From a virus: 64,000 nt of DNA. Shown piece after piece: positions 1 to 64,000 of this stretch. The notes under the pieces are model-generated. The model searched no databases, had not been told where the DNA came from, and was given only the letters and a program-made list of their open reading frames with translations. The DNA is taken from IMG/VR virus record IMGVR_UViG_3300042298_000319, positions 1 through 64,000 of that record, one strand, 5' to 3'. Numbering within the stretch: the first letter of the stretch is position 1; every line of letters begins with the position of its first letter. A program made the translations under genes and the position numbers.

Positions 1-29
1 CTGCGGTGAAATTCGAGGTCTCACCGCAG
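1..29. repeat. 9-bp perfect inverted repeat
   Basis: CTGCGGTGA at 1-9 pairs with TCACCGCAG at 21-29 around an 11-base loop. It lies inside the partial gene just before the GroES-like gene. There is no T-run, so it is not a classical terminator. It could be a chance hairpin or an mRNA structure. Confidence 0.5.
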
Positions 30-82
30 TTGAAGCTTACATAATCGACCTCGCAAAACACTTGGAGTATTCAGATGACTGA
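1..82 (+). CDS. C-terminal end of a small phage protein (partial at left edge)
   Basis: Frame 2 is open from base 2 to a TGA at 80-82 and encodes about 26 residues ending LAKHLEYSDD. The other two forward frames stop within 45 bases. The stop lies inside the next gene's start region (ATGACTGA, 8-bp overlap), the kind of tight coupling seen across this plus-strand operon. Function is unknown. By position it lies somewhere downstream of the portal gene that leaves the window at the right edge. Confidence 0.55.
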   Translation, partial: CGEIRGLTAVEAYIIDLAKHLEYSDD

Positions 83-476
83 ACTAGCCATCGCTACAGA
101 AAGCGGTGAAGTGTCAACACTGCCACAAACCGCAGAAGAGAAGGCAACTCAACTCCCCGACCCGTCGGGGTACCACATATTAGTTGCCATTCCTGAAATA
201 GAAGAGAAGTATGACAGTGGCCTAATTAAAGCAGGCCAGACCGTACATTACGAGGAAGTCCTTAGCACGGTCTTCTTTGTCGTGAAACTCGGACCAGACT
301 GTTATAAAGACGACAAGAGATTCCCCGGTGGCCCTTGGTGCAAAGAGGGTGACTTTGTCTTGGCTCGTCCAAACAGCGGCACCAGACTGAAGATTCATGG
401 ACGGGAGTTCCGTCTAATTAATGATGACTCTGTCGAGGCCGTAGTCCAAGACCCACGCGGTATTTCACGAGCATAA
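75..476 (+). CDS. GroES-like (Cpn10-fold) co-chaperonin
   Basis: A 133-residue protein. After a roughly 28-residue acidic leader, the sequence GYHILVAIPEIEEKYDSGLI resembles the first strand and mobile loop of Cpn10 proteins. The later stretch KEGDFVLARPNSGTRLKI matches the usual GD.V....GT.. pattern of the GroES beta-barrel. The middle is longer than in bacterial GroES, as in other phage versions. The start has a GGAG ribosome site 8 bases upstream. Its place before scaffold and capsid genes suggests it adapts host GroEL for capsid folding. Fold assignment is by pattern only. Confidence 0.72.
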   Translation: MTELAIATESGEVSTLPQTAEEKATQLPDPSGYHILVAIPEIEEKYDSGLIKAGQTVHYEEVLSTVFFVVKLGPDCYKDDKRFPGGPWCKEGDFVLARPNSGTRLKIHGREFRLINDDSVEAVVQDPRGISRA

Positions 477-486
477 GGAGACAGAC

Positions 487-1443
487 ATGCCTATGGAACA
501 AACTGAGTATAAGTTCCCCGACGAGCTTGAGAACGAGACTACGACAGCGGAAGCTGAAGATGAGGACGAGCTTCTTGTTGAGATCGAGGACGATACCCCT
601 GAAGAAGACCGTGGTAAGGAACCACTTCCTGCCGATATTGTTAACTCTTTGGAAAAACCGGAGGATGGCGGGGAGTACCCCGAAGAGGTAGTCAGCCGGT
701 TTAAACAGTATAAGAAGGCTTGGCACGATGAGCGCCGGGAGAAGGAAGCAGCATTACGGGAACAGGCGGAAGCCCTACGTATTGCCCAAAGCCTTCTTGA
801 GGAGAACAAACTTCTCAAGACGACCCTGTCTTCTGGAGAGCAAGAGTATATAGCCACTGCCCGGTCAGCAGCCGAGACTGAGGTCGAGGTTGCTAAGCGC
901 AACTACCGGGAGGCGTATGACTCCGGCGACGCTGAGAAGTTAGTTGAGGCACAGCAAGCCCTAGTGGATGCGTCCTTAAAGTTGGATCGTACAAAACAAT
1001 ATAAGCCCACTTTACAAGATACAGAAACTGAGGTACAACTCCCGCAACCTCGGCAGGAACAAAAACCAGCCGACCCGAAATTCGCTGATTGGCAGCGCCG
1101 TAACTCCAACTGGTTCAATAAGGACGAGGAGATGACGGACGCAGCGATGGGACTGCATAAAAAGTTGTTTCGTGAGTACGGCCCTGAATATATTGGTACT
1201 GACGACTACTACAAGCGCATTGACGAGACTATGCGCAGGCGGTTCCCAGAAGCCTTTCCAAATGCTGCTGAGTCACAAAAATCTCAGCAAAAAAGTAAGC
1301 CGAGTACCGTCGTAGCATCAGCTAAGCGGAGCACGGCTCCGAAACAGGTGAGGCTAACAGCTACACAAGCAGCGTTAGCAAAGAAATTCAAACTGACCCC
1401 GGAGCAATACGCCCGCGAAGTCCTTAAATTACAAGGGAGTTGA
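487..1443 (+). CDS. Putative capsid scaffolding protein
   Basis: A 318-residue, highly charged protein. The first 60 residues are strongly acidic. Residues about 75-170 are a long Glu/Lys/Ala-rich predicted coiled coil, followed by a flexible Gln/Pro-rich linker. The C-terminus is basic with a short helix (about 290-318), a layout typical of phage scaffolds that contact capsid through a basic C-terminal helix. AAGGAG lies upstream of the ATG. It sits between the GroES-like gene and the decoration/capsid genes, where scaffolds usually lie. Sequence identity to a known scaffold was not tested. Confidence 0.65.
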   Translation: MPMEQTEYKFPDELENETTTAEAEDEDELLVEIEDDTPEEDRGKEPLPADIVNSLEKPEDGGEYPEEVVSRFKQYKKAWHDERREKEAALREQAEALRIAQSLLEENKLLKTTLSSGEQEYIATARSAAETEVEVAKRNYREAYDSGDAEKLVEAQQALVDASLKLDRTKQYKPTLQDTETEVQLPQPRQEQKPADPKFADWQRRNSNWFNKDEEMTDAAMGLHKKLFREYGPEYIGTDDYYKRIDETMRRRFPEAFPNAAESQKSQQKSKPSTVVASAKRSTAPKQVRLTATQAALAKKFKLTPEQYAREVLKLQGS

Positions 1444-1445
1444 TT

Positions 1446-1895
1446 ATGAGCGAGAACCGACTTACTAGAGAATTAGAAGCCCGTGCGCAACAGGAACGCC
1501 CTAAGCAGTGGGCTCCTGCTGAACTACTACCAGAACCTGATAAACAGGCTGGGTTTGCGTATAGGTGGGTACGCGTTGCTACGCTTAACAAAGCTGACCC
1601 CAAGAACATCTCCGCTAAATTGCGAGAAGGTTGGGAACCAGTAAGGATTGAGGAGCAACCTAAATTTAGACTGCTAGTCGACCCTAATAGTCGTTTTAAA
1701 GACAACATTGAGGTCGATGGGCTACTGTTATGCAAGACGCCTGAAGAGTTTGTGCAACAGCGTAATCAGTATTACGCAAACCAAACCATAGCTCAGACGA
1801 ATGCGATTGACAGCAGCTTCATGCGCGAGAACGATGTTCGTATGCCTCTTTTTGCTGAGAGAAAGTCTACGACCACGTTCGGCAAAGGTGGTTAA
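1446..1895 (+). CDS. Conserved-type phage protein of unknown function
   Basis: A 149-residue protein. I chose the ATG at 1446, preceded by AGGGAG, rather than the in-frame TTG at 1440. It is soluble and mixed charged, with no membrane segment. Its central part (LREGWEPVRIEEQPKFRLLV) looks like a small beta domain, and the tail ends FAERKSTTTFGKGG. It lies 2 bp after the scaffold candidate and just before the decoration-type protein, so a virion assembly or minor head role is likely. I do not recognise the family. Confidence 0.7.
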   Translation: MSENRLTRELEARAQQERPKQWAPAELLPEPDKQAGFAYRWVRVATLNKADPKNISAKLREGWEPVRIEEQPKFRLLVDPNSRFKDNIEVDGLLLCKTPEEFVQQRNQYYANQTIAQTNAIDSSFMRENDVRMPLFAERKSTTTFGKGG

Positions 1896-1916
1896 TCTCA
1901 ATTTTTGGAGTCAAAC

Positions 1917-2597
1917 ATGGCATATCCGACTGTAAATGCCCCTTACGGGCTAAAACCGATCAATCTGATCGGCGGTCAGGTGTTTGCGGGCCAGACTCGT
2001 GAACTCCCGATTGCAAGTAACTACGGTACTGCTATCTATAATGGCGACATCGTTCGCCTAGATGGTGGCACTATTGTTAAAGAGACCGGCACGACTACTG
2101 TTAACGCCAATGGCGTGACTGGCGTGTTCCTTGGTGTTAGCTACACCAATCCATCGACCGGCCAAAAGCTGTTCGCTAACTCATATCCGGGCAGTGTTGT
2201 TGCTTCGGACATCGTGGCTTATGTCGCTGATGATCCTGATCAACTGTTCAAGGTTGCTGTGACTGGCGGCGCTACTAGCTCCACCATCACTCCAATTTCG
2301 GGCACGATCTTGGGCAACAACATGGCTATTTCGCAGCCAGCCTCGAACACCACTATTTCGGGTAACTCGAACATTGGTGCTTATGATTCGGGCAGCAATA
2401 CTGCGCAGACGCTACCGTTCCGTGTCGTTGGCCTCGTTGAAGAGACTACCGATTCCAGCGGTAACTACAGCGAAGTTATTGTTAAGTGGAATGCTCCGCA
2501 CCCAACCATCACTATCGACTTCACGGCTGAAACCGCGTCGGTAACTCTGGCTGGCGGTCATTCTTATCTCAACCCGAACGGCCCAGATAGCGTATAA
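1917..2597 (+). CDS. Putative capsid decoration / minor structural protein
   Basis: A 226-residue protein that starts at the ATG at 1917, with TTTGGAG just upstream; the in-frame TTG at 1905 lies inside that ribosome site. The N-terminus (YPTVNAPYGLKPINLIGGQ) is followed by Gly/Thr/Ser-rich beta sequence, the style of phage head decoration or surface proteins. It has no cysteines and no membrane segment. It sits 12 bp before the major capsid gene, the usual place for decoration proteins. Confidence 0.6.
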   Translation: MAYPTVNAPYGLKPINLIGGQVFAGQTRELPIASNYGTAIYNGDIVRLDGGTIVKETGTTTVNANGVTGVFLGVSYTNPSTGQKLFANSYPGSVVASDIVAYVADDPDQLFKVAVTGGATSSTITPISGTILGNNMAISQPASNTTISGNSNIGAYDSGSNTAQTLPFRVVGLVEETTDSSGNYSEVIVKWNAPHPTITIDFTAETASVTLAGGHSYLNPNGPDSV

Positions 2598-2609
2598 GGG
2601 AGTTAAATC

Positions 2610-3518
2610 ATGGCTATTTCACGCGCACAACTACTGAAAGAGCTGCTCCCCGGCTTGAACGCTTTGTTCGGCATGGAGTACTCGCGTTATGGTGAGGAAC
2701 ACAAGGAAATCTACGAAACAGAGAGTTCCGAGCGTTCGTTCGAAGAAGAAACCAAGCTGTCCGGCTTCTCGGCAGCTCCGGTGAAAAACGAAGGTTCTGC
2801 GATTGCGTATGACAATGCGCAAGAAGCATGGACTGCACGATACAACCACGAAACTATTGCTCTGGGTTTCTCGCTGACCGAAGAGGCCATTGAAGATAAC
2901 CTGTATGACAGCCTGTCGGCTCGTTATACCAAGGCTCTGGCTCGTGCTATGTCGTATACCAAGCAAGTCAAAGCAGCAAACGTGTTGAACAACGGCTTTA
3001 ATGCTTCCTATCCGGGTGGCGACGGTAAAGCCCTGTTTGCAAACAACCACCCACTCGTCTCTGGCGGCACTAACTCGAACATCCCTTCGACTCCTGCTGA
3101 CTTGAACGAAACTTCGCTGGAAAACGCTGTGATTCAAATCGCTGCGTGGACTGACGAACGTGGTCTGCTGATTGCTGCGAAACCACAGAAGCTGATCATC
3201 CCACCGTCCCTCCAGTTCGTTGCTACTCGTCTGTTGGAAACCGAACTCCGTGTCGGTACCAACGATAACGACGTGAACGCACTGAAGAACAACGGTTCGA
3301 TCCCCGGCGGCTACACGATCAACCACTTCTTGACCGACAACAACGCATGGTTCCTGACCACTGACGTTCCAAACGGCATGAAGCACTTTGTTCGTACGCC
3401 TCTGGCGAACTCGATGGACGGTGACTTTGACACCGGCAACGTGCGTTACAAGGCTCGTGAGCGTTACTCGTTCGGCTGGTCTGACCCGCTGGGCATGTAC
3501 GGCTCGCAAGGCGCGTAA
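2610..3518 (+). CDS. Major capsid protein, Mu gpT-like
   Basis: A 302-residue protein. The sequence resembles the Mu-like major head subunit gpT family: an N-terminal helix (LLKELLPGLNALFG), then EETKLSGFSAAPVKNEG, the central YNHETIALGFSLTEEAIEDN, and a C-terminal RYKARERYSFGWSDPLGMYG. Length fits the family. The codons look well suited to strong expression, and an intrinsic terminator follows directly. It lies after scaffold and decoration genes. The family call is from memory of gpT-type proteins. Confidence 0.82.
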   Translation: MAISRAQLLKELLPGLNALFGMEYSRYGEEHKEIYETESSERSFEEETKLSGFSAAPVKNEGSAIAYDNAQEAWTARYNHETIALGFSLTEEAIEDNLYDSLSARYTKALARAMSYTKQVKAANVLNNGFNASYPGGDGKALFANNHPLVSGGTNSNIPSTPADLNETSLENAVIQIAAWTDERGLLIAAKPQKLIIPPSLQFVATRLLETELRVGTNDNDVNALKNNGSIPGGYTINHFLTDNNAWFLTTDVPNGMKHFVRTPLANSMDGDFDTGNVRYKARERYSFGWSDPLGMYGSQGA

Positions 3519-3521
3519 TAG

Positions 3522-3548
3522 AAAAGGGGGCTTTACGCCCCCTTTTTT
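3522..3548 (+). terminator. Rho-independent terminator after the major capsid gene
   Basis: An A-run is followed by a GC stem (GGGGGC / GCCCCC, loop TTTAC) and a T6 tract. It would separate the abundant capsid transcript from downstream small genes, or partly attenuate read-through. Confidence 0.9.
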
Positions 3549-3648
3549 GTAGTATATAAAGTAGGTATACCGGGTTTACCCGGTGCGTCAAACAGGCACC
3601 CGGCCTGACTTCATGCAGATTGACGCACCTAACCGCATGAGGAAAAAT

Positions 3649-4104
3649 ATGGCTCTTTCTACTACCCAAAGTATTTGGCGTTCGGGTGGCGGCGACACGA
3701 CTCGTACCGCGTATTGCGGTTCCGGTCTGATGGCTGCTCAGTTCTACATCCCTGACGCATCTGAAACCGCTAACGTGCTGGTTTCTTCTGTTTCTGGCGC
3801 ACCTGCACTTATTCTCCCAGCTGGCGCAGTTGTCGTTTCGGTAAGTGTTATCACTACCGGCGCGGGTTCTGTTGACCTTGGCACAACCGGCTACACCAGC
3901 GGCACCGCAACACCTGCGGCTATCGCTAACAACTTGTCTGTGGCAACTGCCGCGACTACCAGCATTGGTACTGTTGTGACCGGTACAGCTTCTACCGAGA
4001 TGGCTTACGTGACTTCCCGTAGTGACACAAGCGGCAACAACCCTGTTGCTGGCATCATCACTTACTTCGTCACCGATCCGCTGGTTGGTCAGCAAAACGT
4101 CTGA
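3649..4104 (+). CDS. Small structural-type protein, Thr/Ser/Gly-rich
   Basis: A 151-residue protein beginning at the ATG at 3649, preceded by TGAGGA. The longer reading from 3583 has no ribosome site. The composition is rich in Thr, Ala, Ser and Gly with alternating hydrophobic residues, suggesting a beta-structured virion protein. It follows the capsid gene and terminator and shares its 16-bp gap with the next gene. Family not recognised. Confidence 0.6.
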   Translation: MALSTTQSIWRSGGGDTTRTAYCGSGLMAAQFYIPDASETANVLVSSVSGAPALILPAGAVVVSVSVITTGAGSVDLGTTGYTSGTATPAAIANNLSVATAATTSIGTVVTGTASTEMAYVTSRSDTSGNNPVAGIITYFVTDPLVGQQNV

Positions 4105-4119
4105 TAAGGAGGCATCACC

Positions 4120-4392
4120 ATGATGCAAACAGACGTAAAAGCCGCGCAGGTAACCTCTACCAATACGGCGTATGGCGCTCCAACCCGTGTAAAAGCGGTA
4201 ACGGTCAGCTACGACGAAAGCGGAACTGTTGTTCTAAAAGACGGCGGTTCCGGCGGTACGACGAGGTTTTCTTTTACGGCTCCTGCGGCCAAGGGGTCAG
4301 TACACATTCTGTTCCCCGGCGAAGGCATCAAGTTCAACACGGATGTACATGCCACGCTGTCTAGCGCAACCATTGTGGTGTTCTATGGCTAA
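4120..4392 (+). CDS. Small beta-rich protein of unknown function
   Basis: A 90-residue protein with a strong AAGGAGG ribosome site. It is predicted to be a compact beta domain (VTVSYDESGTVVLKDGGSGG ... SVHILFPGEGIKFN), like small phage head or tail accessory proteins. Its stop lies inside the next gene's ATGGCTAA (8-bp overlap), so the two are translationally coupled. Confidence 0.65.
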   Translation: MMQTDVKAAQVTSTNTAYGAPTRVKAVTVSYDESGTVVLKDGGSGGTTRFSFTAPAAKGSVHILFPGEGIKFNTDVHATLSSATIVVFYG

Positions 4393-4639
4393 GTCTCCGG
4401 CGTGGCAAAGAAAAGAAGGGAAGAACCCCAAGGGCGGTTTAAACGCCAAGGGGCGGGCGTCGTATAACGCGGCGAACCCCGGTAAACCCGGATTGAAAGC
4501 GCCACAACCGGAGGGTGGGCCTCGTAAGAAATCATTCTGCGCCCGTATGGAAGGAATGAAAAAGAAGCTTACGAGTTCCAAGACAGCGAGCGACCCTAAT
4601 AGTCGTATTAACAAATCTTTACGAGCTTGGAAGTGTTAA
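4385..4639 (+). CDS. Small basic phage protein (SPAWQRKEGKNPKGGL type)
   Basis: An 84-residue, Lys/Arg/Gly-rich protein starting at the ATG at 4385, which overlaps the preceding stop. It opens MAKSPAWQRKEGKNPKGGLN and has a conserved-looking SFCARMEGMKKKL segment. Short phage proteins of this type are, as I recall, annotated DUF6321; that name is from memory. The basic character suggests nucleic acid or virion interaction. Function unknown. Confidence 0.75.
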   Translation: MAKSPAWQRKEGKNPKGGLNAKGRASYNAANPGKPGLKAPQPEGGPRKKSFCARMEGMKKKLTSSKTASDPNSRINKSLRAWKC

Positions 4640-4641
4640 CC

Positions 4642-4890
4642 GTGGACCTAGCATTCGTTTGGAATGGCGCGTTGTCGCTGTTTGTGGGCTTGTTTGCGTA
4701 TATTGCCCATGAAAAATTCTCTGAGCTTGCGCGTATCACTATTCTTTTGAATAAGACGCGTGAAGAAATTGCACGGGATAACGTGACAAAAGCGGAAGTG
4801 GATCGTATTACTGATCACATTGATCAGAGATTCAATAGGCTGGAGAATAAGATTGACCAGCTAATTGAGTCGCAAAGGAGAGTTTTATGA
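4642..4890 (+). CDS. Small membrane-anchored coiled-coil protein
   Basis: About 82 residues if the GTG at 4642 is the start (GGAAG 8 bases upstream); in-frame TTG at 4627 and GTG at 4633 are alternatives. One N-terminal membrane segment (WNGALSLFVGLFAYIA) is followed by a charged amphipathic coiled coil (residues about 25-80). The design resembles small phage membrane proteins, including some holin-associated ones. The stop overlaps the next start (ATGA). Confidence 0.65.
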   Translation: MDLAFVWNGALSLFVGLFAYIAHEKFSELARITILLNKTREEIARDNVTKAEVDRITDHIDQRFNRLENKIDQLIESQRRVL

Positions 4891-5672
4891 AAAAGAAGGC
4901 TAAAAAGTTCGGTACTGGGGGCACCATCCTTACCGGCTTAGGTGCTGGCTTTGTCGGCTCTGCTATATACGACAAGCTGATGAAGAACAAAGAAGATAAG
5001 GAAGACAAGTTCCAGAGCTTGAAGTCTGTAGACAGTAAAGGCCGCTCGCCGCAGGAACAGATAGATAAGCAAGTCGGTGCTAAGTCAGTAGAGCCTGAGA
5101 CTAAAGCTGCGCCAAAAGAAGAGACTCGTGAAGAGTATCTTGCGAAGAAGGTTAAGCCGATCAAAGAGACCGGCACTTTTTCTGGGTCTGATACAACTGA
5201 ACCTGATACTGACGTTAAAGACAACACCCCCGCACCTGCGCCTGTTAAGAAAGTTTCGACATCAAAGCCAACAGTGTCGTCATCTACTGCTGTAAAAATG
5301 GCCCCGCCTGATAACGCAGACCTTAAACCTAAGTCGGTTCCAAAGGCGCAGCCTAAAAAACCAGAAACTAAGATGCCTTTGCCATCTAGTGAGCGTCCGT
5401 CTAAGCCTTATCCAACTGGCAGTAAGTATGATCTTGAGGATAAAGCTAAGAGCGAAGATAAACCAAAACCGGCTAAGCCTAAGACTGCGCCTGTTACTAG
5501 GTATTCTAAGGACAAGGAAAAGGGCAGCGATAGTAAGTTTGTGCCACGACACCTGCGTAATACAACTCCGTTCAAGAAGGGCGGTATGGTTAAAAAGTAT
5601 AACGGCGGCTCCGCTTCTAGTCGAGGCGATGGCATTGCACAGCGCGGCAAGACTCGCGGGAGAATGGTCTGA
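4887..5672 (+). CDS. Lys/Pro/Ser-rich low-complexity protein with C-terminal KGG motif
   Basis: A 261-residue protein with a short hydrophobic N-terminal patch (TILTGLGAGFVGSAI), then roughly 200 residues of disordered Lys/Pro/Ser/Asp sequence. It ends with KKGGMVKKYNGG and GDGIAQRGKTRGRMV. That ending recurs in the next two genes. It is coupled on both sides (ATGA with the upstream gene, TGATG with the downstream one). A packaged DNA-binding or virion-associated protein is possible, but no function is shown. Confidence 0.7.
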   Translation: MKKKAKKFGTGGTILTGLGAGFVGSAIYDKLMKNKEDKEDKFQSLKSVDSKGRSPQEQIDKQVGAKSVEPETKAAPKEETREEYLAKKVKPIKETGTFSGSDTTEPDTDVKDNTPAPAPVKKVSTSKPTVSSSTAVKMAPPDNADLKPKSVPKAQPKKPETKMPLPSSERPSKPYPTGSKYDLEDKAKSEDKPKPAKPKTAPVTRYSKDKEKGSDSKFVPRHLRNTTPFKKGGMVKKYNGGSASSRGDGIAQRGKTRGRMV

Positions 5673-6067
5673 TGCCAAGCGTCTCAGGTAAACAACACCG
5701 TCTCATGGCTGCGGTGGCAACTAATCCAGCTGTGGCAAAGAAAACTAAGATTCCACAGTCTGTGGGAAAAGAGTTTATGGAAGCCGATAAAGGCAAGAAA
5801 TTTAAAGGAGGCGGTGAGATGAAAGAGTCAATGAAGAAGGTTAAGGAAGAGATTGGCTTCATGAAAAAGAAGGGTGCTCCTAAGTCCATGATCAAACATG
5901 AGATGGCTGAAGCTGGTATGAATAAAGGTGGCGGCGTCAAAAAGTACGCCGCTGGTGGTCTGGCTGCTGGTCACAAGTCGGCTGATGGTGTTGCCCACAA
6001 AGGCAAGACCAAAGCTAAACAGGTGACGATGAAGAGCGGCGGTAAGGCTGGCGGCAAGTATTGCTAA
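5672..6067 (+). CDS. Small basic protein, KGG-motif family
   Basis: A 131-residue Lys/Gly-rich protein. The N-terminal half (SVSGKQHRLMAAVATNP, then KIPQSVGKEFMEADKG) looks like a helical domain found in other phages' short proteins. The C-terminal half carries GGGVKKYAAGGLAAGHKSAD and GVAHKGKTK, the shared motif of this cluster. The start overlaps the upstream stop by 1 base (TGATG). Function unknown; small size and basic charge suggest DNA or virion contact. Confidence 0.75.
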   Translation: MPSVSGKQHRLMAAVATNPAVAKKTKIPQSVGKEFMEADKGKKFKGGGEMKESMKKVKEEIGFMKKKGAPKSMIKHEMAEAGMNKGGGVKKYAAGGLAAGHKSADGVAHKGKTKAKQVTMKSGGKAGGKYC

Positions 6068-6077
6068 GGAGATTGAG

Positions 6078-6428
6078 ATGAGACCTATCAAACCAAGAGG
6101 ACCTGCTGGCGGTGGTCGTCCTATGCCGGGCCCCGCTGTAAACGTACTACCTACTAGGGGTGGCCCTGCTGGTGGCGGTATGCCCGTTGGCCCTGCTGTG
6201 AACGTATTGCCTAATAAACCGACCGGCGGCGCTCCTATGATCGGTGGGGGTGGTCCGGCAAATCCGGCGCCAATGCCAATGCCGCGTCCTACTAGTATGC
6301 CCATGACTAATGTAAAACCTGCTGCGCCGGGAATGGGCATGAAGAAGGGCGGTAAGGTCAAATCGTCTGCTTCAAAGAGAGCAGATGGTATCGCTCAACG
6401 CGGTAAAACTAAGGGTAAGATCATATGA
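6078..6428 (+). CDS. Pro/Gly-rich small protein with KGG motif
   Basis: A 116-residue protein made mostly of Pro/Gly/Met repeats: GPAVNVLPT and GPAVNVLPN occur twice in tandem blocks of about 25 residues. It ends KKGGKVKSSASKRADGIAQ and RGKTKGKII, nearly the same as the gene at 4887. It has a GGAG ribosome site and an ATGA overlap with the next gene. Likely disordered; role unknown. Confidence 0.7.
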   Translation: MRPIKPRGPAGGGRPMPGPAVNVLPTRGGPAGGGMPVGPAVNVLPNKPTGGAPMIGGGGPANPAPMPMPRPTSMPMTNVKPAAPGMGMKKGGKVKSSASKRADGIAQRGKTKGKII

Positions 6429-6673
6429 TGCTTTCTCGCGGGATGGGCGATATAAGCCCAGCTAAGATCAAAACCATCAAAAAGCGTGATGGTAATGAGC
6501 CTGTGAAAGTGTATAAAAAGGGTGGCGAGGTCTGGGATAAGCCTCGCCCTAAAGGTCTTGGTAAGCCAAGTAAGCTTAGTCCTGAGAAAAAGTCCGCTGC
6601 AAAAGCAGCGGCTAAAGCCGCCGGGAGACCTTATCCTAATTTGATAGATAACATGCGGGCAGCGAGGGGGTAG
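6425..6673 (+). CDS. Small basic protein of the KGG cluster
   Basis: An 82-residue protein starting with the ATG that overlaps the previous stop. The sequence LSRGMGDISPAKIKTI is followed by VYKKGGEVWDK and a Lys/Ala-rich helix. The Lys-Gly-Gly motif sits mid-protein rather than at the C-terminus. Function unknown; similar short proteins occur, as I recall, in other tailed phages near structural genes. Confidence 0.7.
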   Translation: MMLSRGMGDISPAKIKTIKKRDGNEPVKVYKKGGEVWDKPRPKGLGKPSKLSPEKKSAAKAAAKAAGRPYPNLIDNMRAARG

Positions 6674-6675
6674 TT

Positions 6676-7074
6676 ATGGCTGGTGGCGGTCCAGTTGGTC
6701 AAGTAGGCAATCCGGGGGCACAGAGTATGCTCTCGTCTTCTATGCAGAGTATGCGTAGAATTAATCCGTATGGGGGCGGTAATCCTTATACCCAAGGGTT
6801 TCAAAACTATTCCAACTTTTCTCCTAGCCCCCCTCCTAGTATGCCGGGGTGGATGCAGCAAGCGCAGGAAGCGCAACAAAAGTTTCAGCAGAGTAGTCCT
6901 TATACGGAATACATGAACAAGCAAAAAGCGTTGCAAGAAGAGTTTGAAAACAGTCAGGGGTTTAAGGATTTTCAAACCCAGATGCAAGGGTTCCAGAAAC
7001 AACAGCAAGAATATCGTCCACCGTTTTCCCCGTATGGCGGGATGTATGGTGGTCTTGGTCGCATGTATTTTTAA
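6676..7074 (+). CDS. Gln/Gly/Pro-rich protein of unknown function
   Basis: A 132-residue protein, low-complexity and rich in Gln, Gly, Pro, Tyr and Met, with a central glutamine-rich predicted helix (about residues 55-115). It follows the KGG cluster by 2 bp and precedes the adaptor gene. No enzyme motif and no membrane segment. A minor virion protein is possible from position alone. Confidence 0.6.
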   Translation: MAGGGPVGQVGNPGAQSMLSSSMQSMRRINPYGGGNPYTQGFQNYSNFSPSPPPSMPGWMQQAQEAQQKFQQSSPYTEYMNKQKALQEEFENSQGFKDFQTQMQGFQKQQQEYRPPFSPYGGMYGGLGRMYF

Positions 7075-7085
7075 TTTAAATAATC

Positions 7086-7826
7086 ATGGCCTTTACAACT
7101 AGTAACACAAGTTTCAACCCCGACCTTAACGAAATTTTTGAAGAGGCGTTTGAGCGTTGCGGGCTTGAGTTGCGTACCGGCTATGACTTTCGTACGGCAC
7201 GGCGCAGCCTTAATTTTCTTATTGGTGAGTGGGCTAACCGAGGTATCAACTTGTGGACGATTGAGCAAGGCTCAATTAATTTAGTACAAGGGGTGGTTAC
7301 ATATGATTTACCTAATGATACCGTTGATCTTATTGAACATGTTATTCGCACTGATTCCGGACAAGGTCCTAACCAGACTGATCTAAATATAACTCGAATC
7401 AGCGTATCTACGTATTCAACTATCCCAAATAAACTAACGCAAGGCCGTCCTATTCAAGTTTGGATTAATCGGCAGAGCGGGCAGACGACCGATTTATTGG
7501 GCGCAACCCCAAAGTATCCACAAATTAATGTATGGCCTGCACCAGACCAAGGCACGCAACTAAACCCATATTACGTGTTTTATTACTGGCGGTTAAAACG
7601 TATTTATGATGCAGGTAATGGAACTAACGTAGTAGATATACCGTTCCGTTTCCAGAACTGTTTAGTAGCGGGCCTTGCTTATATGATTTCTGTAAAAAAG
7701 CCGGAAGTTGACCCAATGCGCATCCAAGCTCTAAAGGCTATGTATGATGAAGCGTGGGATTTAGCGGCGGGCGAAGACCGCGAAAAAGCGGCTGACCGTC
7801 TAGTGCCACGGGAGATGTTTTTCTAA
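7086..7826 (+). CDS. Head-tail adaptor, T7 gp11 / P22 gp4-like
   Basis: A 246-residue protein. The pattern is that of podovirus adaptor or tail tubular protein A-like proteins: an N-terminal helical bundle (DLNEIFEEAFERCGLEL, RTARRSLNFLIGEWANRGIN), then a beta insertion with YDLPNDTVDLIEHVI, then a C-terminal helical region (ALKAMYDEAWDLAAGEDREK). It lies after capsid genes. It would bind the portal ring and form the collar. The next gene's ATG shares its last base. Confidence 0.75.
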   Translation: MAFTTSNTSFNPDLNEIFEEAFERCGLELRTGYDFRTARRSLNFLIGEWANRGINLWTIEQGSINLVQGVVTYDLPNDTVDLIEHVIRTDSGQGPNQTDLNITRISVSTYSTIPNKLTQGRPIQVWINRQSGQTTDLLGATPKYPQINVWPAPDQGTQLNPYYVFYYWRLKRIYDAGNGTNVVDIPFRFQNCLVAGLAYMISVKKPEVDPMRIQALKAMYDEAWDLAAGEDREKAADRLVPREMFF

Positions 7827-8239
7827 TGGGAAACAGGTTTGCTAGTGGCAAGAATTCTATTGCGGAGTGTGACCGTTGTGGATTTCGTTACAAGCTGAAA
7901 GAACTGAAGAAGCTAACGATTAAAACCAAACAGGTTTCGATTAAAGTATGTCATACCTGTTGGGAACAAGATCATCCGCAGTTACAGTTAGGGATGTACC
8001 CAGTGCAAGACCCGCAAGCTGTTCGGGAGCCAAGACCGGATTTAAGTTACCGCCAAGCTGGTTATACCGGATTGCAGCTGACGTTGAACACTGATTTTGG
8101 CGACCCTTCGGGGGGTAGCCGTATTATTCAGTGGGGGTGGAACCCAGTAGGGTTTGGTAACGGCGGGGATTTTCAACTAGCTATTAATGACCTTGTAGGT
8201 CTTGGTCAGGTAGGGACAGTAACAGTATCTATTACTTAG
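7826..8239 (+). CDS. Zinc-finger phage protein, putative head-completion role
   Basis: A 137-residue protein. Two CxxC knuckles (CDRCGFRY at about 13-16 and CHTCWE at about 45-48) frame a basic segment, giving a zinc-ribbon-like N-terminal domain. The C-terminal half (GLQLTLNTDFGDP ... VGTVTVSIT) is beta-rich. I recall similar proteins next to adaptor genes in aquatic podoviruses. A structural role is inferred from position only. It overlaps the adaptor stop by 1 base. Confidence 0.65.
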   Translation: MGNRFASGKNSIAECDRCGFRYKLKELKKLTIKTKQVSIKVCHTCWEQDHPQLQLGMYPVQDPQAVREPRPDLSYRQAGYTGLQLTLNTDFGDPSGGSRIIQWGWNPVGFGNGGDFQLAINDLVGLGQVGTVTVSIT

Positions 8240-8248
8240 GAGTAGATT

Positions 8249-8410
8249 ATGGACAGCATGAAGAAAGTGGCTAAGGCGGAAGTCAAAGCACACGAAAAGC
8301 GGATGCACAAAGGTATGGCTAAAGGCGGGGTGACCGGCGAAGCCATGAAGAAGATGGGCCGCAACATGGCTCGTGCTATGAATCAGCGTGGGTCTTCAAG
8401 GAGCCGATAA
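8249..8410 (+). CDS. 53-aa basic phage protein
   Basis: An ATG at 8249 preceded by TTAGGAG, reading to a TAA whose last base begins the next gene's ATG. The product is very basic (HEKRMHKGMAKGGVTGEAMK, then a short helix and SSRSR tail). It carries a KGG element like the 5-6.7 kb cluster. Function unknown. The good ribosome site and coupled stop support it as real despite its size. Confidence 0.7.
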   Translation: MDSMKKVAKAEVKAHEKRMHKGMAKGGVTGEAMKKMGRNMARAMNQRGSSRSR

Positions 8411-8601
8411 TGGAAAAGATTAAATCCGCACCGCCATCGGTGCTTAAATCCTATTCTGGTAAAGACTGCATGAATGAGATGAACATTGGTGCTGGTGTAG
8501 TTACTAAGGGTAACTATAAAGAGCCAAAAACCACTGGTATCAAAATTCGTGGCACAGGCGCAGCAACTAAAGGTTTAATGGCACGAGGCCCAATGGGTTG
8601 A
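8410..8601 (+). CDS. 63-aa Lys/Gly-rich protein
   Basis: Starts on the last base of the preceding stop (TAATG). The product is small, basic and glycine-rich (IKIRGTGAATKGLMARGPMG at the end), without a membrane segment. It sits between a KGG-type miniprotein and an adaptor-like gene. No recognised family. Confidence 0.65.
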   Translation: MEKIKSAPPSVLKSYSGKDCMNEMNIGAGVVTKGNYKEPKTTGIKIRGTGAATKGLMARGPMG

Positions 8602-8609
8602 GGTGAAGC

Positions 8610-9293
8610 GTGAACTACAACGAGTTGTTTATTGCTATAAAAAACTATTTGCAAAACGACTTTCCGTCGAATATATGGACGGATGTCGCGGGTACCGGCA
8701 CGACTACATCTAACGGCACGGAGCAGATAGACCTGTTTATTCGACAGGCTGAAACCCGCATTTACAACTCGGTTCAGCTACCTGTCCAACGAAAAAATGT
8801 TACTGGTACAACTACCTTGGGGAACAAGTATTTGTCTCTCCCCGCAGATTGGCTATCAAATTATTCTATAGCCGTAGTTACGCCAATTACCGGAGAGTAC
8901 GAATACTTGCTAAATAAGGACGTAAACTTTATTAGGCAAGCTTTTCCTTACCCCGCAGTTTCTGGTAAACCCCAGTATTACGCCGTTTTTGACCAAAACA
9001 CTTATATATTAGGTCCTACGCCTGATGCGGCCTATACCATGGAGATGCACTATAACGCCTACCCTGCGTCTATTGTAGACATAGGCACTTCATGGCTTGG
9101 AAGTAATTTTAGTACTGTCCTTTTATATGGCTCTCTAGTAGAAGCTTATATATTTTTAAAAGGTGAGGCAGACCTTTTGCAAATGTATCAAGCAAACTAT
9201 AACGATGCGCTCAATCAACTGAAACGGTTGTCAGATGGTTTAGACCGTCAAGATGCGTATCGTTCAGGCCAAACTCGTGTTCAAGTAACTTAA
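8610..9293 (+). CDS. Phage adaptor protein (second head-tail joining protein)
   Basis: A 227-residue protein beginning at GTG 8610 with GAGGTGAAG just upstream. N-terminal helices include QIDLFIRQAETRIYNSV, followed by LPADWLSNYSIAVVTP and the hydrophobic VDIGTSWLGSNFSTVLLYGS that I associate with phage adaptor / gp6-like connectors. The C-terminal helix (YNDALNQLKRLSDGLDRQDA) fits that family. It likely forms a ring at the vertex or the start of the tail. Confidence 0.68.
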   Translation: MNYNELFIAIKNYLQNDFPSNIWTDVAGTGTTTSNGTEQIDLFIRQAETRIYNSVQLPVQRKNVTGTTTLGNKYLSLPADWLSNYSIAVVTPITGEYEYLLNKDVNFIRQAFPYPAVSGKPQYYAVFDQNTYILGPTPDAAYTMEMHYNAYPASIVDIGTSWLGSNFSTVLLYGSLVEAYIFLKGEADLLQMYQANYNDALNQLKRLSDGLDRQDAYRSGQTRVQVT

Positions 9294-9302
9294 AGAGGAT
9301 TT

Positions 9303-9593
9303 ATGGCAAGCGCACAAGGCGTCGGAACGGTTGGTCGGTTCATGGTGTACACCACATCAAATCGTGGGCATTCACCAGAAGAACTAGCAGACATGGCGAT
9401 GGAACATATTATTGCTGTGTCAGACACCGCGCCCGAACAAATAAAAATGCAAGCAGAAGCGTACAAGGCAAAACTACATGAAGTGCTTGTTAGGTATATG
9501 AAAAAAGCTGTCGAGCAGGACCGTCTGACCGTGTGTCGCCAGCTTGAGGACTCTGGTCAGGCTCAAATCGCAGATATTGTAAGGAGAATGTAA
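9303..9593 (+). CDS. Conserved small helical phage protein
   Basis: A 96-residue protein. The segment RGHSPEELADMAMEHIIAVS followed by EQIKMQAEAYKAKLHEVLV and KKAVEQDRLTVCRQL is a compact all-helical domain. I recognise it as a recurrent phage hypothetical near structural genes, function unknown. It has an AGAGG site, and its stop shares a base with the next ATG (TAATG). Confidence 0.75.
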   Translation: MASAQGVGTVGRFMVYTTSNRGHSPEELADMAMEHIIAVSDTAPEQIKMQAEAYKAKLHEVLVRYMKKAVEQDRLTVCRQLEDSGQAQIADIVRRM

Positions 9594-10021
9594 TGGCTAT
9601 TACTCAGGCAATGTGCTCGTCTTTCAAAGGCGAGGTTATGCAAGCACTACACGACTTTGATGTTGGTGCTAACGTTTTTAAGCTCGCCTTATACACAAGT
9701 TCGGCTACGTTGGATGCGTCTACTACTGTTTACTCCGCGACTAATGAAGTGCCAAACAGTGGTTCGTATTCTTCTGGTGGTGGCTCACTAACTAATCAGG
9801 GTGTGACAGTGTCTGGCACTACGGGCTTCACAGATTTTTCTGACTTGTCGTTTACATCAGCAACAATCACAGCGCGTGGCGCTTTGATTTACAACAGCAC
9901 TAACGGTGATCGTGCAGTTTGTGTGCTTGATTTCGGTGGCGACAAAACATCGACCGCCGGTACGTTCACCATTATCTTCCCAGCAGCTACCGCGAGTGAT
10001 GCAATCATTCGTATTGCGTAA
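9593..10021 (+). CDS. Beta-rich structural protein
   Basis: A 142-residue protein beginning with a short helix, then Ser/Thr/Gly-rich alternating sequence ending in TFTIIFPAATASDAIIRIA, typical of a small beta-sandwich virion protein. It is coupled to the upstream gene (TAATG) and lies immediately before the fibre region, so an adhesin-base or tail accessory role is plausible. Not recognised further. Confidence 0.6.
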   Translation: MAITQAMCSSFKGEVMQALHDFDVGANVFKLALYTSSATLDASTTVYSATNEVPNSGSYSSGGGSLTNQGVTVSGTTGFTDFSDLSFTSATITARGALIYNSTNGDRAVCVLDFGGDKTSTAGTFTIIFPAATASDAIIRIA

Positions 10022-10030
10022 GGTGGGGTT

Positions 10031-11380
10031 ATGCCGCTTGTCATTGCAGATAGAGTCCTTGAGACAACAACCACTACAGGCACCGGCACGATAACACTTG
10101 CCGGGGCTGAAATTGGGTATCAGTCTTTCTCCGTAGTTGGTGACGGCAATACAACTTACTACACCATTGCTGTAACTGGCGGCACTGATTGGGAAGTAGG
10201 TATCGGTACCTACACCGCGTCAGGTACAACGCTATCTCGTGACACTGTTTTAGCGTCCTCTAATTCCGGGAGCCTTGTTTCGTTTGGTTCTGGAACCAAA
10301 AACGTCTTTGTAACCTATCCCGGTGCTAGAGCGGTGTATTACCAAGCCGCTGGTGGCGTTGTAGTCACAGACAACTCTTCTAACGATGCGCTCCGCATCA
10401 CACAGACAGGCACAGGTAACGCGTTGGTGGTGGAGGATAGTGCTAATCCTGACAGTACGCCATTTGTGGTGGGTGCTGATGGTAAATTGCTGATTGGTGT
10501 TACATCAACTGCTGATGCGCCACCATTACAAGTTAATTCATCTGTTACTTATCCTGTAAATTTTAATGCGTGGAGAGGAACCGGAACGCCCGGAAGCACC
10601 ATAGCCCTTCGTCGCAGCAAATCAGACACAATTGGTACGCAGGCAATAGTTGCTGATGGAGATCAGTATGGGGCTTTAAATTTCTTTGGTAGTGATGGTA
10701 CAAGCTTCGTTAACAGTGCAAGAATTGCGGCAGATGTAGACGGTACTCCCGGCACTAACGATATGCCCGGACGTTTGGTGTTCTTGACCACGGCTGATGG
10801 TGCTAGTAGTCCGACAGAACGGATGCGGATTGATAATGCGGGGAATATGTCATTAGCATCTGGCGGTACGGTTTCTAACCAGCGCGTCCGACTAGCAGGA
10901 AGTTTCACACAAGGCACAACTGGTTCTGGAAATTCATTTGGGTTTATTCAGGCTGGCACGGTACAGAGTGACGTAACAAACTTATTTGTTACTTATAGGT
11001 CTGAGACTAGAACTGCTGCTGCAAGTTTTGCACTTGGTAATTACTGGCACTTTCAAGCATCGCAATTATCTATTGGAGCTGGTTCATCTATATCTTCGCA
11101 AATTGGTTTTTTAGCTGAAAACACATTAACCGGCGCAACTAACAACTACGGCTTCTACTCCGACATCGCTAGTGGTACAGGTCGTTGGAACTTCTATGCG
11201 AATGGTACGGCGGCGAATTACTTCGGTGGAAATACCATCATTAATGGTGCTGTAGGCGTAGGAGCAGCAGGTTCACCAAGTTACGGCACCTCCGGTCAAA
11301 CACTAACTTCTCGCGGTTCGGCTGCTGCACCCGTATGGTCTAACCCCGGCATCATCTCTGCCCTTGTATTTGGTTTATAA
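10031..11380 (+). CDS. Tail fibre protein with shared N-terminal anchor domain
   Basis: A 449-residue protein. Residues 1-105 (PLVIADRVLETTTTTGTGTI ... SGTKNVFVTYPGARAVYY) match in layout the N-terminus of the protein at 12978, so this is probably a virion-attachment module. The middle (NALRITQTGTGNALVVED, VVGADGKLLIGVTSTADAPP, RMRIDNAGNMSLAS) is the repetitive beta-helical type common in phage fibres. There is no C-terminal S74 chaperone. It likely forms a trimeric fibre. Confidence 0.72.
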   Translation: MPLVIADRVLETTTTTGTGTITLAGAEIGYQSFSVVGDGNTTYYTIAVTGGTDWEVGIGTYTASGTTLSRDTVLASSNSGSLVSFGSGTKNVFVTYPGARAVYYQAAGGVVVTDNSSNDALRITQTGTGNALVVEDSANPDSTPFVVGADGKLLIGVTSTADAPPLQVNSSVTYPVNFNAWRGTGTPGSTIALRRSKSDTIGTQAIVADGDQYGALNFFGSDGTSFVNSARIAADVDGTPGTNDMPGRLVFLTTADGASSPTERMRIDNAGNMSLASGGTVSNQRVRLAGSFTQGTTGSGNSFGFIQAGTVQSDVTNLFVTYRSETRTAAASFALGNYWHFQASQLSIGAGSSISSQIGFLAENTLTGATNNYGFYSDIASGTGRWNFYANGTAANYFGGNTIINGAVGVGAAGSPSYGTSGQTLTSRGSAAAPVWSNPGIISALVFGL

Positions 11381-11389
11381 GGAAGCGTC

Positions 11390-11764
11390 ATGGCAAACCC
11401 AAGTATTCTTTCCGCGACTTCCATCATAGGAGAGAACTCGCTAACTTCTCTTACTACGACGGGGGCTACGTCCATTCTGAGTAATGCTGCGTCAAGCAAC
11501 AAGGTGTTCAAACTAAACAGCATTATTGTTTCTAACGTGGACGGTGCGACTCCGGCGGACATTACGATCAACTTCTACAGCGCGGCGGCACTAGGCGGAA
11601 CAGCGTTCCCAATCGTTTCTACGTTGTCTGTCCCTGCGGATTCGTCGGTAATTGTCGTTGATAAAACCACAGGGTTGTACGTAAAAGAAAACCAATCAAT
11701 CGGTGCTACGGCAGGCACCGCAAACGATCTTGTTGTAGTGGCTTCTTGGGAAGAAATTACATGA
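11390..11764 (+). CDS. Small beta-sandwich structural protein
   Basis: A 124-residue protein. The sequence (KVFKLNSIIVSNVDGATPAD ... SSVIVVDKTTGLYVKENQSI) is an alternating beta pattern without charge clusters. It lies between the first fibre and the first polyglycine adhesin, overlapping the latter by ATGA, so it may link fibre and adhesin. No family recognised. Confidence 0.6.
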   Translation: MANPSILSATSIIGENSLTSLTTTGATSILSNAASSNKVFKLNSIIVSNVDGATPADITINFYSAAALGGTAFPIVSTLSVPADSSVIVVDKTTGLYVKENQSIGATAGTANDLVVVASWEEIT

Positions 11765-12723
11765 GTCTTCGTTATATTGGTGGTCGTCTTGTTGGTAGTG
11801 TTGATACCAATACGTCTGGGATAAAAATCCCATCAGGCATTTTTACGCCTAACCAATTAACTGAAGCAGATATTCCAGCAGCCGGTCAACAGGAATACAC
11901 CACCGCAGGTACTTTCTCTTGGGTAGCGCCACTTAACGTCACAAGCGTATCCGCTGTTTGTATTGGTGGGGGTGCAGGCGGTAACTACTCAACTGCGGGT
12001 AACGGTGGTTCGGGTGGTGGCGGTGGTGGATTAGGTTGGAAAAATAACATCGCAGTTGTTCCCGGCACTTCTTATACCGTCATAGTGGGTGTTGGCGGCA
12101 CCAGCTCTTCAACTTCTAACATTTCTGTTACCGGCGCAGGAGGCGATAGTTCCTTTATCAACACCTCGACTGTCAGGGGCGGTGGTGGGGCAGGCCCTTC
12201 TACCTTCCTTGTTGGTGGTACGGGCGGAACCTTTACCGGAGACGGTGGTGGTAATGGTGGAGCAGGGGGCTCTGCTGCGGGGACTACTAGTGCCGGGGGT
12301 GGTGGGGGTGCTGGCGGGTATTCAGGCGCTGGCGGTGCTGGTAGCGCATCAGGCGCAGCAGCAGGCAGCCCCGGAACCGGGGGTGGTGGTGGTGGTGGCG
12401 CGGGGGGAGGCAGCGCAGATACAGGTGGAGGTGGTGGCGGCACTGGCATTTATGGTGAGGGCACAAGCGGGTTTGGTGGGTCTGCTACCGGCGGGGACGG
12501 TGTTGGGGCAGGGGGTGGTTCTGGTGGTGGTAATGGAACCCAGCAATTTACTGGTGCAAACTTTTACGCCACAAACCTACTATCCACCCCCGGTGCCCCC
12601 GGTGGAGGTTCTGCGGGGTCAGATTCCACTGGGCTTGAGATGGCAAACGGCGCAGTAGGCGCGGTGCGTATTATCTGGGGTAAAAATAGAGCGTTTCCTT
12701 CTACTAACACGGGTAATCTGTGA
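11761..12723 (+). CDS. Polyglycine-rich adhesin (first copy)
   Basis: A 320-residue protein starting at the ATG at 11761 (ATGA overlap). About 55 N-terminal residues are followed by a short beta domain (TFSWVAPLNVTSVSAVCIGG) and roughly 200 residues that are mostly Gly with Ser/Ala. It closes with GAVRIIWGKNRAFPSTNTG. Long glycine tracts of this kind form polyglycine-II helix bundles in phage receptor-binding tips (T4-type gp38 adhesins, established). The same layout returns at 14246. The role in host recognition is inferred. Confidence 0.72.
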   Translation: MSLRYIGGRLVGSVDTNTSGIKIPSGIFTPNQLTEADIPAAGQQEYTTAGTFSWVAPLNVTSVSAVCIGGGAGGNYSTAGNGGSGGGGGGLGWKNNIAVVPGTSYTVIVGVGGTSSSTSNISVTGAGGDSSFINTSTVRGGGGAGPSTFLVGGTGGTFTGDGGGNGGAGGSAAGTTSAGGGGGAGGYSGAGGAGSASGAAAGSPGTGGGGGGGAGGGSADTGGGGGGTGIYGEGTSGFGGSATGGDGVGAGGGSGGGNGTQQFTGANFYATNLLSTPGAPGGGSAGSDSTGLEMANGAVGAVRIIWGKNRAFPSTNTGNL

Positions 12724-12977
12724 TGGAACTGTATATTCGTATCGTTGACGGGCAACCGTTTGAGCACCCGATTATGGGCGATAACTTCCGGCAGGCGTTT
12801 CCACATGTTGACGTAAACAACCTGCCACCTGAGTTTGCGCGATTTGAGCGAGTACCTTGCCCTAACCCAGATGAAGGTATGTACCTAGTTGAAGCGACAT
12901 GCACTTATCAGTGGGTTGATGGCATTGTTAAAGATGTATGGCAACTGACGCAAGCGCCTATTCCAACGGAGGCTTAA
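12723..12977 (+). CDS. Small fibre-associated protein
   Basis: An 84-residue soluble protein (MELYIRIVDGQPFEHPIMGD ... VDGIVKDVWQLTQAPIPTEA) that starts on the last base of the adhesin stop (TGATG). Small proteins of this kind beside fibre genes often assist fibre folding or attachment, but no chaperone motif is visible. It separates the two [fibre + adhesin] copies. Confidence 0.65.
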   Translation: MELYIRIVDGQPFEHPIMGDNFRQAFPHVDVNNLPPEFARFERVPCPNPDEGMYLVEATCTYQWVDGIVKDVWQLTQAPIPTEA

Positions 12978-14249
12978 ATGCCGTTTGTTCTTAACGACAG
13001 GGTACTTGAAATATCGACGACAACAGGAACAGTCCCTTTCGTTTTGGGAGGCCCTCCTTCGGGCTACCAATCTTTCTTGTCAGGTATTGGCGGTAGCAAC
13101 ACCACGTTTTATGCAGCGTTTAACACCGTTGCTAATGAATGGGAATTAGGTCTTGGTACATTGAATGCCGGAGCCACAGAACTTACTCGCACAACGATAT
13201 ACAGTAGTTCTAACAGTAACTTAGCGGTTAACTTTTCTGCTGGCACTAAGAATGTCTTTGTAGCTCTACCTTCGTCACAAACGCTTACTGCCAGTCAATC
13301 AAACATTTTTACCGCTGCGCAGACGTTTAGAGCAGCTAGTGCGGTTCGTTCAGAAGCAGCAGCCACACAAGATGCTGTTGTACTTGCTGGACGGGCAGGC
13401 GGCACATCGTCTTATGCAGTAACTATAACTCCTACTACGCTGTCTGCAAACCGCACGCTAACTTTAGCAGACGGGAATACCACATTAGTCGCAGGTACAA
13501 CGGCAGTCCTTGGTACGGCGCAGACATTTACCGCAGCACAGACTTTCCGGGCAGCGAATGCAGTTCGTTCAGAAGCAGCAGCTACACAAGACGCGGTAGT
13601 GTTGGCAGGGCGCGCAGGAGGTACAGGTTCTTTTGCAGTTACTTTGACCCCCACTACGCTTTCTGCCAGTCGCACTCTGACACTTCCCAACGTCACTGAC
13701 ACTGTAGCGACGATTGGAACTGCACAAACATTTACTGCCGCTCAAACATTCCGAGCGGCGAATGCTATTCGTTCGGAAGCAGCTTCTACGCAAGATGCTT
13801 TAGTTGTTGCGGGTAGGGCAGGGGGCACAGGAAGCTTTGCCATTACGCTTACCCCCGATACATTAGCGGCGAATAGAACGTATACGTTTTCAGACCCCGG
13901 CGAAAATGTCACCGTTGGGTATTTAAACATCCCACAGAATTCGGAATCGGCTGATTACACGTTAGTAGCGTCCGATGCTGGAAAGCATATTTTCCATCCC
14001 TCTGCGGATACCACTCCACGAACTTTTACAATTCCAGCAAACGGCACTGTTCCATACGCCATAGGCACAACAATTACTTTTATCAATCAAAACGGAGCAG
14101 GGGCAGTAACCATTGCAATCACCTCCGACACAATGCGATTAGCGGGGTCTGGGGCAACGGGTAGCCGGACTTTGGCGGCTAATGGTATTGCAACATGCAT
14201 AAAAGTCACTAGCACTGAGTGGCTTATTTCTGGGACCGGGCTAACGTGA
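12978..14249 (+). CDS. Tail fibre protein with three internal repeats
   Basis: A 423-residue protein. Residues 1-100 (PFVLNDRVLEISTTTGTVPF ... SAGTKNVFVALPSS) are related to the start of the 10031 protein. Residues about 110-305 hold three copies of a roughly 69-residue unit containing TAAQTFRAANAVRSEAAATQ and DAVVLAGRAGGTGSFAVTL. The C-terminal domain is beta-rich (GTTITFINQNGAGAVTIAIT). It is likely a fibre or spike shaft. Its stop overlaps the next start (GTGA). Confidence 0.72.
   Translation: MPFVLNDRVLEISTTTGTVPFVLGGPPSGYQSFLSGIGGSNTTFYAAFNTVANEWELGLGTLNAGATELTRTTIYSSSNSNLAVNFSAGTKNVFVALPSSQTLTASQSNIFTAAQTFRAASAVRSEAAATQDAVVLAGRAGGTSSYAVTITPTTLSANRTLTLADGNTTLVAGTTAVLGTAQTFTAAQTFRAANAVRSEAAATQDAVVLAGRAGGTGSFAVTLTPTTLSASRTLTLPNVTDTVATIGTAQTFTAAQTFRAANAIRSEAASTQDALVVAGRAGGTGSFAITLTPDTLAANRTYTFSDPGENVTVGYLNIPQNSESADYTLVASDAGKHIFHPSADTTPRTFTIPANGTVPYAIGTTITFINQNGAGAVTIAITSDTMRLAGSGATGSRTLAANGIATCIKVTSTEWLISGTGLT
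13306..13890 (+). repeat. Three tandem coding repeats, about 207 bp each
   Basis: Units begin near 13306, 13516 and 13722. The DNA copies differ at many third positions while the protein stays close, so the repeats are old and kept at protein level rather than freshly duplicated. They form the shaft of the 12978 fibre protein. Confidence 0.8.
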
Positions 14250-15097
14250 GTGGCATTGTTCAAGGATTACTTGCTAGTCTTGGCACGGCGATCCCCGGTC
14301 AGAATGCATATATCGTCCCCGGCACTTACACATGGGTAGCGCCTGAACACGTGTCATCTGTTTCTGTTGTTGCTATAGGTGGTGGCGGTGGCGGTAGCAA
14401 CGGTGCTGGTAGTGGCGGGGCGGGTGGTGGCGGGGGTGGCCTTGGCTGGAAAAACAATATTCCGGTTGTATCCAGACAGTCGTACACGGTTGTTGTTGGC
14501 GTAGCAGGAGCTAGAGGCAACACCGTAGCTAGTGATGGTGGAGATAGCTACTTTATTAGTACTGGAACTGTGTATGGGCAAGGCGGACGCGGAGCAACTA
14601 GCGCACTTGCGGGCGGGGCCGGGGGCACATTTGTAGGTGATGGTGGGGGTAACGGTGGTAGTTCTGGAACCTCGACCACAGCTTCTGCGTCTGGTGGTGG
14701 CGGTGCTGGTGGGTATTCCGGTAACGGCGGGGCAGGCGCTGCTACAGGTCTTGCCGGAGGAAACGGCGCTGGAGGTGGAGCCGGTGGCGGTTCTGCTGGC
14801 GGGTCGTCAGATGCCGCAGGTGCTGGTGGCGGTGTTGGTATTTTAGGTGAAGGCACGTCAGGAACAGGCGGGGCGTTTAGCGGTGCGGATGGTGCACCGG
14901 GTACCGGCGGTTCTGGCGGGGCAAATGGTTCTCCTACTCCGGGGTCAACGGCAAACCCATCCACAGGTGGAGCGTATGGTGGTGGCGGTGGCGGCGCAGA
15001 ACTTTTAAACGAAAACGGCCCCGGCGCAGTAGGTGCAGTGCGTATTATATGGGGTACAGGGCGCTCTTTCCCTGCTACTAATACCGGCGATGTGTAA
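14246..15097 (+). CDS. Polyglycine-rich adhesin (second copy)
   Basis: A 283-residue protein starting at GTG 14246 (GTGA overlap with the fibre stop). It parallels the 11761 protein throughout: TYTWVAPEHVSSVSVVAIGG, then GLGWKNNIPVVSRQSYTVVV, glycine tracts, and the ending GAVRIIWGTGRSFPATNTG. Its N-terminal region is shorter (about 35 against 55 residues). It is probably the distal receptor-binding tip paired with the preceding fibre, an alternative or a partner to the first adhesin. Confidence 0.72.
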   Translation: MSGIVQGLLASLGTAIPGQNAYIVPGTYTWVAPEHVSSVSVVAIGGGGGGSNGAGSGGAGGGGGGLGWKNNIPVVSRQSYTVVVGVAGARGNTVASDGGDSYFISTGTVYGQGGRGATSALAGGAGGTFVGDGGGNGGSSGTSTTASASGGGGAGGYSGNGGAGAATGLAGGNGAGGGAGGGSAGGSSDAAGAGGGVGILGEGTSGTGGAFSGADGAPGTGGSGGANGSPTPGSTANPSTGGAYGGGGGGAELLNENGPGAVGAVRIIWGTGRSFPATNTGDV

Positions 15098-15100
15098 GAA

Positions 15101-16417
15101 ATGCTTGGCTTTACTCCCCTCTCGCAGATACCGTTATCCAGCCTACCTGCGGCGGGAGGGACTAATGTCGCCGTTAATCTCACGGGCGTATTCGGTACTG
15201 GGCAAACAGGCACACTAGATGCGACGGGCACAGCAAATGTCACGCTTACTGGTGTTGTCGGCACGGGTCAAACCGGCACATTAGCCGCTACGGGCGATGC
15301 GCCTGTTGATGTTACAGGCGTATTTGGTACCGGCTTTGTTAACTCTGTAACGGTTGCGGCAAATGCGGATGCTGCGGTTACTAGCGTTACAGGTACGGGT
15401 CAGACAGGAACGCTTGATGCCACCGGCACAGCTAACGTAACTCTTACCGGAGTAGTAGGAACAGGCCAAACTGGTACTGCCACAGTAGCCGGTAGTGCTC
15501 CCGTAGATGTCACCGGGGTGTTTGCTACTGGTTTTGTAAACTCGGTTGCCACTACCGCGAACGCGGATGTGCCCGTTACAGGGGTTACGGGTACCGGTCA
15601 AACAGGCACGGTAACTACCAATTCGGATGGCAATGTAACACTGACAGGGGTTCAAGCCCAAGGTCAGATTGCAGCAAACAATCTCCAAGACGGCACACAG
15701 TTTTTTGGATTTGGCCCGATTGGTAGTGCGCCATATGGCGATGCCTATGAGCGGTACAGCTTTGCGTCAGGTGACGCAAATGTTTCGGTTACAGGCGTAT
15801 TTGCTACAGGCGCAGTTGGTACTGTTGCTACCACCGCAGATGCAAATGTCCCTGTCATCGGCGTTTCTGCGCAGGGACAGATTGGGGACGAAGCCACCTC
15901 TGGTAGCGCCTCTGTTTATGTAGTCGGGGTATTTGGTACAGGGCAAACTGGGACATTAGATGCTACGGGCGATGCAAACGTATCGCTCTCTGGGGTATTT
16001 GCTACTGGCGAAGTTGGGACAGTAACTACGGAAGCGAATTCCGATGTGTCACCAACCGGGGTTTTTGGTACAACTCAGCTTGGGATTGTTACTACAACCG
16101 CCGATGCAAATGTCCCGGTAATTGGTGTACAAGCTACTGGCGCAGTTGGCACTGTAATTGTTGAGCCGGGAGTCCCTGTATTTGTAGTTGGGGTACAGGC
16201 GACGGGTTTCGTTGGTCAGGTCATGATTTGGTCTCAGATCAATGACAACCAAAACCCTGATTGGCAGAACATAAATGATGCGCAAGGGGCGGTATGGGCC
16301 GCAATAAATGACGCCCAATCCCCTGATTGGCAGGACGTAAATAATGCCCAAGGGGGCACTTGGCAAACTATTGATGATGGTAATAATGTGATCTGGCAAG
16401 AGATACCAGATCAGTAA
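15101..16417 (+). CDS. Highly repetitive virion protein with two repeat classes
   Basis: A 438-residue protein. The N-terminal ~375 residues carry about 15 copies of a 23-25-residue unit with core TGVFGTGQTGTLDATGTANV, interrupted once by an insertion (FFGFGPIGSAPYGDAYERYS). The last ~62 residues switch to an 11-residue Trp/Asn/Asp/Gln unit, six tryptophans in register (for example WQNINDAQGAV). No enzyme motif. It is likely an elongated fibre or surface protein. It follows the second adhesin by 3 bp. Confidence 0.7.
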   Translation: MLGFTPLSQIPLSSLPAAGGTNVAVNLTGVFGTGQTGTLDATGTANVTLTGVVGTGQTGTLAATGDAPVDVTGVFGTGFVNSVTVAANADAAVTSVTGTGQTGTLDATGTANVTLTGVVGTGQTGTATVAGSAPVDVTGVFATGFVNSVATTANADVPVTGVTGTGQTGTVTTNSDGNVTLTGVQAQGQIAANNLQDGTQFFGFGPIGSAPYGDAYERYSFASGDANVSVTGVFATGAVGTVATTADANVPVIGVSAQGQIGDEATSGSASVYVVGVFGTGQTGTLDATGDANVSLSGVFATGEVGTVTTEANSDVSPTGVFGTTQLGIVTTTADANVPVIGVQATGAVGTVIVEPGVPVFVVGVQATGFVGQVMIWSQINDNQNPDWQNINDAQGAVWAAINDAQSPDWQDVNNAQGGTWQTIDDGNNVIWQEIPDQ

Positions 16418-16420
16418 ATT

Positions 16421-17116
16421 GTGGACCCGCTCACCCTTCTAGCAGCAGCAAATGCAGCGGTCGCGGCAGTCCGAAAGGGCTGCGAGTTGTACAAAGAAAT
16501 CAAGGGCACAGCGGGTGATGTAAAGGAAGTGTTGGATGACTTGAAGGAGCAGTACCACAAGATCGTCGACCCAACGCCGATACAGAAGCAGCAGTACAAC
16601 GCGGAAGTGCAGCGGGTGCAGGAGATAGCGAAAGCCGATCCTAATGACGTTTTCACCGACATTGGCAATCAGTTGGGTGCGTTGATGGACAGCTATGACG
16701 CAATCAGCAAGTTGTTCCTGAAGGAGCAGTTGGACGCGAAGCAGGTCTACAAGGGTGAAGAGAGTATCGGGCGGCGGGCGTTGAAGCGCATATTGATAAC
16801 GGCAAGACTAGACGCTATGCTGGTAGAGATTCGAGAGACGATGACGTACCGAGCGCCGCCGGAGTTGGGCGCACTTTGGAGTAAGTTTGAAGAGATGTGG
16901 CAGCGGATCGTTGCCGAGCAGGAAGAGGCCCACGCAGAAGAACTTAGATTAGCTCAGATAGCAAGATGGCGACGCAAAAGAAGAATAGCGGAACTCAGGG
17001 CAAAAGTGGCATGGATTTCAGCAGTCGTTTTCGTAATAGCGTGGGCGGTGGGACTAATGTGGCTAACGACAAGAAGCACGATTCAGAGGATGTACCTTGG
17101 TCACTTATCGTTGTAG
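16421..17116 (+). CDS. Membrane-tethered helical protein
   Basis: A 231-residue protein starting at GTG 16421. It is largely helical and charged (ELYKEIKGTAGDVKEVLDDL, WQRIVAEQEEAHAEELRLAQ), and a basic stretch (RWRRKRRIAELRAK) precedes one membrane segment (WISAVVFVIAWAVGLMWL) near residues 200-217. The orientation rule (basic side inside) would leave the long N-terminal part in the cytoplasm. It precedes the lysis genes and overlaps the next frame by 151 bp. Function unknown. Confidence 0.65.
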   Translation: MDPLTLLAAANAAVAAVRKGCELYKEIKGTAGDVKEVLDDLKEQYHKIVDPTPIQKQQYNAEVQRVQEIAKADPNDVFTDIGNQLGALMDSYDAISKLFLKEQLDAKQVYKGEESIGRRALKRILITARLDAMLVEIRETMTYRAPPELGALWSKFEEMWQRIVAEQEEAHAEELRLAQIARWRRKRRIAELRAKVAWISAVVFVIAWAVGLMWLTTRSTIQRMYLGHLSL

Positions 17117-17271
17117 TGATGGCGGTTCTTTTGATGTTCTTCATCATTATGCCGATCTTAGCTTTTATGTACTACGACATGTACTACGCGACGCAGGCAG
17201 CAGTGCATGAGGTTCGCAAAATGCGTGAGCTGCGCAAAGAAATACAACTTGAACGGATGTACGATAGATAA
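16966..17271 (+). CDS. Small single-pass membrane protein overlapping the previous gene
   Basis: A 101-residue protein in a different frame. A Lys/Ser/Asn-rich N-terminus is followed by a strong membrane segment (SLIVVVMAVLLMFFIIMPIL, about residues 46-65) and a charged C-terminal helix. The start is uncertain: the ATG at 16966 lacks a clear ribosome site, and the ATG at 17011 is a second choice. It ends 6 bp before the holin gene. It could be an accessory lysis protein, but this is unproven. Confidence 0.55.
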   Translation: MATQKKNSGTQGKSGMDFSSRFRNSVGGGTNVANDKKHDSEDVPWSLIVVVMAVLLMFFIIMPILAFMYYDMYYATQAAVHEVRKMRELRKEIQLERMYDR

Positions 17272-17277
17272 GGAGCA

Positions 17278-17793
17278 ATGATGCTGACGCTTATTTCGAC
17301 CCTTGGTGGCTACCTAGTCGCCCTCTTTCCAAGACTGTTTGATCTTCTCCAAGACCGTGCGGATAAAAAGCATGAGCTAGACATCCTGCACATGCAGATG
17401 CGCCAGCAGTTGGCGCTGACCGACAAAGGCTATTCCCCATCAGATAAGACTGAGGAAGTCCGCGAGAACGACGAGCAGGATCACCAGCAGTACATGGCTC
17501 AGATCGGTGCCATCTACAACAATCAAGAAAAACTATTGGAATCGTCCTCCCAGTGGGTCAAGGATATGACGGCGGCTACCCGCCCGTTCGTGACGTTTAT
17601 CTTTGTGTTCGAGCTTGTGCTGATTAACTTGCTGACCATGCTGTGGATATTTATGCACGGCGACAAGGTGACATCAATCGGCGAACTGATCCAGATCATG
17701 GAGATCGTGTTTGACGCCGACGAGATGGCGCTACTCGGTACCATCATCGCTATGTGGTTTGGCTCCCGTGGTAACTCGAAGGCTGGCAAGTGA
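17278..17793 (+). CDS. Holin, 3-TM gene-transfer-agent type
   Basis: A 171-residue protein with an AAGGAG ribosome site before ATG 17278. Membrane segments are LISTLGGYLVALFPRLF near the N-terminus, FVTFIFVFELVLINLLTMLW at about 105-125, and a C-terminal helix ending LGTIIAMWFGSRGNSKAG. The final WFGSRG motif and spacing match the 3-TM holin family described for gene transfer agents (PF11351 by memory). It would open the inner membrane for the endolysin encoded just downstream. Confidence 0.75.
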   Translation: MMLTLISTLGGYLVALFPRLFDLLQDRADKKHELDILHMQMRQQLALTDKGYSPSDKTEEVRENDEQDHQQYMAQIGAIYNNQEKLLESSSQWVKDMTAATRPFVTFIFVFELVLINLLTMLWIFMHGDKVTSIGELIQIMEIVFDADEMALLGTIIAMWFGSRGNSKAGK

Positions 17794-17864
17794 TTTACCT
17801 TGTCTATGCGCGGGTAGCCGCAACGGTGTTGCTATGTGCTTATTTGATAAGTAATCTGCCATGA
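17790..17864 (+). CDS. 24-aa membrane peptide in the lysis cassette
   Basis: GTG at 17790 overlaps the holin stop (GTGA), and the reading frame ends at TGA 17862-17864, which overlaps the endolysin start (ATGA). The product MIYLVYARVAATVLLCAYLI plus SNLP is one hydrophobic helix. Four-base overlaps at both ends leave no untranslated bases between holin and endolysin. It could be a holin modulator or only a coupling device for ribosomes. Confidence 0.5.
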   Translation: MIYLVYARVAATVLLCAYLISNLP

Positions 17865-18346
17865 AACTACCACTTGCCACAATTGCAATGATTAAGCATC
17901 ACGAGGGGGTGCGGTATAAGCCTTACAAGTGTCCAGCGAAGTTGTGGACGATAGGTGTGGGGCATGTGCTGTACCCCGAGCAGGGCAAGATGCCCGTCGA
18001 TCAACGCGATAAGTTCGCACTCAAAATAGAGGACTTCCGTGTATTTAGCAAAGAAGAAGTTGATTCGATCCTTGAGAAAGACTTACAGCGCTTTGTCGCT
18101 GGTGTTCTTCGTTACTGCCCTGACCATCTTAACGAAAATCGCTTGGGCGCGTTGGTCAGCTTTGCATTCAATGTTGGGCTAGGCACTCTCCAGAGATCAA
18201 CCCTGCGACAGAAGCACAACCGTGGAGATTTTGAAGGTGCGAAGCAGGAGTTTCTGAAGTTCACGAAGGGCGGCGGCAAGGTCTTGCCGGGGCTGGTCAA
18301 GCGCAGGAATGACGAGATAGCCCTGTATTTTGCGGAACCAAAATGA
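17861..18346 (+). CDS. Endolysin, T4-type lysozyme (GH24)
   Basis: A 161-residue muramidase that cuts the glycan strands of peptidoglycan. The catalytic region KHHEGVRYKPYKCPAKLWTI then GVGHV gives Glu15, Cys24 and Thr30, matching the spacing of T4 Glu11/Asp20/Thr26 with Cys in the Asp position, a substitution seen in many phage lysozymes. FAFNVGLGTLQRSTL and the ending GLVKRRNDEIALYF match the family. No signal peptide, so release depends on the holin. Coupled to the upstream peptide and the downstream spanin by ATGA overlaps. Confidence 0.92.
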   Translation: MKLPLATIAMIKHHEGVRYKPYKCPAKLWTIGVGHVLYPEQGKMPVDQRDKFALKIEDFRVFSKEEVDSILEKDLQRFVAGVLRYCPDHLNENRLGALVSFAFNVGLGTLQRSTLRQKHNRGDFEGAKQEFLKFTKGGGKVLPGLVKRRNDEIALYFAEPK

Positions 18347-18804
18347 ACCCCTACCTGATCCTCGGTGGTGTTCTAGCCATTGGCTTGGCGGCTGGGGGCG
18401 GGTATTATAAAGGCAATTCTGCGGGTAAATCTGAAGTCCAGCAGGCGTGGGACAAAGAAAAGGCTGACCAGTACGCCGCTTACGCCAAAGGCCAAGAAGA
18501 AGCACGGCAAAAAGAACAGGAATTGCAGGCGGCAGCAGATAAACTGCGAAGGGAAAAAGATGCGCAGATCAGGGATATTAATGCTCGCAATACCGCTCTT
18601 GTTAACAGCTTGCGCGACAGGCCGGAGCGCCCCGCCAAAACAGATACCGTGTCCGGTTCTACCCGATCTTGCAGTGGAGCCTCCGGCGCGGAGCTGGCAA
18701 AAGGAGATGGAGAGTTTCTTGCAGGGTACAGTGCCGACGCAGCCCGCCTCCAAGCAGCCCTCGACCAGTGCATCAAACAATACAACGCCGCAAGGCAAAA
18801 GTAA
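18343..18804 (+). CDS. Inner-membrane spanin (Rz-like)
   Basis: A 153-residue protein with an N-terminal membrane anchor (LILGGVLAIGLAAGGGYY, residues 5-22), then a long periplasmic coiled coil (about 30-95) rich in Gln, Lys, Glu and Ala. This is the layout of Rz proteins, which span the periplasm with Rz1 and fuse inner and outer membranes at the end of lysis. ATG overlaps the endolysin stop. The nested o-spanin at 18560 supports the call. Confidence 0.82.
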   Translation: MNPYLILGGVLAIGLAAGGGYYKGNSAGKSEVQQAWDKEKADQYAAYAKGQEEARQKEQELQAAADKLRREKDAQIRDINARNTALVNSLRDRPERPAKTDTVSGSTRSCSGASGAELAKGDGEFLAGYSADAARLQAALDQCIKQYNAARQK

Positions 18805-18811
18805 GGAATAG
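18560..18811 (+). CDS. Outer-membrane spanin lipoprotein (Rz1-like), nested in Rz
   Basis: An 83-residue protein read in the +1 frame inside the Rz gene. It starts at ATG 18560 behind GAAGGGAA. The signal peptide MRRSGILMLAIPLLLTAC ends in a lipobox (LTAC, Cys18), so a mature lipoprotein of about 66 residues rich in Pro, Ser and Gln is expected. A Pro-rich short lipoprotein nested in Rz is the classical Rz1 arrangement. It extends 7 bases past the Rz stop. Confidence 0.82.
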   Translation: MRRSGILMLAIPLLLTACATGRSAPPKQIPCPVLPDLAVEPPARSWQKEMESFLQGTVPTQPASKQPSTSASNNTTPQGKSKE

Positions 18812-18813
18812 CC

Positions 18814-20736
18814 ATGCCAAGTACATATTCTCAAGACCTACGTATTGAACTAATTGCTGCCGGTGAGCAATCCGGTACATGGGGCTCTACAACCAACAAC
18901 AACTTAGGCAACTTAATTGAAGATGCTATTTCCGGCGCTGTTGTAATTACAATCGACCCCGGCACTGGGGTGCAGCAAGCAATACTAGCCGCAAATGGCG
19001 CGATTGATCAGGCGCGTTGTTCGGCGCTTGTTTTAACCGGCGCTACAGATGATTTTGAAATTTTTGCCCCCCCAGTTACTAAAATCTATGTCATACGAAA
19101 CGAGTGTTCGTTTCAAGCTACGTTGTGGTGCGCTACTACAATTAACGGCACTACTGCCCCAATAGGCGCTTCCGGCTACATTATTCCTGCAAACAAAACT
19201 GTACTTGTTCACTCCCCTGATGGCGTTCAGTTCTACGACGCTATGAACTATTTAAACAGCGCACTACCAGCTAACAGCGGGGGTACAGGATTCCAAACTT
19301 ATGCAGTTGGTGATCTGCTTTATGCAAACACAACTACATCATTAGCTAAATTGGCGGACGTTGCTACGGGAAATGCTTTAATTTCTGGCGGAGTAAATAC
19401 CGCCCCTGCTTGGGGAAAAGTAGGGCTAACTACTCATGTTACTGGGGTGTTGGATGAGACTAATGGTGGTACAGGTCAATCTACCATTCCAGCGTTATCT
19501 GTTCTTGTTGCAAATACATTAAATACTTTAACCCCTGTGACGGTAACAGCAGGGCAATCAGTAAAGTTAAATAGTGGCGGCACAGCATGGGAGGCCTATA
19601 CTCCTTCAGGCGCAGGCAGTGTCACTTTTACAGGCACCGTCCCAGTAGCCCAAGGGCAAGTAACAGTATTTAACGACACCTCAGGCACTTCCATTACCAC
19701 TGCGCGCACGTATCAGTTCCGGGCAACAAGTGCGGGGCCCGCGCAAATTCAGTTATTTGAAGATACCGACAGCGGCGCCGACGCTATAACTATTCAACCT
19801 CCTGCCACACTTGCTAGTAGTTACACGCTGACGTTACCTACAACAGACGGCTCTGCTAGCCAATTACTACAAACAGATGGTTCTGGAGTTTTGACTTGGG
19901 CGACAATTACAGCAGGGACAGGGATTACTGTTACGCCTGCGTCCGGGTCTATAACTATTGCAGCAACAGGCGGTGGTGGCACTGGGGACGTAGTAGGCCC
20001 GTCTTCTGCCACTAACAATGCGATTGTTCGCTTTGACGCAACTACAGGTAAGTTAATTCAAAACTCGGTTGTAACTATCTCTGATACGGGCGCAGCAACA
20101 GGATTTACTACATTAAATGCCAGCAGCACAATAACAGGTAACGGGTTCGTCTCAAGTACCGGCGCATATAACTTTACTGCAAGTGCCGAATCTATTTTTG
20201 GTTCTACTGGGTTAGTTTCTATTGCTGTTGGTGGCTCTGCGCGTATTGACGTAACTATTTCTGATTTTCTACCAGACGGCGATAACAACATGGGGTTGGG
20301 TTCTTCTGGTAAACGCTGGACTGCGGTGTATGCAGTAAACGGAACTATTCAGACTTCTGACGCCAACAGCAAACAAGACATTGCTGATCTTGACGACGCC
20401 GAAAGACGAGTGGCGGCGCGTATTAAAGGGCTGATTAAAAAATTTCGCTTTAAGGATGCCGTAGCCACTAAAGGGGATGCAGCGCGTATTCACGTGGGAG
20501 TAATTGCCCAAGAAGTACGAGACGCGTTTACTGCTGAAGGACTTGATGCAGATCGTTACGGCATGTTCTGTTCGGATACATGGTGGGAGCGCGAAGAAGA
20601 TGTGTATCAACCCTTTAACGGGACCACTGTACGTAAGAAAGTAATTCACAAAACCCCAGTAGAAAGTGCGACTGAGGTTACTCAGTTAGGTGTGCGCTAC
20701 GACGAGCTTCTCGCGTTTGTTATTGCCGCTATGTAA
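18814..20736 (+). CDS. Tail fibre with C-terminal S74 intramolecular chaperone
   Basis: A 640-residue protein. The N-terminal domain (STYSQDLRIELIAAGEQSGT, residues 3-22) is a recurrent phage fibre start; residues 150-500 are repetitive beta sequence. The C-terminus from about 510 is a peptidase S74 domain: TSDANSKQDI holds the predicted autocleavage Ser515-Asp516, followed by HVGVIAQEVRDAF and YDELLAFVIAAM. S74 domains trimerise the fibre and are then cut off (established for endosialidases and T5 L-shaped fibres). Confidence 0.85.
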   Translation: MPSTYSQDLRIELIAAGEQSGTWGSTTNNNLGNLIEDAISGAVVITIDPGTGVQQAILAANGAIDQARCSALVLTGATDDFEIFAPPVTKIYVIRNECSFQATLWCATTINGTTAPIGASGYIIPANKTVLVHSPDGVQFYDAMNYLNSALPANSGGTGFQTYAVGDLLYANTTTSLAKLADVATGNALISGGVNTAPAWGKVGLTTHVTGVLDETNGGTGQSTIPALSVLVANTLNTLTPVTVTAGQSVKLNSGGTAWEAYTPSGAGSVTFTGTVPVAQGQVTVFNDTSGTSITTARTYQFRATSAGPAQIQLFEDTDSGADAITIQPPATLASSYTLTLPTTDGSASQLLQTDGSGVLTWATITAGTGITVTPASGSITIAATGGGGTGDVVGPSSATNNAIVRFDATTGKLIQNSVVTISDTGAATGFTTLNASSTITGNGFVSSTGAYNFTASAESIFGSTGLVSIAVGGSARIDVTISDFLPDGDNNMGLGSSGKRWTAVYAVNGTIQTSDANSKQDIADLDDAERRVAARIKGLIKKFRFKDAVATKGDAARIHVGVIAQEVRDAFTAEGLDADRYGMFCSDTWWEREEDVYQPFNGTTVRKKVIHKTPVESATEVTQLGVRYDELLAFVIAAM

Positions 20737-20745
20737 GGGGCTAAG

Positions 20746-23286
20746 ATGCCACTACAGAAACTACAACTGCGCCCCGGTGTAAACCGCGAGGGTACGACGC
20801 TCGCCAACGAAGGTGGTTGGTATGACTGCGATAAAGTTCGATTTCGTTCAGGTTACCCGGAAAAGATAGGTGGGTGGGCTGCACTGTCTTACAACACATT
20901 TCTTGGCGTGTGTCGGTCTTTGTGGAATTGGGTGACCTTAAAGAACTACAACATACTGGGGGTAGGTACAAATTTAAAGTTCTACGTCGAGAATGGCGGA
21001 ACTTATTACGACATTACGCCAATCAGAGAGGTTAACGACAACAGCCCTCTTAATGACATAACACTTGAAATTACAAATGGCTCTAGCACACTGACTATTA
21101 CTGACCTAAACGCTGACACGTTACAAGTAAATGATTTCGTAACTATAGCCGGTGCTATTGATTTAGGCACAGCAGGTACAAACGTGCTTGCTGCGGTTTT
21201 AAATCAAGAATATCAAATTACATCCGTAATAAGTAACACTAAATATACAGTTACTCTACGTACAGCTGATACTTCTGTAACCGGGATTAACTTTACAGTA
21301 AACCCTACAACATCTGTTTTAACAGTTTCTCCTACTGTAGCTATCAATAACGGCGAGATAATTACGCTACTGCCTACAATCGCAAGTCCAGCGGGGTTAA
21401 ATACAGGGGTAACTTATTACATAGTTAACGCTGTTAGCAACACTTTTCAGCTGTCGTTAACGTCTGGCGGTAGCCCTGTTTCTATAACTACTGTTGGTAC
21501 AGGACAGCAAGCGTTTTACTTTGTTCTTGAGTCTAACCGTACTGCCTCTAGTGGCACGATGGCAGCGGTCACGCTTACTTATCAGTTGCAAACTGGGCAA
21601 GCTATTTATACAGAAGGTACTGGGTGGGGCGCGGGTCCTTGGGTTCCATATTCAGCTACAACACTGACTGATCCATTTGCTACTGTTAGTGGTTCATCTA
21701 CTATTACAGTGACACAAGCTGGGCATGGACTAACCACTGGGCAGTATGTTTATTTTAATTCTATATCTGACACAGACGTAAGCGGTATAACAAATACGGT
21801 TCTGCAAAAAGCTTTTGAAGTTACTGTTACCGGCTCAAATACTTACACAATATCTACAGTCATAGGTCAAGCGCCGGGGCCTGTTATTACATATACGGCA
21901 AATGCAACAAGTTCGACGCAAGGTGGCACTGTTGCTGTGTTTTACCCGTCTAGTGTAGTTGCTAATAGTATTAGAACTTGGAATTCTGGATATACCACTG
22001 GTATCGGCTTACAGTTGCGTTTATGGAGTCAAACTAACTTTGGTGAACGCCTATTGTTTAGTCCACGTCAGGGGCCGTTATTTGTTTGGGACCCCGGCGC
22101 TGGAGCTACCCCAGCGTTTTCACAACGCGGGCAACTAGTAAGCGGGTTAGATGTGCCTAGTAAGATCGGTCAGATTATGGTGTCTGACATTACTAGGATA
22201 ACTATAGCTTTTGGTTGCAATGATATAGGTTTGTATGACACAACTGAATATGACCCACTTTTGGTTCGATGGTCTGATGCTGAAGACTATACTAGTTGGT
22301 CGGAATCAGTATTAAGTTTAGCTGGTTCTACCCGGCTATCTCATGGGTCTGAAATAGTCGGGGCTATACAGACACGACAAGAAATATTTGTTTTAACTGA
22401 CGCTGCTGCGTACGCCATGCAGCTTGTACCAGACGCTGTTTTTAGTTTTACTTTACTTGCAGACAATATATCAATCGTCTCGCCCAACGCTATGGCAACT
22501 GCGGCGGGGGTTGTGTATTGGATGGGCGTGGATAAGTTTTATATCTATTCAGGTCGAGTTGAAACTCTTCCCTGCGCTGTGCGTCAGTACGTGTTTACAG
22601 ATATAAACAGAGATCAAGAGTCACAATTTTTTGCTGGTACTAACGAAGGTTACAGTGAAGTTTGGTGGTTCTATTGTTCTGTATCTGGGCCTGACGGTAC
22701 AGGCACATTAGAGAATCCAAACAACATAGTAGACCGTTACGTCATATTTAACTATCTTGACCGCGTTTGGTACTACGGCAAGCTAGACAGAACAGCGTGG
22801 CTAGACTCGCCGTTAAGACAGTTCCCGCAAGCAGCTACTGGTAATAATTTAGTTGTAATTCATGAAGCGTCGGTTGATGATAATTCAACCCCTGAGCCTG
22901 CTCCTATTCAAGCCTACATCCAATCGTCGGATTTTGATATTAGTGATGGGCATAACTACGGCTTTGTTTGGCGGATAATCCCAGACATCACATTTGATGG
23001 GTCAAACACTACTGGCCTTACAAACGTAAACCCATACGTTAAATTCAAGATACGCCCTAGGCAGAACCCCGGTTCCGGCTATTACGCTGGGGTTTTATCG
23101 CCCGAAGTTGCCTCTAAAGATAGTTATGCGGGCACTCAAACTTATAACGTGCAGCGGTTCACCGAAATAATTTACAGCCGTGTACGTGGGAGACAAATTG
23201 CTTTCCGTATTGAGTCCGACTCATTAGGCACTCAATGGCAGTTAGGTGTGCCGAATATTGACGTAAGACCAGATGGGCGGCGTTGA
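20746..23286 (+). CDS. Putative tail nozzle / DNA-stabilisation protein
   Basis: An 846-residue, beta-rich protein. The start (LQKLQLRPGVNREGTTLANE then GGWYDCDKVRFRSGYPEKIG) recurs in podovirus-type proteins at the position of T7 gp12 or P22 gp10. The central part contains LFVWDPGAGATPAFSQRGQL and LLVRWSDAEDYTSWSESVLS, resembling beta-propeller blades of nozzle proteins. Insertions at about 120-330 are Thr/Ser-rich. It likely closes the end of the short tail. The next ATG shares its stop (TGATG). Confidence 0.65.
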   Translation: MPLQKLQLRPGVNREGTTLANEGGWYDCDKVRFRSGYPEKIGGWAALSYNTFLGVCRSLWNWVTLKNYNILGVGTNLKFYVENGGTYYDITPIREVNDNSPLNDITLEITNGSSTLTITDLNADTLQVNDFVTIAGAIDLGTAGTNVLAAVLNQEYQITSVISNTKYTVTLRTADTSVTGINFTVNPTTSVLTVSPTVAINNGEIITLLPTIASPAGLNTGVTYYIVNAVSNTFQLSLTSGGSPVSITTVGTGQQAFYFVLESNRTASSGTMAAVTLTYQLQTGQAIYTEGTGWGAGPWVPYSATTLTDPFATVSGSSTITVTQAGHGLTTGQYVYFNSISDTDVSGITNTVLQKAFEVTVTGSNTYTISTVIGQAPGPVITYTANATSSTQGGTVAVFYPSSVVANSIRTWNSGYTTGIGLQLRLWSQTNFGERLLFSPRQGPLFVWDPGAGATPAFSQRGQLVSGLDVPSKIGQIMVSDITRITIAFGCNDIGLYDTTEYDPLLVRWSDAEDYTSWSESVLSLAGSTRLSHGSEIVGAIQTRQEIFVLTDAAAYAMQLVPDAVFSFTLLADNISIVSPNAMATAAGVVYWMGVDKFYIYSGRVETLPCAVRQYVFTDINRDQESQFFAGTNEGYSEVWWFYCSVSGPDGTGTLENPNNIVDRYVIFNYLDRVWYYGKLDRTAWLDSPLRQFPQAATGNNLVVIHEASVDDNSTPEPAPIQAYIQSSDFDISDGHNYGFVWRIIPDITFDGSNTTGLTNVNPYVKFKIRPRQNPGSGYYAGVLSPEVASKDSYAGTQTYNVQRFTEIIYSRVRGRQIAFRIESDSLGTQWQLGVPNIDVRPDGRR

Positions 23287-24668
23287 TGGCTACTACTAAT
23301 ATAGTAACTACTGGGTCTACACAGTTTGTAGCGACCAAAGCACCTGCTCTACCTTTTGCGCCTGTTCAGTATGACCGTGGGTATCAAGACACTTTTAACA
23401 ACATTCTCCGGCAGTACTTTAGTACGCTAGATAACTTTTTAGGTCAATTTATGGCGTCTTCATCGGGAATTTTAGGCGTATACGGCGCGGGTACGGGGGC
23501 TGATGCTTTTGGTCGCTTGCGGGTGTCTAACCCCTACACGTTGTTTGATAGCCAGAATAGATTTCAAGCGGACAATCAATTTAGTCAATCTCTTACTGGC
23601 ACCGGTTCAGCTACTTATTTACCAAACGAGTCGTCTGTCAGTTTGCAAGTAACAGCTAACGGAGACGAAGCAATACGACAATCTTTGCGTTGTATGCCCT
23701 ATCAGCCGGGTAAAGGGCTACTAGTGATGTGTACTTTTGTTATGCCCAGCGCAACAGGTGTTACTTCGCGGGTGGGCTATTTCAACGCTAGTAACGGTGT
23801 GTTTTTCCAACAGGTTGGCGGTACTAAGTCTTTTGTACTCCGCACTAATACTAGTGGTACTCCAAGTGATGTAAGAACTATTGATCAAAGTGAATGGAAC
23901 GGAGATAAGTTAGACGGCACCGGGGCGTCGGGCGTTACGTTAAACACTAACAACGCACAGATTTTATGGATGGATTTTGAATGGCTGGGCGTAGGGTCGG
24001 TGCGTTGCGGGTTTATTATTAACGGCGAATATATTGTTTGCCATACGTTTAACAACGCAAATGACCTAAACAAAGTCTACATGACCACCGCTATCCTGCC
24101 AGTGCGGTATCAAATTACCCGAACAGCTGGCACAGGTGCAGCTACCCTTACTCAAATCTGTTCAACAGTTATTTCAGAAGGCGGGTATGGGCAGGTGTCA
24201 TCGCCTAATACAGTGCGCCGAACTACAGCACTAGGATCAATCAGCACTACTTTTTTGCCATTAGTAGCTATTCAATTAAATAGCGGGCGAGAAGGGGCTA
24301 TTGTCTTACCGCAAACCGTAAATGTTATGCCTACTACTGCGGGCGATTATGAAGTAGTACTGATGCTAACTGACTCTTCTCCTTTAACAGGCGGCGCTTG
24401 GGTTACTTCTGACTTCCCAAATGTGCAGTACAACATATCAGCTACGGCGGTAACGCAGCCTACACCTAGCCAGATTGTTGATCAGTTCTACATTACCGCG
24501 ACAAATCAAAGCGCGGGGGCGTCTTCAGAGCCTGTAGCTTATAACTTTGACACGCAGATTGGCGCGTCTATCGCGGGGGTAAGCCAAGTGTATGTTGTAG
24601 CGGTACGGGTTTTAACCGGTACTGGGTCTGCGATTGGCGCATTAAGTTTTTATGACCTGACACAGTAA
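23286..24668 (+). CDS. Virion structural protein, fibre/receptor-binding type
   Basis: A 460-residue protein. N-terminal helix (DTFNNILRQYFSTLDNFLGQ, about 35-54), then DAFGRLRVSNPYTLFDSQNR and a lectin-like beta domain with paired WMDFEWLGVGSVRCGFIING, a layout seen in phage surface proteins with jelly-roll or concanavalin-like folds. It lies after the nozzle gene and may attach to the tail tip. Binding target unknown. Starts on the last base of the upstream stop. Confidence 0.6.
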   Translation: MATTNIVTTGSTQFVATKAPALPFAPVQYDRGYQDTFNNILRQYFSTLDNFLGQFMASSSGILGVYGAGTGADAFGRLRVSNPYTLFDSQNRFQADNQFSQSLTGTGSATYLPNESSVSLQVTANGDEAIRQSLRCMPYQPGKGLLVMCTFVMPSATGVTSRVGYFNASNGVFFQQVGGTKSFVLRTNTSGTPSDVRTIDQSEWNGDKLDGTGASGVTLNTNNAQILWMDFEWLGVGSVRCGFIINGEYIVCHTFNNANDLNKVYMTTAILPVRYQITRTAGTGAATLTQICSTVISEGGYGQVSSPNTVRRTTALGSISTTFLPLVAIQLNSGREGAIVLPQTVNVMPTTAGDYEVVLMLTDSSPLTGGAWVTSDFPNVQYNISATAVTQPTPSQIVDQFYITATNQSAGASSEPVAYNFDTQIGASIAGVSQVYVVAVRVLTGTGSAIGALSFYDLTQ

Positions 24669-24976
24669 TGGAAGACGTTCGACAGACTTTGTACAAAGAC
24701 GAGGACGTGGAGTTCCTCTGTGACTACCTGTTTGACCGTACCTTAATCGCCATGCACTTAAATATAACGCCGGGGGCGTGGTCGGCGGGTAAGTTTAAAA
24801 AGTACTATGATATTTTTATTAACAAAATTGTACCATTTTTGAAGTCGCGGGATTACCATGAAGTGTACGCAACACCTTTCAAAGATGATATAAAAGCCCA
24901 GAAACTCATTAAAATGTTCGGACTTTATGCTTATGGGCAGAACATGGGTTTCGTGCTCATGAAACGGGAGATTTAA
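24668..24976 (+). CDS. Small GNAT-like virion-associated protein
   Basis: A 102-residue protein whose C-terminal half (YHEVYATPFKDDIKAQKLIK then MFGLYAYGQNMGFVLMKREI) resembles the end of GNAT acetyltransferase folds, where a residue pair near xxFGF precedes a final strand. It is too short for a complete, catalytically sound GNAT. T7 gp13, an internal virion protein, is similarly degenerate. Coupled to the upstream gene (TAATG). Confidence 0.5.
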   Translation: MEDVRQTLYKDEDVEFLCDYLFDRTLIAMHLNITPGAWSAGKFKKYYDIFINKIVPFLKSRDYHEVYATPFKDDIKAQKLIKMFGLYAYGQNMGFVLMKREI

Positions 24977-24977
24977 T

Positions 24978-26651
24978 ATGCCACAAGTCGTCGCTGCTGC
25001 TATGGCTCAAGCTGCTATGGCTGGAGGAACCGCCGCCGCTACCACCGCCGCCACTACTGCGGCATCAACCGCCGCGCTTGAAACTGCTAAGCAAGCGGCG
25101 ATTCAAGAGGCTATGAGGCAACAAGCTGCTCAGCAAGCGACTCAGCAAGCAGCTCAACAAGCAGCTCAACAAGCTGCTGCACAACAAGCAGCTCAACAAG
25201 CTGCTGCACAACAAGCAGCACAGGCCGGTTTAACACAGGCCGGTGCCGGAACACCGGGGATTGCGCAAGGCGCTACGCCCCCTACACCGCCCGGAGCGCC
25301 TGCCGCCCCCGCTGCGCCACCTCCTCCTGCTTCGCCACTTCCTCCTGCTGGCAGCAACATGACGTTAGAGCAACAATTACAGTTCTTAAAAAATAACCCG
25401 TCGAACCTTGGCAACTTCCCGCAGTATGAGCAAGTAGCTCAAGCGGGCACAGAAGCTACTCCTCTTGTTGAAAAAGCGGCTATGAACCCGCCTATAACAA
25501 TAGGTGAGACTGTTGCCCGTGTAAACCCTGAATCATGGATGTCTAATCCGGGCATAACCGATAGGGAGATTGCTTCTAGAGTTGGGGAGCGGTTTATAGA
25601 CTCTCAGACAAGCGGGATTGCTAAAGGGGCGACAGACGCTGTTAACTGGATGAAAAACAACAAGTTTGAAACAGGACTTGGGTTCATGATGGCGGGTCAG
25701 GTTTACGATAAGGTCTTCCCAGAAAAGAAGAAGGAGTATCGTAATACAGTGGATATGTCTAAGTTTAAGCCTTCGATTGCAAGGCCGATACGTTTTACTC
25801 CTTCTTATAATTACGCAGACGGTGGCCCCGTGCAACAAATGTCAGACATGAACGCGTTAGGGGCAAATATGGGTTATCCGATGGCGGCGTTAAACACGCC
25901 AGCGTACTCTAACTCCGCAATACAAAGCCCACGAGCCACTAATGTAATAGCTCCTAGCGGTGGCCCTGCGGTTGACGCGTTTAATGGAGAACCACGATTT
26001 GCTAGTGGCGGTATAGCTGATCTTGACCTTAAAGATTACGCGCTTGATAAAAAACAAAAGACATCAAAAAATGCGTCGAAAGCTTTGTCTGATATGTACA
26101 AGGCTACAGAAGCAGAACGCAATAAACAAATGGCTGCTGCTCGTGCGGCTATGGTCGATAAAGAAGATTCAGGCGGGACAGTTGCAAGAAGCCGTACTCA
26201 GCTTCTAAGCAGCCCATTTTCTGCGGCGGTAGAAGAACATAACCGCCTCGCTAAGAAAACAAAAACTAAACCGGCTGCTTTACCTAAAACTAATTTAGGC
26301 GACATTGACAACTACATGGACATACCGGTTGATACGGTTGCCGCTGCTAGTGGTGGAATCATGAGCAACCTTGGCGGCTATTCTGACGGCGGACGTTTAT
26401 TGAGAGGGCCCGGCGATGGAGTTTCGGATTCTATTCCTGCTGTCATTGGCAAGCGTCAGCCTGCTCGTCTTGCTGATGGTGAGTTTGTAATCCCTGCGCG
26501 TATTGTGTCTGAGCTAGGCAACGGTTCAACTGAAGCTGGCGCAAGAAAGCTCTACGCGATGATGGAACGAATTCAGAATACGCGTAAGAAATCTATCGGT
26601 AAAAAGAAAGTAGCGGTTAATAGTCGCGCTGATAAACATCTACCTGCTTAA
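24978..26651 (+). CDS. Internal virion-type protein, Ala/Gln-rich
   Basis: A 557-residue protein. The first 90 residues are Ala with Gln/Thr and include a long AAQQ repeat tract, then a Pro/Ala/Gly linker. The C-terminal half holds KGG-family elements (YADGGPVQQM, RFASGGIADLD) and a block GPGDGVSDSIPAVIGKRQPA followed by RLADGEFVIPARIVSELG. I have seen this block in large phage internal and tape-measure-type proteins. Its place before the GNAT-like gp13-type gene suggests an ejection protein. Confidence 0.6.
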   Translation: MPQVVAAAMAQAAMAGGTAAATTAATTAASTAALETAKQAAIQEAMRQQAAQQATQQAAQQAAQQAAAQQAAQQAAAQQAAQAGLTQAGAGTPGIAQGATPPTPPGAPAAPAAPPPPASPLPPAGSNMTLEQQLQFLKNNPSNLGNFPQYEQVAQAGTEATPLVEKAAMNPPITIGETVARVNPESWMSNPGITDREIASRVGERFIDSQTSGIAKGATDAVNWMKNNKFETGLGFMMAGQVYDKVFPEKKKEYRNTVDMSKFKPSIARPIRFTPSYNYADGGPVQQMSDMNALGANMGYPMAALNTPAYSNSAIQSPRATNVIAPSGGPAVDAFNGEPRFASGGIADLDLKDYALDKKQKTSKNASKALSDMYKATEAERNKQMAAARAAMVDKEDSGGTVARSRTQLLSSPFSAAVEEHNRLAKKTKTKPAALPKTNLGDIDNYMDIPVDTVAAASGGIMSNLGGYSDGGRLLRGPGDGVSDSIPAVIGKRQPARLADGEFVIPARIVSELGNGSTEAGARKLYAMMERIQNTRKKSIGKKKVAVNSRADKHLPA

Positions 26652-26653
26652 AT

Positions 26654-27061
26654 ATGCCTTTATATCAAGTAACGCCCCAACAACTGCCGCAAGTCTGGCC
26701 TATTGTAGCCCCTATGTTGCAGCGAGCTGTTGATCTGGAGCCAGAGCAAATTACTATAGAACAGGCTGAGTATTTAATACGTACAGGGCAAACGTACTTA
26801 CTTATATGGGAAGAGCCCGATGAAGGTATTACAGGCGCTGCGACGGTAGAAATTATTGACTATCCACGACAGCGTGCGGCACATGTCAACTTAATGGGCG
26901 GCAAAGGAATAGTCCGCCCGCATGTGTTTGAAGAAGCAAAAAATTGGATGCGGTTGATGGGCGCTACTGTAGCGCAGTGTTGGGCTAAAGGCTCTCTAGT
27001 CACTATGTATGAAAAGATGGGTATGTCTAATACTCATCAGGTCATGAGGGAAAAATTATGA
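26654..27061 (+). CDS. GNAT-fold protein, T7 gp13-like
   Basis: A 135-residue protein with GNAT features: a central strand pair (TYLLIWEEPDEGITGAATVE), then AHVNLMGGKGIVRP, the helix HVFEEAKNWMRLMGA, and the terminal VTMYEKMGMSNTHQVMREKL typical of motif B. T7 gp13, an internal core protein, is a degenerate GNAT of nearly the same length. Whether this one binds acetyl-CoA cannot be judged. Its stop overlaps the next start (ATGA). Confidence 0.65.
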   Translation: MPLYQVTPQQLPQVWPIVAPMLQRAVDLEPEQITIEQAEYLIRTGQTYLLIWEEPDEGITGAATVEIIDYPRQRAAHVNLMGGKGIVRPHVFEEAKNWMRLMGATVAQCWAKGSLVTMYEKMGMSNTHQVMREKL

Positions 27062-29808
27062 TCATCCGGAATAAATTTAATGGTTACAACGGCGATGGTC
27101 GTCGTCTCTACCCACTAGGCGGCGGAGGCGGTACAACTCAGTCCTATACGCATAACATTCCTGAGTATGCTCAGCCATACGTTGAGCGGATGCTGGGCTC
27201 TACAGAAGGCCAGATATTCCAAAAAGACGAAAATGGAGACATCGCTGGTTTCAAACCGTATGTGTCTTTTAGGCAAGCGCAAGAAGAAGCTGGTGGCGCG
27301 GCTGCTGGGTTTTCTCCTGAGTCTGTAGCAGGGTTTAGCCCTATGCAGCGGCAGGCTATGCAAGGGCTTGCGAATTACCAGATGCCGGGGCAAACAGGTG
27401 CGGCTAGTGCTATGGCCTCCGATCTAGCTGGACGGGCGCTTCAAGCAGGGGAATACAGAGCGGGCACATTTAACAATCAATTTACATCCCCCGATGCGTA
27501 TCAGGCAGGGGTGTTTACTCCTCAAGCGTTACAGCAGTATCAGATGGGTGGCCCCCAGCAAGTGAGTACTGGCTCGTTTACGCAAGCTGGTACCGCTCAA
27601 GATTACATGTCGCCGTATCAGCAAGCGGTAACTGATATTGAAAGACGCGAAGCCCAACGCGCGTCAGCTATACAAGGGAAAGAAAACCGTTTACGTTCTA
27701 TGATGCAAGGGTCGTTTGGCGGCTCTCGTGGGGCGCAAATTGAAGCTGAGCGTCAGCGTAACTTGGGGCAGCAGCTAGGCGACATTCAGGCTCGTGGCGG
27801 GCAGGCCGCGTTCCAGCAAGCCCAGCAACAGTACAACACCGAACAACAAGCGCGACTACAAGCTGCGCTGGCTAATCAGCAAGCAGGGCTCACCACTGAG
27901 CAACAGAACCTAGCCGCTCGACTCGGCGTACAACAGCTTGGCGCAGAACAGGGTATGCAAGCGCAGCAAATGCGTGAACAGTCACGTCAGTTTGGCTATG
28001 GGCAAGGTATGACCGCCGCGCAACTTCGTGCGCAGTATGGGCTATCTGCACAGCAAGCACGCGAACAATCTAGACAGTTTGGCGCTAACTTAGGTATGCA
28101 AGGGATTGAAAGCGCAAGGGCTTCTGCGGGGCTGCTTGGTAACTTAGGCCAGCAGCAATATGCTCAAGAAATGGGGTTAATGGGCCAACAGTTTGACATA
28201 GGCTCAAAAGAACAAGCTTATGAGCAAGCGCGGCTAAACCAGATTATCCAAGACTATGCTACAGAACAGCAGTACCCATTTATCCAGATGGGCACGCTGT
28301 CTAACATGCTGCGCGGCTTGCCCATGCAAGCATCTACCACCCAGATGTACCAAGCACAGCCTTCGTTTATACAACAGGGTATCGGTGCTTTGGGTGCGTG
28401 GAACCAATTTAACCAAGCGCAACAAGGCTCTGGGCGCAAGGAAGGTGGCGCGGTAAAAGAAATGGCTGGTGGCGGTATTGCGTCGGGGGTTGACCCGAAC
28501 AAGCTGCCTAGCATGATGGAAAAACTGTCGGATGAACAGTTAAAAGGCAAACTTCAACCGCAAAATAGTGACCCTCAAACACTAGGTATCGCCCAAGCTG
28601 AGAAGCAGCGCCGTGACCAAGTGCGTGGCGGTATGGCTAACGGTGGCATCATTGCTTTTAAAGAAGGCAAAACGGTAGATGAAGTAGATAACCCTTTTGA
28701 AACCAAAGCTAAGAATGAGGTTAAAACTGCGGAAGCTAAACCCGCGCCCGCGCCCGCGCCCGCGCCTGCACCTAAGCCTGCACCTAGGCAAGCAGCTGCG
28801 CCCGCTCAACCAGAAATATTTGAACAGATAACACAAAAAGGACTCACGGCTCCAAGTACTGAGCATCTAAAGCCGTTAATGGAGCAGCAAGAAAGACTTG
28901 GCAAAGAAGTAAGAGGCGGCGTAGAAGGTCAATTAGAGCGGCGTCAAGCTATGTACAATAAATACGGCGTAGACCCGTTGGCCCTTATTGACAAACACCG
29001 TCAAGAACAGCAGACGCTTTTGGAGCAAGCTAGAGGTGATGCGAAGAAGGCTGAGCATTTACGCTATGCGCAGATGTGGGCTAAGTTTGGTTCTACACCG
29101 GGGCCGCTTCTACGTGCAGCCTGCGTAGCTATAGAAGAAGGAGTGCCTGATCTATTAGATGATCAAGAGAAAGCTCGTACAGTTCAAAACAACATCAAAA
29201 AAGTTATCTTTGATCTAGATAAGGCGGAGTATCTAGAAAAGAAAAACAAATTAGATGAAGCAGAAAAGAAACATGACTCTGCTATTAGTAAGTTAGCTGA
29301 AGTAGAGATTGCGCTTACTAACAACCTAGTAAAGCAAGAGACTGCTAGGTTTGAAGTAGCTGGAAAACTTACGCAAGAGAAGATGGGCAACATCTCGGCG
29401 CAGAAGGTCGCTGTTATTAGGGAAAGCGCGGAGGGAAAAAGACAAGATACGTCTCAAAGAAGAATGGAGTTACAGGAAGAAAAAGAACAACGTAGAAGGC
29501 AGGAAAATGAGCAAAGAGAAATTGGGCATCATACCGACAGAGTAAGTAGAGGGCTGTCCGAGTTTGATAAGCAGAATAAAGACGAAGTGACTCAAGCTCA
29601 AAGCGTGCTTAGAATAAAAGGCGCTAAGCCAGAAGTTAAAGAAATGGCTAAGAAAACTTTAGATGACGTAAATGAAAAACGTCGGGCGCTTGAAGCACAA
29701 CTGTTAGATATGTATCCGAGAGCTAGAGCTGGTGGCGCACCCACTACTAAAGCGCCAGCAGTAGATTTGTCTAAGTGGGGCGAGCCACAAGTTGTTACTA
29801 ATAAATAA
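27058..29808 (+). CDS. Large Gln-rich internal virion / ejection protein
   Basis: A 916-residue protein. Residues about 190-430 are a long Gln/Ala-rich helical region (QQAREQSRQFGANLGMQGIE), then the KGG-type element RKEGGAVKEMAGGGIASGVD and GMANGGIIAFKEGK near residues 460-540. An Ala/Pro repeat linker follows, then a charged coiled coil to the end. Long helical proteins of this kind form the internal core and channel of podoviruses (T7 gp14-16). It lies between the gp13-like and giant protein genes. Family identity not verified. Confidence 0.6.
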   Translation: MIIRNKFNGYNGDGRRLYPLGGGGGTTQSYTHNIPEYAQPYVERMLGSTEGQIFQKDENGDIAGFKPYVSFRQAQEEAGGAAAGFSPESVAGFSPMQRQAMQGLANYQMPGQTGAASAMASDLAGRALQAGEYRAGTFNNQFTSPDAYQAGVFTPQALQQYQMGGPQQVSTGSFTQAGTAQDYMSPYQQAVTDIERREAQRASAIQGKENRLRSMMQGSFGGSRGAQIEAERQRNLGQQLGDIQARGGQAAFQQAQQQYNTEQQARLQAALANQQAGLTTEQQNLAARLGVQQLGAEQGMQAQQMREQSRQFGYGQGMTAAQLRAQYGLSAQQAREQSRQFGANLGMQGIESARASAGLLGNLGQQQYAQEMGLMGQQFDIGSKEQAYEQARLNQIIQDYATEQQYPFIQMGTLSNMLRGLPMQASTTQMYQAQPSFIQQGIGALGAWNQFNQAQQGSGRKEGGAVKEMAGGGIASGVDPNKLPSMMEKLSDEQLKGKLQPQNSDPQTLGIAQAEKQRRDQVRGGMANGGIIAFKEGKTVDEVDNPFETKAKNEVKTAEAKPAPAPAPAPAPKPAPRQAAAPAQPEIFEQITQKGLTAPSTEHLKPLMEQQERLGKEVRGGVEGQLERRQAMYNKYGVDPLALIDKHRQEQQTLLEQARGDAKKAEHLRYAQMWAKFGSTPGPLLRAACVAIEEGVPDLLDDQEKARTVQNNIKKVIFDLDKAEYLEKKNKLDEAEKKHDSAISKLAEVEIALTNNLVKQETARFEVAGKLTQEKMGNISAQKVAVIRESAEGKRQDTSQRRMELQEEKEQRRRQENEQREIGHHTDRVSRGLSEFDKQNKDEVTQAQSVLRIKGAKPEVKEMAKKTLDDVNEKRRALEAQLLDMYPRARAGGAPTTKAPAVDLSKWGEPQVVTNK

Positions 29809-29816
29809 GGTGCAGC

Positions 29817-32800
29817 ATGGTAACTTATGAAATCCGTGGGCCAGATGGCAAGAACTATCGAATTGATGGCCCTGAAGGAGCTAGTAAGGAACAAATAGTA
29901 TCGGCTATTCAAGCCAAGCTTGAATCTAAAAAGACCGCTAGGGAAGAAGAGGAAGCGGCTAAAAAAGTTGAAGCCCCTAAAGCTGAACCTGAAACAGGGT
30001 TTACCGCTGCCGTTCGTTCGGGCTTTGTACGTCTGCTAAGTGACTTCGAAGCAATGAAGGCGGCTGGTAACGTAGAAGGCGCTGAGAAAAAAGCCAAAGA
30101 GCTTAGAGAAGAGGCGGCAAGAATATACAAGCAGCCAGAACTGCTTGATGCTCCGTGGGAATATATTAAAGGGCTGGCTGGTCAGTCACTCCCCTATATG
30201 GTTGCGCCGGTCGCCGCCGCTGCCGCTGCTACTGTTGCAGCCCCCACCGCTATCGCTGGCCTTGCTGCTACTGGCGCAGCGTTCACCGCCTCCGCGTTAC
30301 AGTTCTCCGGGTCTAACCTTTCCCGTCAGCTAGAAGAAAATGTAGCGGCGAAAGACCTAAAGGTACTAAACGCCGTTGCCGCATCTGTGCCACAGGCCGC
30401 GCTTGATACCCTCAGCTTACGCATGGTTCCGGGGCTTAGAAATGTGTTCGCTAAAGCTGGTATTAACCTAAGCGAAAAAGAAGCTGCGCAGGTCGCTAAA
30501 GAAAGTATCGTAGGACGCGTAGCTAAATCTTCCGGGGCAGAAGGTCTTACAGAAGCTGCGCAACAAGTGTTTGAACGCGCTCAGGCAGGGCTAAGTCTGA
30601 CTGACCAGAAGGCACGCAAAGAGTACTTTGACAACTTCATAGGCGGTGCAATCCTTGGCGGCGGTATAGCTGTACCCGGTGCTGCCTACGAGAAGATGAA
30701 GGCGCAGGACAAAGTCCTAGCCAAAGAAGCAGAAGATGCGCGTAAAGCGGCGGAGCAAGAAGCCGCTAAGATTAGTCAGACTGCCGTGCCTGATGAGACA
30801 GGCAACGTGCCACCCCCGGCACCGCTACCCTCCTTTGAAACAAGGCCACCAATTACAGCGGCCCCTGAAGCCGACATTGACCCAACTATTGCGCTGGCCG
30901 AAGCCGCAGCAGCACCGATTGAGGCCACGCCAGCTAAACCCGCTGAAGCCGCCCCAGAAGCAGCGCCCGCTCCTAGCGGGTTGTCAGACCTAGAAATTGA
31001 AGACGCCTACGCTGCTACAGGAGTTAACACAGAGAAGGTGCGTAAGACTCTTGAGCCGCAACTTATCGAGGCGGGCTTTGATACTAAAGAGAAACAAAAG
31101 GAATTCTTACGTAGCAAACAAGCTGAACTAGGCATTCCGAAGTTTGATCCAAAAGCTTCGAAAGAGGAGCAAGAAAAACAGCGAGAGGCTAAGAAGTCTT
31201 GGATTGAAAGTCACACGGCTAAAAAACAAACGGAGGTTACTGATGTCGAGAAGCCTACTAGAGTTGACCCAACAACAGCTCAGCCTAGCACTGTTAGTCC
31301 TGCATCAGGAGTGGGAGCAACCCCCACAGGAGCTGAAACACTTGGAACCGTTGGATTGGGTGATGCTGGAGGACCTACTACACCACCTCCTACAACAGAA
31401 GGAACGCAGCCCGCTGCATTAAAGCAAAGTGAAATAACTTTCAACGACGGCGCCACATATGTTGGGACAACCTTAAATGGTGTACTTGAAGGGCAGGGAA
31501 CGCTAACTTACCCTAATGGCGACACATATGTTGGTGAATACAAAAACGGTAAACGCGACGGTCAGGGCACGTACACTTTTGCTGACGGCGATACATATGT
31601 TGGCGGATATAAGGACGACAAGTTTCACGGTCAGGGTACATACACTTACGCTGATGGCTCTGTAGAAACAGGTATTTTTGAAAATGACGAATTAATTTCG
31701 GAGGAGAAACCCGGTGTCTCTGAAACCCCTCAAGCCGAGCAAGCAGAAGCGCAAAGACAAGAAGAAGCAGCCCCCGCCGAGCGCGTAGTACTTACGCCTG
31801 AACAACTTAAGACAGGCTACAAACTACTGCAAGAGCAGTACGGCGATGAGCTACCTTCGTGGGGTGACCTTACCGCTGATATGCGGAAGGCGTTTGTTGG
31901 TGAAATAGAAGGCGCTTTAAAGACCAAAGGCATGTTGCCTTCTAAAGGCGCTGCGCCAACAGTGTCTCCTAATATTGCTGCGCTCAAAAAAGTTAAAGCG
32001 GTTATTAATTCTTATAACGAAAACCGCCCTGAGCGTATGCGGCAATGGGCTGATCTTAACGAAGATGAGCGTGCGTTGTATCTGTCTGAGATTAGAAACA
32101 ACACAGCGGAAGAACAAGACAGGGCATATAACCTGTTGTATGGGTATATGAAGTCCAGTCAGAAAATAACGCAAGAAGGAATGGAAGAAGGCATCGTGCC
32201 AGAAGGCGCGTCTGTCTATGAATTAAATAAAAAGGCATACACTTCTCAACTCCCACGTTGGGGCGAACTAGACGATACAGCGCGTTCACTATTTATAAAC
32301 GCGATCCGCCCCGGCATGACGTTTGATGAGAACGGTAAAGAGGTATCGCGTCAGATAACTAGTGAACAAATGGACACGGGGTTTGCTGACATTTGGATTT
32401 ATTTAGCAGAGAAAGAAGCCCGCGCCCCGAAAGAAGAAGAAGGCAAGGCACAGCGAGTCGCCAGAGAAGAAGCAGCGGCTGCTAAAGAAGAAGTCGAAGT
32501 CGGTGCAGAACTGCCTCCGTTAATTAAGGCGCTTCTGGGTAAGGGCGGTGTCAAAGAAGCCCTACAGTACATAATGAGTAAGGCTAAAGGCGTACGGATA
32601 AATAGAAAAGGCCGTAAGCTTGGCTCCGTGCGGGTTGCTGAAGCACGCTATGCGGCACTTACTCGCGGGATATTTAAGAACGTAGCAGCTGCGCTCTATA
32701 AGATTGACTTCTCTGGATCGTCTGTTGTCGTAGACCCGAACAACGCTGTAATTAAACAGTTGATACGTGAGGGCAAGTTAGCCGCGTACGACCCTAAAAC

Positions 32801-35800
32801 AGATACGTTCTACTTCACCAAAGACGGTATGGATGAGATGACCGTCCTGCATGAGATTGTTCACGCAGGCACGATCAAGATTCTGTACGCATTTAAGACC
32901 AACCCTAATAGCCTGACTCGTGAGCAGCGAGAAGCCGCTGAGCAGATCAATAAAGTATACGAGTTTGCTAAGAAGAAATTAGAAGGCAAGTATGCCAATC
33001 AGCTAGAGAACGTGTATGAGTTTGTTAGCTACGCGCTAACCGACCCACGCTTCCAAGAAGAGCTATCGCGTATACAAGCGCCTTCTCTTGCCAGATATAC
33101 AAAGGCGCCTCTAGGCGCACCGTCCGGCTTTAACATGCAGACGGTTTGGTCGCACTTGACCAAAGCTATGATGAAGTTGTACGACCTAACAAAGGCTGCA
33201 ACTAGGTTCTTTGAAATTAAGCCAGACTTGTATGACCAAGTGTCAAGGGCATTTGGCGGCGAGAGATACACCAAGCAGAAACTAGAAATAAACAAAGGCG
33301 TACAACGCGAAGTAGCTGTTTATCTTGAGACAGAAGATAAAAAGAGGGGGGAACTAAGCCCCGGTGTACGACTGACGTTTGAGTCTGTTAGAAATCTAAA
33401 AGACGATGTGCAAGAACGTCTTGAAGAAAACTACCCAGATGCGTTTGAAGACACGTCAGACCAAGGCGTCTTAGACTTTGTAAACAAGTACCTAAAAGAC
33501 AAAGCGTTTGCAGAAGAAGTCGATAAGACGACTGCTGACATTTACAAACAAGGTAAAGTTGGGCTGTCCAAACAAGCTGGTTTTCAAGGCAACGCGCTGC
33601 TTGAGGTTACCCAAGCGTTCCAAGACATTCTAGCTGCGCCAGAGGCGGGCATCGACATAGAGGCTCTACCAGCTAAACAGGCTAAGCCAACTATACAGGC
33701 CCCGGCTGGTGGTTCTACAGATATTAACGAGCTGCGTGACAGCATCCCTAGCCCGTCGTTCAACGCTAGACAAGTAGTTAAGACATTTAGCTTGAGTAAA
33801 TTTACGGAAGCTGCGGTGCGCATTTTCCAGAACGACCGTGCCGCTATTAAGAATTGGCAGCGCAGAATGTGGCTGACAGGTCGGTTAGTCGCCTACTCTA
33901 CAGGGTTCAACAACATATACGATCAGCTGACGCTGTCTTCTGGTAACGCCCACTGGCTGTATACGCAATACGTTCAAGAGCATAACGAGGCTGTGCGCGA
34001 AGCAATAGCCGATTACGCAAAAGCCCGCAAGCTAGATATGGACACGGCGTTGAAAGAGCTTGGCATGTTTGCGGTGGCCTTGCATGAACCTGAGCGGCGT
34101 GAAGTCCTCTATTTGCGTACAGTCGATCTATCCGATAAACCAATACTTATCGACAAAGCTACAAAGACGCCTATCTCCCCACGAGAAGCGCGTGACGCAA
34201 TCTTTAAGTATCTTGACTCAAACAAGTTAACTTTAGCTGACGCTAAGTATTTACGTAAGACGCTGGAAGATATTGTCAATGACAAGAGTAACTTGGACAG
34301 CACTGTAAGTCCTACTCTGCTAGACCGTAACGACCAGAAGTACGCTGTGGCGGGCTACACACCAGCCCAAGTTAAGGCAATGATCGCCAACTATAACCAA
34401 CACAAAGCGGCGGCAGACAAAGTGTTGGACAAACTTAAAGCTGTAAACGAAGCCACTCTTGAGCTTAACAAGATGGCTAATTACATGTCTGAGTACGCCA
34501 ATAACTATTTGATGTTCTACGGGTTTAACAGCTACGTTCCGTTTAAGGGCAAGAACTTTAACGAAGACAAAGCCGACATGTTCAACCATGACGGGCGCAA
34601 GTTGGGCGGTGACTTCCAAGAACAGCAACATACGTTTGAAGGTCGCTTGACGGTTCCTGATAACCCGTTGCTACAAGTTATGGCAGACGGTGCGAAAGCC
34701 GCTATGCGGGCTGGACGGCGCGATGTGACACAGGCCATCTACAATGCAGTGAAAGAAAAAACATTAGATGGCGAGATCATAGAGGAAGTAGATTTTAAAG
34801 ACCGCGCCAATGACGACTTACTGCAAAGGCTTAAAGGGGACACAAAAGTATTCCATTACATGCCTGACGGTAAGGTAGCTATTATTCAGATTAATGATAC
34901 GCAACAACGCGAGGCTATCCGCCGCACTTACCGCGATACCAACCCTGCGTTGGACTACATGGTTAACACCATGAATAACCTAACTGGCAAAGTTGGGCAG
35001 ATGCACACCCGCTTCAAGCCGTCGTTCGCCCCTGTTAACTTTGTGCGTGACGTGCTGACTAACGCTTGGACTATTGGTGCTGAAGGCAAGGGGTTACTTG
35101 GCCCACTGCAATCGTTCCGTTATCTAAGTTCCGTTGCACTAAACATAGTCAAGGGGGACTTAATTAGATCATGGCGTGCCGCTGCGCTGTACTCACAAGG
35201 CAAAACTGGGGTACTTGAGCGGCTGGCAAAGAGTAATCCCTACTATAAAGACGTGCTGGATTACTATGAGTCAGGCGGCAGAGTGTCTTACATACAAGGC
35301 ATCGCGCCAAAAGGTCAGTTAGACCAGCTTCTTAAAGCCCCAAGTGGCAAGATTGACGTAAGCGGCGTTACTCGCTTGTTTGATATTTGGGTCGATACGT
35401 TTGAAACTGCTTCGCGTGTGGCGGCGTTTAGGCTAACTAAGTCAAACGAGATGGCTAAGCTATCTAAACAACCCGGCTTGTCTAAGAAAGAAATAGAAGA
35501 AGCCGCGACCAAGACAGCTGCGGCGTTCGCCAAGAACCTAGCTAACTTTGAGCAAGTAGGTGAGTGGGGTAGAAGTCTTGGTGCTCTGTTCATGTTCTAC
35601 CGCCCATCAGCTACTGGTGCAGTGCGTGCTATGGATGCTGTTGCCCCGGCGTTTCGCAATAAAGAGTCGGTAAAACAAAGCTTGCCTGAATACGCCCGCG
35701 CTGCGCAAATCCGCCATGAGCTTGGTAAAAACCCTACGGCTAAGAAAGAAGCAGAGCTAAAAGCAGAATTAGCTACGTTGGATAAAGCTTTAGCCACATT

Positions 35801-36863
35801 TGATAAGAACTACGGGCAGCTACAGACAAGTTCACGCTTAATGGTAGGCGCTTTAGCCGGTGCCGGAGTTACTTTGTATTTAATGGCGCAGGCAAGTTCA
35901 GACGATGACGAGCTAGGACGTAATAGAGTATCAACTGATGATATGGCTCGATGGACTAAGTTTGCCCGACTGCATTTACCGGGGTTTGATAACCCAATTC
36001 AGTTGCCGTGGGGCTTCGGCTTGGGCGCTTTTGCGGCGCTAGGTTCTCAACTCGCTGCCATGACTGATTCGGAAAACCCGACTAAGCCGACTGAAATCTT
36101 CGGCAACATGATAGACATCGCAACGGACTCCTTTCTCCCGCTGCCGTTCTCTCGCATTCCTTTAACGGAAGACCCCGGACGCAAGATGTTGGACAGTATA
36201 TTGCCTAGTATCTTCCGTCCAGCGTTTGAGTATTACATGAACATGGATGCGCTAGGGCACCAAATCTATAACAACCGGCAAAGCCGGTACGGTGATGCGT
36301 ATACAGGGGGCGACAATATACCGGAGGCATTTAAAGACGCTGCAATATTGTTGGCAGAGTCAACCAACGGGAAGATAAACTGGAGTCCTAACGTAATGTA
36401 TTTCTTCTTTAATAATTATGTGGACGGTGTATCGTCGCTAATTAATAGCCCATACAACATGGCGCTTTGGATGTCGGGCAGTAAAGACTTTAACTCACAC
36501 ACCGACACCATGATCTTCGACAGCTTCTTTGGATCAAGGTCTAACTTTGACGCGCGGCAATGGTCTAAAGTTGAAAAAGACCTAGAGCAACGGGCTGAAA
36601 AAATTAACATGTTTAAAAATGACCCAGCTAAATACTATGAGTACTTAGCTGAGAATCCGTTCGACGCTATGTTAGTTAAGATGTACAACGGCGATGCTAA
36701 CAAGAAGCTAAAAGACCTACGTGAAGAAGCTAACAAGTGGCGTACCATGAAAGGGTTAGACGTTAAAACAAGAACTGACCTTGTCAAAAACGTCGTGCTT
36801 CAGCAGAACCTTCTTAAGTACAGCCTAGTACAGAAATACAAAGCGTTTGGCGTAGAGCCTTAA
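29817..36863 (+). CDS. Giant polyvalent internal protein with MORN repeats and HExxH motif
   Basis: A 2348-residue protein. Residues 1-35 (EIRGPDGKNYRIDGPEGASK) are a small phage-typical domain. Residues about 120-170 are Ala-rich and hydrophobic. Residues about 541-625 hold three to four MORN repeats (GATYVGTTLNGVLEGQGTLT, GDTYVGEYKNGKRDGQGTYT, GDTYVGGYKDDKFHGQGTYT). His1012-Glu-Ile-Val-His1016 forms an HExxH zinc-protease motif. The C-terminal third (PVNFVRDVLTNAWT ... RSLGALFMFYRPSATGAVRA) resembles LPD38-type polyvalent protein regions (from memory). Proteins of this class are co-injected with DNA. Replacement of a T7 gp16-like protein is inferred from its position. Confidence 0.7.
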   Translation: MVTYEIRGPDGKNYRIDGPEGASKEQIVSAIQAKLESKKTAREEEEAAKKVEAPKAEPETGFTAAVRSGFVRLLSDFEAMKAAGNVEGAEKKAKELREEAARIYKQPELLDAPWEYIKGLAGQSLPYMVAPVAAAAAATVAAPTAIAGLAATGAAFTASALQFSGSNLSRQLEENVAAKDLKVLNAVAASVPQAALDTLSLRMVPGLRNVFAKAGINLSEKEAAQVAKESIVGRVAKSSGAEGLTEAAQQVFERAQAGLSLTDQKARKEYFDNFIGGAILGGGIAVPGAAYEKMKAQDKVLAKEAEDARKAAEQEAAKISQTAVPDETGNVPPPAPLPSFETRPPITAAPEADIDPTIALAEAAAAPIEATPAKPAEAAPEAAPAPSGLSDLEIEDAYAATGVNTEKVRKTLEPQLIEAGFDTKEKQKEFLRSKQAELGIPKFDPKASKEEQEKQREAKKSWIESHTAKKQTEVTDVEKPTRVDPTTAQPSTVSPASGVGATPTGAETLGTVGLGDAGGPTTPPPTTEGTQPAALKQSEITFNDGATYVGTTLNGVLEGQGTLTYPNGDTYVGEYKNGKRDGQGTYTFADGDTYVGGYKDDKFHGQGTYTYADGSVETGIFENDELISEEKPGVSETPQAEQAEAQRQEEAAPAERVVLTPEQLKTGYKLLQEQYGDELPSWGDLTADMRKAFVGEIEGALKTKGMLPSKGAAPTVSPNIAALKKVKAVINSYNENRPERMRQWADLNEDERALYLSEIRNNTAEEQDRAYNLLYGYMKSSQKITQEGMEEGIVPEGASVYELNKKAYTSQLPRWGELDDTARSLFINAIRPGMTFDENGKEVSRQITSEQMDTGFADIWIYLAEKEARAPKEEEGKAQRVAREEAAAAKEEVEVGAELPPLIKALLGKGGVKEALQYIMSKAKGVRINRKGRKLGSVRVAEARYAALTRGIFKNVAAALYKIDFSGSSVVVDPNNAVIKQLIREGKLAAYDPKTDTFYFTKDGMDEMTVLHEIVHAGTIKILYAFKTNPNSLTREQREAAEQINKVYEFAKKKLEGKYANQLENVYEFVSYALTDPRFQEELSRIQAPSLARYTKAPLGAPSGFNMQTVWSHLTKAMMKLYDLTKAATRFFEIKPDLYDQVSRAFGGERYTKQKLEINKGVQREVAVYLETEDKKRGELSPGVRLTFESVRNLKDDVQERLEENYPDAFEDTSDQGVLDFVNKYLKDKAFAEEVDKTTADIYKQGKVGLSKQAGFQGNALLEVTQAFQDILAAPEAGIDIEALPAKQAKPTIQAPAGGSTDINELRDSIPSPSFNARQVVKTFSLSKFTEAAVRIFQNDRAAIKNWQRRMWLTGRLVAYSTGFNNIYDQLTLSSGNAHWLYTQYVQEHNEAVREAIADYAKARKLDMDTALKELGMFAVALHEPERREVLYLRTVDLSDKPILIDKATKTPISPREARDAIFKYLDSNKLTLADAKYLRKTLEDIVNDKSNLDSTVSPTLLDRNDQKYAVAGYTPAQVKAMIANYNQHKAAADKVLDKLKAVNEATLELNKMANYMSEYANNYLMFYGFNSYVPFKGKNFNEDKADMFNHDGRKLGGDFQEQQHTFEGRLTVPDNPLLQVMADGAKAAMRAGRRDVTQAIYNAVKEKTLDGEIIEEVDFKDRANDDLLQRLKGDTKVFHYMPDGKVAIIQINDTQQREAIRRTYRDTNPALDYMVNTMNNLTGKVGQMHTRFKPSFAPVNFVRDVLTNAWTIGAEGKGLLGPLQSFRYLSSVALNIVKGDLIRSWRAAALYSQGKTGVLERLAKSNPYYKDVLDYYESGGRVSYIQGIAPKGQLDQLLKAPSGKIDVSGVTRLFDIWVDTFETASRVAAFRLTKSNEMAKLSKQPGLSKKEIEEAATKTAAAFAKNLANFEQVGEWGRSLGALFMFYRPSATGAVRAMDAVAPAFRNKESVKQSLPEYARAAQIRHELGKNPTAKKEAELKAELATLDKALATFDKNYGQLQTSSRLMVGALAGAGVTLYLMAQASSDDDELGRNRVSTDDMARWTKFARLHLPGFDNPIQLPWGFGLGAFAALGSQLAAMTDSENPTKPTEIFGNMIDIATDSFLPLPFSRIPLTEDPGRKMLDSILPSIFRPAFEYYMNMDALGHQIYNNRQSRYGDAYTGGDNIPEAFKDAAILLAESTNGKINWSPNVMYFFFNNYVDGVSSLINSPYNMALWMSGSKDFNSHTDTMIFDSFFGSRSNFDARQWSKVEKDLEQRAEKINMFKNDPAKYYEYLAENPFDAMLVKMYNGDANKKLKDLREEANKWRTMKGLDVKTRTDLVKNVVLQQNLLKYSLVQKYKAFGVEP

Positions 36864-37111
36864 GCAACACGCCAAACACGTACGCCCAGATGACCTTCTT
36901 TATGGCAGGTGTAAATCTTTACCCGTACCTCTGCCTTCTTAGCTGCTACGTCAGCTAAATAGATCATCTGGGCTGGACGCAAAGTAGGTACGAAAAAGCT
37001 ATCCCCTACATTCATGTAAGCGTACGGAAAAACCCATTCGGGTTCCTCAGTCAGCCTCTCCATGTCCATCGGAGCCAAAGAAAGAACTTGGGATTTTTGT
37101 TTCAAAGACAT
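36860..37111 (-). CDS. Small phage protein of the PYAYMNVGDSFFV type
   Basis: An 83-residue protein read toward the late genes; its TAA overlaps the giant gene's TAA (stop-to-stop, 36860-36863). The sequence contains PYAYMNVGDSFFVPTLRP and the ending KEGHLGVRVWRVA, a small alpha/beta pattern I recall from short phage proteins near replication genes. The start is uncertain: M1 overlaps the primase end by 65 bp without a ribosome site, and M15/M17 are alternatives. Function unknown. Confidence 0.6.
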   Translation of the reverse strand: MSLKQKSQVLSLAPMDMERLTEEPEWVFPYAYMNVGDSFFVPTLRPAQMIYLADVAAKKAEVRVKIYTCHKEGHLGVRVWRVA

Positions 37112-39902
37112 AGCAATTTACGTTCATGTTTTTGTCTAGGATGCTAAACGCGCCCTTCCAACCAGAGTCCAAACGCATCTTCTTCGTCCCGACTAAGATA
37201 CCTTTGTCCTTCATCGCCTTCTCAAACTCGCGTGAACTAAGTTGTTTCTCACCGAGATACTTTTTGAATTCGGTAGTGGAGATATAGACGTGCCCGGTCG
37301 CAACGTCGATCCGCCCGACAAGTGATGCTCTCGGTTCATACGTAACCTTGCCATCATTAATCCCAAGAAAACCTGTATAGAACTTGTTGATGTATTCTCC
37401 GACGAGTCCTTCATAATCCATGTGCCCCAGTCTAACTACGTTGTCACGTAGGTTAATCATCTCATACAGCACGCGGTCATAAATTCGGTTCAACTCAAAG
37501 TCAATGATGTTGAACTCATTAGCCACCATGCCGCCTGTAAACACTGCGCAGATGTAATCTTTATAGAAACGATAGATGTCGTCTGCCCCAAAGTCTTTTT
37601 CAAACCTTGCCAGCCAGTACGCTATGCGGTCTAGCAAATCGTTCTCGCCTAGTATGTAAAAGCCCTGTACTAGTTTGATGCCAGCATGACCGTAGTTATA
37701 CCGTAGTGGGTCAAATATGCGGCGCCCCATATGAGGGTCTTCTATCATGGCGCGGGGCTTTTCAATCATCAGCTCAATCAACCGCGCCATCTCCCCGTTG
37801 GCGTAGCTCTTCTTCTGCATAATAAGATCAAGCATGGGTTGGTTGGATGTAAGCATCGCTATAGATGAGGCTACTAGCTCATGCTCCCGTTCAGCGTTGA
37901 CCGATCCCTGCATCCTGATCTTGGCTTTACCCTGCGAGACTGCGTGAATAAATCTAGCCACCTCGTCTCCGGGCCTGTTATGCGCTTCGTCTAGTCCGTA
38001 TGGGATATTTTTGAAGGTAACGTATCGCGTTATTAATCCATTCTGTGTCGCGTCCAGCACCCACATATCCTTCGGGTTCCCCCATGTACTCAGGTTCGCC
38101 ATGAGCGCACCAGTCTTCGCATTCCCCGATTCCCCGGTGAATGACAAAGTTACGCCACTTGTAGATGTCAAATTCATTAGCGGCGCGCCGAAGCCGGTAA
38201 GCGCACCAAGGGCGTGTAGCTCCATTGATGGTCGATTCAGCTCTTGCACACATTCTTGCCATTTTTCAAATGTCCCCTTTGGGTCAAACATCTTAGCCAC
38301 GCTACGGATAATCGGCGCAACAGCCGCCTTCACAACAGTGCCATCGCGCTTAACCATTTGATTGCCAATAACAAACTCGTCACCAAAGCGTTTGCCGCCT
38401 TCAGTGACTTCTGTCCAGCCCATTTGCATCTGGACTATTTCTGCGGGAACCGTACTAGCTAAATACTTTCCCCATTTATTTAAATATCCCATGAGGTGCA
38501 CCATCAAGTGAGGTAGTGGGATGATGTCGTGAAACAGCAAAGACTTCTTCAGCTCATCCGTTGACTGAAGAATCCTAATAGGCAGCAAAAATTCTTTTGG
38601 CGGGTCTTTGGGTAACAGCAGCCGCATCAGCATCAAAGCCCCGTCTGTCTTGCTGTAGAGCCGCTCTACCGGAAACAACTCGTGCTCGTAAATCAATATC
38701 GGGTCTTGCTCAATCTTGTTTCCCTTCTTATCTTTTTCAGGCGGTGGCTGGTAATAAATGCCGCCTCTCTCCGCTCTAAAGTACGGAAACAAGTACTGCG
38801 GGTGATCTGGAATTAGGCTCTTTGAAACAGCTTCGGTATCCTCGTCCTGCCGAACTGTGTCCGCCTTAGCGACTTTGATGATTCTTCCGAGGGCAAGAGG
38901 GTTAGTGATGCTTCCTCTGTGCTTGCAGTTACTACAGACATCGGGGTTGATGTTGTCAAACACTTCGCAAGAATAAGGCTTGCCTTGCCGCTGGTGTGCT
39001 TTCTTTTCTGTTTCTTCCCAACTATAGCCGGGGTAGTCGCAGGAGATTGCGTGGATTGCTTCATCTCTGTCGGTGCAGTGTTGTGCGATAGACAGCACGG
39101 CTGTCCATACTGGTTCAGGGAGCGTTTGTCGGTTCTCGATTGCCCACTTAATTTGCTCACACCCATCTCCTTCCATGCTACGGATTGCGATCTTGTCGAA
39201 TACCGTCTCGTAGTTGTCCATCTTCAGAAGAGCCCTAGTCTCTTCGTCAAGCCCTTTCGGAACACTCTTTAGGACATCAGCCGCCGCTATGTTAAATTCT
39301 TCTACGCCAAGAAACTCTTTAAACGCTTCAAAGGAGTAAGTGTGTATCTCGTCAGTCAGTACAGCAGTAGGTGACGGTGGGTCTGTCTTGTAATTAAACG
39401 TGTCAGGACAGCGCAGGATGCGTGAAACATCTGCGGTGACTACGGGGTCAATCTTTATGTGTTCAAGGCAGAACGCTTTGAACTTCTCAGCGTAAGGTTT
39501 CCACTCTGCTACGGGGATGTCTTCGTCGAAGAGCCAATAGGCGTGGACGCCTGTACCCGAATCGATAATGACCGGTGGAGGGAGTTCTTGTCCACCCACG
39601 AATCCCGATAGATGCTCAAGAGCTTCTTCTTTTGTTCCGTATCCTTTGCCATCTCCGACATCGAGATCGACGAAGAATGAACGTAGGTATTGCGCATCCT
39701 CTGCCTTTCTAGAATAACCTTCGAAGGTTGCAAGTGCCACATAGACATTATCTCCGCCCAACGAGAACTGTCGTGCAATAGTTTCAAGTTCATCAAGGCT
39801 CTCCGTAAACCTTTGCGTTATCTTGTGCGTCTTTGGATGGATTCGTGCCACACAATAGACGCCCTGCGAAGGCAATGCTTTCTCGTAAAATTGTTTTATC
39901 AT
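37047..39902 (-). CDS. Bifunctional AEP-type primase and helicase
   Basis: A 951-residue replicase. The N-terminal half has an archaeo-eukaryotic primase signature: FFVDLD (Asp79, Asp81), then SGTGVHAYW with His120, then DPVVTADVSRILRCPDTFN (from 152). A Cys pair (DVCSNCKHRG) lies at about 323-326. The C-terminal half carries a Walker A-type GESGNAKT at 590-597 and a DUF927-like helicase pattern (PYGLDEAHNRPGDEVARFIH). It would make primers and unwind the fork. No paired primase is seen elsewhere. Confidence 0.82.
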   Translation of the reverse strand: MIKQFYEKALPSQGVYCVARIHPKTHKITQRFTESLDELETIARQFSLGGDNVYVALATFEGYSRKAEDAQYLRSFFVDLDVGDGKGYGTKEEALEHLSGFVGGQELPPPVIIDSGTGVHAYWLFDEDIPVAEWKPYAEKFKAFCLEHIKIDPVVTADVSRILRCPDTFNYKTDPPSPTAVLTDEIHTYSFEAFKEFLGVEEFNIAAADVLKSVPKGLDEETRALLKMDNYETVFDKIAIRSMEGDGCEQIKWAIENRQTLPEPVWTAVLSIAQHCTDRDEAIHAISCDYPGYSWEETEKKAHQRQGKPYSCEVFDNINPDVCSNCKHRGSITNPLALGRIIKVAKADTVRQDEDTEAVSKSLIPDHPQYLFPYFRAERGGIYYQPPPEKDKKGNKIEQDPILIYEHELFPVERLYSKTDGALMLMRLLLPKDPPKEFLLPIRILQSTDELKKSLLFHDIIPLPHLMVHLMGYLNKWGKYLASTVPAEIVQMQMGWTEVTEGGKRFGDEFVIGNQMVKRDGTVVKAAVAPIIRSVAKMFDPKGTFEKWQECVQELNRPSMELHALGALTGFGAPLMNLTSTSGVTLSFTGESGNAKTGALMANLSTWGNPKDMWVLDATQNGLITRYVTFKNIPYGLDEAHNRPGDEVARFIHAVSQGKAKIRMQGSVNAEREHELVASSIAMLTSNQPMLDLIMQKKSYANGEMARLIELMIEKPRAMIEDPHMGRRIFDPLRYNYGHAGIKLVQGFYILGENDLLDRIAYWLARFEKDFGADDIYRFYKDYICAVFTGGMVANEFNIIDFELNRIYDRVLYEMINLRDNVVRLGHMDYEGLVGEYINKFYTGFLGINDGKVTYEPRASLVGRIDVATGHVYISTTEFKKYLGEKQLSSREFEKAMKDKGILVGTKKMRLDSGWKGAFSILDKNMNVNCYVFETKIPSSFFGSDGHGEAD

Positions 39903-39919
39903 ATCCGCAGAGACAGAAA

Positions 39920-39941
39920 GGGCAGAGCAAAAGCTCTGCCC
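39920..39941 (-). terminator. Intrinsic terminator upstream of the primase gene
   Basis: On the minus strand GGGCAGAGC, loop TTTT, GCTCTGCCC is followed by a short T-rich tract. It would end the transcript of the small Cys-rich gene and HTH gene, or reduce read-through into the primase. The T tract is weak. Confidence 0.65.
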
Positions 39942-39963
39942 GGTTGTACAAAAGTGCCGTTAC

Positions 39964-40116
39964 TTAGGAGCAGAACGTACTGCAGTTATTCCCGTAACTA
40001 TCGCAGCAAGTTGTACACATCACAGCACGTCCGTTGTAAAAGTAGCTGTGTGTGGTGCAGCCAGCGTAAGCCATGCCAGCAGAAGTTAACGCCCAGATTA
40101 CAAATAGTTTTTTCAT
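39964..40116 (-). CDS. Secreted Cys-rich 50-aa peptide
   Basis: ATG at 40116 overlaps the HTH gene's stop (ATGA), with AGGG upstream. The product has a clear Sec signal peptide: basic KK, a hydrophobic core (LFVIWALTSAGMA), and an AYA-G site at residues 16-18. The mature part is about 32 residues with six cysteines (20, 34, 37, 38, 45, 49) and a CTTCC core. Cys20 follows Gly, but the -3 Tyr makes a lipobox unlikely. An exported, disulfide-rich peptide is expected. An intrinsic terminator follows the stop. Confidence 0.75.
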   Translation of the reverse strand: MKKLFVIWALTSAGMAYAGCTTHSYFYNGRAVMCTTCCDSYGNNCSTFCS

Positions 40117-40424
40117 AGCGGTTGCCCTATCATGTTTTCGAGGTAGGCTTTAGCTTCTTTCAATGACTTAACAGGCAGATCACCACTTGCTGTATCTTTC
40201 CTGAGCAAAGAAATCATAGCTAAAGCCAGCTCCTCGTTCTTACCCCGTAGAATCGCGCCCCTAAACCAATTATGTATTGTTATACGAGACACGTTGAGTG
40301 CCTGTGCAACATACTTGGCTGGTAGATTAGCCTTCACACATTCTTGCGCCAGCATGACGCCAACACGATGGGTGTTCTTGCTAAACACTTCATCAATAAA
40401 TTCTTTGCTGTAAGGACGCGGCAT
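40113..40424 (-). CDS. HTH DNA-binding protein
   Basis: A 103-residue protein. A predicted helix-turn-helix lies at residues about 36-57 (AKYVAQALNVSRITIHNWFR), close to the Cro/C1 or resolvase-type pattern. It starts at 40424 with AGAGG upstream. It may regulate the replication arm. The target site is unknown, but repeated palindromes further along the same strand are candidates. The stop overlaps the Cys-rich peptide start. Confidence 0.7.
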   Translation of the reverse strand: MPRPYSKEFIDEVFSKNTHRVGVMLAQECVKANLPAKYVAQALNVSRITIHNWFRGAILRGKNEELALAMISLLRKDTASGDLPVKSLKEAKAYLENMIGQPL

Positions 40425-40432
40425 TTTTCCTC

Positions 40433-41266
40433 TTATGACTTCTTAGACCATTTTTTGATGACATCAGACGCTTCAGTAGTCTGCATCACCGGCTTTTTAG
40501 CGCTCTCGCGCACAGTCGGTTCAGCTACATCCACCGTAGCTTCTCCTTCCTTCTTCTTGTACACGGTCAACTTAATTGCTGCTTCAGCTGCCGCGCTCTT
40601 ACCCTGCTGACTAATAATGTCAAAGTCTTTAGGATCAACTGCACCTGCTGGTGAGAACAACACTTTCGGGAACTGCACCTTAGTGTCGAACGCAACCTTC
40701 GTTACCACGCGACCTTTGGATACGTTGTTACTGGCAAGCATCCCAATGTACGACTTGAAAGGCCAGCGTCCGTTTTCCTCTTTGCCAAAAGTCGAAGCTG
40801 CGGGGATAACGAATTCCAGTACGTCACCACTTGGGTCTTGTGGTAGGACGACAGCTGTGCGCCATGACAGTTTACATTTCGCGCCAACACCGGAATCGTT
40901 CGAGCCCTTAGCTGAGTTCGGGCAAACATCGCACGTTGGAGCACAAGGGTGCTCAACATCATCGTCGGGCTTAACGGAGTCGTTTGACCAGCAGATCGGA
41001 GAAACGGTTTTTCCTTCTTCATACGTACCCTCGTAGCATTGACGCGACGCGCTGTGTGCCATACGAACAAAGATCACGTTCATATGACGGTCTTCGATAC
41101 TGCCTACTTCTTTGCCGCCTACCATCTTGCGGAACACACCGCCTTTGATAGACAGACGCTTAGTCTGATTACTACTACCACCCGCAACTGCGGCGGTATC
41201 TTCATCAATACCCGACTGAATGATTGACGGGAAGTTTGCTAGGATTGTTGCGAGTTCTGTACTCAT
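40433..41266 (-). CDS. Conserved replication-region protein with zinc-type Cys cluster
   Basis: A 277-residue protein starting at the ATG at 41266 (GAGG upstream). A cysteine cluster (HPCAPTCDVCPNSAKG, then CKLSWR) at about 100-130 resembles a metal-binding finger. The core is beta-rich. The C-terminus is a charged linker ending in a Lys-rich tail (VIKKWSKKS). Between the helicase and primase genes this is the position of a phage single-stranded DNA-binding protein. That role is inferred, not shown. Confidence 0.55.
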   Translation of the reverse strand: MSTELATILANFPSIIQSGIDEDTAAVAGGSSNQTKRLSIKGGVFRKMVGGKEVGSIEDRHMNVIFVRMAHSASRQCYEGTYEEGKTVSPICWSNDSVKPDDDVEHPCAPTCDVCPNSAKGSNDSGVGAKCKLSWRTAVVLPQDPSGDVLEFVIPAASTFGKEENGRWPFKSYIGMLASNNVSKGRVVTKVAFDTKVQFPKVLFSPAGAVDPKDFDIISQQGKSAAAEAAIKLTVYKKKEGEATVDVAEPTVRESAKKPVMQTTEASDVIKKWSKKS

Positions 41267-41284
41267 AATTAACCTCAACTAAAT

Positions 41285-41689
41285 TTAACTAACACGGGAC
41301 GTGGGCTTACGAACTGTGATGGTGAACTCACGCATCACATTCACTCCGGGCGGTAGTCCTTCATGATGCCGCTCAGACATGAATTCTTTAAAATTACCTT
41401 GATGCAAACGCGCTTCAAACAACTCAACTGCACCTGTCTCTAATACGAACTTGTTGAAGTTATCGCGGTCAGCGCAGGTGTAGCGTTCTTTCAATGACTT
41501 AATTACTGTGCCGCTGTCAGTGCGCAGACTCTCAACCTTCATGTCGTTACACCCTGCCAGCATCTCTTGTTCAAGGATCGCCATGTCAGCCTTCAGCTGC
41601 ATGTCGCGTTCTTTGTATTCCGACTCGATCTTTTCACGCTCATTTCGAATAGTCAAGTAGGCTTTAACTAATTCATTCATATCCTTCAT
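41285..41689 (-). CDS. Small coiled-coil protein of the replication operon
   Basis: A 134-residue protein. Residues about 8-45 are a charged coiled coil (IRNEREKIESEYKERDMQLK). The second half, YTCADRDNFNKFVLETGAVE then LPPGVNVMREFTITVRKP, is a small alpha/beta domain. It overlaps the helicase gene end by 17 bp. A recurrent neighbour of SNF2-type phage helicases, as I recall. Function unknown. Confidence 0.65.
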   Translation of the reverse strand: MKDMNELVKAYLTIRNEREKIESEYKERDMQLKADMAILEQEMLAGCNDMKVESLRTDSGTVIKSLKERYTCADRDNFNKFVLETGAVELFEARLHQGNFKEFMSERHHEGLPPGVNVMREFTITVRKPTSRVS

Positions 41690-43271
41690 AGGTTTTTTCT
41701 CCTAGTTCTGATCTATACAGATCGATAAGTTTCTCGTGAGAATCAACTTTGCTTTGCAGCATCCGATACATCTTCCGTTCAACCTCTGAGCCTTGCAGGT
41801 GCACTACTGTCATACGATTCTTCTGCCCCACACGATCAATACGGGCAATACATTGCAGGTATGTTTCGACAGACATAACCGGCGACCAGAAGACGATTGT
41901 GTTTGCAGCGGTTAACGTGACACCGTGTGACGCTGCTTGAGGCTGGATGACAAGCACTCGCGGTTCAGGCGTAGATTGAAATTTATTAACAATCCTAGTG
42001 CGTTCATTGCCTGACACGCTTCCGTTAATAACTTCATTAGTGATACCGTTTTCAGCTAAGAATCTCGATAACATTTCGATAGTGTGCGTGAACGGTACAA
42101 ACACCAGCACCTTGTGTTCTGTTTCTTCTAACACCTCCATAAGCGCGTTGAGCCGGGGCTTCACATCAAACTCCACTACCTCACGCGCATCTGAGTACAC
42201 GGCCCCGCCCGCAACTTGCAACAGCTTGGATAGCTTCGCTGCGGCATTTACTGCGCTTATCTGTTCCCCCGCTGCTTGTACTAGCATCTCCTCTTTCAGT
42301 GCCTTGTAGTACTTCGCTGCCTGTGGGGTCAGTGGTACTTCGCGGGTCTGATACAACACCTCTGGCAGATCAAGGCATTCTTCTTTTGAGAATCTGATAG
42401 CAGGTTGTAGCGCATGGAATACAGTATCTTTAGATGACGGCTTTGGTATCCATTTAAATCTAGTTAGCTGAGTCATGACCTTATCGCGCCACGCCGTCGC
42501 GTACTTAGGAACACGGTTCGGTGACACCAGCCGAGCCAGCCCAAACGCATCAAGCGGTGACTGAGAAGCGGGTGTGCCGGTCAACATCCAAAGCCTAGTC
42601 TCAGGCTTAATTAGTTTTGCTAACAACCGCCAGCGCACAGTGGACGTAGTCTTGTAGGCGTTAGCCTCGTCCACGATGATCAGGTCAAACCCCCCGCTGT
42701 TAATCTCATTAAATAGGATGCCCACGCCATCGTAGTTAACAACTATGAACTCGTAGTCTCCGCTGATTATTTTCTTACGCTTAGCGGCGGGGCCATACGC
42801 AATCCCTACCGTGCGGTGCATAGCTGCTTTGAAGATATCGGCTTGCCACGCCGAATACATAATTGTCAGAGGGCACACAACAAGCACGCGTTTAACCAGC
42901 CCCAAGCTCATTAAATAGTCAGCCGCCCATATCATCGACGACGTTTTGCCTGTACCCGCTTCGTTAAAACAGAACGCGCGGCGCCTTACCGACATGAATG
43001 AGGCGGTAGTTTTCTGGTGGTCGAACGGTTTAAAGATGCCCGGCCAGCTATAGTCTTTGAGTATGGGTGATGGGATATTGTCGTAGCCGAAGGACTCAGC
43101 TAGAAAGGTAACCTCATCAAGCCCCCAGTTGACCAGCAGTTCGGTGTGGGTCTTGCCGCGATTCAATGCTGCGGACTTTTCGATGTACTTGAGAACGACA
43201 TCTGCGTCCTCGTTAGGGGCGGTAAAACGGAGGGCGGACTCGTCCACCACTGTAAACTTAATCGTACTCAA
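41673..43271 (-). CDS. SNF2-type superfamily 2 helicase
   Basis: A 532-residue ATPase. Motif I EAGTGKT at 104-110, motif II DEAN at 201-204, motif III LTGTPASQSPLDAFGLARL, and motif VI QCIARIDRVGQKNRM near residue 485 match the SNF2/DEAD-box-like group. Phages use such proteins at the fork or in recombination. The start codon appears to be TTG at 43269-43271 (GAGGTTAAA upstream). The next gene is 17 bp inside its 3' end. Confidence 0.85.
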   Translation of the reverse strand: MSTIKFTVVDESALRFTAPNEDADVVLKYIEKSAALNRGKTHTELLVNWGLDEVTFLAESFGYDNIPSPILKDYSWPGIFKPFDHQKTTASFMSVRRRAFCFNEAGTGKTSSMIWAADYLMSLGLVKRVLVVCPLTIMYSAWQADIFKAAMHRTVGIAYGPAAKRKKIISGDYEFIVVNYDGVGILFNEINSGGFDLIIVDEANAYKTTSTVRWRLLAKLIKPETRLWMLTGTPASQSPLDAFGLARLVSPNRVPKYATAWRDKVMTQLTRFKWIPKPSSKDTVFHALQPAIRFSKEECLDLPEVLYQTREVPLTPQAAKYYKALKEEMLVQAAGEQISAVNAAAKLSKLLQVAGGAVYSDAREVVEFDVKPRLNALMEVLEETEHKVLVFVPFTHTIEMLSRFLAENGITNEVINGSVSGNERTRIVNKFQSTPEPRVLVIQPQAASHGVTLTAANTIVFWSPVMSVETYLQCIARIDRVGQKNRMTVVHLQGSEVERKMYRMLQSKVDSHEKLIDLYRSELGEKTYEGYE

Positions 43272-43438
43272 TTTAACCTCACTATAAACTTAACGATGCC
43301 CCTTACGGGGGCTAGTCGGTTAACTCCGTGCCGTAGGAGCACTACTCCGAAAGGGGGGCACTAGTTAACTGATGTGGTTTATTAGAGGGGGCAAACCTTC
43401 CAAAACCCCTCGCCCACTCACACCTTACGGCGGGAAGA

Positions 43439-43750
43439 CTATTTCTTACGTTCTCTCTTGCTTACCTCAGACACTAACGCGCTTGAGGAACTACGTTTGA
43501 ACGAACGATTCTTCGACGGTGACTGTACCATCACTCCATCTGCATTACTACCGCCTTTTGATAAAGCAACACGGTGAGCAATGTCTTTACCCTCTCGTGC
43601 ATCAGCTTTACCGTTGCCGTTACCGTCCTTGCCTTTTTTATCCATTGCACGACGCGCGCGTTGACGCTCCATGCGATCAGGGTGTTCGCCTCTGGCTTTC
43701 TCCTGCTGATACTCTTTCTTGTACGGACGCGCTTTGTTTACGTATGGCAT
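43439..43750 (-). CDS. HNH-like small nuclease candidate
   Basis: A 103-residue protein starting at the ATG at 43750 with GGAG upstream; the longer reading to 43852 lacks a ribosome site. Basic N-terminus, then GKDIAHRVALSKGGSNADGV and a Lys/Ser/Arg-rich tail. The dHxxxxSKGGSN pattern resembles HNH endonucleases, though the first metal-binding Asp/His pair is not conclusive. It overlaps the 43677 frame by 74 bp. Confidence 0.55.
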   Translation of the reverse strand: MPYVNKARPYKKEYQQEKARGEHPDRMERQRARRAMDKKGKDGNGNGKADAREGKDIAHRVALSKGGSNADGVMVQSPSKNRSFKRSSSSALVSEVSKRERKK

Positions 43751-43859
43751 CTTTAGCTCCGTGAATAAAATTGTTGTGATATTCCTCGTCAGATTCGTCA
43801 ATGCAACGCCAATGAGTTGGCTTGCGGTTAATTGGGTTAATCCCTCTGCCAATAATCAT
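43677..43859 (-). CDS. 60-aa protein overlapping the HNH-like gene
   Basis: ATG at 43859 joins the PD-(D/E)XK stop as TAATG. The first 36 residues (GRGINPINRKPTHWRCIDES) are outside the next gene; the rest overlaps it in another frame. No recognised family. The coupled start favours translation, but the long overlap keeps confidence moderate. Confidence 0.45.
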   Translation of the reverse strand: MIIGRGINPINRKPTHWRCIDESDEEYHNNFIHGAKDAIRKQSASVQERVSAGESQRRTP

Positions 43860-44515
43860 TATCTAGTCCTATGAAACTCGCACTCTGTTACAGGACACCA
43901 GCCACATAGCGGTGTCGGGTTTGGTTGCCACGTATCATTCTCAAACGACAACGCTAGGCGGTCCAAGTCTGGCGTAAAGTTATTCCACAGCTCATCAATC
44001 TGACTACGGTCGTATTCTTCTGGTATGAAGTTGTTGTGCATCACAAACAGCAGACCAGCTTTAATCTTCTGTACTTCAGGAAAATGTGCAAACGTCATTA
44101 GCGCCATTAGTCGTAACTGTTTTAGATCAGGGTACTTGTCGCTCCCTGTCTTGTAGTCAACGATGAACGCTACGTCATCTGACACAATCATTAAATCCAC
44201 AATCCCCCGCACCCAGTAGCCTTTGCCGTAAGAGCAGGGTTGTCTGTTTATATCTAACGCCATTCGATATTCAGGATAGCGCGTCCCATCGATCTCAAGC
44301 AGCGGGTCAACCAAGGGAGCAAACCGCTTGTAATTGTGGGGTAACTCTGTTCCGTCCTTCGTGTAGTTCTCCAACGCTGTATGAACTTCCGTGCCATAGA
44401 GCATTTGGTGTGTGGGCCTAATGTCATATCTCTTTAAAACTTTTACCTGTTGATATTGTCTTGGGCAATTAATGTACTGTTTCAAACTGGAAAACGACCA
44501 CGTAACTGAACTCAT
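43859..44515 (-). CDS. RecB/Cas4-like PD-(D/E)XK nuclease with iron-sulfur cysteines
   Basis: A 218-residue protein from the ATG at 44515 (AAAGG upstream). Core nuclease residues: His45 in GTEVHTALE, Asp107 in RGIVDLM, Asp120-x-Lys122 in VDYKTG. Cysteines at 17 (NCPRQY) and 204, 207, 212 (CGWCPVTEC) match the four-Cys iron-sulfur arrangement of Cas4 and AddB-type enzymes. It probably resects or degrades DNA during replication or recombination. Lies downstream of the polymerase gene. Confidence 0.82.
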   Translation of the reverse strand: MSSVTWSFSSLKQYINCPRQYQQVKVLKRYDIRPTHQMLYGTEVHTALENYTKDGTELPHNYKRFAPLVDPLLEIDGTRYPEYRMALDINRQPCSYGKGYWVRGIVDLMIVSDDVAFIVDYKTGSDKYPDLKQLRLMALMTFAHFPEVQKIKAGLLFVMHNNFIPEEYDRSQIDELWNNFTPDLDRLALSFENDTWQPNPTPLCGWCPVTECEFHRTR

Positions 44516-44532
44516 AGGGGTACCTTTATTTG

Positions 44533-46413
44533 TTAACACTCTCCGTAACTATGCCCCCATTTTGCTTCACATGCAACAGGTAGAGTCGGAGCCCAGACCG
44601 GTGGTGTGGACATCTTTTCTATGACGAATTCCATAGCTGTTTCACGCTCCGCCTCCGGCACAACAACCACCGCTGCGTCATGCACGGTCAGAACGACGCG
44701 ATGCCTTTCATTAATAGCAAGCATCTGCTCCCCTACAACAATCCTAGCCAACGCTTGCACCACGTTCTCGACCACCGCCCCGCCCCAGATACTGATCTCT
44801 CCCTTGCGCGACTTGTACTTGTACTGAGACTTCTCCCCCTCAGTGTCATACCGCAGCTTCGGGTAACGGATAAACAAACCATTCGGCAGACATATACCCT
44901 CTTCCGTCACCTGCAACACCTCGTGCTGCCCCAGATAAAACGGATCAGACAGCGCGTCCCAGTTGGCTATTTCCCCTAACGCTTCGTCGCATTCTTTCCA
45001 TAAAGAAATGATATTGTCGTTGACCTCACGATACAGATTTACTATCGCCTGACATTCTTCATCGGGAAGCTGGACGCTAATCGGCTGCGATGTCCCAAGC
45101 GTGTGCTGTAACTTTCTCCAGCCTGTGCCGTAGCCCAAACCGAGAACGCATGTCTTGCCAACGAATCGCTCTTCTGGGTTCTTCTTTGTTATGTCTCGGT
45201 TGTAGACTTTGGAAGCAAAGATTGAATATACGTCTTCGCCGCTGGCGAATTGTTGAACAACATCATCTTGTCCTGCCAACCAAGCCAGCACCCGTGCTTC
45301 GATCTGGGAGGAGTCGCAGTTAATGACCACGTAGTTGTCTGGTGGAAGTACGGCGTTCTTGAGGGTCTTCTTCTTTTTATCTCGGCTAGGAAGATTCTGG
45401 AAGTTAACTTTGTCTGAACCACTCCATCGTCCAGTATGTGCGCCGTAATATTTAAGGGGGATGGGTAGTAGTCCTCGATTGCGCTTTCCAATGTCGATGA
45501 ATCGAGTGATGCGTGACTCTTCCAGAGTTGACTTAGTTCCAAGTCTGACTGCACACAGTTGCTGGACAAGTGTATTCTCGTGTTTCGACAGTTCGATAAA
45601 ACCCTCGTCGTTCTTCGCCAATGCGAATGTCTCCTTGCCTGTGACTGGACTGAGCTTTCGTGGTACCTCCACTGGCGGGTCAAGGGATTCGAGGAGGGCA
45701 GCAAACTGCTTATTGCTTGCCAGCTTCTTTCTAACAGCTTCTTCATCATCGCACTTTAAATCCTCTTTTAAAGTAGCCAGCAGGGAGTTCTTCTCTTCCC
45801 GCAAGTCTTCTAGCCGTTGAACCAGCAACGCATCGTCAACCTGAAACACCGGCTCGATGAACATGCGTAGCGTCATGTCAATAAGTTTTACCTCATTGCC
45901 GGGGAACTGCGGCGCCATCAAGTGAAACAACTTGTAGGTTAGTTCTGTATCATTCTTGCAGTAGTCACCGTAGGCCGAGAGTTGTGCAGGAGTGAAGTCT
46001 GCCCTGCGCTTGCCCAACGCTTTGACTACCTCGTCACCCTTCTCACCAATCCTATATCGCTCAGCCAACGCGCTGAGACTACCGCCAGCATCCACACCGT
46101 GTAATGCTCTTGCCATGCACAGCGTGTCTAGATAAAAAGCGGGGCGAATACCGAACCGCCAACCAAGTATTGCCCCGTCGAAAAGAGTGTTGTGGCATAG
46201 AAGCGCGGAGTCTGACCAATCGGTTAGGTCAGTTAAGTGTTTCTTTAGTTCGTCGTGTGAACCAGAATACCAATACGCGGTAGCGTCATCGATCTTGATG
46301 CCAACCCCAATCTCTTCAAACTGCTTGTCGCGTATGTATTCCTCAGTAGTTAAGTTTTTAAACCCAAACCCCTCGGCGTAGTACGTCTCAAAATCAAGTG
46401 TTATTAGACTCAT
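44533..46413 (-). CDS. DNA polymerase, family A, with 3'-5' exonuclease
   Basis: A 626-residue polymerase. Exonuclease: Asp7/Glu9 (LDFETYY), Asn75/Asp79 (HNTLFDG), Tyr151/Asp155 (YCKND). Polymerase: motif A with Asp367 (NCDSSQIEARVLAW), motif B Lys420 (FVGKTCVLGLGYG), motif C His578-Asp579 in TVHDAAVVVV, where Ala580 stands in the usual Glu position. Length suits phage Pol A proteins lacking the 5'-nuclease domain. It replicates the genome with the primase-helicase and SNF2 helicase. Confidence 0.92.
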   Translation of the reverse strand: MSLITLDFETYYAEGFGFKNLTTEEYIRDKQFEEIGVGIKIDDATAYWYSGSHDELKKHLTDLTDWSDSALLCHNTLFDGAILGWRFGIRPAFYLDTLCMARALHGVDAGGSLSALAERYRIGEKGDEVVKALGKRRADFTPAQLSAYGDYCKNDTELTYKLFHLMAPQFPGNEVKLIDMTLRMFIEPVFQVDDALLVQRLEDLREEKNSLLATLKEDLKCDDEEAVRKKLASNKQFAALLESLDPPVEVPRKLSPVTGKETFALAKNDEGFIELSKHENTLVQQLCAVRLGTKSTLEESRITRFIDIGKRNRGLLPIPLKYYGAHTGRWSGSDKVNFQNLPSRDKKKKTLKNAVLPPDNYVVINCDSSQIEARVLAWLAGQDDVVQQFASGEDVYSIFASKVYNRDITKKNPEERFVGKTCVLGLGYGTGWRKLQHTLGTSQPISVQLPDEECQAIVNLYREVNDNIISLWKECDEALGEIANWDALSDPFYLGQHEVLQVTEEGICLPNGLFIRYPKLRYDTEGEKSQYKYKSRKGEISIWGGAVVENVVQALARIVVGEQMLAINERHRVVLTVHDAAVVVVPEAERETAMEFVIEKMSTPPVWAPTLPVACEAKWGHSYGEC

Positions 46414-46606
46414 TTTTAATTAGTTTTCTCATCTCTTCGTAGGCGTCTGCGCTTTGCTTGTGGGTTTTCGCTGTCATCATTTCGTGCGCTGCTTCGTACA
46501 CACGCGCAAGCCCAATCAGTACAGCGGCGGCTTCAAGGTCGTTCTCATCGCGTGGCATCTCCTGAAAGTTATTGGCTAGACGGACAGCTTGGCGGGCTAG
46601 TTTCAT
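46394..46606 (-). CDS. 70-aa helical protein upstream of the polymerase
   Basis: Starts at the ATG at 46606 (GGAAG upstream, ATGA overlap with the preceding stop) and runs 20 bp into the polymerase gene. All-helical, acidic-basic (LARQAVRLANNFQEMPRDEN, AAVLIGLARVYEAAHEM). No family recognised. The coupling into the polymerase suggests a shared transcript and stoichiometry. Confidence 0.65.
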   Translation of the reverse strand: MKLARQAVRLANNFQEMPRDENDLEAAAVLIGLARVYEAAHEMMTAKTHKQSADAYEEMRKLIKNESNNT

Positions 46607-46836
46607 GACGCTTCCATGCCGCATCGAATAACTGCATACCCTATATCCCCCATGTACCCGCCACAAAGAGAATCCCCGCTTCGCGTGTAGCAAGATATTT
46701 CGCCTTTATATATGCAGTCTTCTGGGTGTAAAGGGAATGCGCCCTCGGTACTGTTGGGGTAAGGTTTGATTGCTACTGGGCGGTACTTGATTAAATGTAT
46801 TTTGTTTTGATCGTCAGCGTATATTTCAGTAATCAT
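46603..46836 (-). CDS. 77-aa protein of unknown function
   Basis: ATG at 46836 shares a base with the upstream stop (TGATG), and its own stop overlaps the next ATG (ATGA). The sequence ends with paired cysteines (DSLCGGYMGDIGYAVIRC) and has no membrane segment. It belongs to the chain of small coupled genes. Function unknown. Confidence 0.65.
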   Translation of the reverse strand: MITEIYADDQNKIHLIKYRPVAIKPYPNSTEGAFPLHPEDCIYKGEISCYTRSGDSLCGGYMGDIGYAVIRCGMEAS

Positions 46837-47039
46837 CACAGTTTCCTTTGGCAAGCAAATGCCTGTATGTCAACACGAAACGCATTAGCGAACTTGCAGT
46901 CGCCAGCGATGCGCCCCTCAGTCTGAACAATTCCTATCCACATACCAAGTACAAACAGCATGATTGCAACGAATGACTTAGCCCAGACAGCGTTAAGCCA
47001 CGCCCAGACAGCTTTGTAGTTGATAGTGTCGATAATCAT
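46836..47039 (-). CDS. 67-aa single-pass membrane protein
   Basis: One strong membrane segment (FVAIMLFVLGMWIGIVQ, about residues 23-39) after an amphipathic Trp-rich N-terminus. ATGA overlap with the upstream gene. Small membrane proteins in early phage operons often modify the host envelope or block superinfection, but no evidence here decides that. Confidence 0.7.
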   Translation of the reverse strand: MIIDTINYKAVWAWLNAVWAKSFVAIMLFVLGMWIGIVQTEGRIAGDCKFANAFRVDIQAFACQRKL

Positions 47040-47263
47040 TTTTCACCAATTCTCTTGATTGCCCTGCCTGACCAGAAAACACTAAACGGTTCATGTTGGA
47101 ACACGCGCTTCTCCAGACTCAAGTCTTTAGCGCCTTGATAAAAACTATTCGGTGACATTGTCTTGACTAGCCGGATAGCGTCATCTATGTGTGTTCTATC
47201 TTTTGTAGCCACGTATCTTTCGTAACCACGAACCAGACAATCACGATACTTCTGTTCTAGCAT
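47036..47263 (-). CDS. 75-aa protein of unknown function
   Basis: A small charged helical protein (YRDCLVRGYERYVATKDRTH) with GGAG ribosome site. Its stop overlaps the membrane-protein start (ATGA). No domain recognised. Part of the dense early gene chain between 46.4 and 48.4 kb. Confidence 0.65.
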   Translation of the reverse strand: MLEQKYRDCLVRGYERYVATKDRTHIDDAIRLVKTMSPNSFYQGAKDLSLEKRVFQHEPFSVFWSGRAIKRIGEK

Positions 47264-47264
47264 C

Positions 47265-47561
47265 TCAGTCTCCTAGTTTTAGTCTCGTTGAACTCAAGCA
47301 CACGCCTGTCATCTTGTCGTACATACTGCCCGTCACCGAATCAACAAGTATGTGCTGTATAGAAGTAACAGATGTTTCCCTGTCGTATACCTCGATCTCG
47401 AACGGTATAAATACGCGCTCTAGGTCTCCGAGGATATCACTACTAACTACCCTCTTGATACCGATTATTTTATTTTTCTTCGTGTGCTTCTTTATCAGAA
47501 ACGCCATATCAACTTCTTTGATGCAGCCGTTGCTGTATCGAATTTTTCTTTCTTCAGTCAC
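47265..47561 (-). CDS. 98-aa protein of unknown function
   Basis: Start is the GTG at 47561, which overlaps the preceding stop (GTGA) and has GGAG upstream, giving 98 residues. The longer frame to 47741 is the antiparallel shadow of the preceding gene. Beta-rich second half (RVFIPFEIEVYDRETSVTSI, HILVDSVTGSMYDKMTGV). Function unknown. Confidence 0.65.
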   Translation of the reverse strand: MTEERKIRYSNGCIKEVDMAFLIKKHTKKNKIIGIKRVVSSDILGDLERVFIPFEIEVYDRETSVTSIQHILVDSVTGSMYDKMTGVCLSSTRLKLGD

Positions 47562-47758
47562 GCGTTCTTCTCCATCTCTTTCCCTGCTTCCACGCCCATC
47601 TTGTAAGCGTCTTCCCAGCCATTGACATTGACTGTTGCCGCGTCCCAACCACGCGAAAACGCCTCCCAATGCGAGGACTTCTTGATCGTATCCCAATCGT
47701 ATTCGACGTAGCGATTGGATTCTTGCATCCACATAAGCCATGCTTCTTCTTTGGTCAT
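47558..47758 (-). CDS. 66-aa Trp/Asp-rich protein
   Basis: Helical, with EEAWLMWMQESNRY and GWDAATVNVNGWEDAY. Two similar Trp-Asp-Ala turns suggest an internal near-repeat. ATG 47758 overlaps the upstream stop (ATGA), with AGGAG before it. Short proteins of this type recur in phage early regions; function unknown. Confidence 0.65.
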   Translation of the reverse strand: MTKEEAWLMWMQESNRYVEYDWDTIKKSSHWEAFSRGWDAATVNVNGWEDAYKMGVEAGKEMEKNA

Positions 47759-47985
47759 GTGTTCTCCTCCTTGTACTGCCTCAATTTATTTTTCTTCCAA
47801 AGCATATCGTCCAGCAACTCATAAAATCTTTTCAGCCGATCTTCTGCGCCTTTACTCTGCTCCATCGCTTGCTCAACTTCTTCAGTCGTCAGCCCAACCC
47901 ACTCTTTCTTGACCACAACACCTTCGTCCACTCTGTCATCGTAAGCAGCGCAGCCTCGCTCGTAACAGTCTTTGTTCAGAATCAT
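47755..47985 (-). CDS. 76-aa helical protein
   Basis: Start ATG 47985 overlaps the stop of the next gene (ATGA) behind the ribosome site GAGAGAGG. Cys-containing N-terminus (LNKDCYERGCAAYDD), then a charged helix (GLTTEEVEQAMEQSKGAEDR, LKRFYELLDDMLWKKNKLRQ). No recognised domain. Confidence 0.65.
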   Translation of the reverse strand: MILNKDCYERGCAAYDDRVDEGVVVKKEWVGLTTEEVEQAMEQSKGAEDRLKRFYELLDDMLWKKNKLRQYKEENT

Positions 47986-48188
47986 GGCGCACCTCTCTCG
48001 CGGATAGCGAACGCGCAACTTACCCAAGACGCATCGACTCGTTCACCTTCAGCCTCACACACCTTCGCACACGCCTCGCGCTCTGCTGCTGCGACTAATT
48101 TTGCGAAACTTCTTAAAGCGTAGTGCTGATCTTTTGATGGATATGGCAAAAACTCTCTTATCAATTTACTCAATTCTTCATCAGTCAT
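47982..48188 (-). CDS. 68-aa protein ending IRERGAP
   Basis: Helical protein (ELSKLIREFLPYPSKDQHYA, LRSFAKLVAAAEREACAKVC). The C-terminus AFAIRERGAP matches the neighbouring 48185 gene, and the DNA around the shared end (GAGAGAGGTGCGCCATGA) is identical at both junctions. Both look like paralogues that carry the next gene's ribosome site in their last codons. Function unknown. Confidence 0.65.
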   Translation of the reverse strand: MTDEELSKLIREFLPYPSKDQHYALRSFAKLVAAAEREACAKVCEAEGERVDASWVSCAFAIRERGAP

Positions 48189-48403
48189 GGCGCACCTCTC
48201 TCCCTTATCGCTGCGGCTATCGCCAACGTGCCATAGCCCTCTATGCCCATCTGTTCAACCAACGTAGCTATCGCTTCACGGTCTGCTGAAGTGATAAGAC
48301 GCGCAAGCGCCTCCAAACTGTTGACCGATTCTTTTACGTTGCCCTCGTATCTGTGAAACTGAAATCCTGCCTCGTGTGCCATCCTGATCAAATCTTCGCG
48401 CAC
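48185..48403 (-). CDS. 72-aa protein, paralogue of the 47982 product
   Basis: Starts at GTG 48403 behind GGGAGAA. A helical protein (IRMAHEAGFQFHRYEGNVKE ... ALARLITSADREAIATLVEQ) with a C-terminus (AIAAAIRERGAP) shared with the neighbour. Identity outside the tail is modest, but length and layout agree. It begins the run of coupled genes that reads into the replication genes. Confidence 0.6.
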   Translation of the reverse strand: MREDLIRMAHEAGFQFHRYEGNVKESVNSLEALARLITSADREAIATLVEQMGIEGYGTLAIAAAIRERGAP

Positions 48404-48448
48404 TTTGTTCTCCCGATCAAGAAATAAATATTAATCAAACTTTACAAA

Positions 48449-48721
48449 TCAATAGTCGTCCTCGATAAAATAACTCGGTACGCGATCTTCTATGCGACGC
48501 CGTATCTCAACTTTTGTTTTGTTGATCTTTGCTACATCGGGTTTGGTGTACAGCCCACGCGCATCTGGCTTTATCTTTTCAGTCACTGGTTTCAAATAGA
48601 GTTCTTCCATCGTATAAAAACTTTCTTTGCAACCTGTACAACGGCGCTGTCTTCGTATCCCCTTTTCTGTTTTTATTGTATTGACGACACATGATCTTTT
48701 ATCACCGCATTGGCAAAACAT
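48449..48721 (-). CDS. NrdR-type zinc-ribbon protein without ATP-cone
   Basis: A 90-residue protein from the ATG at 48721 (AAGG upstream). The N-terminus MFCQCGDKRSCVVNTIKTEK then GIRRQRRCTGCKESFYTMEE resembles the NrdR zinc ribbon and its R-rich link (CxxC-type knuckles with RRRR-like turn). The rest is a charged tail (AKINKTKVEIRRRIEDRVPS) with no ATP-cone. It might bind host NrdR boxes or another promoter. That is inferred. Confidence 0.6.
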   Translation of the reverse strand: MFCQCGDKRSCVVNTIKTEKGIRRQRRCTGCKESFYTMEELYLKPVTEKIKPDARGLYTKPDVAKINKTKVEIRRRIEDRVPSYFIEDDY

Positions 48722-48742
48722 AATTAAGCACCTTGAATAGAC

Positions 48743-48778
48743 AAAAAAATAGCGATTCAGGTCACCCTGAACCGCTAT
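48743..48778 (-). terminator. Intrinsic terminator built on the TTCAGG palindrome
   Basis: On the minus strand ATAGCGGTTCAGG pairs with CCTGAATCGCTAT, followed by T7. It separates the DUF3310-like gene from the zinc-ribbon gene. Its core TTCAGG..CCTGAA (48756-48771) is the motif repeated at ten further places in this arm. Confidence 0.82.
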
Positions 48779-48785
48779 ATAAAAG

Positions 48786-49292
48786 TTAAATGTGTTGCGC
48801 GAGAATCTCACGCTCCAAGTACCACTTCGCTTTACGTAGGTCTTCTACGCGATTACCTTTGTGGTCGGCTCGTGTAATGTACTTCACCACGTTGCCCAAG
48901 TTATAGTTGAGCTGCTTGGCCTCGATGAAGTCAATCGTCTCAATCCCTCCTGTGGTGTAGTGCGGTGGGTTGTTAACAAAGTCCACATTCGAATTACCAA
49001 ACTCGTAGTGCGTAACTTGCGGCACGTCTCCCGAACCCCGCATACGCGTCTTGTAACGTGGTGTAGTATCCACTGATGAGGATGGGATCAACCTCGGATT
49101 CGGCTGTACTACATACTTCGCCAACGGCGAACCCGCTGCGATTAGATCGACTACCTTATCCTTCAACGTCTTTCGCACGTAATACACATTAGCGATGTTA
49201 ACGCCCAAAGCTGTTGCAATATCTTTTGGTATCGCGTTTGGGTGCTTCTTCATGTATGCGCGAATACGCTTTGCGTCAGTTCTTTTAGCCAT
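48786..49292 (-). CDS. HTH + DUF3310-like protein
   Basis: A 168-residue protein from the ATG at 49292 (AGAGGG upstream). Residues about 5-40 are a helix-turn-helix (MKKHPNAIPKDIATALGVNI). The C-terminal half has PPHYTTGGIETIDFIEAKQL and GNVVKYITRADHKGN, the DUF3310 pattern common in phages. DUF3310 proteins have been called SaV-like or nucleotide-kinase-related, but their role is not settled. It starts a transcript that ends at the terminator just downstream. Confidence 0.75.
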   Translation of the reverse strand: MAKRTDAKRIRAYMKKHPNAIPKDIATALGVNIANVYYVRKTLKDKVVDLIAAGSPLAKYVVQPNPRLIPSSSVDTTPRYKTRMRGSGDVPQVTHYEFGNSNVDFVNNPPHYTTGGIETIDFIEAKQLNYNLGNVVKYITRADHKGNRVEDLRKAKWYLEREILAQHI

Positions 49293-49293
49293 C

Positions 49294-49500
49294 TTAGTTT
49301 CCCTCTCGGTTGTGTTTAAATAAATAGTCATCACGATACTCGGATGGTGGTGTCCATCCATGCTTACGCCAGACTGCTTGCACGTTCGCCCCCGGCTTCC
49401 ACTTAAAGTCATCTATCAGACGACTATGTTTTGGCTGAGAGCGAAAGATTCCTGCTTCGGGTACGACCATGTAGTCATCCCCCACGACTCTGAATTTCAT
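49294..49500 (-). CDS. 68-aa protein of unknown function
   Basis: Soluble, basic, Trp-rich (KPGANVQAVWRKHGWTPPSE). ATG 49500 has GGAG upstream and overlaps the VRR-NUC gene end by 26 bp. The sequence resembles a short linker or accessory protein between the nuclease and the HTH-DUF3310 gene. Not recognised. Confidence 0.6.
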   Translation of the reverse strand: MKFRVVGDDYMVVPEAGIFRSQPKHSRLIDDFKWKPGANVQAVWRKHGWTPPSEYRDDYLFKHNREGN

Positions 49501-49777
49501 GGTTTATTAACTCCTCTAGTTGTGAGACGTTAGTCTCGTTAATCAACAAAGCAATGCCACCGCACTTGCGTATGTCCTCTAAGTTTTTTAGTTGAAGCGC
49601 AGTTGGCTTGCCGCCGTTGGCTTTGTACTCAACAGCGACAAACCACCCACGATAACAACCAACGTCATCAGGTACACCGCTTCGACCATACCCACCAGAG
49701 AACGGAGGAAAGTGATACATCCCCATCTTGGTAAGTATGGCTCGGCCTTGCTTCTTAACTTTAGCTTCGGGTGTCAC
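49475..49777 (-). CDS. VRR-NUC type small nuclease
   Basis: A 100-residue protein that starts at GTG 49777 (GGAAGAG upstream). Core of the VRR-NUC fold: GRSGVPDDVGCYRGWFVAVE followed by YKANGGKPTALQ. Gly-Val-Pro-Asp, Glu-x-Lys and Gln positions match the metal site. These enzymes are stand-alone nucleases in many phages and may resolve branched DNA. It overlaps the preceding gene by 17 bp. Confidence 0.8.
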   Translation of the reverse strand: MTPEAKVKKQGRAILTKMGMYHFPPFSGGYGRSGVPDDVGCYRGWFVAVEYKANGGKPTALQLKNLEDIRKCGGIALLINETNVSQLEELINHEIQSRGG

Positions 49778-50147
49778 CTTTTAACTCTTCCAGTTGTGTT
49801 TCCGTCAAAATTACCACCATGTATCGCTTGGATAATTGCCAGCCGATAGTCTCAAACCCTTCGAACGGAAGCATTGAATACAACATGATTGCAAACGATG
49901 GGTTATCATGCTCAGTCAACGTATCGTCAATTAACAGTTCAGGTTTGGCTGAAGCCTTAATCATCGACAGCTTCAGCGCAAGAAAGTCAGGCAACGTGTC
50001 CGACGTAAACTTTCGTACAAAATTATCTCCAACGAACACGGTATGTATATCCCCTTCCTGATAAATAGGAACGCGATAATACTTCTGACTCTCGTCCTCT
50101 ACATTAGCTGTAAGCGGCGATAAGTACATCATACAAGGAACAACCAT
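49761..50147 (-). CDS. 128-aa protein beside the MoxR/VWA module
   Basis: Mixed alpha/beta (EDESQKYYRVPIYQEGDIHT, LPDFLALKLSMIKASAK, MVVILTETQLEELKGD). Starts at ATG 50147, 19 bp inside the preceding gene; no convincing ribosome site, and ATG codons 5-6 residues on are alternatives. No recognised family. Its coupling to the 317-aa gene suggests a shared task. Confidence 0.6.
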   Translation of the reverse strand: MVVPCMMYLSPLTANVEDESQKYYRVPIYQEGDIHTVFVGDNFVRKFTSDTLPDFLALKLSMIKASAKPELLIDDTLTEHDNPSFAIMLYSMLPFEGFETIGWQLSKRYMVVILTETQLEELKGDTRS

Positions 50148-51082
50148 CTAGGCTTGGCCGGAAAGAAATCATGACGCCATCCGTCAGTATCTACTCTGTA
50201 GAGACCTAACTCCTCGTTGTAACTATCACGGCCTAACGGAAAGAACTGCTCCTCGCCAACGAACCTCATGTCTGGGTCATCCTTTTGTCCAAGTACTTTG
50301 TACATAGCCAAGCGAGAGGCGAAGTCTGGGTCATCCATGAATCTATCAACGCGCTCACACTTGACTGCTACAGGTCTAGCATCGTCTACACGATAGTCCT
50401 CATCAAGTTTGATGCCAATGTTTATCTCACCTTTGAGGAACGTATCTGTGCTGTCGTACATGAGAAACTTTACTGGTTTGTCAAACACTTCTTTGACTAT
50501 ATTTAGTTTTTCCTCTCTAGTCTTATCGACCTTATCGTAATCGTCAAGAATTTTCTTAAATTTCTCCATTGATTCTAACGATAGATTCTCCAAAGGCTGA
50601 TAGCCAAAAGCTACCTTCAACAAACGATGCAGAGACTCGCCGTTCAGAGGATTATGTTTACCCACATTCTTTTGTTTTGCCAACACGATATTAACTAGAT
50701 CGTAAAAGTGATTAAGTTTGACAAACACCTCTAACGAATCATTGGGCAACAGGTGATACTTTTCTATGTTACGCATCAGTACAGACACTTTCGCGGCAGC
50801 ATAGGTCATCCTGTCCTCTGTCGTACGCCCGCGCTCCTTCGGTGTAATTACTGTGCGGAAAGTGTATTGCCCATCACGATTAAAACCAGCAATACCCAAT
50901 ACCATGCCCTCGTTGTTTGCTATGTAGAAACAGTTGTTCTCGTCGTCTACAGACCAGTTGGATTGTTTTATCCCTATCACATGCAGCTTGTACTTATGAA
51001 CAATCTCACGAACCAGCGGGTATGCTTTCGTCATGATGATTTGCGATTCAGCTATACGTGAACTCATAATTGGATGGATCAT
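50129..51082 (-). CDS. 317-aa protein of the MoxR/VWA gene cluster
   Basis: Soluble protein with AAGGGG ahead of the ATG. N-terminal helical part, a central segment (NDSLEVFVKLNHFYDLVNIV, AFGYQPLENLSLESMEKF), and a charged C-terminal region (AVKCERVDRFMDDPDFASRL). I see no catalytic motif. It lies 1 bp after the VWA gene and probably belongs to the same unit; a substrate, scaffold or partner of the ATPase pair is a guess. Confidence 0.6.
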   Translation of the reverse strand: MIHPIMSSRIAESQIIMTKAYPLVREIVHKYKLHVIGIKQSNWSVDDENNCFYIANNEGMVLGIAGFNRDGQYTFRTVITPKERGRTTEDRMTYAAAKVSVLMRNIEKYHLLPNDSLEVFVKLNHFYDLVNIVLAKQKNVGKHNPLNGESLHRLLKVAFGYQPLENLSLESMEKFKKILDDYDKVDKTREEKLNIVKEVFDKPVKFLMYDSTDTFLKGEINIGIKLDEDYRVDDARPVAVKCERVDRFMDDPDFASRLAMYKVLGQKDDPDMRFVGEEQFFPLGRDSYNEELGLYRVDTDGWRHDFFPAKPRWLFLV

Positions 51083-51083
51083 G

Positions 51084-52331
51084 TTATTCCCCTTCGATGA
51101 TTAGTTTCTTACCGCTTGGTGGTACAAAGCGGCTGTTGCCTTTCACAAGCCACAGCGTATCGACTGTCGCCGCCCATTGGATGTTGTCCTCAAGGTAACC
51201 GTCAGTCAGTATCACCGCGCAGTCTGGTGTGAGTTTGTTCTTGATGATGTACTCCGATACACAGGAAGCCCGTGTACCACCGCCGCCTTGTGGCTTAAGT
51301 AGCTTTCGGATGTTGTCGTAGTCATCAGTAAACACTTGCTCCCCATGCACATGCGTATCCCACCACAGCACACGTACCTTCTCTGGCCTACAAGTCTCAC
51401 ACGCAGCAGCAATCTGTACTGCTACCGCAGCCAAATCTGCGTCACCTATCGAGCCTGAAGTATCCACAGCGAACAGCACTTCTGTGATGGTCTCAGACTC
51501 AACGCTTGGCGCAAGAATGTCATTGGCAAGCAAACTGCGATTGAACCTACGCCACGTTAGTTCATCTGCGCCACGTACCGATGTCTTGACGTAATCCTGC
51601 AACTCCTTACGCCAATCGACAGGGGATACCAGAGACTCCTCTAGCTCTCGCGGCATCTTAGTTCCAAGCCGACCAGCAAGCATCCCGCCCTCGCGCAACG
51701 CTTTGCCGATCTTCTCTTCTAACTCTTTCATCTCTTCCGGTGTCTTACCCTCCGTACCTTGTGCGTCATGTTCGTCGGAGCCTTCGGTTGAATGTGTCTT
51801 ACCGTTAACTACGACTTCACCCTTCCCTGAACCGTTAGATTGTCCGCTACCGTCCGGCTGTGTCCGGCTTTGTCCGCTACTGTCCGGCGGTGGTGGGTTC
51901 TGCTTCTTGAGATCGTTGTATATCTCACGCACAGACCAGCCATCGTAGTGAGGATCAAAGATGCCCCCCTCCGGTAGCTTGCATAGCTTCTTGTCATTCA
52001 GTCTGTTGATGATGTTGTTGACCACGATGTCCATTGCCACGTTAGCCAGCAAGCGGTTCTCATCCATCAAATCCTTGTGTCGAGGAATGTGCATCAACGC
52101 TACATGTAAATTCTCATGCAGAATCAACCCGCGTAGTTCTTCGTCACTCAGCTTCTCAATGAACTTGGCTGAATACTTCTTGTTGAGCCCATCGGTGTAC
52201 GCAGTAAACATCTCGTCTGATACATGAGATTCACCTGCCATGATCACGCCTGAGTACAACGCCGTCTCTGGATGTCGCATCAATGCGATATGATTCTTTT
52301 TCATCCTCTCTTCTGGTGTGATGCTAATCAT
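51084..52331 (-). CDS. VWA-domain protein with HExxH metallopeptidase-like domain
   Basis: A 415-residue protein starting at the ATG at 52331, behind AGGAAAGG inside a TTCAGG-type palindrome; the upstream in-frame reading lacks a ribosome site. His72-Glu-Asn-Leu-His76 (LILHENLHVALMH) is a zinc motif. An acidic linker with Pro/Ser/Gly repeats follows at 145-195, then a VWA domain with a MIDAS motif DTSGS at 290-294. This matches DUF2201-type partners of MoxR ATPases. It likely recognises substrate and works with the ATPase encoded just upstream. Confidence 0.82.
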   Translation of the reverse strand: MISITPEERMKKNHIALMRHPETALYSGVIMAGESHVSDEMFTAYTDGLNKKYSAKFIEKLSDEELRGLILHENLHVALMHIPRHKDLMDENRLLANVAMDIVVNNIINRLNDKKLCKLPEGGIFDPHYDGWSVREIYNDLKKQNPPPPDSSGQSRTQPDGSGQSNGSGKGEVVVNGKTHSTEGSDEHDAQGTEGKTPEEMKELEEKIGKALREGGMLAGRLGTKMPRELEESLVSPVDWRKELQDYVKTSVRGADELTWRRFNRSLLANDILAPSVESETITEVLFAVDTSGSIGDADLAAVAVQIAAACETCRPEKVRVLWWDTHVHGEQVFTDDYDNIRKLLKPQGGGGTRASCVSEYIIKNKLTPDCAVILTDGYLEDNIQWAATVDTLWLVKGNSRFVPPSGKKLIIEGE

Positions 52332-52333
52332 CG

Positions 52334-52351
52334 GTTCACCCTTTCCTGAAC
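52334..52351. promoter_or_regulatory. GTTCA..TGAAC element containing a ribosome site
   Basis: On the minus strand GTTCAGGAAAGGGTGAAC: arms GTTCA and TGAAC enclose AGGAAAGG, the ribosome site of the VWA gene. Upstream on the minus strand it shares TTGATTAACAGTTCAG with 55735-55751. Confidence 0.65.
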
Positions 52352-52357
52352 TGTTAA

Positions 52358-53494
52358 TCAAAGATACTTGTAGTTAGTCATCGCCCATTGCTTGACTGTC
52401 TCATTGCCAGCAGCCAGCTTGGTGGTGCGCTTGTTGTCCAACAGCATCGTAAAGAAAAGACTCTGTAACTCGTCTTGCTTCATACGCTGAATGAACTGCA
52501 TAAAGCTAGACAAATCATCCTGCGTTTGAATCTCATCGACTGCATTGATCATCGTCATGCACAAAGCCGCAATGTCCTCTGGAAGAATAATTCCCATTGG
52601 GTCTTTGATAATTTCTCTGACCGGTGTTACTTGAGACTCCATGTCGATGAACACAGACAACAGCTTCGCACCCGACAGGCCAATCGTGCCAGCCAACGCA
52701 ACATCAGCCGCCGCTTTGCCCCACACGTTGCGGTTCTTGACGATACGGTTGCACTTCGACAACGAACGTGGCGAGATGAACGATACCGTCTGCGTAGGCT
52801 TAGTCGGGTTGAAGATGAACTCGTTGTTCTCCTGCCCACCATCCATGTAAGAGTTCAACACGCGAGGATTCATAGCAACGAACGCACGAATCGTCGAACT
52901 GATACCGTTATCACCAGCCCACTTGATCCAACGCCGAGCATCAGGCTTCTCCATACGCATGAGACAAATACGGTTGCCCTGATGCGCTTGCATCGCGTCA
53001 CCCACACCATCGCTTGAGTTATTAGATGTAGCAAAGACGATAGACCCAATAGGCAGCGGTCGATCACCTACCATGCGCTCTAACTTCAGGCGAGTAAACA
53101 GCGTACCCATCAGCTTGGGAACCTTGAACACCTCGTCAAGCATGATTACTTTAGGCTTGTCCGAATCTAGCTTGAACAGCGCGCCGATGTATTGCTCAAG
53201 AGACTTCTCAACGTGATTAGGGATAGTGCCAGAGATGTCCATGTAGTCCTTCGATGGGCAATCCACGTAGATGTAGTCATACTTGTCTGTAGGACAAACG
53301 TCTTTAGGGCGACGCCACTTGTCGCCATTGTTCTGAGCAATGAGTTTCAGAATAGATGTCTTACCTACTCCGGGCTCGCTGATAATGACAGGCGTGACAT
53401 GATCGTCTGATTCTTCAGTTGTCTCTGACATTACAGGAATCATCGCAGCGAGCTGCTCGATGTTGACGGTGTCGGTGAAATGAATCTTAGCCAT
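52358..53494 (-). CDS. MoxR-type AAA+ ATPase
   Basis: A 378-residue ATPase. Walker A EPGVGKTS at 40-47, Walker B VIMLDEVF with Asp120-Glu121, sensor-like TSNNSSDGVGDAMQ near residue 155, and an insertion typical of MoxR/RavA relatives. The ribosome site is CGAAAGG. Such ATPases work with VWA proteins to insert cofactors or remodel complexes (established for RavA-ViaA, CbbQ-CbbO and NorQ-NorD). The phage target is unknown. Confidence 0.85.
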   Translation of the reverse strand: MAKIHFTDTVNIEQLAAMIPVMSETTEESDDHVTPVIISEPGVGKTSILKLIAQNNGDKWRRPKDVCPTDKYDYIYVDCPSKDYMDISGTIPNHVEKSLEQYIGALFKLDSDKPKVIMLDEVFKVPKLMGTLFTRLKLERMVGDRPLPIGSIVFATSNNSSDGVGDAMQAHQGNRICLMRMEKPDARRWIKWAGDNGISSTIRAFVAMNPRVLNSYMDGGQENNEFIFNPTKPTQTVSFISPRSLSKCNRIVKNRNVWGKAAADVALAGTIGLSGAKLLSVFIDMESQVTPVREIIKDPMGIILPEDIAALCMTMINAVDEIQTQDDLSSFMQFIQRMKQDELQSLFFTMLLDNKRTTKLAAGNETVKQWAMTNYKYL

Positions 53495-53523
53495 GATTTG
53501 TTTCCTTTCGGGTTGTGAGTTAA

Positions 53524-54429
53524 TTAGATACTACGTGGTGCAAACTTCGACAGGATGTCATCCATCTCGTCTTTTACTTGTGACCGTACTGCATCTGAAT
53601 CACGCAACGCTTCTGCATCAACGCCGCGCAACGCTAGGTCAAGCCTAGTTACTGCTTCATCCAACGCTGAATCGTTAGTCAGGTTGAAGTCTTTGAAGAG
53701 ACGACAATACTCTTTCGCCTTGTCCACCGTACCCTCGTATATCTTGCGCTTCTTCTGCTTGGTCTCGCCATCGGTCGTTGTTGTCTCATCGTACCCGCAG
53801 CAATGCGCGAGTGACTCCATGACATCAACCAACCTCTCTACCTGATCGTTCAGGATGCCCTGAACTATTGTTTCCGCTTGGCGACTGTAATGTGTATTCA
53901 AGTCATTAGCCAAGTCCTGCGCTATCGCGCACCGATAGTCGCCCACCGGAACCTCGCTGGTGTACAGCGTGACCCCGAACTTGTTACGCACCTGATCCAC
54001 CGTCGGGTAGTCATCGCGGTTAAACATATCGCCCTGCGCGAACGCCATGTTCGACACCGTTGTGTTGTAGTTGTTACAGAAGTTGTCTAAAAGACGCGTG
54101 AACTCAATCTCGTGCCAGTCAAACTCCTGCATGAACTTGGGCAACGCTACGTACGGCAGATAGTCCTGCGACTTGTTCCACGGATAGGTCGAACGCTGTA
54201 TCCAGTTGTAGATCGTCTGACGATAGTTCAGCAACGCCTTGTGGTCGACGTTGTTCGCCAGCAAGTTTTTAACGAACCTGCCTGCATTCGTATCGGCTTT
54301 CTTTGCGGTAGTAACCTCATTGCTGATGGCTCGGTCTTGCTTGGTAGCTGACCAGACGTTGACCTCGACTGCGACCAGAAGGCCGCTGGTTGCGAGTGAC
54401 GTGATGTGCTGTGGTTTATTGAGTTCCAT
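53524..54429 (-). CDS. DUF3150-like third partner of the MoxR/VWA module
   Basis: A 301-residue, helical, soluble protein. Its start (HITSLATSGLLVAVEVNVWS) and RQTIYNWIQRSTYPW resemble DUF3150 proteins, which by memory neighbour CobS/MoxR-like ATPase and CobT/VWA genes in phages and plasmids. It is the first gene behind the strong promoter at 54518-54546, with CGAAAGGAAA before its ATG. It may be an adaptor or substrate of the ATPase pair. Confidence 0.68.
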   Translation of the reverse strand: MELNKPQHITSLATSGLLVAVEVNVWSATKQDRAISNEVTTAKKADTNAGRFVKNLLANNVDHKALLNYRQTIYNWIQRSTYPWNKSQDYLPYVALPKFMQEFDWHEIEFTRLLDNFCNNYNTTVSNMAFAQGDMFNRDDYPTVDQVRNKFGVTLYTSEVPVGDYRCAIAQDLANDLNTHYSRQAETIVQGILNDQVERLVDVMESLAHCCGYDETTTTDGETKQKKRKIYEGTVDKAKEYCRLFKDFNLTNDSALDEAVTRLDLALRGVDAEALRDSDAVRSQVKDEMDDILSKFAPRSI

Positions 54430-54459
54430 GATGTTTCCTTTCGTTTCGTTGATGAGTGA

Positions 54460-54475
54460 TTCAGGTGACCCTGAA
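54460..54475. promoter_or_regulatory. TTCAGG-TGAC-CCTGAA palindrome in the leader of the MoxR module
   Basis: A perfect 6-bp arm palindrome between the strong promoter and the first gene, followed on the plus strand by CCGTTAAC. A near copy sits at the same relative place behind the promoter at 57140. It may be an operator or a leader hairpin. Confidence 0.65.
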
Positions 54476-54517
54476 CCGTTAACTGCGTTGCGTGCTACTT
54501 TCCCTTACCACACTATA

Positions 54518-54546
54518 ATTATACTATAACTTGACATATTAGTCAA
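54518..54546 (-). promoter_or_regulatory. Strong sigma70-type promoter for the MoxR/VWA operon
   Basis: On the minus strand TTGACT, a 17-bp spacer, and a consensus TATAAT. The -35 region lies inside an inverted repeat (ACTTGAC..GTCAAGT) that could bind a repressor. The near-identical unit at 57140-57168 supports function. Confidence 0.85.
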
Positions 54547-54564
54547 GTAGTTTACTCGTGTTTT

Positions 54565-54672
54565 TTAGATGACCCAGAACCATAACTGCGGATACGTGTA
54601 GGCAACCCAACCACCCAAGCACGTAAGCGCAGCTGGCGCAGCCGCCAGAGCAAGCAGAAGCCAGTTACCCAC
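54565..54672 (-). CDS. 35-aa membrane peptide
   Basis: GTG at 54672 lies 6 bp inside the preceding gene, behind GGGAGG, and reads to a TAA at 54565. The product is one hydrophobic stretch (NWLLLALAAAPAALTCLGGW) plus an aromatic tail. The start is well placed, but no homologue was tested. It ends about 20 bp before the next promoter. Confidence 0.5.
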   Translation of the reverse strand: MGNWLLLALAAAPAALTCLGGWVAYTYPQLWFWVI

Positions 54673-54880
54673 GGCGCTTGCCTCCCCTGACGCTAAAGAT
54701 TTTGTCGCCATCCTCATCCAGCACCGCATAGCCACTTTCGGTCAGCTCAATAGCCCAATCCCTACGCGCTATGCGGTCGAGCATGTACATAATCTTATGC
54801 CTAAAAATCTTTTTACTGACGTGTTGTGCTACTACCACACAGCCAAGTACTATCGTTGCTATCTCGTAGAAGTTATCCAT
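54665..54880 (-). CDS. 71-aa membrane-anchored protein
   Basis: Start taken as the ATG at 54880 (GGAG 9 bases upstream); ATG 54895 is an alternative giving 76 aa. N-terminal membrane segment (EIATIVLGCVVVAQHV), then a basic, soluble C-terminal domain (IARRDWAIELTESGYAVLDE ... VRGGKRRG). Function unknown. Confidence 0.6.
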   Translation of the reverse strand: MDNFYEIATIVLGCVVVAQHVSKKIFRHKIMYMLDRIARRDWAIELTESGYAVLDEDGDKIFSVRGGKRRG

Positions 54881-54881
54881 C

Positions 54882-55232
54882 TCATAGTTCTCCATGCGTT
54901 TCTTTAAAAGTGGTTGCTTCGCTTCCAGTATCCCCCTCGGCTACCTGATCCGCAGTCAAGTTGGCTATCTGCACCAGCTTCTCCTCCACCTGCTCGTCGG
55001 TCAGCCAGCCGATCACGTCACCCTCTGAACAGACATCTTTCGGGTAGATAAGTACGTAGTTACCCCCCTCCCCCTCGAACCGGATAACGCCTAGCTCCCA
55101 CAGACCCTCGTCGCCTCCGTAGGTAAACTCACCCCTGACAACAGACGCACCAGCCCCGTTGGGGAAGCGGTAAAGTTTCTGTACAGACGTAGGCTCATGC
55201 TTGATCACCACGTCGTAAGGTCTTATATCCAT
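54882..55232 (-). CDS. 116-aa acidic protein
   Basis: Soluble, beta-rich (RFPNGAGASVVRGEFTYGGD, GNYVLIYPKDVCSEGDVIGW), then an acidic tail (KLVQIANLTADQVAEGDTGS). Ribosome site GGGAGG. Its start lies 10 bp inside the 42-aa gene. No recognised fold. It belongs to the early gene run of 54.6-57.0 kb. Confidence 0.65.
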   Translation of the reverse strand: MDIRPYDVVIKHEPTSVQKLYRFPNGAGASVVRGEFTYGGDEGLWELGVIRFEGEGGNYVLIYPKDVCSEGDVIGWLTDEQVEEKLVQIANLTADQVAEGDTGSEATTFKETHGEL

Positions 55233-55351
55233 CCCATCCTCCCTTTGGTCTTGACGATCAACGCCAGCCAGAATTCTCTCGCCTGACGGTCATGGTCTAT
55301 TCCCCGGAGAACGCGCTTGGCATCGCGTATTACTTTCTTATATCGTTTCAT
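55223..55351 (-). CDS. 42-aa basic protein
   Basis: ATG at 55351, just after a TTCAG..CTGAA palindrome holding the ribosome site (GGGAGGG). Product is a basic helix (KRYKKVIRDAKRVLRGIDHD). It joins the preceding stop by ATGA and overlaps the next start by 10 bp. Small basic early proteins can target host RNA polymerase or nucleic acids; nothing here proves that. Confidence 0.55.
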   Translation of the reverse strand: MKRYKKVIRDAKRVLRGIDHDRQAREFWLALIVKTKGRMGWI

Positions 55352-55515
55352 TTCAGCCCTCCCTGAAGAGTTACTTTCCTCACGGCTGCATCAGCCGACG
55401 CTGCGCGTACGAACGCCGCTGTCCATGCCTTCGGATGCCAGCCGCACGTACCTAGTTGCCCTTGTGGGCGAACACACCACTCGCCATTGCGTAGTTGAAT
55501 AGCTTCTAGTTTCAT
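55348..55515 (-). CDS. 55-aa protein with Cys/Trp core
   Basis: Starts at ATG 55515, overlapping the zinc-finger gene's stop (ATGA), and its own stop overlaps the 42-aa gene start (ATGA). Contains GEWCVRPQGQLGTCGWHPKA and an Ala-rich helix. Ribosome site GGGAGGG. Function unknown; the double overlap supports translation. Confidence 0.55.
   Translation of the reverse strand: MKLEAIQLRNGEWCVRPQGQLGTCGWHPKAWTAAFVRAASADAAVRKVTLQGGLK
55352..55367. promoter_or_regulatory. TTCAG..CTGAA element containing a ribosome site
   Basis: On the minus strand TTCAG, GGAGGG, CTGAA directly before the ATG of the 42-aa gene, so the ribosome site lies between the arms. Confidence 0.6.
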
Positions 55516-55724
55516 TTCACCAGCCCTCCCTTGTTGTTCAACCCCTTCAAGTCAGCCAAGTCTGTGACCAACACGTAATTGCTCTTGTGCATCGGTGCGA
55601 TGGTGCGCTTGATCCCCCGTGCCGCTTGCTCTCCGCATGGTTTACAAGTCTTTGCCCCGATAGCCCACCTAGCTAGGGCGTACTCCGCCCCGCACAACAT
55701 GCACTCTGGAACGTAATCTTCCAT
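55512..55724 (-). CDS. 70-aa zinc-finger protein
   Basis: From the ATG at 55724 behind GGGAGGGG in the palindrome region; the longer reading is an antiparallel extension. Cys pairs ECMLCGAEY and CKPCGEQAARG make a treble-clef or zinc-ribbon-like fold with a basic loop between. Possible nucleic-acid or protein binder. Function unknown. Confidence 0.65.
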   Translation of the reverse strand: MEDYVPECMLCGAEYALARWAIGAKTCKPCGEQAARGIKRTIAPMHKSNYVLVTDLADLKGLNNKGGLVK

Positions 55725-55734
55725 GTCACCCCTC

Positions 55735-55751
55735 CCTGAACTGTTAATCAA
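55735..55751. promoter_or_regulatory. Half-element with ribosome site before the zinc-finger gene
   Basis: On the minus strand TTGATTAACAGTTCAGG followed by GAGGGGTGAC and the ATG at 55724. The first 16 bases equal the VWA-gene copy. Confidence 0.6.
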
Positions 55752-56112
55752 TGTGTATGCTTCGACTGAGTCTGAGTCTGCCGCCGCATAACCCTGCCTC
55801 GTAATGCTCCACATCGTCGTAACTCTCGCCCACACGCATAAACTCGTAGCCGTACTTGCTGTCGTGATGCTCCGCGCAGAACGTCTCCTGAAAGTCAGTA
55901 AAGAGTTTCTCTAGCCGACGTATGGATGGATAGTCTGGATACCACTTCCATTGCTCCGCAGTAAACACCACCTCGGTATCATGGAACTCAAAGTAATCTA
56001 TCTCATCGTCGTGTATGTGTTGCTTTAGCCACGTAGTCATGATTGCGCCCGCGCCCTTGTCATCGGGTTTGCTGGTGTACATGATGCACGTCACGTCAGA
56101 ACGGTAGCCCAT
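55744..56112 (-). CDS. 122-aa phage protein, MGYRSDV type
   Basis: Starts at ATG 56112 (GGGAGGGG). Opens MGYRSDVTCIMYTSKPDDKG and continues with acidic aromatic segments (TWLKQHIHDDEIDYFEFHDT, EQWKWYPDYPSIRRLEKLF). I recall MGYRSDV-starting proteins of this length in phages and mobile elements, function unknown. Its start lies 17 bp inside the next gene. Confidence 0.65.
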   Translation of the reverse strand: MGYRSDVTCIMYTSKPDDKGAGAIMTTWLKQHIHDDEIDYFEFHDTEVVFTAEQWKWYPDYPSIRRLEKLFTDFQETFCAEHHDSKYGYEFMRVGESYDDVEHYEAGLCGGRLRLSRSIHID

Positions 56113-56611
56113 CTTCCCCTCCCTTCGCATAGAAGTTGTTCGATATAGCCACGTCGATGTTCAAGTCCAAGTACCGCCGATATGCGCCCAGACGTACCAC
56201 GTCGCTGTCTTCGATAGTCCTGTACACGTTGAACTTCACCCAGACATGTTCTAGCGCATAGCCCTCGGTCGGCTCGTCACCCTCGCCCCACCACACGCTG
56301 TCATCGTCGTAGTCAGGCAGGAACGTCTCCTTGTAGTCATGGATCAACGCGTTTAACTGCTCGTAGTCGTGTGATGTATGAAATGTTCCACCCACGATAA
56401 TCCCACGCGGCTCCATCACGTCACACCACCCGCCGTATGACGTGTTGAACCCCTGCTTTTCCCACCACCCCTTGAGAACAGCAAACTCGCCTCTGGCTCG
56501 TGCCACCTGAGACTGTTTGTCCTCCTCGGTGTAGTACTTCAGGATACGGTTGTCCACCTCAGCAGTCGATGTGTAAAAGGCAACGTGTGCCTTGAGAAGT
56601 TTTATGCTCAT
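56096..56611 (-). CDS. 171-aa protein of unknown function
   Basis: Mixed alpha/beta, Trp/Tyr-rich and acidic (GGWCDVMEPRGIIVGGTFHT, ETFLPDYDDDSVWWGEGDEP). ATG overlaps the preceding stop by ATGA. No catalytic motif seen. It lies in the early gene run between the two TTGACT promoters. Confidence 0.65.
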   Translation of the reverse strand: MSIKLLKAHVAFYTSTAEVDNRILKYYTEEDKQSQVARARGEFAVLKGWWEKQGFNTSYGGWCDVMEPRGIIVGGTFHTSHDYEQLNALIHDYKETFLPDYDDDSVWWGEGDEPTEGYALEHVWVKFNVYRTIEDSDVVRLGAYRRYLDLNIDVAISNNFYAKGGEDGLPF

Positions 56612-56808
56612 AGGTCACAGTCTCCACCCAACCCCTGCATGTTCTCCCACAGGTCTAACTCCAGCTGAATCCACAGCGGCATGTCGTCGGCTTCGGTTAC
56701 TGTGGCTAGAAACTCCTGCTCGGCATCTGCCAACGCTTGACCCATCAGGTCAGGCATATTCTCGCGCCATTCTTGCATCTCGATCATTAGTTGTTTGATA
56801 CGTCCCAT
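56608..56808 (-). CDS. 66-aa acidic helical protein
   Basis: Ribosome site CGAAAGGAGC before ATG 56808. An amphipathic, acidic helix (EMQEWRENMPDLMGQALADA) followed by TVTEADDMPLWIQLELDLWE. No recognised family. Acidic small proteins of this kind sometimes mimic DNA, but this is speculation. Confidence 0.65.
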   Translation of the reverse strand: MGRIKQLMIEMQEWRENMPDLMGQALADAEQEFLATVTEADDMPLWIQLELDLWENMQGLGGDCDL

Positions 56809-56839
56809 GATGTTGCTCCTTTCGATTAATTAAATAACA

Positions 56840-56857
56840 GTTCAGATCACGCTGAAC
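56840..56857. promoter_or_regulatory. GTTCAG-ATCACG-CTGAAC perfect palindrome
   Basis: An 18-bp palindrome that overlaps the 3' end of the 56842 gene. It is a member of the repeated TTCAGG family in this arm, here with symmetric arms GTTCAG/CTGAAC. Confidence 0.6.
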
Positions 56858-57039
56858 GCTTGATCGTCACCGTCGTAGAACCAGTCTGTGTAACTGTAGA
56901 TACTGCCCTCGTTGCTGAAGTACTGCCCATGCAGCGGCTCTTCTACGTATTCTTCGAACCCTGCTTCCTCCAGAGAAACTATTAGGCCACGCTCCCGCGC
57001 AACGTCTTCCCACTCCATCTCATCGACTAAATCAAACAT
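56842..57039 (-). CDS. 65-aa acidic protein, first gene behind the 57.1-kb promoter
   Basis: Very acidic and aromatic (EWEDVARERGLIVSLEEAGF ... YTDWFYDGDDQAFSVI). ATG 57039 has CGAAAGGG upstream. It is the first gene after a strong promoter, so it may be among the first proteins made. Anti-restriction or inhibitor functions are possible but not supported by a motif. Confidence 0.65.
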   Translation of the reverse strand: MFDLVDEMEWEDVARERGLIVSLEEAGFEEYVEEPLHGQYFSNEGSIYSYTDWFYDGDDQAFSVI

Positions 57040-57063
57040 GGTGAACCCTTTCGTAAATAGTGA

Positions 57064-57079
57064 GTCAGGTGACCCTGAA
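57064..57079. promoter_or_regulatory. TTCAGG-type palindrome in leader of the 57.1-kb promoter
   Basis: GTCAGG, TGAC, CCTGAA; near identical to 54460-54475, both followed by CTGTTAA or CCGTTAA on the plus strand. Lies between the promoter and the ribosome site. Confidence 0.6.
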
Positions 57080-57139
57080 CTGTTAAATAAAAATGCTGGT
57101 GTTGGATGCTATCTAGCTACATTGCTCTCCAACAGTATA

Positions 57140-57168
57140 ATTATAGCATAACTTAACATATAAGTCAA
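57140..57168 (-). promoter_or_regulatory. Strong sigma70-type promoter (early)
   Basis: On the minus strand TTGACT, 17-bp spacer, TATAAT. The -35 is embedded in an inverted repeat (ACTTGACTTATATGTTAAGT) like that at 54541. It should drive the 54.6-57.0 kb gene run. Confidence 0.85.
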
Positions 57169-57686
57169 GTTGTTTGGGTGACTTTTTTAGGCAGGGGTTT
57201 GTTCTGATTTTGGGCTGGTGAGATGAGTTTTGGAACGAAAAAAGGGCTGAAAACCCGCATTATTCCGTGAGGGTGTTCTGAGGAAAATGGTTGCCAGAAC
57301 AGAAAAAGTACGCGTAAGTGTTTGTATTTCTTATTTTATTTTTTAACATAAACTATATATAGTTGTTCTGTTCTAGAAAAAATATGAGTACGCTTCCTTC
57401 GGAGTGAATTTTGCACTTGCCACAGGACTCGACCGATCCGTAAAAAATCGTGCGTTTCCCTCCCCCTACCCCAAAAACACCGGAACATTGGAACAAACGC
57501 TGAAAACCCGCATAAATCCTAGCTTTTCTTGTTCTGCCTGACCCTGTTTGTTCCGGCTTTTTTGGAACAAGCTATCGGAACAAGGCAACTCAGCGTCATT
57601 TAAGCAAACGGTAAATGATGCAACTCACAATAATTTCCGCCGAACGAGCCTTTTCCATCAACATGGTGTAAAAGTTAATTTAACGA

Positions 57687-57703
57687 GTCAGGCATAGCTG
57701 AAC
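57687..57703. promoter_or_regulatory. TTCAGG-type imperfect palindrome before the 57.8-kb terminator block
   Basis: GTCAGG followed by CTGAAC. It has the same position relative to the CACGCGCG repeat as the copies at 58542 and 59421, so it is part of a three-fold cassette. Confidence 0.55.
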
Positions 57704-57727
57704 TCTTATTTAACGCGCTTGCCCGCG

Positions 57728-57758
57728 CACGCGCGAGGACAAAGAACTGGTTTCAAAA
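57728..57758. repeat. Cassette repeat copy A (GACAAAGAACTGGTTTCAAA core)
   Basis: The element CACGCGCGAGGACAAA plus GAACTGGTTTCAAA occurs three times in the plus strand (here, 58592-58629, 59472-59503). Each lies between a TTCAGG palindrome and an intrinsic terminator of the next minus-strand gene. Too short and conserved for chance. Confidence 0.75.
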
Positions 57759-57768
57759 ACGCAGGCGC

Positions 57769-57800
57769 AAAAAAGCCGACGCGTCTTGCGACGCGTCGGC
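57769..57800 (-). terminator. Strong intrinsic terminator for the 57806 gene
   Basis: On the minus strand GCCGACGCGTC, loop GCAA, GACGCGTCGGC then T6. An 11-bp perfect stem, so very strong. It isolates the 57806 paralogue from the non-coding region. Confidence 0.92.
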
Positions 57801-57805
57801 TAAAA

Positions 57806-58453
57806 TTACTTCACATCATACTCTTTCCAGAATGCCGCACTAGCTCTTGCTAGTTTCTTGCTATCGGCAGTAGGATCATTTCCCCTTACTTCGGCAGTCT
57901 TGCATCGGGTCTTGAATGTCTCAAACTCTTTTTCCAGAAACTCAATCATCGCAAGAGTAGCTGCTCTGGTCTGCGTTTTCGGATTACGTCGAGCATACTC
58001 TCGCTTTGCCGCAGCTATCAGATCATCCATGCAATTCTTGCAATACTTGTTGACCAGATCACGTAAAGCAAAGATCACATTGTACTTAGCAAGATCATCG
58101 CGTTTCATCGCGCCGATAGCTTGCTGTGTGAAAGAATACGCATATGCGACGCCGATATTGACTACTTCTAGCGGCTTTGCATCCGGCGGCAGCTGGTCTA
58201 CTGGAATGTAATTCCCGTCGATTACTGCGTATTCAGTAGCTGGATTATTAGCCTCATACCGCTTACGAAAACCAGCTTTAAGCTGGTCAATGTCCTCTTT
58301 AGCGGGCTCTGTTAAAAAGTTTTTAATGTTATCTAAAGCATACGCGCCATTCTTTTTGAGAATGTCCGAGCTACCAGCTACTGAATAGCCGAAAGCCTCA
58401 AGGTCTTTGAAGGTTGATTCTACTGCTACTGCGATTTGGCTTTTCTTTGCCAT
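57806..58453 (-). CDS. Unknown-family protein, tandem paralogue 1
   Basis: A 215-residue soluble, mostly helical protein. It shares about 60% of positions by eye with the gene at 58674: LDNIKNFLTEPAKEDIDQLK, AVIDGNYIPVDQLPPDAK, NIGVAYAYSFTQQAIGAM, VNKYCKNC, and the ending RCKTAEVRGNDPTADSKKLA. Both begin MAKK and keep a Cys-x-x-Cys pair. No membrane segment and no enzyme motif I recognise. Own promoter and own terminator, so it is expressed on its own. Dosage or ligand change after duplication is likely. Confidence 0.7.
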   Translation of the reverse strand: MAKKSQIAVAVESTFKDLEAFGYSVAGSSDILKKNGAYALDNIKNFLTEPAKEDIDQLKAGFRKRYEANNPATEYAVIDGNYIPVDQLPPDAKPLEVVNIGVAYAYSFTQQAIGAMKRDDLAKYNVIFALRDLVNKYCKNCMDDLIAAAKREYARRNPKTQTRAATLAMIEFLEKEFETFKTRCKTAEVRGNDPTADSKKLARASAAFWKEYDVK

Positions 58454-58508
58454 GATAATGCCCCTTTGCGTAAGGATTAAACCGGCACTAATTTCATCCG
58501 GTAATTAT

Positions 58509-58538
58509 GTTATAGCTGATATCTAGCGAGAAAATCAA
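58509..58538 (-). promoter_or_regulatory. Promoter for the 57806 gene
   Basis: Minus strand TTGATT, an 18-bp spacer and TATAAC (or CTATAA at 17). The -10 region AGCTATAACATAATTA matches those before the genes at 58674 and 60077. Confidence 0.65.
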
Positions 58539-58541
58539 TGT

Positions 58542-58557
58542 TTCAGGCATGGGTGAA
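58542..58557. promoter_or_regulatory. TTCAGG-type palindrome upstream of the 57806 promoter
   Basis: TTCAGG to TGAA with a mismatched second arm. It lies just upstream of the -35 element on the minus strand. Confidence 0.5.
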
Positions 58558-58591
58558 TCGTTAATTAGCGCATGACGCACACGCGCTCTGG

Positions 58592-58629
58592 CACGCGCGC
58601 GAGGACAAATAACTGGTTTCAAACGCAGG
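58592..58629. repeat. Cassette repeat copy B
   Basis: CACGCGCGCGAGGACAAATA then ACTGGTTTCAAACGCAGG. Second copy of the element at 57728-57758, between the promoter block of the 57806 gene and the terminator of the 58674 gene. Confidence 0.75.
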
Positions 58630-58632
58630 GCG

Positions 58633-58668
58633 AAAAAAAACCCTGCCAACCTTTCGGCTGGCAGGGTT
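58633..58668 (-). terminator. Strong intrinsic terminator for the 58674 gene
   Basis: On the minus strand AACCCTGCCAGCC and GGTTGGCAGGGTT form a long stem with GAAA loop, followed by T7-8. Confidence 0.92.
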
Positions 58669-58673
58669 GAGTG

Positions 58674-59333
58674 TTACTGCTTGTTTAACATCTCATACTT
58701 GACCTTGAAAGCGATAATCGCTTCGCGTAAGGCCTTGCTGTCTGCGGTAGGATCGTTCCCTCTCGCCTCTGCTGTCTTGCAGCGCTGATTCCAAGCATCA
58801 AACTGCTTATCAAGGAACTCACCAAAAGCCAGCGTAGCAGCGCGTGTGGTTGATTCAGGATTGCGCTGCTTTTCTACCTTCCTTGCTGCTGCTTTCAAGT
58901 CTGACAAGCAGTTGAAGCAATACTTGTTTACCTTGTCACGCAGGTCTTGCAATATTTGATACTTGGGCAAATCCTCAGCCTTCAGCGCACCATATGCTTG
59001 CTGAGTGAACGAAAAGGCGTAAGCCACACCAATGTTGACGTTCTCCAGTACCTTAGCGTCAGCCGGTAGTTGATCGCGTGGTATGTAATTACCGTCAACG
59101 ACAGCGTAAGCAACATCGGGGTGAGTTTCACTGTAACGCTGACGAAAACCTTCTTTCAGTTCGCTGATTGCTTCCTTAGCCGGTTCGGTAAGAAAGTTTG
59201 CAATGTTATCCAAAGCCCAAGCCCCATCGAGGCGTGATGCGTCAGACTTTTTAGCCACGCTATAACCAAAGTCGCGGTAGGACTTGTACGACACTTCCTG
59301 TACTGCTAATGCAATGGCAGTTTTCTTAGCCAT
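58674..59333 (-). CDS. Unknown-family protein, tandem paralogue 2
   Basis: A 219-residue protein closely related to the 57806 product: LDNIANFLTEPAKEAISELK, AVVDGNYIPRDQLPADAK, VNIGVAYAFSFTQQAYGAL and RCKTAEARGNDPTADSKALR. The Cys-x-x-Cys (YCFNC) is kept, supporting a structural or metal role. Ribosome site AGGAG. Own promoter and terminator. Function unknown; strong isolated expression and duplication suggest a protein needed in high amount or for two targets. Confidence 0.7.
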   Translation of the reverse strand: MAKKTAIALAVQEVSYKSYRDFGYSVAKKSDASRLDGAWALDNIANFLTEPAKEAISELKEGFRQRYSETHPDVAYAVVDGNYIPRDQLPADAKVLENVNIGVAYAFSFTQQAYGALKAEDLPKYQILQDLRDKVNKYCFNCLSDLKAAARKVEKQRNPESTTRAATLAFGEFLDKQFDAWNQRCKTAEARGNDPTADSKALREAIIAFKVKYEMLNKQ

Positions 59334-59388
59334 GATATTGCTCCTTTATGTAGTTGATAAAAGGCCAGTATTTATCTGGCATAATTAT

Positions 59389-59417
59389 CTTTTAGCTGAC
59401 ACTACAGATAAAATCAA
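59389..59417 (-). promoter_or_regulatory. Promoter for the 58674 gene
   Basis: Minus strand TTGATT, about 17-bp spacer and TAAAAG, with the same flanking CAGC and ATAATTATG as the paralogue's promoter. The -10 is weaker. Confidence 0.6.
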
Positions 59418-59420
59418 CGT

Positions 59421-59437
59421 TTCAGGATAGGCTGAAC
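59421..59437. promoter_or_regulatory. TTCAGG-type palindrome upstream of the 58674 promoter
   Basis: TTCAGG and CTGAAC arms with a 5-base centre, adjacent to the -35. Same placement as at 58542. Confidence 0.55.
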
Positions 59438-59471
59438 CGTTGGCGTGCGCGCTTGCGCCCGCGCCCTGACC

Positions 59472-59503
59472 CACGCGCGACGACACATAACTGGTTTCAA
59501 ACG
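59472..59503. repeat. Cassette repeat copy C
   Basis: CACGCGCGACGACACATAAC then TGGTTTCAAACG. Third copy of the element seen at 57728 and 58592. Confidence 0.7.
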
Positions 59504-59504
59504 A

Positions 59505-59530
59505 ACAAAAAGAAGGGGGCCGAAGCCCCC
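59505..59530 (-). terminator. Intrinsic terminator for the 59535 gene
   Basis: On the minus strand GGGGGC, loop TTCG, GCCCCC then TTCTTTTT. Same stem sequence as the two repeat hairpins at 59729 and 60056, but here with a T-run. Confidence 0.85.
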
Positions 59531-59534
59531 TCGA

Positions 59535-59708
59535 TCAGTCGTTGTACATGTTGTCGTACTCATGCACCTTCCGGCCTTCCTTCCACAGTTCCACATACAG
59601 ATAGTGGCGCGTGAGCAGATGGAACAGCGAGACAGCGTCAAGATACTTATCGCAGTAGAAGCTGCGGATGATGCCGTCGGTTTCTTGAATAGCAACTTTG
59701 TAGTCCAT
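59535..59708 (-). CDS. 57-aa protein of unknown function
   Basis: ATG at 59708 with a GAAAGGAAA site and a stop just before the terminator. Sequence DYKVAIQETDGIIRSFYCDK then AVSLFHLLTRHYLYVELWKE is alpha/beta and soluble. No recognised family. The flanking hairpin-plus-ribosome-site repeat supports expression. Confidence 0.65.
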   Translation of the reverse strand: MDYKVAIQETDGIIRSFYCDKYLDAVSLFHLLTRHYLYVELWKEGRKVHEYDNMYND

Positions 59709-59712
59709 GGTA

Positions 59713-59744
59713 TTTCCTTTCGAAGTGAGGGGGCCGAAGCCCCC
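59713..59744. repeat. 32-bp direct repeat: hairpin plus ribosome site (copy 1)
   Basis: Identical to 60040-60071. On the minus strand it reads GGGGGC-TTCG-GCCCCC, TCACTTCGAAAGGAAA, so each copy ends one gene with a hairpin and supplies the ribosome site of the next. No T-run, so read-through is likely. Confidence 0.9.
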
Positions 59745-59750
59745 GGTGGT

Positions 59751-60035
59751 TTAGCGTTGCAGCATGAAGCGGGCGAGTACTAGCATTGCACCTACACCAT
59801 TGTTGCCATCCATATCATTAGCAATTAGGTAAGCATCACTATCTATGATGTAGCGTGGCGCCGACCAATACTCTGGGCCGTCGTCACCGTGCCGTGCTAT
59901 TACTGAGTCGTTGCAGGTGTACCAATCAAGCAAACCCCTATCACTGTGCATCGAGCCGATGTATTCACAAGCCTCACAATCGTGAGTCCATTTAGAATGC
60001 ATAGCCTTTCCTCTCAGAATGCGTGTAGAGCGCAT
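59751..60035 (-). CDS. 94-aa Cys/Trp-containing protein
   Basis: Start may be ATG 60035 (inside the repeat unit) or ATG 60002 behind GAGAGG (83 aa). Contains HSKWTHDCEACEYIGSMHSD, then DWYTCNDSVIARHGDDGPEY, with Cys-x-x-Cys and a later Cys that could bind metal. No known family. Lies between the two hairpin repeats. Confidence 0.6.
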   Translation of the reverse strand: MRSTRILRGKAMHSKWTHDCEACEYIGSMHSDRGLLDWYTCNDSVIARHGDDGPEYWSAPRYIIDSDAYLIANDMDGNNGVGAMLVLARFMLQR

Positions 60036-60039
60036 TGTC

Positions 60040-60071
60040 TTTCCTTTCGAAGTGAGGGGGCCGAAGCCCCC
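60040..60071. repeat. 32-bp direct repeat: hairpin plus ribosome site (copy 2)
   Basis: Second copy of the element at 59713-59744, perfect over 32 bp, lying between the 60077 and 59751 genes. Confidence 0.9.
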
Positions 60072-60076
60072 ATTAG

Positions 60077-60307
60077 TTAGAAGCGTGCGCCGAGTAAGCG
60101 TCCGCGTTTGCCGATCAGTACAGTTGCACCAACCGGGTAGCACTTAGCCCAACCAAGTGCGTCGTCGTAGTCACGAGCAAACCGTACTGACTCGATGCTT
60201 TCCCACCGCGCGACTACTACGTAGCAGGTTAAGCGATACCACAATGTCCGTATTGGATGGGCATTGAGATTAGCTTTGGTGAATTTGAATAACAGCTTCT
60301 TTGCCAT
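60077..60307 (-). CDS. 76-aa basic protein, first gene of the 60.3-kb promoter
   Basis: A basic protein (AKKLLFKFTKANLNAHPIRT, LWYRLTCYVVVARWESI) with CGAAAGG at the ribosome site. It ends RGRLLGARF. No recognised family. The first gene of the minus arm nearest the divergent region, so one of the earliest expressed. Confidence 0.65.
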   Translation of the reverse strand: MAKKLLFKFTKANLNAHPIRTLWYRLTCYVVVARWESIESVRFARDYDDALGWAKCYPVGATVLIGKRGRLLGARF

Positions 60308-60637
60308 GATGTACCTTTCGGATCAGGTTATACGATACGGGTTCGCATCGCATGATTATCTTATAGCCGACATATCCCCCATATGTAAAGTTTCCGCCCG
60401 CGACCCCACCGTACCGCCACCCCCCAGAATGCGTGCAGGTACCATCGCGCGCCCATACTCTCGGATACGCACAAACGACACCACCAAATCCAAATTACTG
60501 ATCCAAACCCCCCTTTCAATCATCCCCATGACACAGCCCACCCGTCATGTCACAGCCTTCTATCTAACATTTCTTTCGCCTAAACAAAAAATATTTCACA
60601 AAAATTTTCCAAAACTTAGTTGCTAATTTAACAAGCA
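60308..60637. other. Divergent control region
   Basis: No gene can be supported in the roughly 390 bp between the 60307 start and the terminase operon. It holds a minus-strand promoter at its left end and a plus-strand promoter at its right end. The middle is C-rich on the plus strand (for example near 60400-60425 and 60500-60520) and then AT-rich (60580-60635). This is the early/late transcription divide. Confidence 0.6.
60360..60389 (-). promoter_or_regulatory. Promoter for the 60077-59535 genes
   Basis: Minus strand TTTACA, 18-bp spacer, TATAAG. The -10 context GGCTATAAGATAATCATG matches the promoters at 58509 and 59389. Confidence 0.6.
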
Positions 60638-60665
60638 TTTACAACTGAGCAATACCTGCTATATT
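60638..60665 (+). promoter_or_regulatory. Promoter for the terminase/portal operon
   Basis: TTTACA, a 16-bp spacer and TATATT, about 33 bp before the small-terminase ATG. It fits a sigma70-type promoter. Confidence 0.6.
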
Positions 60666-60698
60666 CCACGTTATTCTGTTAGGCCACAGAAAGCCGAT

Positions 60699-61262
60699 AT
60701 GAATACACTTCTACCCGACATCGAGGATGACATTCCTCTCCCAGCCTCAGCTACTGAGGCAATGCCTGACCTCACCCCGCAAGAAGAGATTGAGATGCGG
60801 GCGCGTACTATTAAGTTAGTCGCTGATCTAAACAACAAATCTATCGAGCCATCGTCTGAGCATATTAATCAGGCAAGAGAGCTTGCACATCAGATGGTGC
60901 ATAACCCCGCGCACCGCCCAGACTTTGCTAAGTACCCAAACGAGGTCATGGCTTATCTGGCGGGCATGGTGGCGCAGAGCAACTGCATGATCGTTGAAGA
61001 GCTGTCTGATCTGAAACTATATGTAGTTAACAAGCTAGTCGCTGAAATTGAGAACGCCAAAGACCCCAAAGCGAGGATTGCGGCGCTATCGAAGCTTGGC
61101 GAAGTCGATGGTGTTGATGCGTTTAAGCGTCGTTCTGAAGTAACTCACAAGATAATGAGTATTGAAGAGGTCGAAAAAGAGCTGCTTGAGACGCTAAATA
61201 CGTTGGAAGATCAGGTTATCGACGTGGAAGTACGCGAAACGGGGGCGGGACTTGGCACTTGA
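60699..61262 (+). CDS. Putative terminase small subunit
   Basis: A 187-residue helical protein directly before the large terminase gene, overlapping it by 11 bp. Acidic N-terminus, central helices (EEIEMRARTIKLVADLNNKS, RPDFAKYPNEVMAYLAGMVA) and a C-terminal charged helix. Small terminases recognise packaging sites and are poorly conserved, so this call rests on position and helical layout. It also carries the terminase operon's start. Confidence 0.65.
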   Translation: MNTLLPDIEDDIPLPASATEAMPDLTPQEEIEMRARTIKLVADLNNKSIEPSSEHINQARELAHQMVHNPAHRPDFAKYPNEVMAYLAGMVAQSNCMIVEELSDLKLYVVNKLVAEIENAKDPKARIAALSKLGEVDGVDAFKRRSEVTHKIMSIEEVEKELLETLNTLEDQVIDVEVRETGAGLGT

Positions 61263-62778
61263 TGCACTAAGACTATCTACCGCAGACATAAATAAGCTGC
61301 GTGCTAGGCTTCCCACCATGCCGGAGAAGCAAAAACGGCGTACTGCCGAGCTATTAAAGAAGTACAGAGAAGAAGTAACCCGCGAAATAGGCAAAGAATC
61401 GTTCTTAGACTTCGTAAAACACGTCTATCCGGGCTATAAAGTGGGCCCACACCACTATAGACTGGCAAAAATCTTCGAAGAAATTGCTTCTGGGGCGAAA
61501 AAACGGGTGATTGTGAACATCGCCCCCCGCCACGGCAAGTCAGAACTCATCTCATACCTCGCTCCAGCGTGGTTTTTGGGCAAATACCCGCAAAAGAAGG
61601 TCATTATGGCCTCACATACCGCTGATTTGGCGGTGCAGTTCGGTCGAAGAGTGCGAAACTTGGTTGGATCGGAGGCATACCGTGACATTTTTCCGCAGAT
61701 TGAGCTACAGGCGGACTCAAAGAGTGCGTCTAGGTGGGGAACCAATTTCAACGGGGAGTATTTTGCTATCGGTGTTGGCGGTGCTCTTGCTGGTCGTGGT
61801 GCTGACCTATTTATTATTGACGACCCCCATTCTGAGCAAGAGGCAAAACTGGGACGACCCGAAGTGTTTCTACCAGCGTGGGAATGGTTTCAGTCAGGAC
61901 CAATCCAGCGACTTATGCCGGGTGGGGCGATTATTGTAGTGATGACCAGATGGAGCAAACTTGATCTCACTGGGCAAATTATTACGCAGATGGAGCGTAG
62001 CGAGGATGTGGATCGCTGGGAAGTGGTGGAGTTCCCGGCAATCGATGAGAACGACCAACCTCTCTGGCCCGAATTCTGGCCGCTTGAGGAGCTGCTGGCG
62101 AAAAAGGCATCACTGGATATTCGATACTGGAATGCTCAGTACATGCAGCAGCCAACGTCGGAAGAAGGAGCGTTAATAAAACGTGAGTGGTGGCAGATGT
62201 GGGACAAAGACGACCCGCCACACTGTGAATTTACGATCATGAGCTTGGATGCGGCACAAGAAGCCAACAACCGCTCTGACTACAACGCCTTAACAACGTG
62301 GGGCGTGTTTTACAACGAGGAAGTAAACAACTACAACATCATCTTGCTTAACTCTATTAAGAGACGTATGGAGTACCCGGAGTTAAAACAGTTGGTGTTG
62401 GATGAGTACCGTGAATGGGAACCCGACTCATTCATCGTGGAGAAGAAGTCTTCTGGTTCCGTGTTGTATCAGGAGATGAGGCGTATGGGTGTGCCGATAC
62501 AAGAGTTCACACCGGGCAAGGGGCAAGACAAGATTTCTCGCGTTAACGCTGTTTCTTCACTGTTTCACAGTGGTGTGGTGTGGGCGCCGCACCGACGCTG
62601 GGCGATGGAGGTTATTGAAGAGTGTAATGACTTTCCGTCTGGCATAAATGACGACTTGGTGGACTCGACTACGCTGGCTCTGCTCCGCTTCCGGCAAGGT
62701 GGGTTTATACGACTGCATAACGACGAACCTGAAGAAATTCAGCTGTTTAAGTCGAAGAGGCATAGAGGATATTACTGA
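61252..62778 (+). CDS. Terminase large subunit
   Basis: A 508-residue packaging motor. Walker A APRHGKSE at 91-98, Walker B LFIIDDPHSE with Asp190-Asp191, and the C-terminal nuclease: Asp333 in SLDAAQE, FIVEKKSSG, and DDLVDSTTLALL near 472. This matches the Terminase_6 type. Start appears to be TTG 61252, 11 bp inside the small-subunit gene, with GGGGGCGGGA upstream. It cuts and drives DNA into the prohead. The portal starts on its last base (TGATG). Confidence 0.92.
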   Translation: MALDALRLSTADINKLRARLPTMPEKQKRRTAELLKKYREEVTREIGKESFLDFVKHVYPGYKVGPHHYRLAKIFEEIASGAKKRVIVNIAPRHGKSELISYLAPAWFLGKYPQKKVIMASHTADLAVQFGRRVRNLVGSEAYRDIFPQIELQADSKSASRWGTNFNGEYFAIGVGGALAGRGADLFIIDDPHSEQEAKLGRPEVFLPAWEWFQSGPIQRLMPGGAIIVVMTRWSKLDLTGQIITQMERSEDVDRWEVVEFPAIDENDQPLWPEFWPLEELLAKKASLDIRYWNAQYMQQPTSEEGALIKREWWQMWDKDDPPHCEFTIMSLDAAQEANNRSDYNALTTWGVFYNEEVNNYNIILLNSIKRRMEYPELKQLVLDEYREWEPDSFIVEKKSSGSVLYQEMRRMGVPIQEFTPGKGQDKISRVNAVSSLFHSGVVWAPHRRWAMEVIEECNDFPSGINDDLVDSTTLALLRFRQGGFIRLHNDEPEEIQLFKSKRHRGYY

Positions 62779-64000
62779 TGAGCATCGAAAAAGGATTGTA
62801 TGCAGCCCCGCAGGGGTTAGGGCAGGCCGTGATGGAGCCTGATTTAGAGATTGAGATTGAAGACCCAGAAGCAGTCAGACTGCGAACTGAAGGCCTAGAG
62901 ATTGACATTGAGCCGAAAGAAATGGACGACGAGGACTTTGAAGCTAACTTAGCTGAAGAGTTACCTGAGTCAATTCTGTCGCAGCTTGCGGGCGATTTGA
63001 TTGAAGATTATGAAGAGGACGTAGCCAGCCGTAAGGATTGGATACAGACGTACGTTGATGGCCTTGACCTTTTGGGGATGAAGCTTGAAGAACGGACAGA
63101 ACCTTGGGCGGGTGCTTGTGGAGTTACACACCCTCTTCTCGCAGAAGCACTCGTCAAATTCCAGTCGGAAACGATCATGGAAACTTTCCCGGCTGCTGGG
63201 CCGGTTAAGACGAAAATTATCGGTAAAGAGACTCCTGAAAAGAAAGAGGCGTCTGAACGCGTCAGAGACGATATGAATTATCGTCTGACAGAAGAAATGC
63301 CTGAATATCGCCCTGAACATGAGCGTATGTTGTGGGGTTTGGGCCTGTCAGGTAACGCGTTTAAAAAGGTTTATTTTGACCCGTCCTTGGGTCGACAGAC
63401 TTCAATCTATGTGCCCGCTGAAGACGTAGTTGTACCGTACGGCACATCAAGTCTTAGAACAGCAGAACGTGTCACACATGTGATGCGTAAGACTGAGAAT
63501 GAGATTAGAAAGCTGCAAGTCGATGGGTTCTATCGTGATATTGATTTAGGCGAACCGATAGACACTATTGAAGAAGTAGAGAAGAAAATCGCAGAGAAGA
63601 TGGGCTTCCGCGCTACTACGGACAGCCGATACAAGCTTCTTGAGATGCAGGTAGATTTAGACTTGCCGGGGTATGAGGATGAGGACGAAGATGGTGAAGA
63701 GACAGGCATTAAACTGCCTTACATCATTACTATCGATAAACATAGTCAGAAAATTCTGGCTATTCGCCGTAATTGGAAGCCTACAGACAAGCTAAAGCAT
63801 AAGCGTACGCACTTCGTTCACTACGGTTACATCCCCGGCTTTGGCTTCTATTGCTTCGGGTTTATTCACTTAATCGGCGCGTACGCGAAGAGCGGTACTT
63901 CGATCCTAAGACAGCTCGTAGACGCAGGCACTTTGTCTAACCTGCCGGGCGGTTTGAAAGCCCGTGGGATGCGTATTAAAGGCGACGACACGCCGATTTC
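62778..64000 (+). CDS. Portal protein, P22-like (truncated at right edge)
   Basis: Frame open from ATG 62778 to the window end: 407 codons, no stop. An acidic N-terminus is followed by the core TEPWAGACGVTHPLLAEALV, EMPEYRPEHERMLWGLGLSG and NAFKKVYFDPSLGRQTSIYV. The end HLIGAYAKSGTSILRQLVDA then GTLSNLPGGLKARGMRIKGD matches P22-type portals in aquatic phages (from memory). It forms the dodecameric vertex ring. More than 100 residues may be missing. Confidence 0.85.
   Translation, partial: MSIEKGLYAAPQGLGQAVMEPDLEIEIEDPEAVRLRTEGLEIDIEPKEMDDEDFEANLAEELPESILSQLAGDLIEDYEEDVASRKDWIQTYVDGLDLLGMKLEERTEPWAGACGVTHPLLAEALVKFQSETIMETFPAAGPVKTKIIGKETPEKKEASERVRDDMNYRLTEEMPEYRPEHERMLWGLGLSGNAFKKVYFDPSLGRQTSIYVPAEDVVVPYGTSSLRTAERVTHVMRKTENEIRKLQVDGFYRDIDLGEPIDTIEEVEKKIAEKMGFRATTDSRYKLLEMQVDLDLPGYEDEDEDGEETGIKLPYIITIDKHSQKILAIRRNWKPTDKLKHKRTHFVHYGYIPGFGFYCFGFIHLIGAYAKSGTSILRQLVDAGTLSNLPGGLKARGMRIKGDDTPI

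What the first reader, a model, noticed from the sequence alone, without database searches (positions are those of the whole stretch)
29817..36863. 2348-residue polyvalent virion protein combining MORN repeats and an HExxH motif
Seen: MORN repeats at about 541-625, HEIVH at 1012-1016, an Ala-rich hydrophobic region near the N-terminus, and a C-terminal third of the large polyvalent type. MORN repeats are best known for membrane and protein scaffolding. In a protein likely ejected into the cell, they could direct it to the membrane while the zinc-protease-like region acts on the host. The combination is unusual.
Basis: partly seen in the sequence, partly recalled or inferred. Interest (0 to 1): 0.7.

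Follow-up and report, generated by a model that had tools for sequence, protein, structure and literature searches.

The report
Phage ejection protein with swappable protease core
This giant protein is most likely carried in a short-tailed phage particle and pushed into the bacterium with the DNA; its two ends are conserved, but the middle, a predicted zinc protease sometimes preceded by MORN repeats, has been exchanged repeatedly between related phages.

Summary
ORF 29817-36863 encodes 2348 aa, with three MORN repeats (aa 548-616), HEIVH at 1012-1016, an Ala-rich hydrophobic segment (132-150) and Pfam LPD38 (2042-2211).

The predicted fold matches HExxH zincins, including the C1 domain of the ejected phage N4 virion RNA polymerase. 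Profile comparison with N4 C1 gives P 99.5, E 1.4e-22; the phiKMV-type ejection protein gp37 shares the domain too. The protein sits last in the virion operon, where largest ejection proteins lie.

Two points go beyond the finding. First, aa ~640-1285, with the peptidase, is an exchangeable module: two alternative versions switch at least five times on a tree of the conserved C-terminus. Second, the MORN block is a separate, rarer cassette. It is missing from a near-identical relative but recurs in the same linker of two divergent proteins at 58-71% identity, against 29-37% for their N-terminal and peptidase domains.

MORN as a membrane tether is not supported. Host proteolysis versus self-processing, and presence in virions, are untested. 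This is a new variant of a known kind: polyvalent ejected proteins.

The parts
29817..36863 (+). 2348-aa ORF: largest ejection (polyvalent) protein candidate
   Evidence: orthologues in IMG/VR
29817..30806 (+). conserved N-terminal domain, aa 1-330
   Evidence: pairwise identity profiles
30210..30266 (+). Ala-rich hydrophobic segment, aa 132-150, candidate membrane segment
30807..31436 (+). low-complexity Pro/Ala/Thr/Glu-rich linker, aa 331-540
31458..31664 (+). three 23-aa MORN repeats (31458-31526, 31527-31595, 31596-31664), aa 548-616
   Evidence: Pfam PF02493; cassette shared with L107 and L108
31665..31715 (+). C-cap of the MORN cassette (VETGIFENDELISEEKP), shared with L107 and L108
31734..33671 (+). 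exchangeable central module, about aa 640-1285 (edges approximate)
   Evidence: identity profiles; tree
31860..32306 (+). three W..L....R..F...I motifs (aa 682, 744, 815) found only in relatives with peptidase type I
32634..33236 (+). zincin-like metallopeptidase domain, aa 940-1140 (type I version)
32850..32864 (+). HEIVH motif, aa 1012-1016
33018..33020 (+). Glu1068, candidate third zinc ligand
   Evidence: invariant; 59/62
33714..36860 (+). conserved, mostly helical C-terminal region, aa 1300-2348
   Evidence: (low-confidence model)
35940..36449 (+). LPD38 domain, aa 2042-2211
   Evidence: Pfam PF18857
27058..29808 (+). 916-aa Gln/Ala-rich gene just upstream; position of a gp15-like periplasmic-tunnel protein (position only)
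26654..27061 (+). 135-aa gene with very weak acetyltransferase similarity, conserved in the operon

Best explanation
This is the largest ejection (pilot) protein of a short-tailed phage, of the polyvalent type. Inferred: it is packaged in the capsid and expelled ahead of the DNA; its hydrophobic N-terminal domain sits in the inner membrane, and its large helical LPD38-bearing C-terminus is the constant part needed for packaging and for building the ejectosome. Shown by sequence: the middle (about aa 640-1285) is an interchangeable module whose core is a zincin-like metallopeptidase domain with predicted zinc ligands His1012, His1016 and Glu1068 and general base Glu1013, homologous to the C1 domain of N4 virion RNA polymerase and to the phiKMV gp37 domain. 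Inferred: the peptidase acts on proteins during or just after entry, more likely on a host or defence protein than only on itself, because very different versions are exchanged repeatedly between otherwise similar phages. Shown: the MORN block is a second, optional cassette in the flexible linker before the peptidase. Inferred: it is a thin beta-hairpin rod that binds a protein partner, or dimerises, and so positions the peptidase; it is not the membrane anchor.
For: Virion/ejection role: last gene of the late virion operon, after genes matching virion structural families (phrog_3287, phrog_1645), tail fibres and lysozyme; the same slot in the related phage DSL-LC04 is annotated 'DNA transfer protein'; phiKMV gp37, which shares the peptidase domain, is a gp16-like ejection protein. 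Peptidase: HExxH 13/13 without selection, Glu1068 in 59/62 non-redundant relatives; AlphaFold model pLDDT 79.5; the 29 best structural matches are all zincin-fold domains, among them N4 gp50 residues 2152-2358, Z 7.0-7.1 over 151-156 residues, against 3.7 for the first unrelated row; profile-profile with N4 C1 P 99.5, E 1.4e-22, reversed control P 0.2. Module exchange: peptidase type needs at least 5 changes on the C-terminal tree over well-supported branches, as many as shuffled labels; the window protein is about 70-75% identical to L004 at both ends but about 17% in the middle, and the reverse pattern holds with L008. MORN cassette: 71% aa / 82% nt identical to L107 while the N-terminal domain is 29% and the peptidase 36%; dN/dS about 0.31.
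Against: No virion proteomics, no zinc measurement and no activity assay. N4 vRNAP, with the same domain, is packaged unprocessed, and the passages read from its structure paper report the motif but no protease activity (PMC12633501; Iyer et al. PMC5512222). The C-terminal region shows no significant homology to N4 C2 or to phiKMV gp37, so the packaging role is by analogy only. Repeated exchange could also serve self-processing, if cleavage sites are swapped along with the peptidase.
Confidence: 0.7

Rival explanations
1. The peptidase is a self-processing enzyme: it cuts the giant polypeptide in the low-complexity linkers, before packaging or after entry, to release separate units, as proposed for phage P1 DdrB. 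MORN is only a spacer.
For: Iyer et al. propose autoprocessing as the common theme and cite DdrB cleavage before packaging. Long low-complexity linkers flank the module, and peptidase and neighbouring linker swap together.
Against: N4 vRNAP with the homologous domain is packaged unprocessed. A fixed self-cleavage role does not need two very different versions exchanged five or more times.
Confidence: 0.35
2. The HExxH domain is structural: a conserved packaging or regulatory domain, as N4 C1 touches and helps inhibit its polymerase, with no proteolysis.
For: In N4 the C-terminal region that includes C1 represses transcription, and the region is needed for encapsidation.
Against: Both histidines, the catalytic Glu and the third-ligand Glu are kept across relatives averaging 30% identity, and HExxH is kept in all nine N4-like sequences examined, which is the pattern of an active metal site. 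No polymerase is present here to be regulated.
Confidence: 0.2
3. One reading: the MORN repeats bind the membrane and direct the injected protein to it.
For: MORN regions occur in membrane-associated junctophilins (one search lists them).
Against: TbMORN1 was shown not to bind membranes, and the authors warn against the inference for MORN repeats in general. The cassette is optional in this family, while the hydrophobic N-terminal segment is conserved.
Confidence: 0.1
4. The MORN block is a neutral passenger or a chimeric assembly without function.
For: It is absent from the closest relative, L002.
Against: Found in three separate metagenome assemblies at the same linker position with the same C-cap, and its codons are under purifying selection (dN/dS about 0.31).
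Confidence: 0.1

Closest known systems
Phage-type polyvalent proteins with zincin-like MPTase and LPD38 (Iyer et al. 2017, PMC5512222)
   Same: Very large late-gene protein; MPTase with HExxH plus Glu on a later helix; LPD38, listed there as phage-only
   Different: MORN repeats are not mentioned in the main text of that survey; repeated exchange of alternative peptidase modules between constant ends is shown here
Phage N4 virion RNA polymerase gp50 (Schitoviridae)
   Same: Order: hydrophobic N-terminal domain, low-complexity linker, HExxH C1 domain, about 1100-residue helical C-terminus; C1 homologous
   Different: No RNA polymerase domain here; C-terminal region not detectably homologous; MORN cassette added
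phiKMV gp37, a gp16-like ejection protein (Autographiviridae)
   Same: Homologous HExxH...E domain; last and largest gene of the ejection operon
   Different: 1337 aa, no MORN, no LPD38 match; C-terminal homology not detected
Zincin-fold structures matched by the model: PPEP-type secreted zincins, lethal-factor-fold domains, selecase
   Same: Overall fold and HExxH...Glu arrangement
   Different: 7-19% identity over the aligned residues; a shared fold only, with no inference about target or harm
MORN repeat proteins (MORN1, MORN4, junctophilins)
   Same: 23-residue repeats above the Pfam cut-off; phmmer E 1e-23 to solved MORN1
   Different: Three repeats set inside a giant virion-type protein

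Membership tests
Phage polyvalent protein (Iyer et al. 2017) | Two or more disparate domains in one very large polypeptide | tested here: met
   MORN, zincin MPTase, LPD38 in 2348 aa
Phage polyvalent protein (Iyer et al. 2017) | Gene among late virion genes | tested here: met
Phage polyvalent protein (Iyer et al. 2017) | Delivered into the host at entry | not testable with these tools
   needs virion and infection proteomics
Zincin-like metallopeptidase | HExxH motif | tested here: met
   conserved 13/13 in loci fetched by other patterns
Zincin-like metallopeptidase | Glu on a downstream helix as third ligand | tested here: met
   Glu1068: 59/62 non-redundant relatives, on helix 127-136 of the model
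Zincin-like metallopeptidase | Zincin fold | tested here: met
   29 best rows all zincin-fold domains, N4 gp50 C1 Z 7.1, first unrelated row 3.7; Foldseek alone weak, E 0.35
Zincin-like metallopeptidase | Zinc binding and proteolysis | not testable with these tools
   biochemistry needed
N4-type virion RNA polymerase | HExxH C1 domain | tested here: met
   hhalign P 99.5, E 1.4e-22
N4-type virion RNA polymerase | T7-type RNA polymerase domain | tested here: not met
   no polymerase match in Pfam, PHROGs, NCBIfam or PDB sequences
N4-type virion RNA polymerase | C2 helical domain | tested here: inconclusive
   hhalign P 1.3, reversed control 0.1
gp16-like ejection protein (T7 gp16, phiKMV gp37) | Last and largest gene of the ejection operon | tested here: met
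   operon order in window and relatives; review PMC8954989
gp16-like ejection protein (T7 gp16, phiKMV gp37) | Sequence homology to gp37 | tested here: met
   peptidase domain only; C-terminus not detected
gp16-like ejection protein (T7 gp16, phiKMV gp37) | Present inside the virion and ejected | not testable with these tools
   no isolate
MORN repeat protein | Tandem 23-aa MORN repeats above curated score | tested here: met

The most novel reading that the evidence does not exclude
These phages carry an injected polymorphic effector: an ejection protein with constant ends and a variable middle, in which peptidase versions and MORN adaptors are exchanged by recombination, the MORN groove choosing or holding the host protein that the peptidase cuts.
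Probability: 0.25. Interest if true: 0.78.

Novelty: new variant of a known kind. Interest (0 to 1): 0.56.

Why it matters
What the HExxH domain of giant ejected phage proteins does has been open since it was recognised in N4 virion RNA polymerase. A family in which alternative versions of that domain replace one another between constant ends is a natural experiment: it predicts that the domain meets something variable in the host, and it marks residues and module borders for a direct test. It also adds MORN repeats, known mainly as protein-interaction modules, to the parts list of ejected phage proteins.

Tried and rejected
(1) MORN unique to this phage: rejected by L107 and L108. (2) MORN elsewhere in this virus: none. 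(3) Deep homology of the C-terminal half to N4 C2 or phiKMV gp37: not detected. (4) AlphaFold model of aa 1300-2348: too poor to use (pLDDT 54.5), so no fold search was run on it. (5) The family in bacterial genomes (prophage or host clue): none found. (6) Homology with the slot-equivalent genes of DSL-LC04 and HTVC027P: not detected by tblastn or Pfam. (7) HExxH conservation over the 76 loci is partly built in, because one search pattern contained it; only the 13 loci and the Glu1068 column were used as independent evidence. (8) No paper found linking MORN repeats with ejection proteins; the library lacks most subscription journals. (9) Foldseek alone gave no match under E 0.35.

Full report
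OBSERVATION. The ORF at 29817-36863 is real and encodes 2348 aa. Pfam places three MORN repeats (E 2.5e-18) and LPD38 at 2042-2211 (E 5e-15), both over the curated cut-offs. PDB chains of MORN1 proteins match aa 541-625 at E 1e-23. HEIVH is at 1012-1016, where about 0.01 such motifs are expected by chance, and the strongest hydrophobic window is 132-150.

RELATIVES. Thirteen loci from IMG/VR encode relatives, most of them full-length; they came from search patterns without HExxH or MORN. All 13 keep one HExxH, and none has MORN. A scan with the peptidase alignment gave 76 loci; many of these proteins also carry the LPD38 region. No bacterial genome in the GTDB collection held the family.

PEPTIDASE. 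In the first nine sequences His1012, Glu1013, His1016 and Glu1068 are invariant. In 62 relatives under 80% identical to each other (mean pairwise identity 30%), Glu1068 is Glu in 59. The HExxH column of those loci is partly fixed by the search pattern; the Glu column is not. The AlphaFold model of aa 940-1140 (pLDDT 79.5) has a helix, a small sheet, the HExxH helix and a later helix bearing Glu1068. Foldseek's best rows are minimal gluzincins, but at weak E (0.35). VIA-align gives zincin-fold domains in the first 29 rows, with N4 gp50 at Z 7.0-7.1 over 151-156 residues (residues 2152-2358), and drops to 3.7 for the first unrelated row. Z under 8 alone would be modest. The sequence profile settles it: our 72-sequence profile against nine N4-like C1 domains gives P 99.5, E 1.4e-22, with the HExxH motif and the Glu aligned, and a reversed control gives P 0.2. 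The phiKMV-type gp37 shares the domain as well (tblastn E 7e-6; hhalign P 96.8), and that protein itself matches both the internal-virion-protein family and the C1 segment of the virion-RNA-polymerase family.

VIRION ROLE. The gene is last in a run of late genes that includes tail fibres, lysozyme and virion structural families. The order (small gene, 916-aa gene, giant gene) is kept in relatives and resembles the gp14-gp15-gp16 operons of podoviruses, where phiKMV gp37 is the gp16-like member (PMC8954989). The nearest isolated phages by terminase are DSL-LC04 and pelagiphages; in DSL-LC04 the gene in this slot is called DNA transfer protein, although no homology is detectable. The domain order also mirrors N4 gp50: a membrane-inserting N-terminal domain, a 100-residue low-complexity linker, then (after the polymerase) a C1 HExxH domain and a large helical C2 (PMC12633501). 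No polymerase is present here. Presence in the virion is therefore an inference.

EXCHANGEABLE MIDDLE. Against L004 the window protein is mostly 50-95% identical over aa 41-360 and 53-90% from about aa 1285 to the end, but only about 15-20% over most of aa 360-1285. Against L008 the pattern is reversed: mostly 50-93% over aa 640-1280 and lower (15-70%) at both ends. On a maximum-likelihood tree of the C-terminal region, the two peptidase types need at least five changes on well-supported branches, no fewer than shuffled labels. The W..L....R..F...I motifs at aa 682, 744 and 815 occur only with type I. The middle is thus a replaceable module.

MORN CASSETTE. The near-identical relative L002 (95-99% in the N-terminal, peptidase and C-terminal regions) lacks the MORN block. 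A scan with the block alone found L107 (six repeats) and L108 (three repeats), both in the same linker of HExxH proteins and with the same C-cap. Window to L107: MORN 71% aa and 82% nt over 339 nt, against 29% for the N-terminal domain and 36% for the peptidase. Window to L108: MORN 58%, against 30%, 37% and 41% for the N-terminal domain, peptidase and C-terminus. dN/dS for the window-L107 cassette is about 0.31. So this is a separately exchanged cassette under purifying selection. It is rare: 0 of 13 relatives found without using it as bait. In 50,697 phage records the block matches only two, neither of them shown to be an ejection protein. MORN repeats also occur in other viral contexts and widely in bacteria.

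MECHANISM. Committed reading: a constant-ended ejection protein that carries a swappable zinc-peptidase module, with MORN as an optional protein-binding rod. Shown: homology, ligand conservation, module exchange, cassette exchange. Inferred: packaging, ejection, zinc, proteolysis, host target, MORN partner. Host targeting is preferred over pure self-processing because the peptidase versions alternate so often, but N4 shows that a protein with this domain can be packaged unprocessed, and autoprocessing remains the main rival (PMC5512222). The membrane role proposed for MORN is not supported (PMC7725318).

NOVELTY. Polyvalent proteins with MPTase and LPD38 are known; the MORN combination and the measured shuffling of the peptidase module were not found in the papers searched. 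New variant of a known kind.

Noticed in passing
31860-32306: Three spaced W..L....R..F...I motifs (aa 682, 744, 815), one to three copies in most relatives with peptidase type I, none with type II; a possible small helical repeat.
   Followed up: partly
L005 and L023, linker region: The same linker carries other, unrelated inserts in other phages, so it is an insertion hot spot.
   Followed up: partly
11746-12723 and 14219-15097: Two paralogous genes, both matching phrog_4474 and weakly a tail-fibre-assembly family, in the tail-fibre region.
   Followed up: no
18814-20736: Tail fibre/spike-like protein with a C-terminal intramolecular chaperone (Peptidase_S74).
   Followed up: no
75-476: GroES-like co-chaperonin gene just before the capsid genes, as in DSL-LC04 and HTVC027P.
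   Followed up: partly
62778-64000 and 1-75: Portal gene runs off the window end while GroES and capsid genes open it: the record (65485 bases) looks like a circularly permuted, nearly complete genome.
   Followed up: no
L120:4641-7091: An 817-aa protein in another viral contig with two separate groups of MORN repeats, not related to the ejection protein family.
   Followed up: no

What the first reader, a model, noticed from the sequence alone, without database searches (positions are those of the whole stretch)
39964..40116. Secreted six-cysteine micropeptide coupled to an HTH gene
A 50-aa gene, below usual size cut-offs, has a good signal peptide, an AYA cleavage site and six cysteines in a 32-residue mature part. 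Its ATG overlaps the HTH stop, and a terminator follows. A replication-arm phage gene that exports a disulfide-rich peptide is unexpected. It may act in the periplasm: superinfection exclusion, signalling, or inhibition of an envelope enzyme.
Basis: partly seen in the sequence, partly recalled or inferred. Interest (0 to 1): 0.65.

Follow-up and report, generated by a model that had tools for sequence, protein, structure and literature searches.

The report
Secreted disulfide micropeptide in phage replication operons
A tiny exported, cysteine-laced peptide that gene finders tend to miss is carried beside the DNA-replication genes of many otherwise unrelated environmental phages, and it probably works early in infection in the space between the host's two membranes.

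Summary
Window 39964-40116, MINUS strand, encodes a 50-aa Sec-type precursor with six Cys in a 32-aa mature part. Its ATG overlaps the HTH stop (ATGA), and a real hairpin terminator follows. It is one member of a large, undescribed phage family: at least 593 matching stretches in IMG/VR, but only 2 of 50,697 GenBank phage records, where the record I read leaves it unannotated. In 93 unique family proteins the Cys framework C-x13-C-x2-CC-x4-6-C-x3-C is kept (one has x14, one has two extra Cys), and all have [AVTS][YW]A|xC. Selection is at protein level (pN/pS 0.11 mature). AlphaFold gives a three-stranded meander (pLDDT 90). Of 126 distinct loci, 117 lie within 4 kb of a recombination/replication gene. 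A four-Cys sister family sits in the same modules. The best reading is an early periplasmic peptide, most likely superinfection exclusion (about 0.35). Function is untested; the target is unknown.

The parts
39964..40116 (-). six-cysteine secreted micropeptide gene, 50 aa, stop included
   Evidence: family; selection
40063..40116 (-). Sec/SPI-type signal peptide, residues 1-18, cleavage AYA|GC (inferred)
   Evidence: K at 2-3, hydrophobic core, AYA; [AVTS][YW]A|xC in 93 of 93 family proteins; K/R in first six residues in 93 of 93
39967..40062 (-). mature peptide, 32 aa, C-x13-C-x2-CC-x6-C-x3-C; predicted three-stranded meander
40113..40116 (-). ATGA overlap of HTH stop and peptide start
   Evidence: the same -4 overlap with the upstream gene in 33 of 107 distinct loci that have a same-strand upstream neighbour
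40125..40128 (-). AGGG, Shine-Dalgarno-like
39920..39941 (-). terminator-like hairpin, 9 pairs, between peptide and primase genes
   Evidence: also at HTH-primase junctions without the peptide
40113..40424 (-). small HTH protein (103 aa), upstream neighbour
   Evidence: Pfam HTH_3 E 0.0037, below cut-off
37047..39902 (-). DUF927/primase-helicase-like replication protein downstream
   Evidence: PF06048 E 6.7e-20; phrog_8841
40433..41278 (-). c13, conserved module protein
   Evidence: phrog_27714
41285..41689 (-). c12, conserved module protein
   Evidence: phrog_13900 E 6.3e-25; weak DUF7307 Pam3 gp33-like
41673..43271 (-). SNF2-type helicase
   Evidence: PF00271, PF00176
43859..44539 (-). PD-(D/E)XK nuclease
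   Evidence: PF12705
44533..46413 (-). family A DNA polymerase
   Evidence: PF00476

Best explanation
The gene is a small cargo gene of the phage early (replication/recombination) operon. It is translated together with its upstream neighbour, exported by Sec, cleaved after AYA, and oxidised to a rigid three-stranded beta-meander whose strands are tied by cross-strand disulfides (inferred pairs, mature numbering: C2-C19, C16-C31, C20-C27). It then acts in the periplasm while phage DNA is being replicated, most likely by blocking entry of a second phage (superinfection exclusion), by binding a conserved envelope component with its conserved face (H5, Y7, R12, V14, T18, T29). Shown: family, frame, Cys framework, signal-like start, module location, predicted fold. 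Inferred: timing, export, disulfide pairing, binding face. Guessed: superinfection exclusion and the target.
For: Protein-level selection. Cys framework and SPI-type site kept in 93 unique family proteins. Confident meander model. Strand pairing fits the Cys spacing: with the NG turn at 10-11, C2 faces C19, and C16/C31 and C20/C27 share one register. An independent check: L004 carries two extra Cys at mature 8 and 13, exactly a cross-strand pair of this register. The four-Cys sister model has the same three strands, keeps the equivalents of C2-C19 and C16-C31 and lacks both C20 and C27. Location: 117 of 126 distinct loci within 4 kb of a replication/recombination gene, 108 on the same strand; 107 of 125 upstream neighbours co-directional. 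In ten long records the peptide was within 4 kb of such a gene in 10 of 10, against 31% of positions. One copy in 15 of 15 records. Precedent: many phages express superinfection exclusion proteins early, and small size is common to them (PMC9586334, passages); T4 Spackle is an early, periplasmic, signal-cleaved, disulfide-bonded protein (PMC7677548, passages); Rtp45 is about 6 kDa with a disulfide (PMC12685063, passages).
Against: No experiment. No sequence or clear fold match to any exclusion protein. Receptor-directed exclusion proteins should diversify with the receptor, yet the mature part is strongly conserved across phages with unrelated replication modules, which fits a conserved host target (perhaps not exclusion) at least as well. 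The clusters used in the location control came from the peptide's own neighbourhood, so that control is somewhat circular. Early timing is read from operon position, not from expression data.
Confidence: 0.35

Rival explanations
1. Early envelope-takeover or anti-defence peptide: it binds and inhibits a conserved host periplasmic enzyme, protease or membrane-associated defence protein, to help the phage's own replication rather than to exclude others.
For: Strong conservation of one predicted face (mean entropy 0.87 bits against 1.52 for the other face, non-Cys positions; faces from inferred register). Occurs beside unrelated replication modules.
Against: No target known; no match to inhibitor families.
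Confidence: 0.27
2. Lysis-timing factor of the RI antiholin kind: a periplasmic disulfide peptide that delays holin triggering.
For: Small, signal-bearing, Cys-containing; the T4 RI precedent is recalled and comes from no call.
Against: It lies in replication modules; in the window the operon runs opposite to the large plus-strand gene block. Lysozyme-type genes found near the peptide were on the opposite strand in 17 and on the same strand in 8 cases.
Confidence: 0.1
3. Extracellular signal or toxin: a released peptide used for phage-phage communication (arbitrium-like) or against competitors or grazers.
For: Secreted, probably disulfide-stabilised; in the window it adjoins a DNA-binding HTH gene.
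Against: HTH adjacency is local (7 loci); the mature sequence is conserved where signal peptides usually diverge.
Confidence: 0.08
4. Periplasmic metal-binding peptide (CxxH plus CxxCC) that scavenges or buffers a metal.
For: H5 in 69 of 78 unique mature sequences; six invariant Cys.
Against: His is replaced by Q, S or Y in some; the Cys spacing fits cross-strand disulfides, and the extra Cys pair of L004 falls in register.
Confidence: 0.07

Closest known systems
T4 Spackle (gp61.3)
   Same: early gene product, signal-cleaved, periplasmic, disulfide-bonded, small (PMC7677548, passages)
   Different: Spackle is a 75-aa helical bundle with one disulfide; this is predicted all-beta, 32 aa, six Cys, no detectable sequence relation
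T5 Llp, Cor and Rtp45 superinfection-exclusion lipoproteins
   Same: very small phage periplasmic proteins; a disulfide in Llp and Rtp45 (PMC9586334, PMC12685063, passages)
   Different: those are lipid-anchored; this family lacks a lipobox (Y or W at -3 in 93 of 93) and is conserved across diverse phages
A0A6J5M8Q5, 'Lipoprotein' of an uncultured Caudovirales phage (BFVD/UniProt)
   Same: 49 aa, 55% identical over 31 columns, same fold (TM 0.84, Foldseek E 0.012): in all likelihood a member of this family
   Different: only a database name; I did not see its full sequence, and the lipobox that the name implies is absent from the family
Four-Cys sister peptides found here (A6/A8)
   Same: signal peptide, three-strand model, same replication modules
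   Different: lack C20 and C27; profile link strong with the signal peptide (94.8%), weaker for the mature part (51.8%)

Membership tests
Llp/Cor/Rtp45-type SE lipoprotein | lipobox and N-terminal lipid Cys | tested here: not met
   -3 is Y or W in 93 of 93 and -1 is Q or N in 11 of 93; SPI-type [AVTS][YW]A|xC in 93 of 93; lipobox consensus recalled
Llp/Cor/Rtp45-type SE lipoprotein | sequence relation to solved members | tested here: inconclusive
   profile A2 against all PDB chains: 0 matches at E up to 10; such small proteins diverge fast
Llp/Cor/Rtp45-type SE lipoprotein | blocks receptor binding of a superinfecting phage | not testable with these tools
   needs phage assay
T4 Spackle | helical-bundle fold | tested here: not met
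   model is all-beta, pLDDT 90.4
T4 Spackle | inhibits tail lysozyme | not testable with these tools
   needs enzyme assay
T4 Spackle | signal-cleaved periplasmic early product | tested here: inconclusive
   signal-like start in all family proteins; replication-operon position; no expression data
Inhibitor cystine knot / conotoxin-like peptide | C-C-CC-C-C order with knotted 1-4, 2-5, 3-6 disulfides | tested here: inconclusive
Arbitrium-type peptide signal (AimP) | paired with a dedicated DNA-binding receptor, divergent signal part | tested here: not met
   HTH family adjacent in only 7 loci; mature part conserved; one of 18 A2 members gave AimP_fam E 0.06 in NCBIfam, one of 14 weak families
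Known protein families (Pfam, PHROGs, NCBIfam) | significant profile match | tested here: not met
   A2 members: Pfam best E 0.0035 (YoaP, 3 of 18 members), PHROGs best 0.023, NCBIfam best 0.0092; P0001 none in Pfam at 0.1

The most novel reading that the evidence does not exclude
A large, undescribed superfamily of exported disulfide-ladder micropeptides (four- and six-Cys forms) is a standard cargo of the replication/recombination operon in many unrelated environmental phages. It binds one conserved envelope target of their hosts: a periplasmic step of phage takeover that isolate-based phage biology has missed because the genes are too short and the phages have rarely been cultured.
Probability: 0.35. 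Interest if true: 0.8.

Novelty: new variant of a known kind. Interest (0 to 1): 0.6.

Why it matters
If true, a gene below annotation cut-offs is a widespread early cargo gene of environmental phages, and it points to an unknown periplasmic vulnerability or exclusion mechanism that can be tested with a 50-aa construct. The family also offers a natural, minimal disulfide-stabilised beta scaffold with four- and six-Cys versions.

Tried and rejected
Lipoprotein reading (name of A0A6J5M8Q5): rejected for the family, no lipobox. Functional pairing with the HTH gene: rejected as a general rule. Terminator as part of a self-contained moron: weakened; a hairpin and the following TGTCTCTGCG are also seen at peptide-free HTH-primase junctions (for example L193, L196, L204). 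By a strict test (perfect stem of 6 or more pairs, then T-rich) 17 of 61 such junctions have a terminator.

Host chromosomal origin: not seen. Genome-contig scans gave 0 relatives of 25 stretches and 1 of 7 (L104, a 5.3-kb contig of a Burkholderiales MAG); profile search 1 of 399 genomes of that order and 1 of 398 of that phylum, both the same genome G001; plasmids none.

Fold searches: PDB 459 matches at E up to 10, none at 0.001; VIA best Z 3.7, generic; BFVD; the four-Cys model gave no hit at E up to 0.001. Relatives of P0007 in viral contigs: 0 of 27 stretches. The host was not identified.

SNF2-helicase scan for presence/absence: 0 of 80 loci had the six-Cys gene and 4 of 80 a four-Cys one. 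The 80 kept were tied at E 0 and did not include the known carriers, so this is not a frequency.

Literature: searches (PMC open-licence library) showed no description of this family in the listings I saw. Fremin et al. 2022 (small phage genes), the paper most likely to list such families, is not held and was not read; supplements could not be looked at. PMC11323111 was seen as passages only.

Full report
WHAT IS THERE. The finding lies on the minus strand. Window 40116 to 39964 encodes MKKLFVIWALTSAGMAYA-GCTTHSYFYNGRAVMCTTCCDSYGNNCSTFCS. The ATG overlaps the stop of a 103-aa HTH gene as ATGA, with AGGG about nine bases upstream, and a nine-pair hairpin with a T-rich tail follows, then the primase gene. 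The window is 64,000 bases of a 65,485-base virus record, with one copy of the gene. The operon is PolA, PD-(D/E)XK nuclease, a small basic protein, SNF2 helicase, c12, c13, HTH, peptide, DUF927 primase; it runs opposite to the large plus-strand gene block.

A FAMILY, NOT A CHANCE ORF. A tblastn search of 50,697 phage records found two near-full-length relatives, both from Manatee Spring, 51% identical; the record I read (MW202462) annotates a gene on the other strand and none for the peptide. I held 176 loci, with 177 profile hits and 95 unique proteins. I dropped two before the statistics: MW202462 (shown, also six Cys) and one truncated sequence, which proved to be a decayed second copy in L142 beside an intact one. 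In the remaining 93, the window's own included, the spacing is C-x13-C-x2-CC-x4, 5 or 6-C-x3-C in 91, x14 in one, and the same framework plus two extra Cys in one. The site [AVTS][YW]A|xC is present in 93 of 93 and K/R in the first six residues in 93 of 93. In 36 disjoint pairs pN/pS was 0.108 for the mature part and 0.313 for the signal; whole gene 0.18 in this frame, 1.3 to 1.9 in four others and 0.27 in the reverse frame that shares third positions.

FOLD. AlphaFold on 78 unique mature sequences gave pLDDT 90.4 (pTM 0.44, low for a 32-residue chain): strands 2-9, 12-20, 27-31. I did not have coordinates; the disulfides are inferred from strand register. A two-residue NG turn at 10-11 puts C2 opposite C19; the second hairpin puts C16 opposite C31 and C20 opposite C27. 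L004 has two extra Cys at mature 8 and 13, which face each other in the same register, an unplanned check. One predicted face is more conserved than the other (mean entropy 0.87 against 1.52 bits over eight non-Cys positions each). Searches of PDB sequences and folds gave nothing convincing; the best BFVD match is a likely family member named Lipoprotein.

LOCATION. After removing duplicates (gene plus 40 bases each side identical) 126 of 176 loci remained, one GenBank phage and one MAG contig among them. 117 of 126 have ERF, NinB, YqaJ, RecT-like, SSB, SNF2, DUF927, PolA, PD-(D/E)XK or HNH/DUF968 genes within 4 kb, 108 on the same strand; the upstream neighbour is co-directional in 107 of 125, with a four-base overlap in 33 of those 107 (ERF, NinB, YqaJ and DUF968 identified by Pfam; the RecT and SSB labels are my reading of sequence). 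The nine loci without such a gene are mostly short. In ten long records, 31% of positions lie within 4 kb of such genes and the peptide does in 10 of 10; the query clusters came from peptide neighbourhoods, so this control leans toward the result. 15 of 15 long records have exactly one copy.

MOBILITY. Within the window's own module type the gene occurs between HTH and primase, between SNF2 helicase and c12, between c12 and c13, between c13 and HTH, and before the SNF2 gene. In 61 relatives where HTH and primase could both be placed, the junction is at most 175 bases and has no peptide; 17 of 61 have a terminator by a strict test, and several share the sequence after the hairpin with the window. 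In nine carriers of the HTH-primase slot (7 distinct rows) the hairpin covaries (4 of 9 pairs, all cells paired). So the peptide gene was probably placed as the last gene before an existing terminator.

A FOUR-CYS SISTER. Among 80 SNF2 loci four carry a secreted peptide with C-x13/14-C-x2-C-G-x4-C. A scan found 35 loci: 27 next to the same module, where both neighbours are visible between nuclease and SNF2 helicase, and eight beside YqaJ and/or a small c7 gene, the same neighbourhood as six-Cys members. Profile comparison gives 94.8% with the signal peptide but 51.8% for mature parts, so homology is likely, not proven. Its model has three strands in the same order (pLDDT 84.0) and keeps two of the three inferred disulfides; the third pair, C20-C27, is absent as a unit. 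A GenBank phage (MW202572) has another four-Cys ORF in a stretch annotated only on the other strand.

HOW IT MOST LIKELY WORKS. Early co-expression, Sec export, oxidation, periplasmic binding; superinfection exclusion is a known job of small early periplasmic phage proteins (passages of PMC9586334, PMC7677548, PMC12685063). The strong conservation across unrelated phages is the main argument against a receptor-specific mechanism like Llp and for a conserved envelope target. I put 0.35 on exclusion, 0.27 on inhibition of another envelope target, and less on lysis timing, signalling and metal binding.

NOVELTY. No Pfam, PHROGs, NCBIfam or PDB sequence family covers it. At least one likely member is in UniProt under the name Lipoprotein. 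I found no description in the searches listed under Tried and rejected; the key small-gene survey could not be read.

Noticed in passing
window 29817-36863 (+): A 2348-aa ORF with MORN-like repeats (recognised by eye, from no call) inside a giant, possibly virion-internal protein.
   Followed up: no
L293 3935-4114 (MW202572): A four-Cys secreted peptide ORF lies in a stretch where the GenBank record annotates only an opposite-strand gene.
   Followed up: partly
L142 4203-4349 and 4940-5050: Intact six-Cys gene followed about 600 bases on by a truncated second copy that stops just after the second Cys.
   Followed up: partly
L004 6001-6150: Member with eight Cys; the two extra ones sit at a predicted cross-strand position and may form a fourth disulfide.
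   Followed up: partly
L015 7113-7334 and cluster 19: A recurrent short protein with a Cys-rich N-terminus and a hydrophobic stretch, near the peptide in 13 loci, mostly downstream.
   Followed up: no
window 24978-26651 (+): Protein whose residues 482-548 match proteins of three 65,014-base cyanophage records (47% identity).
   Followed up: no
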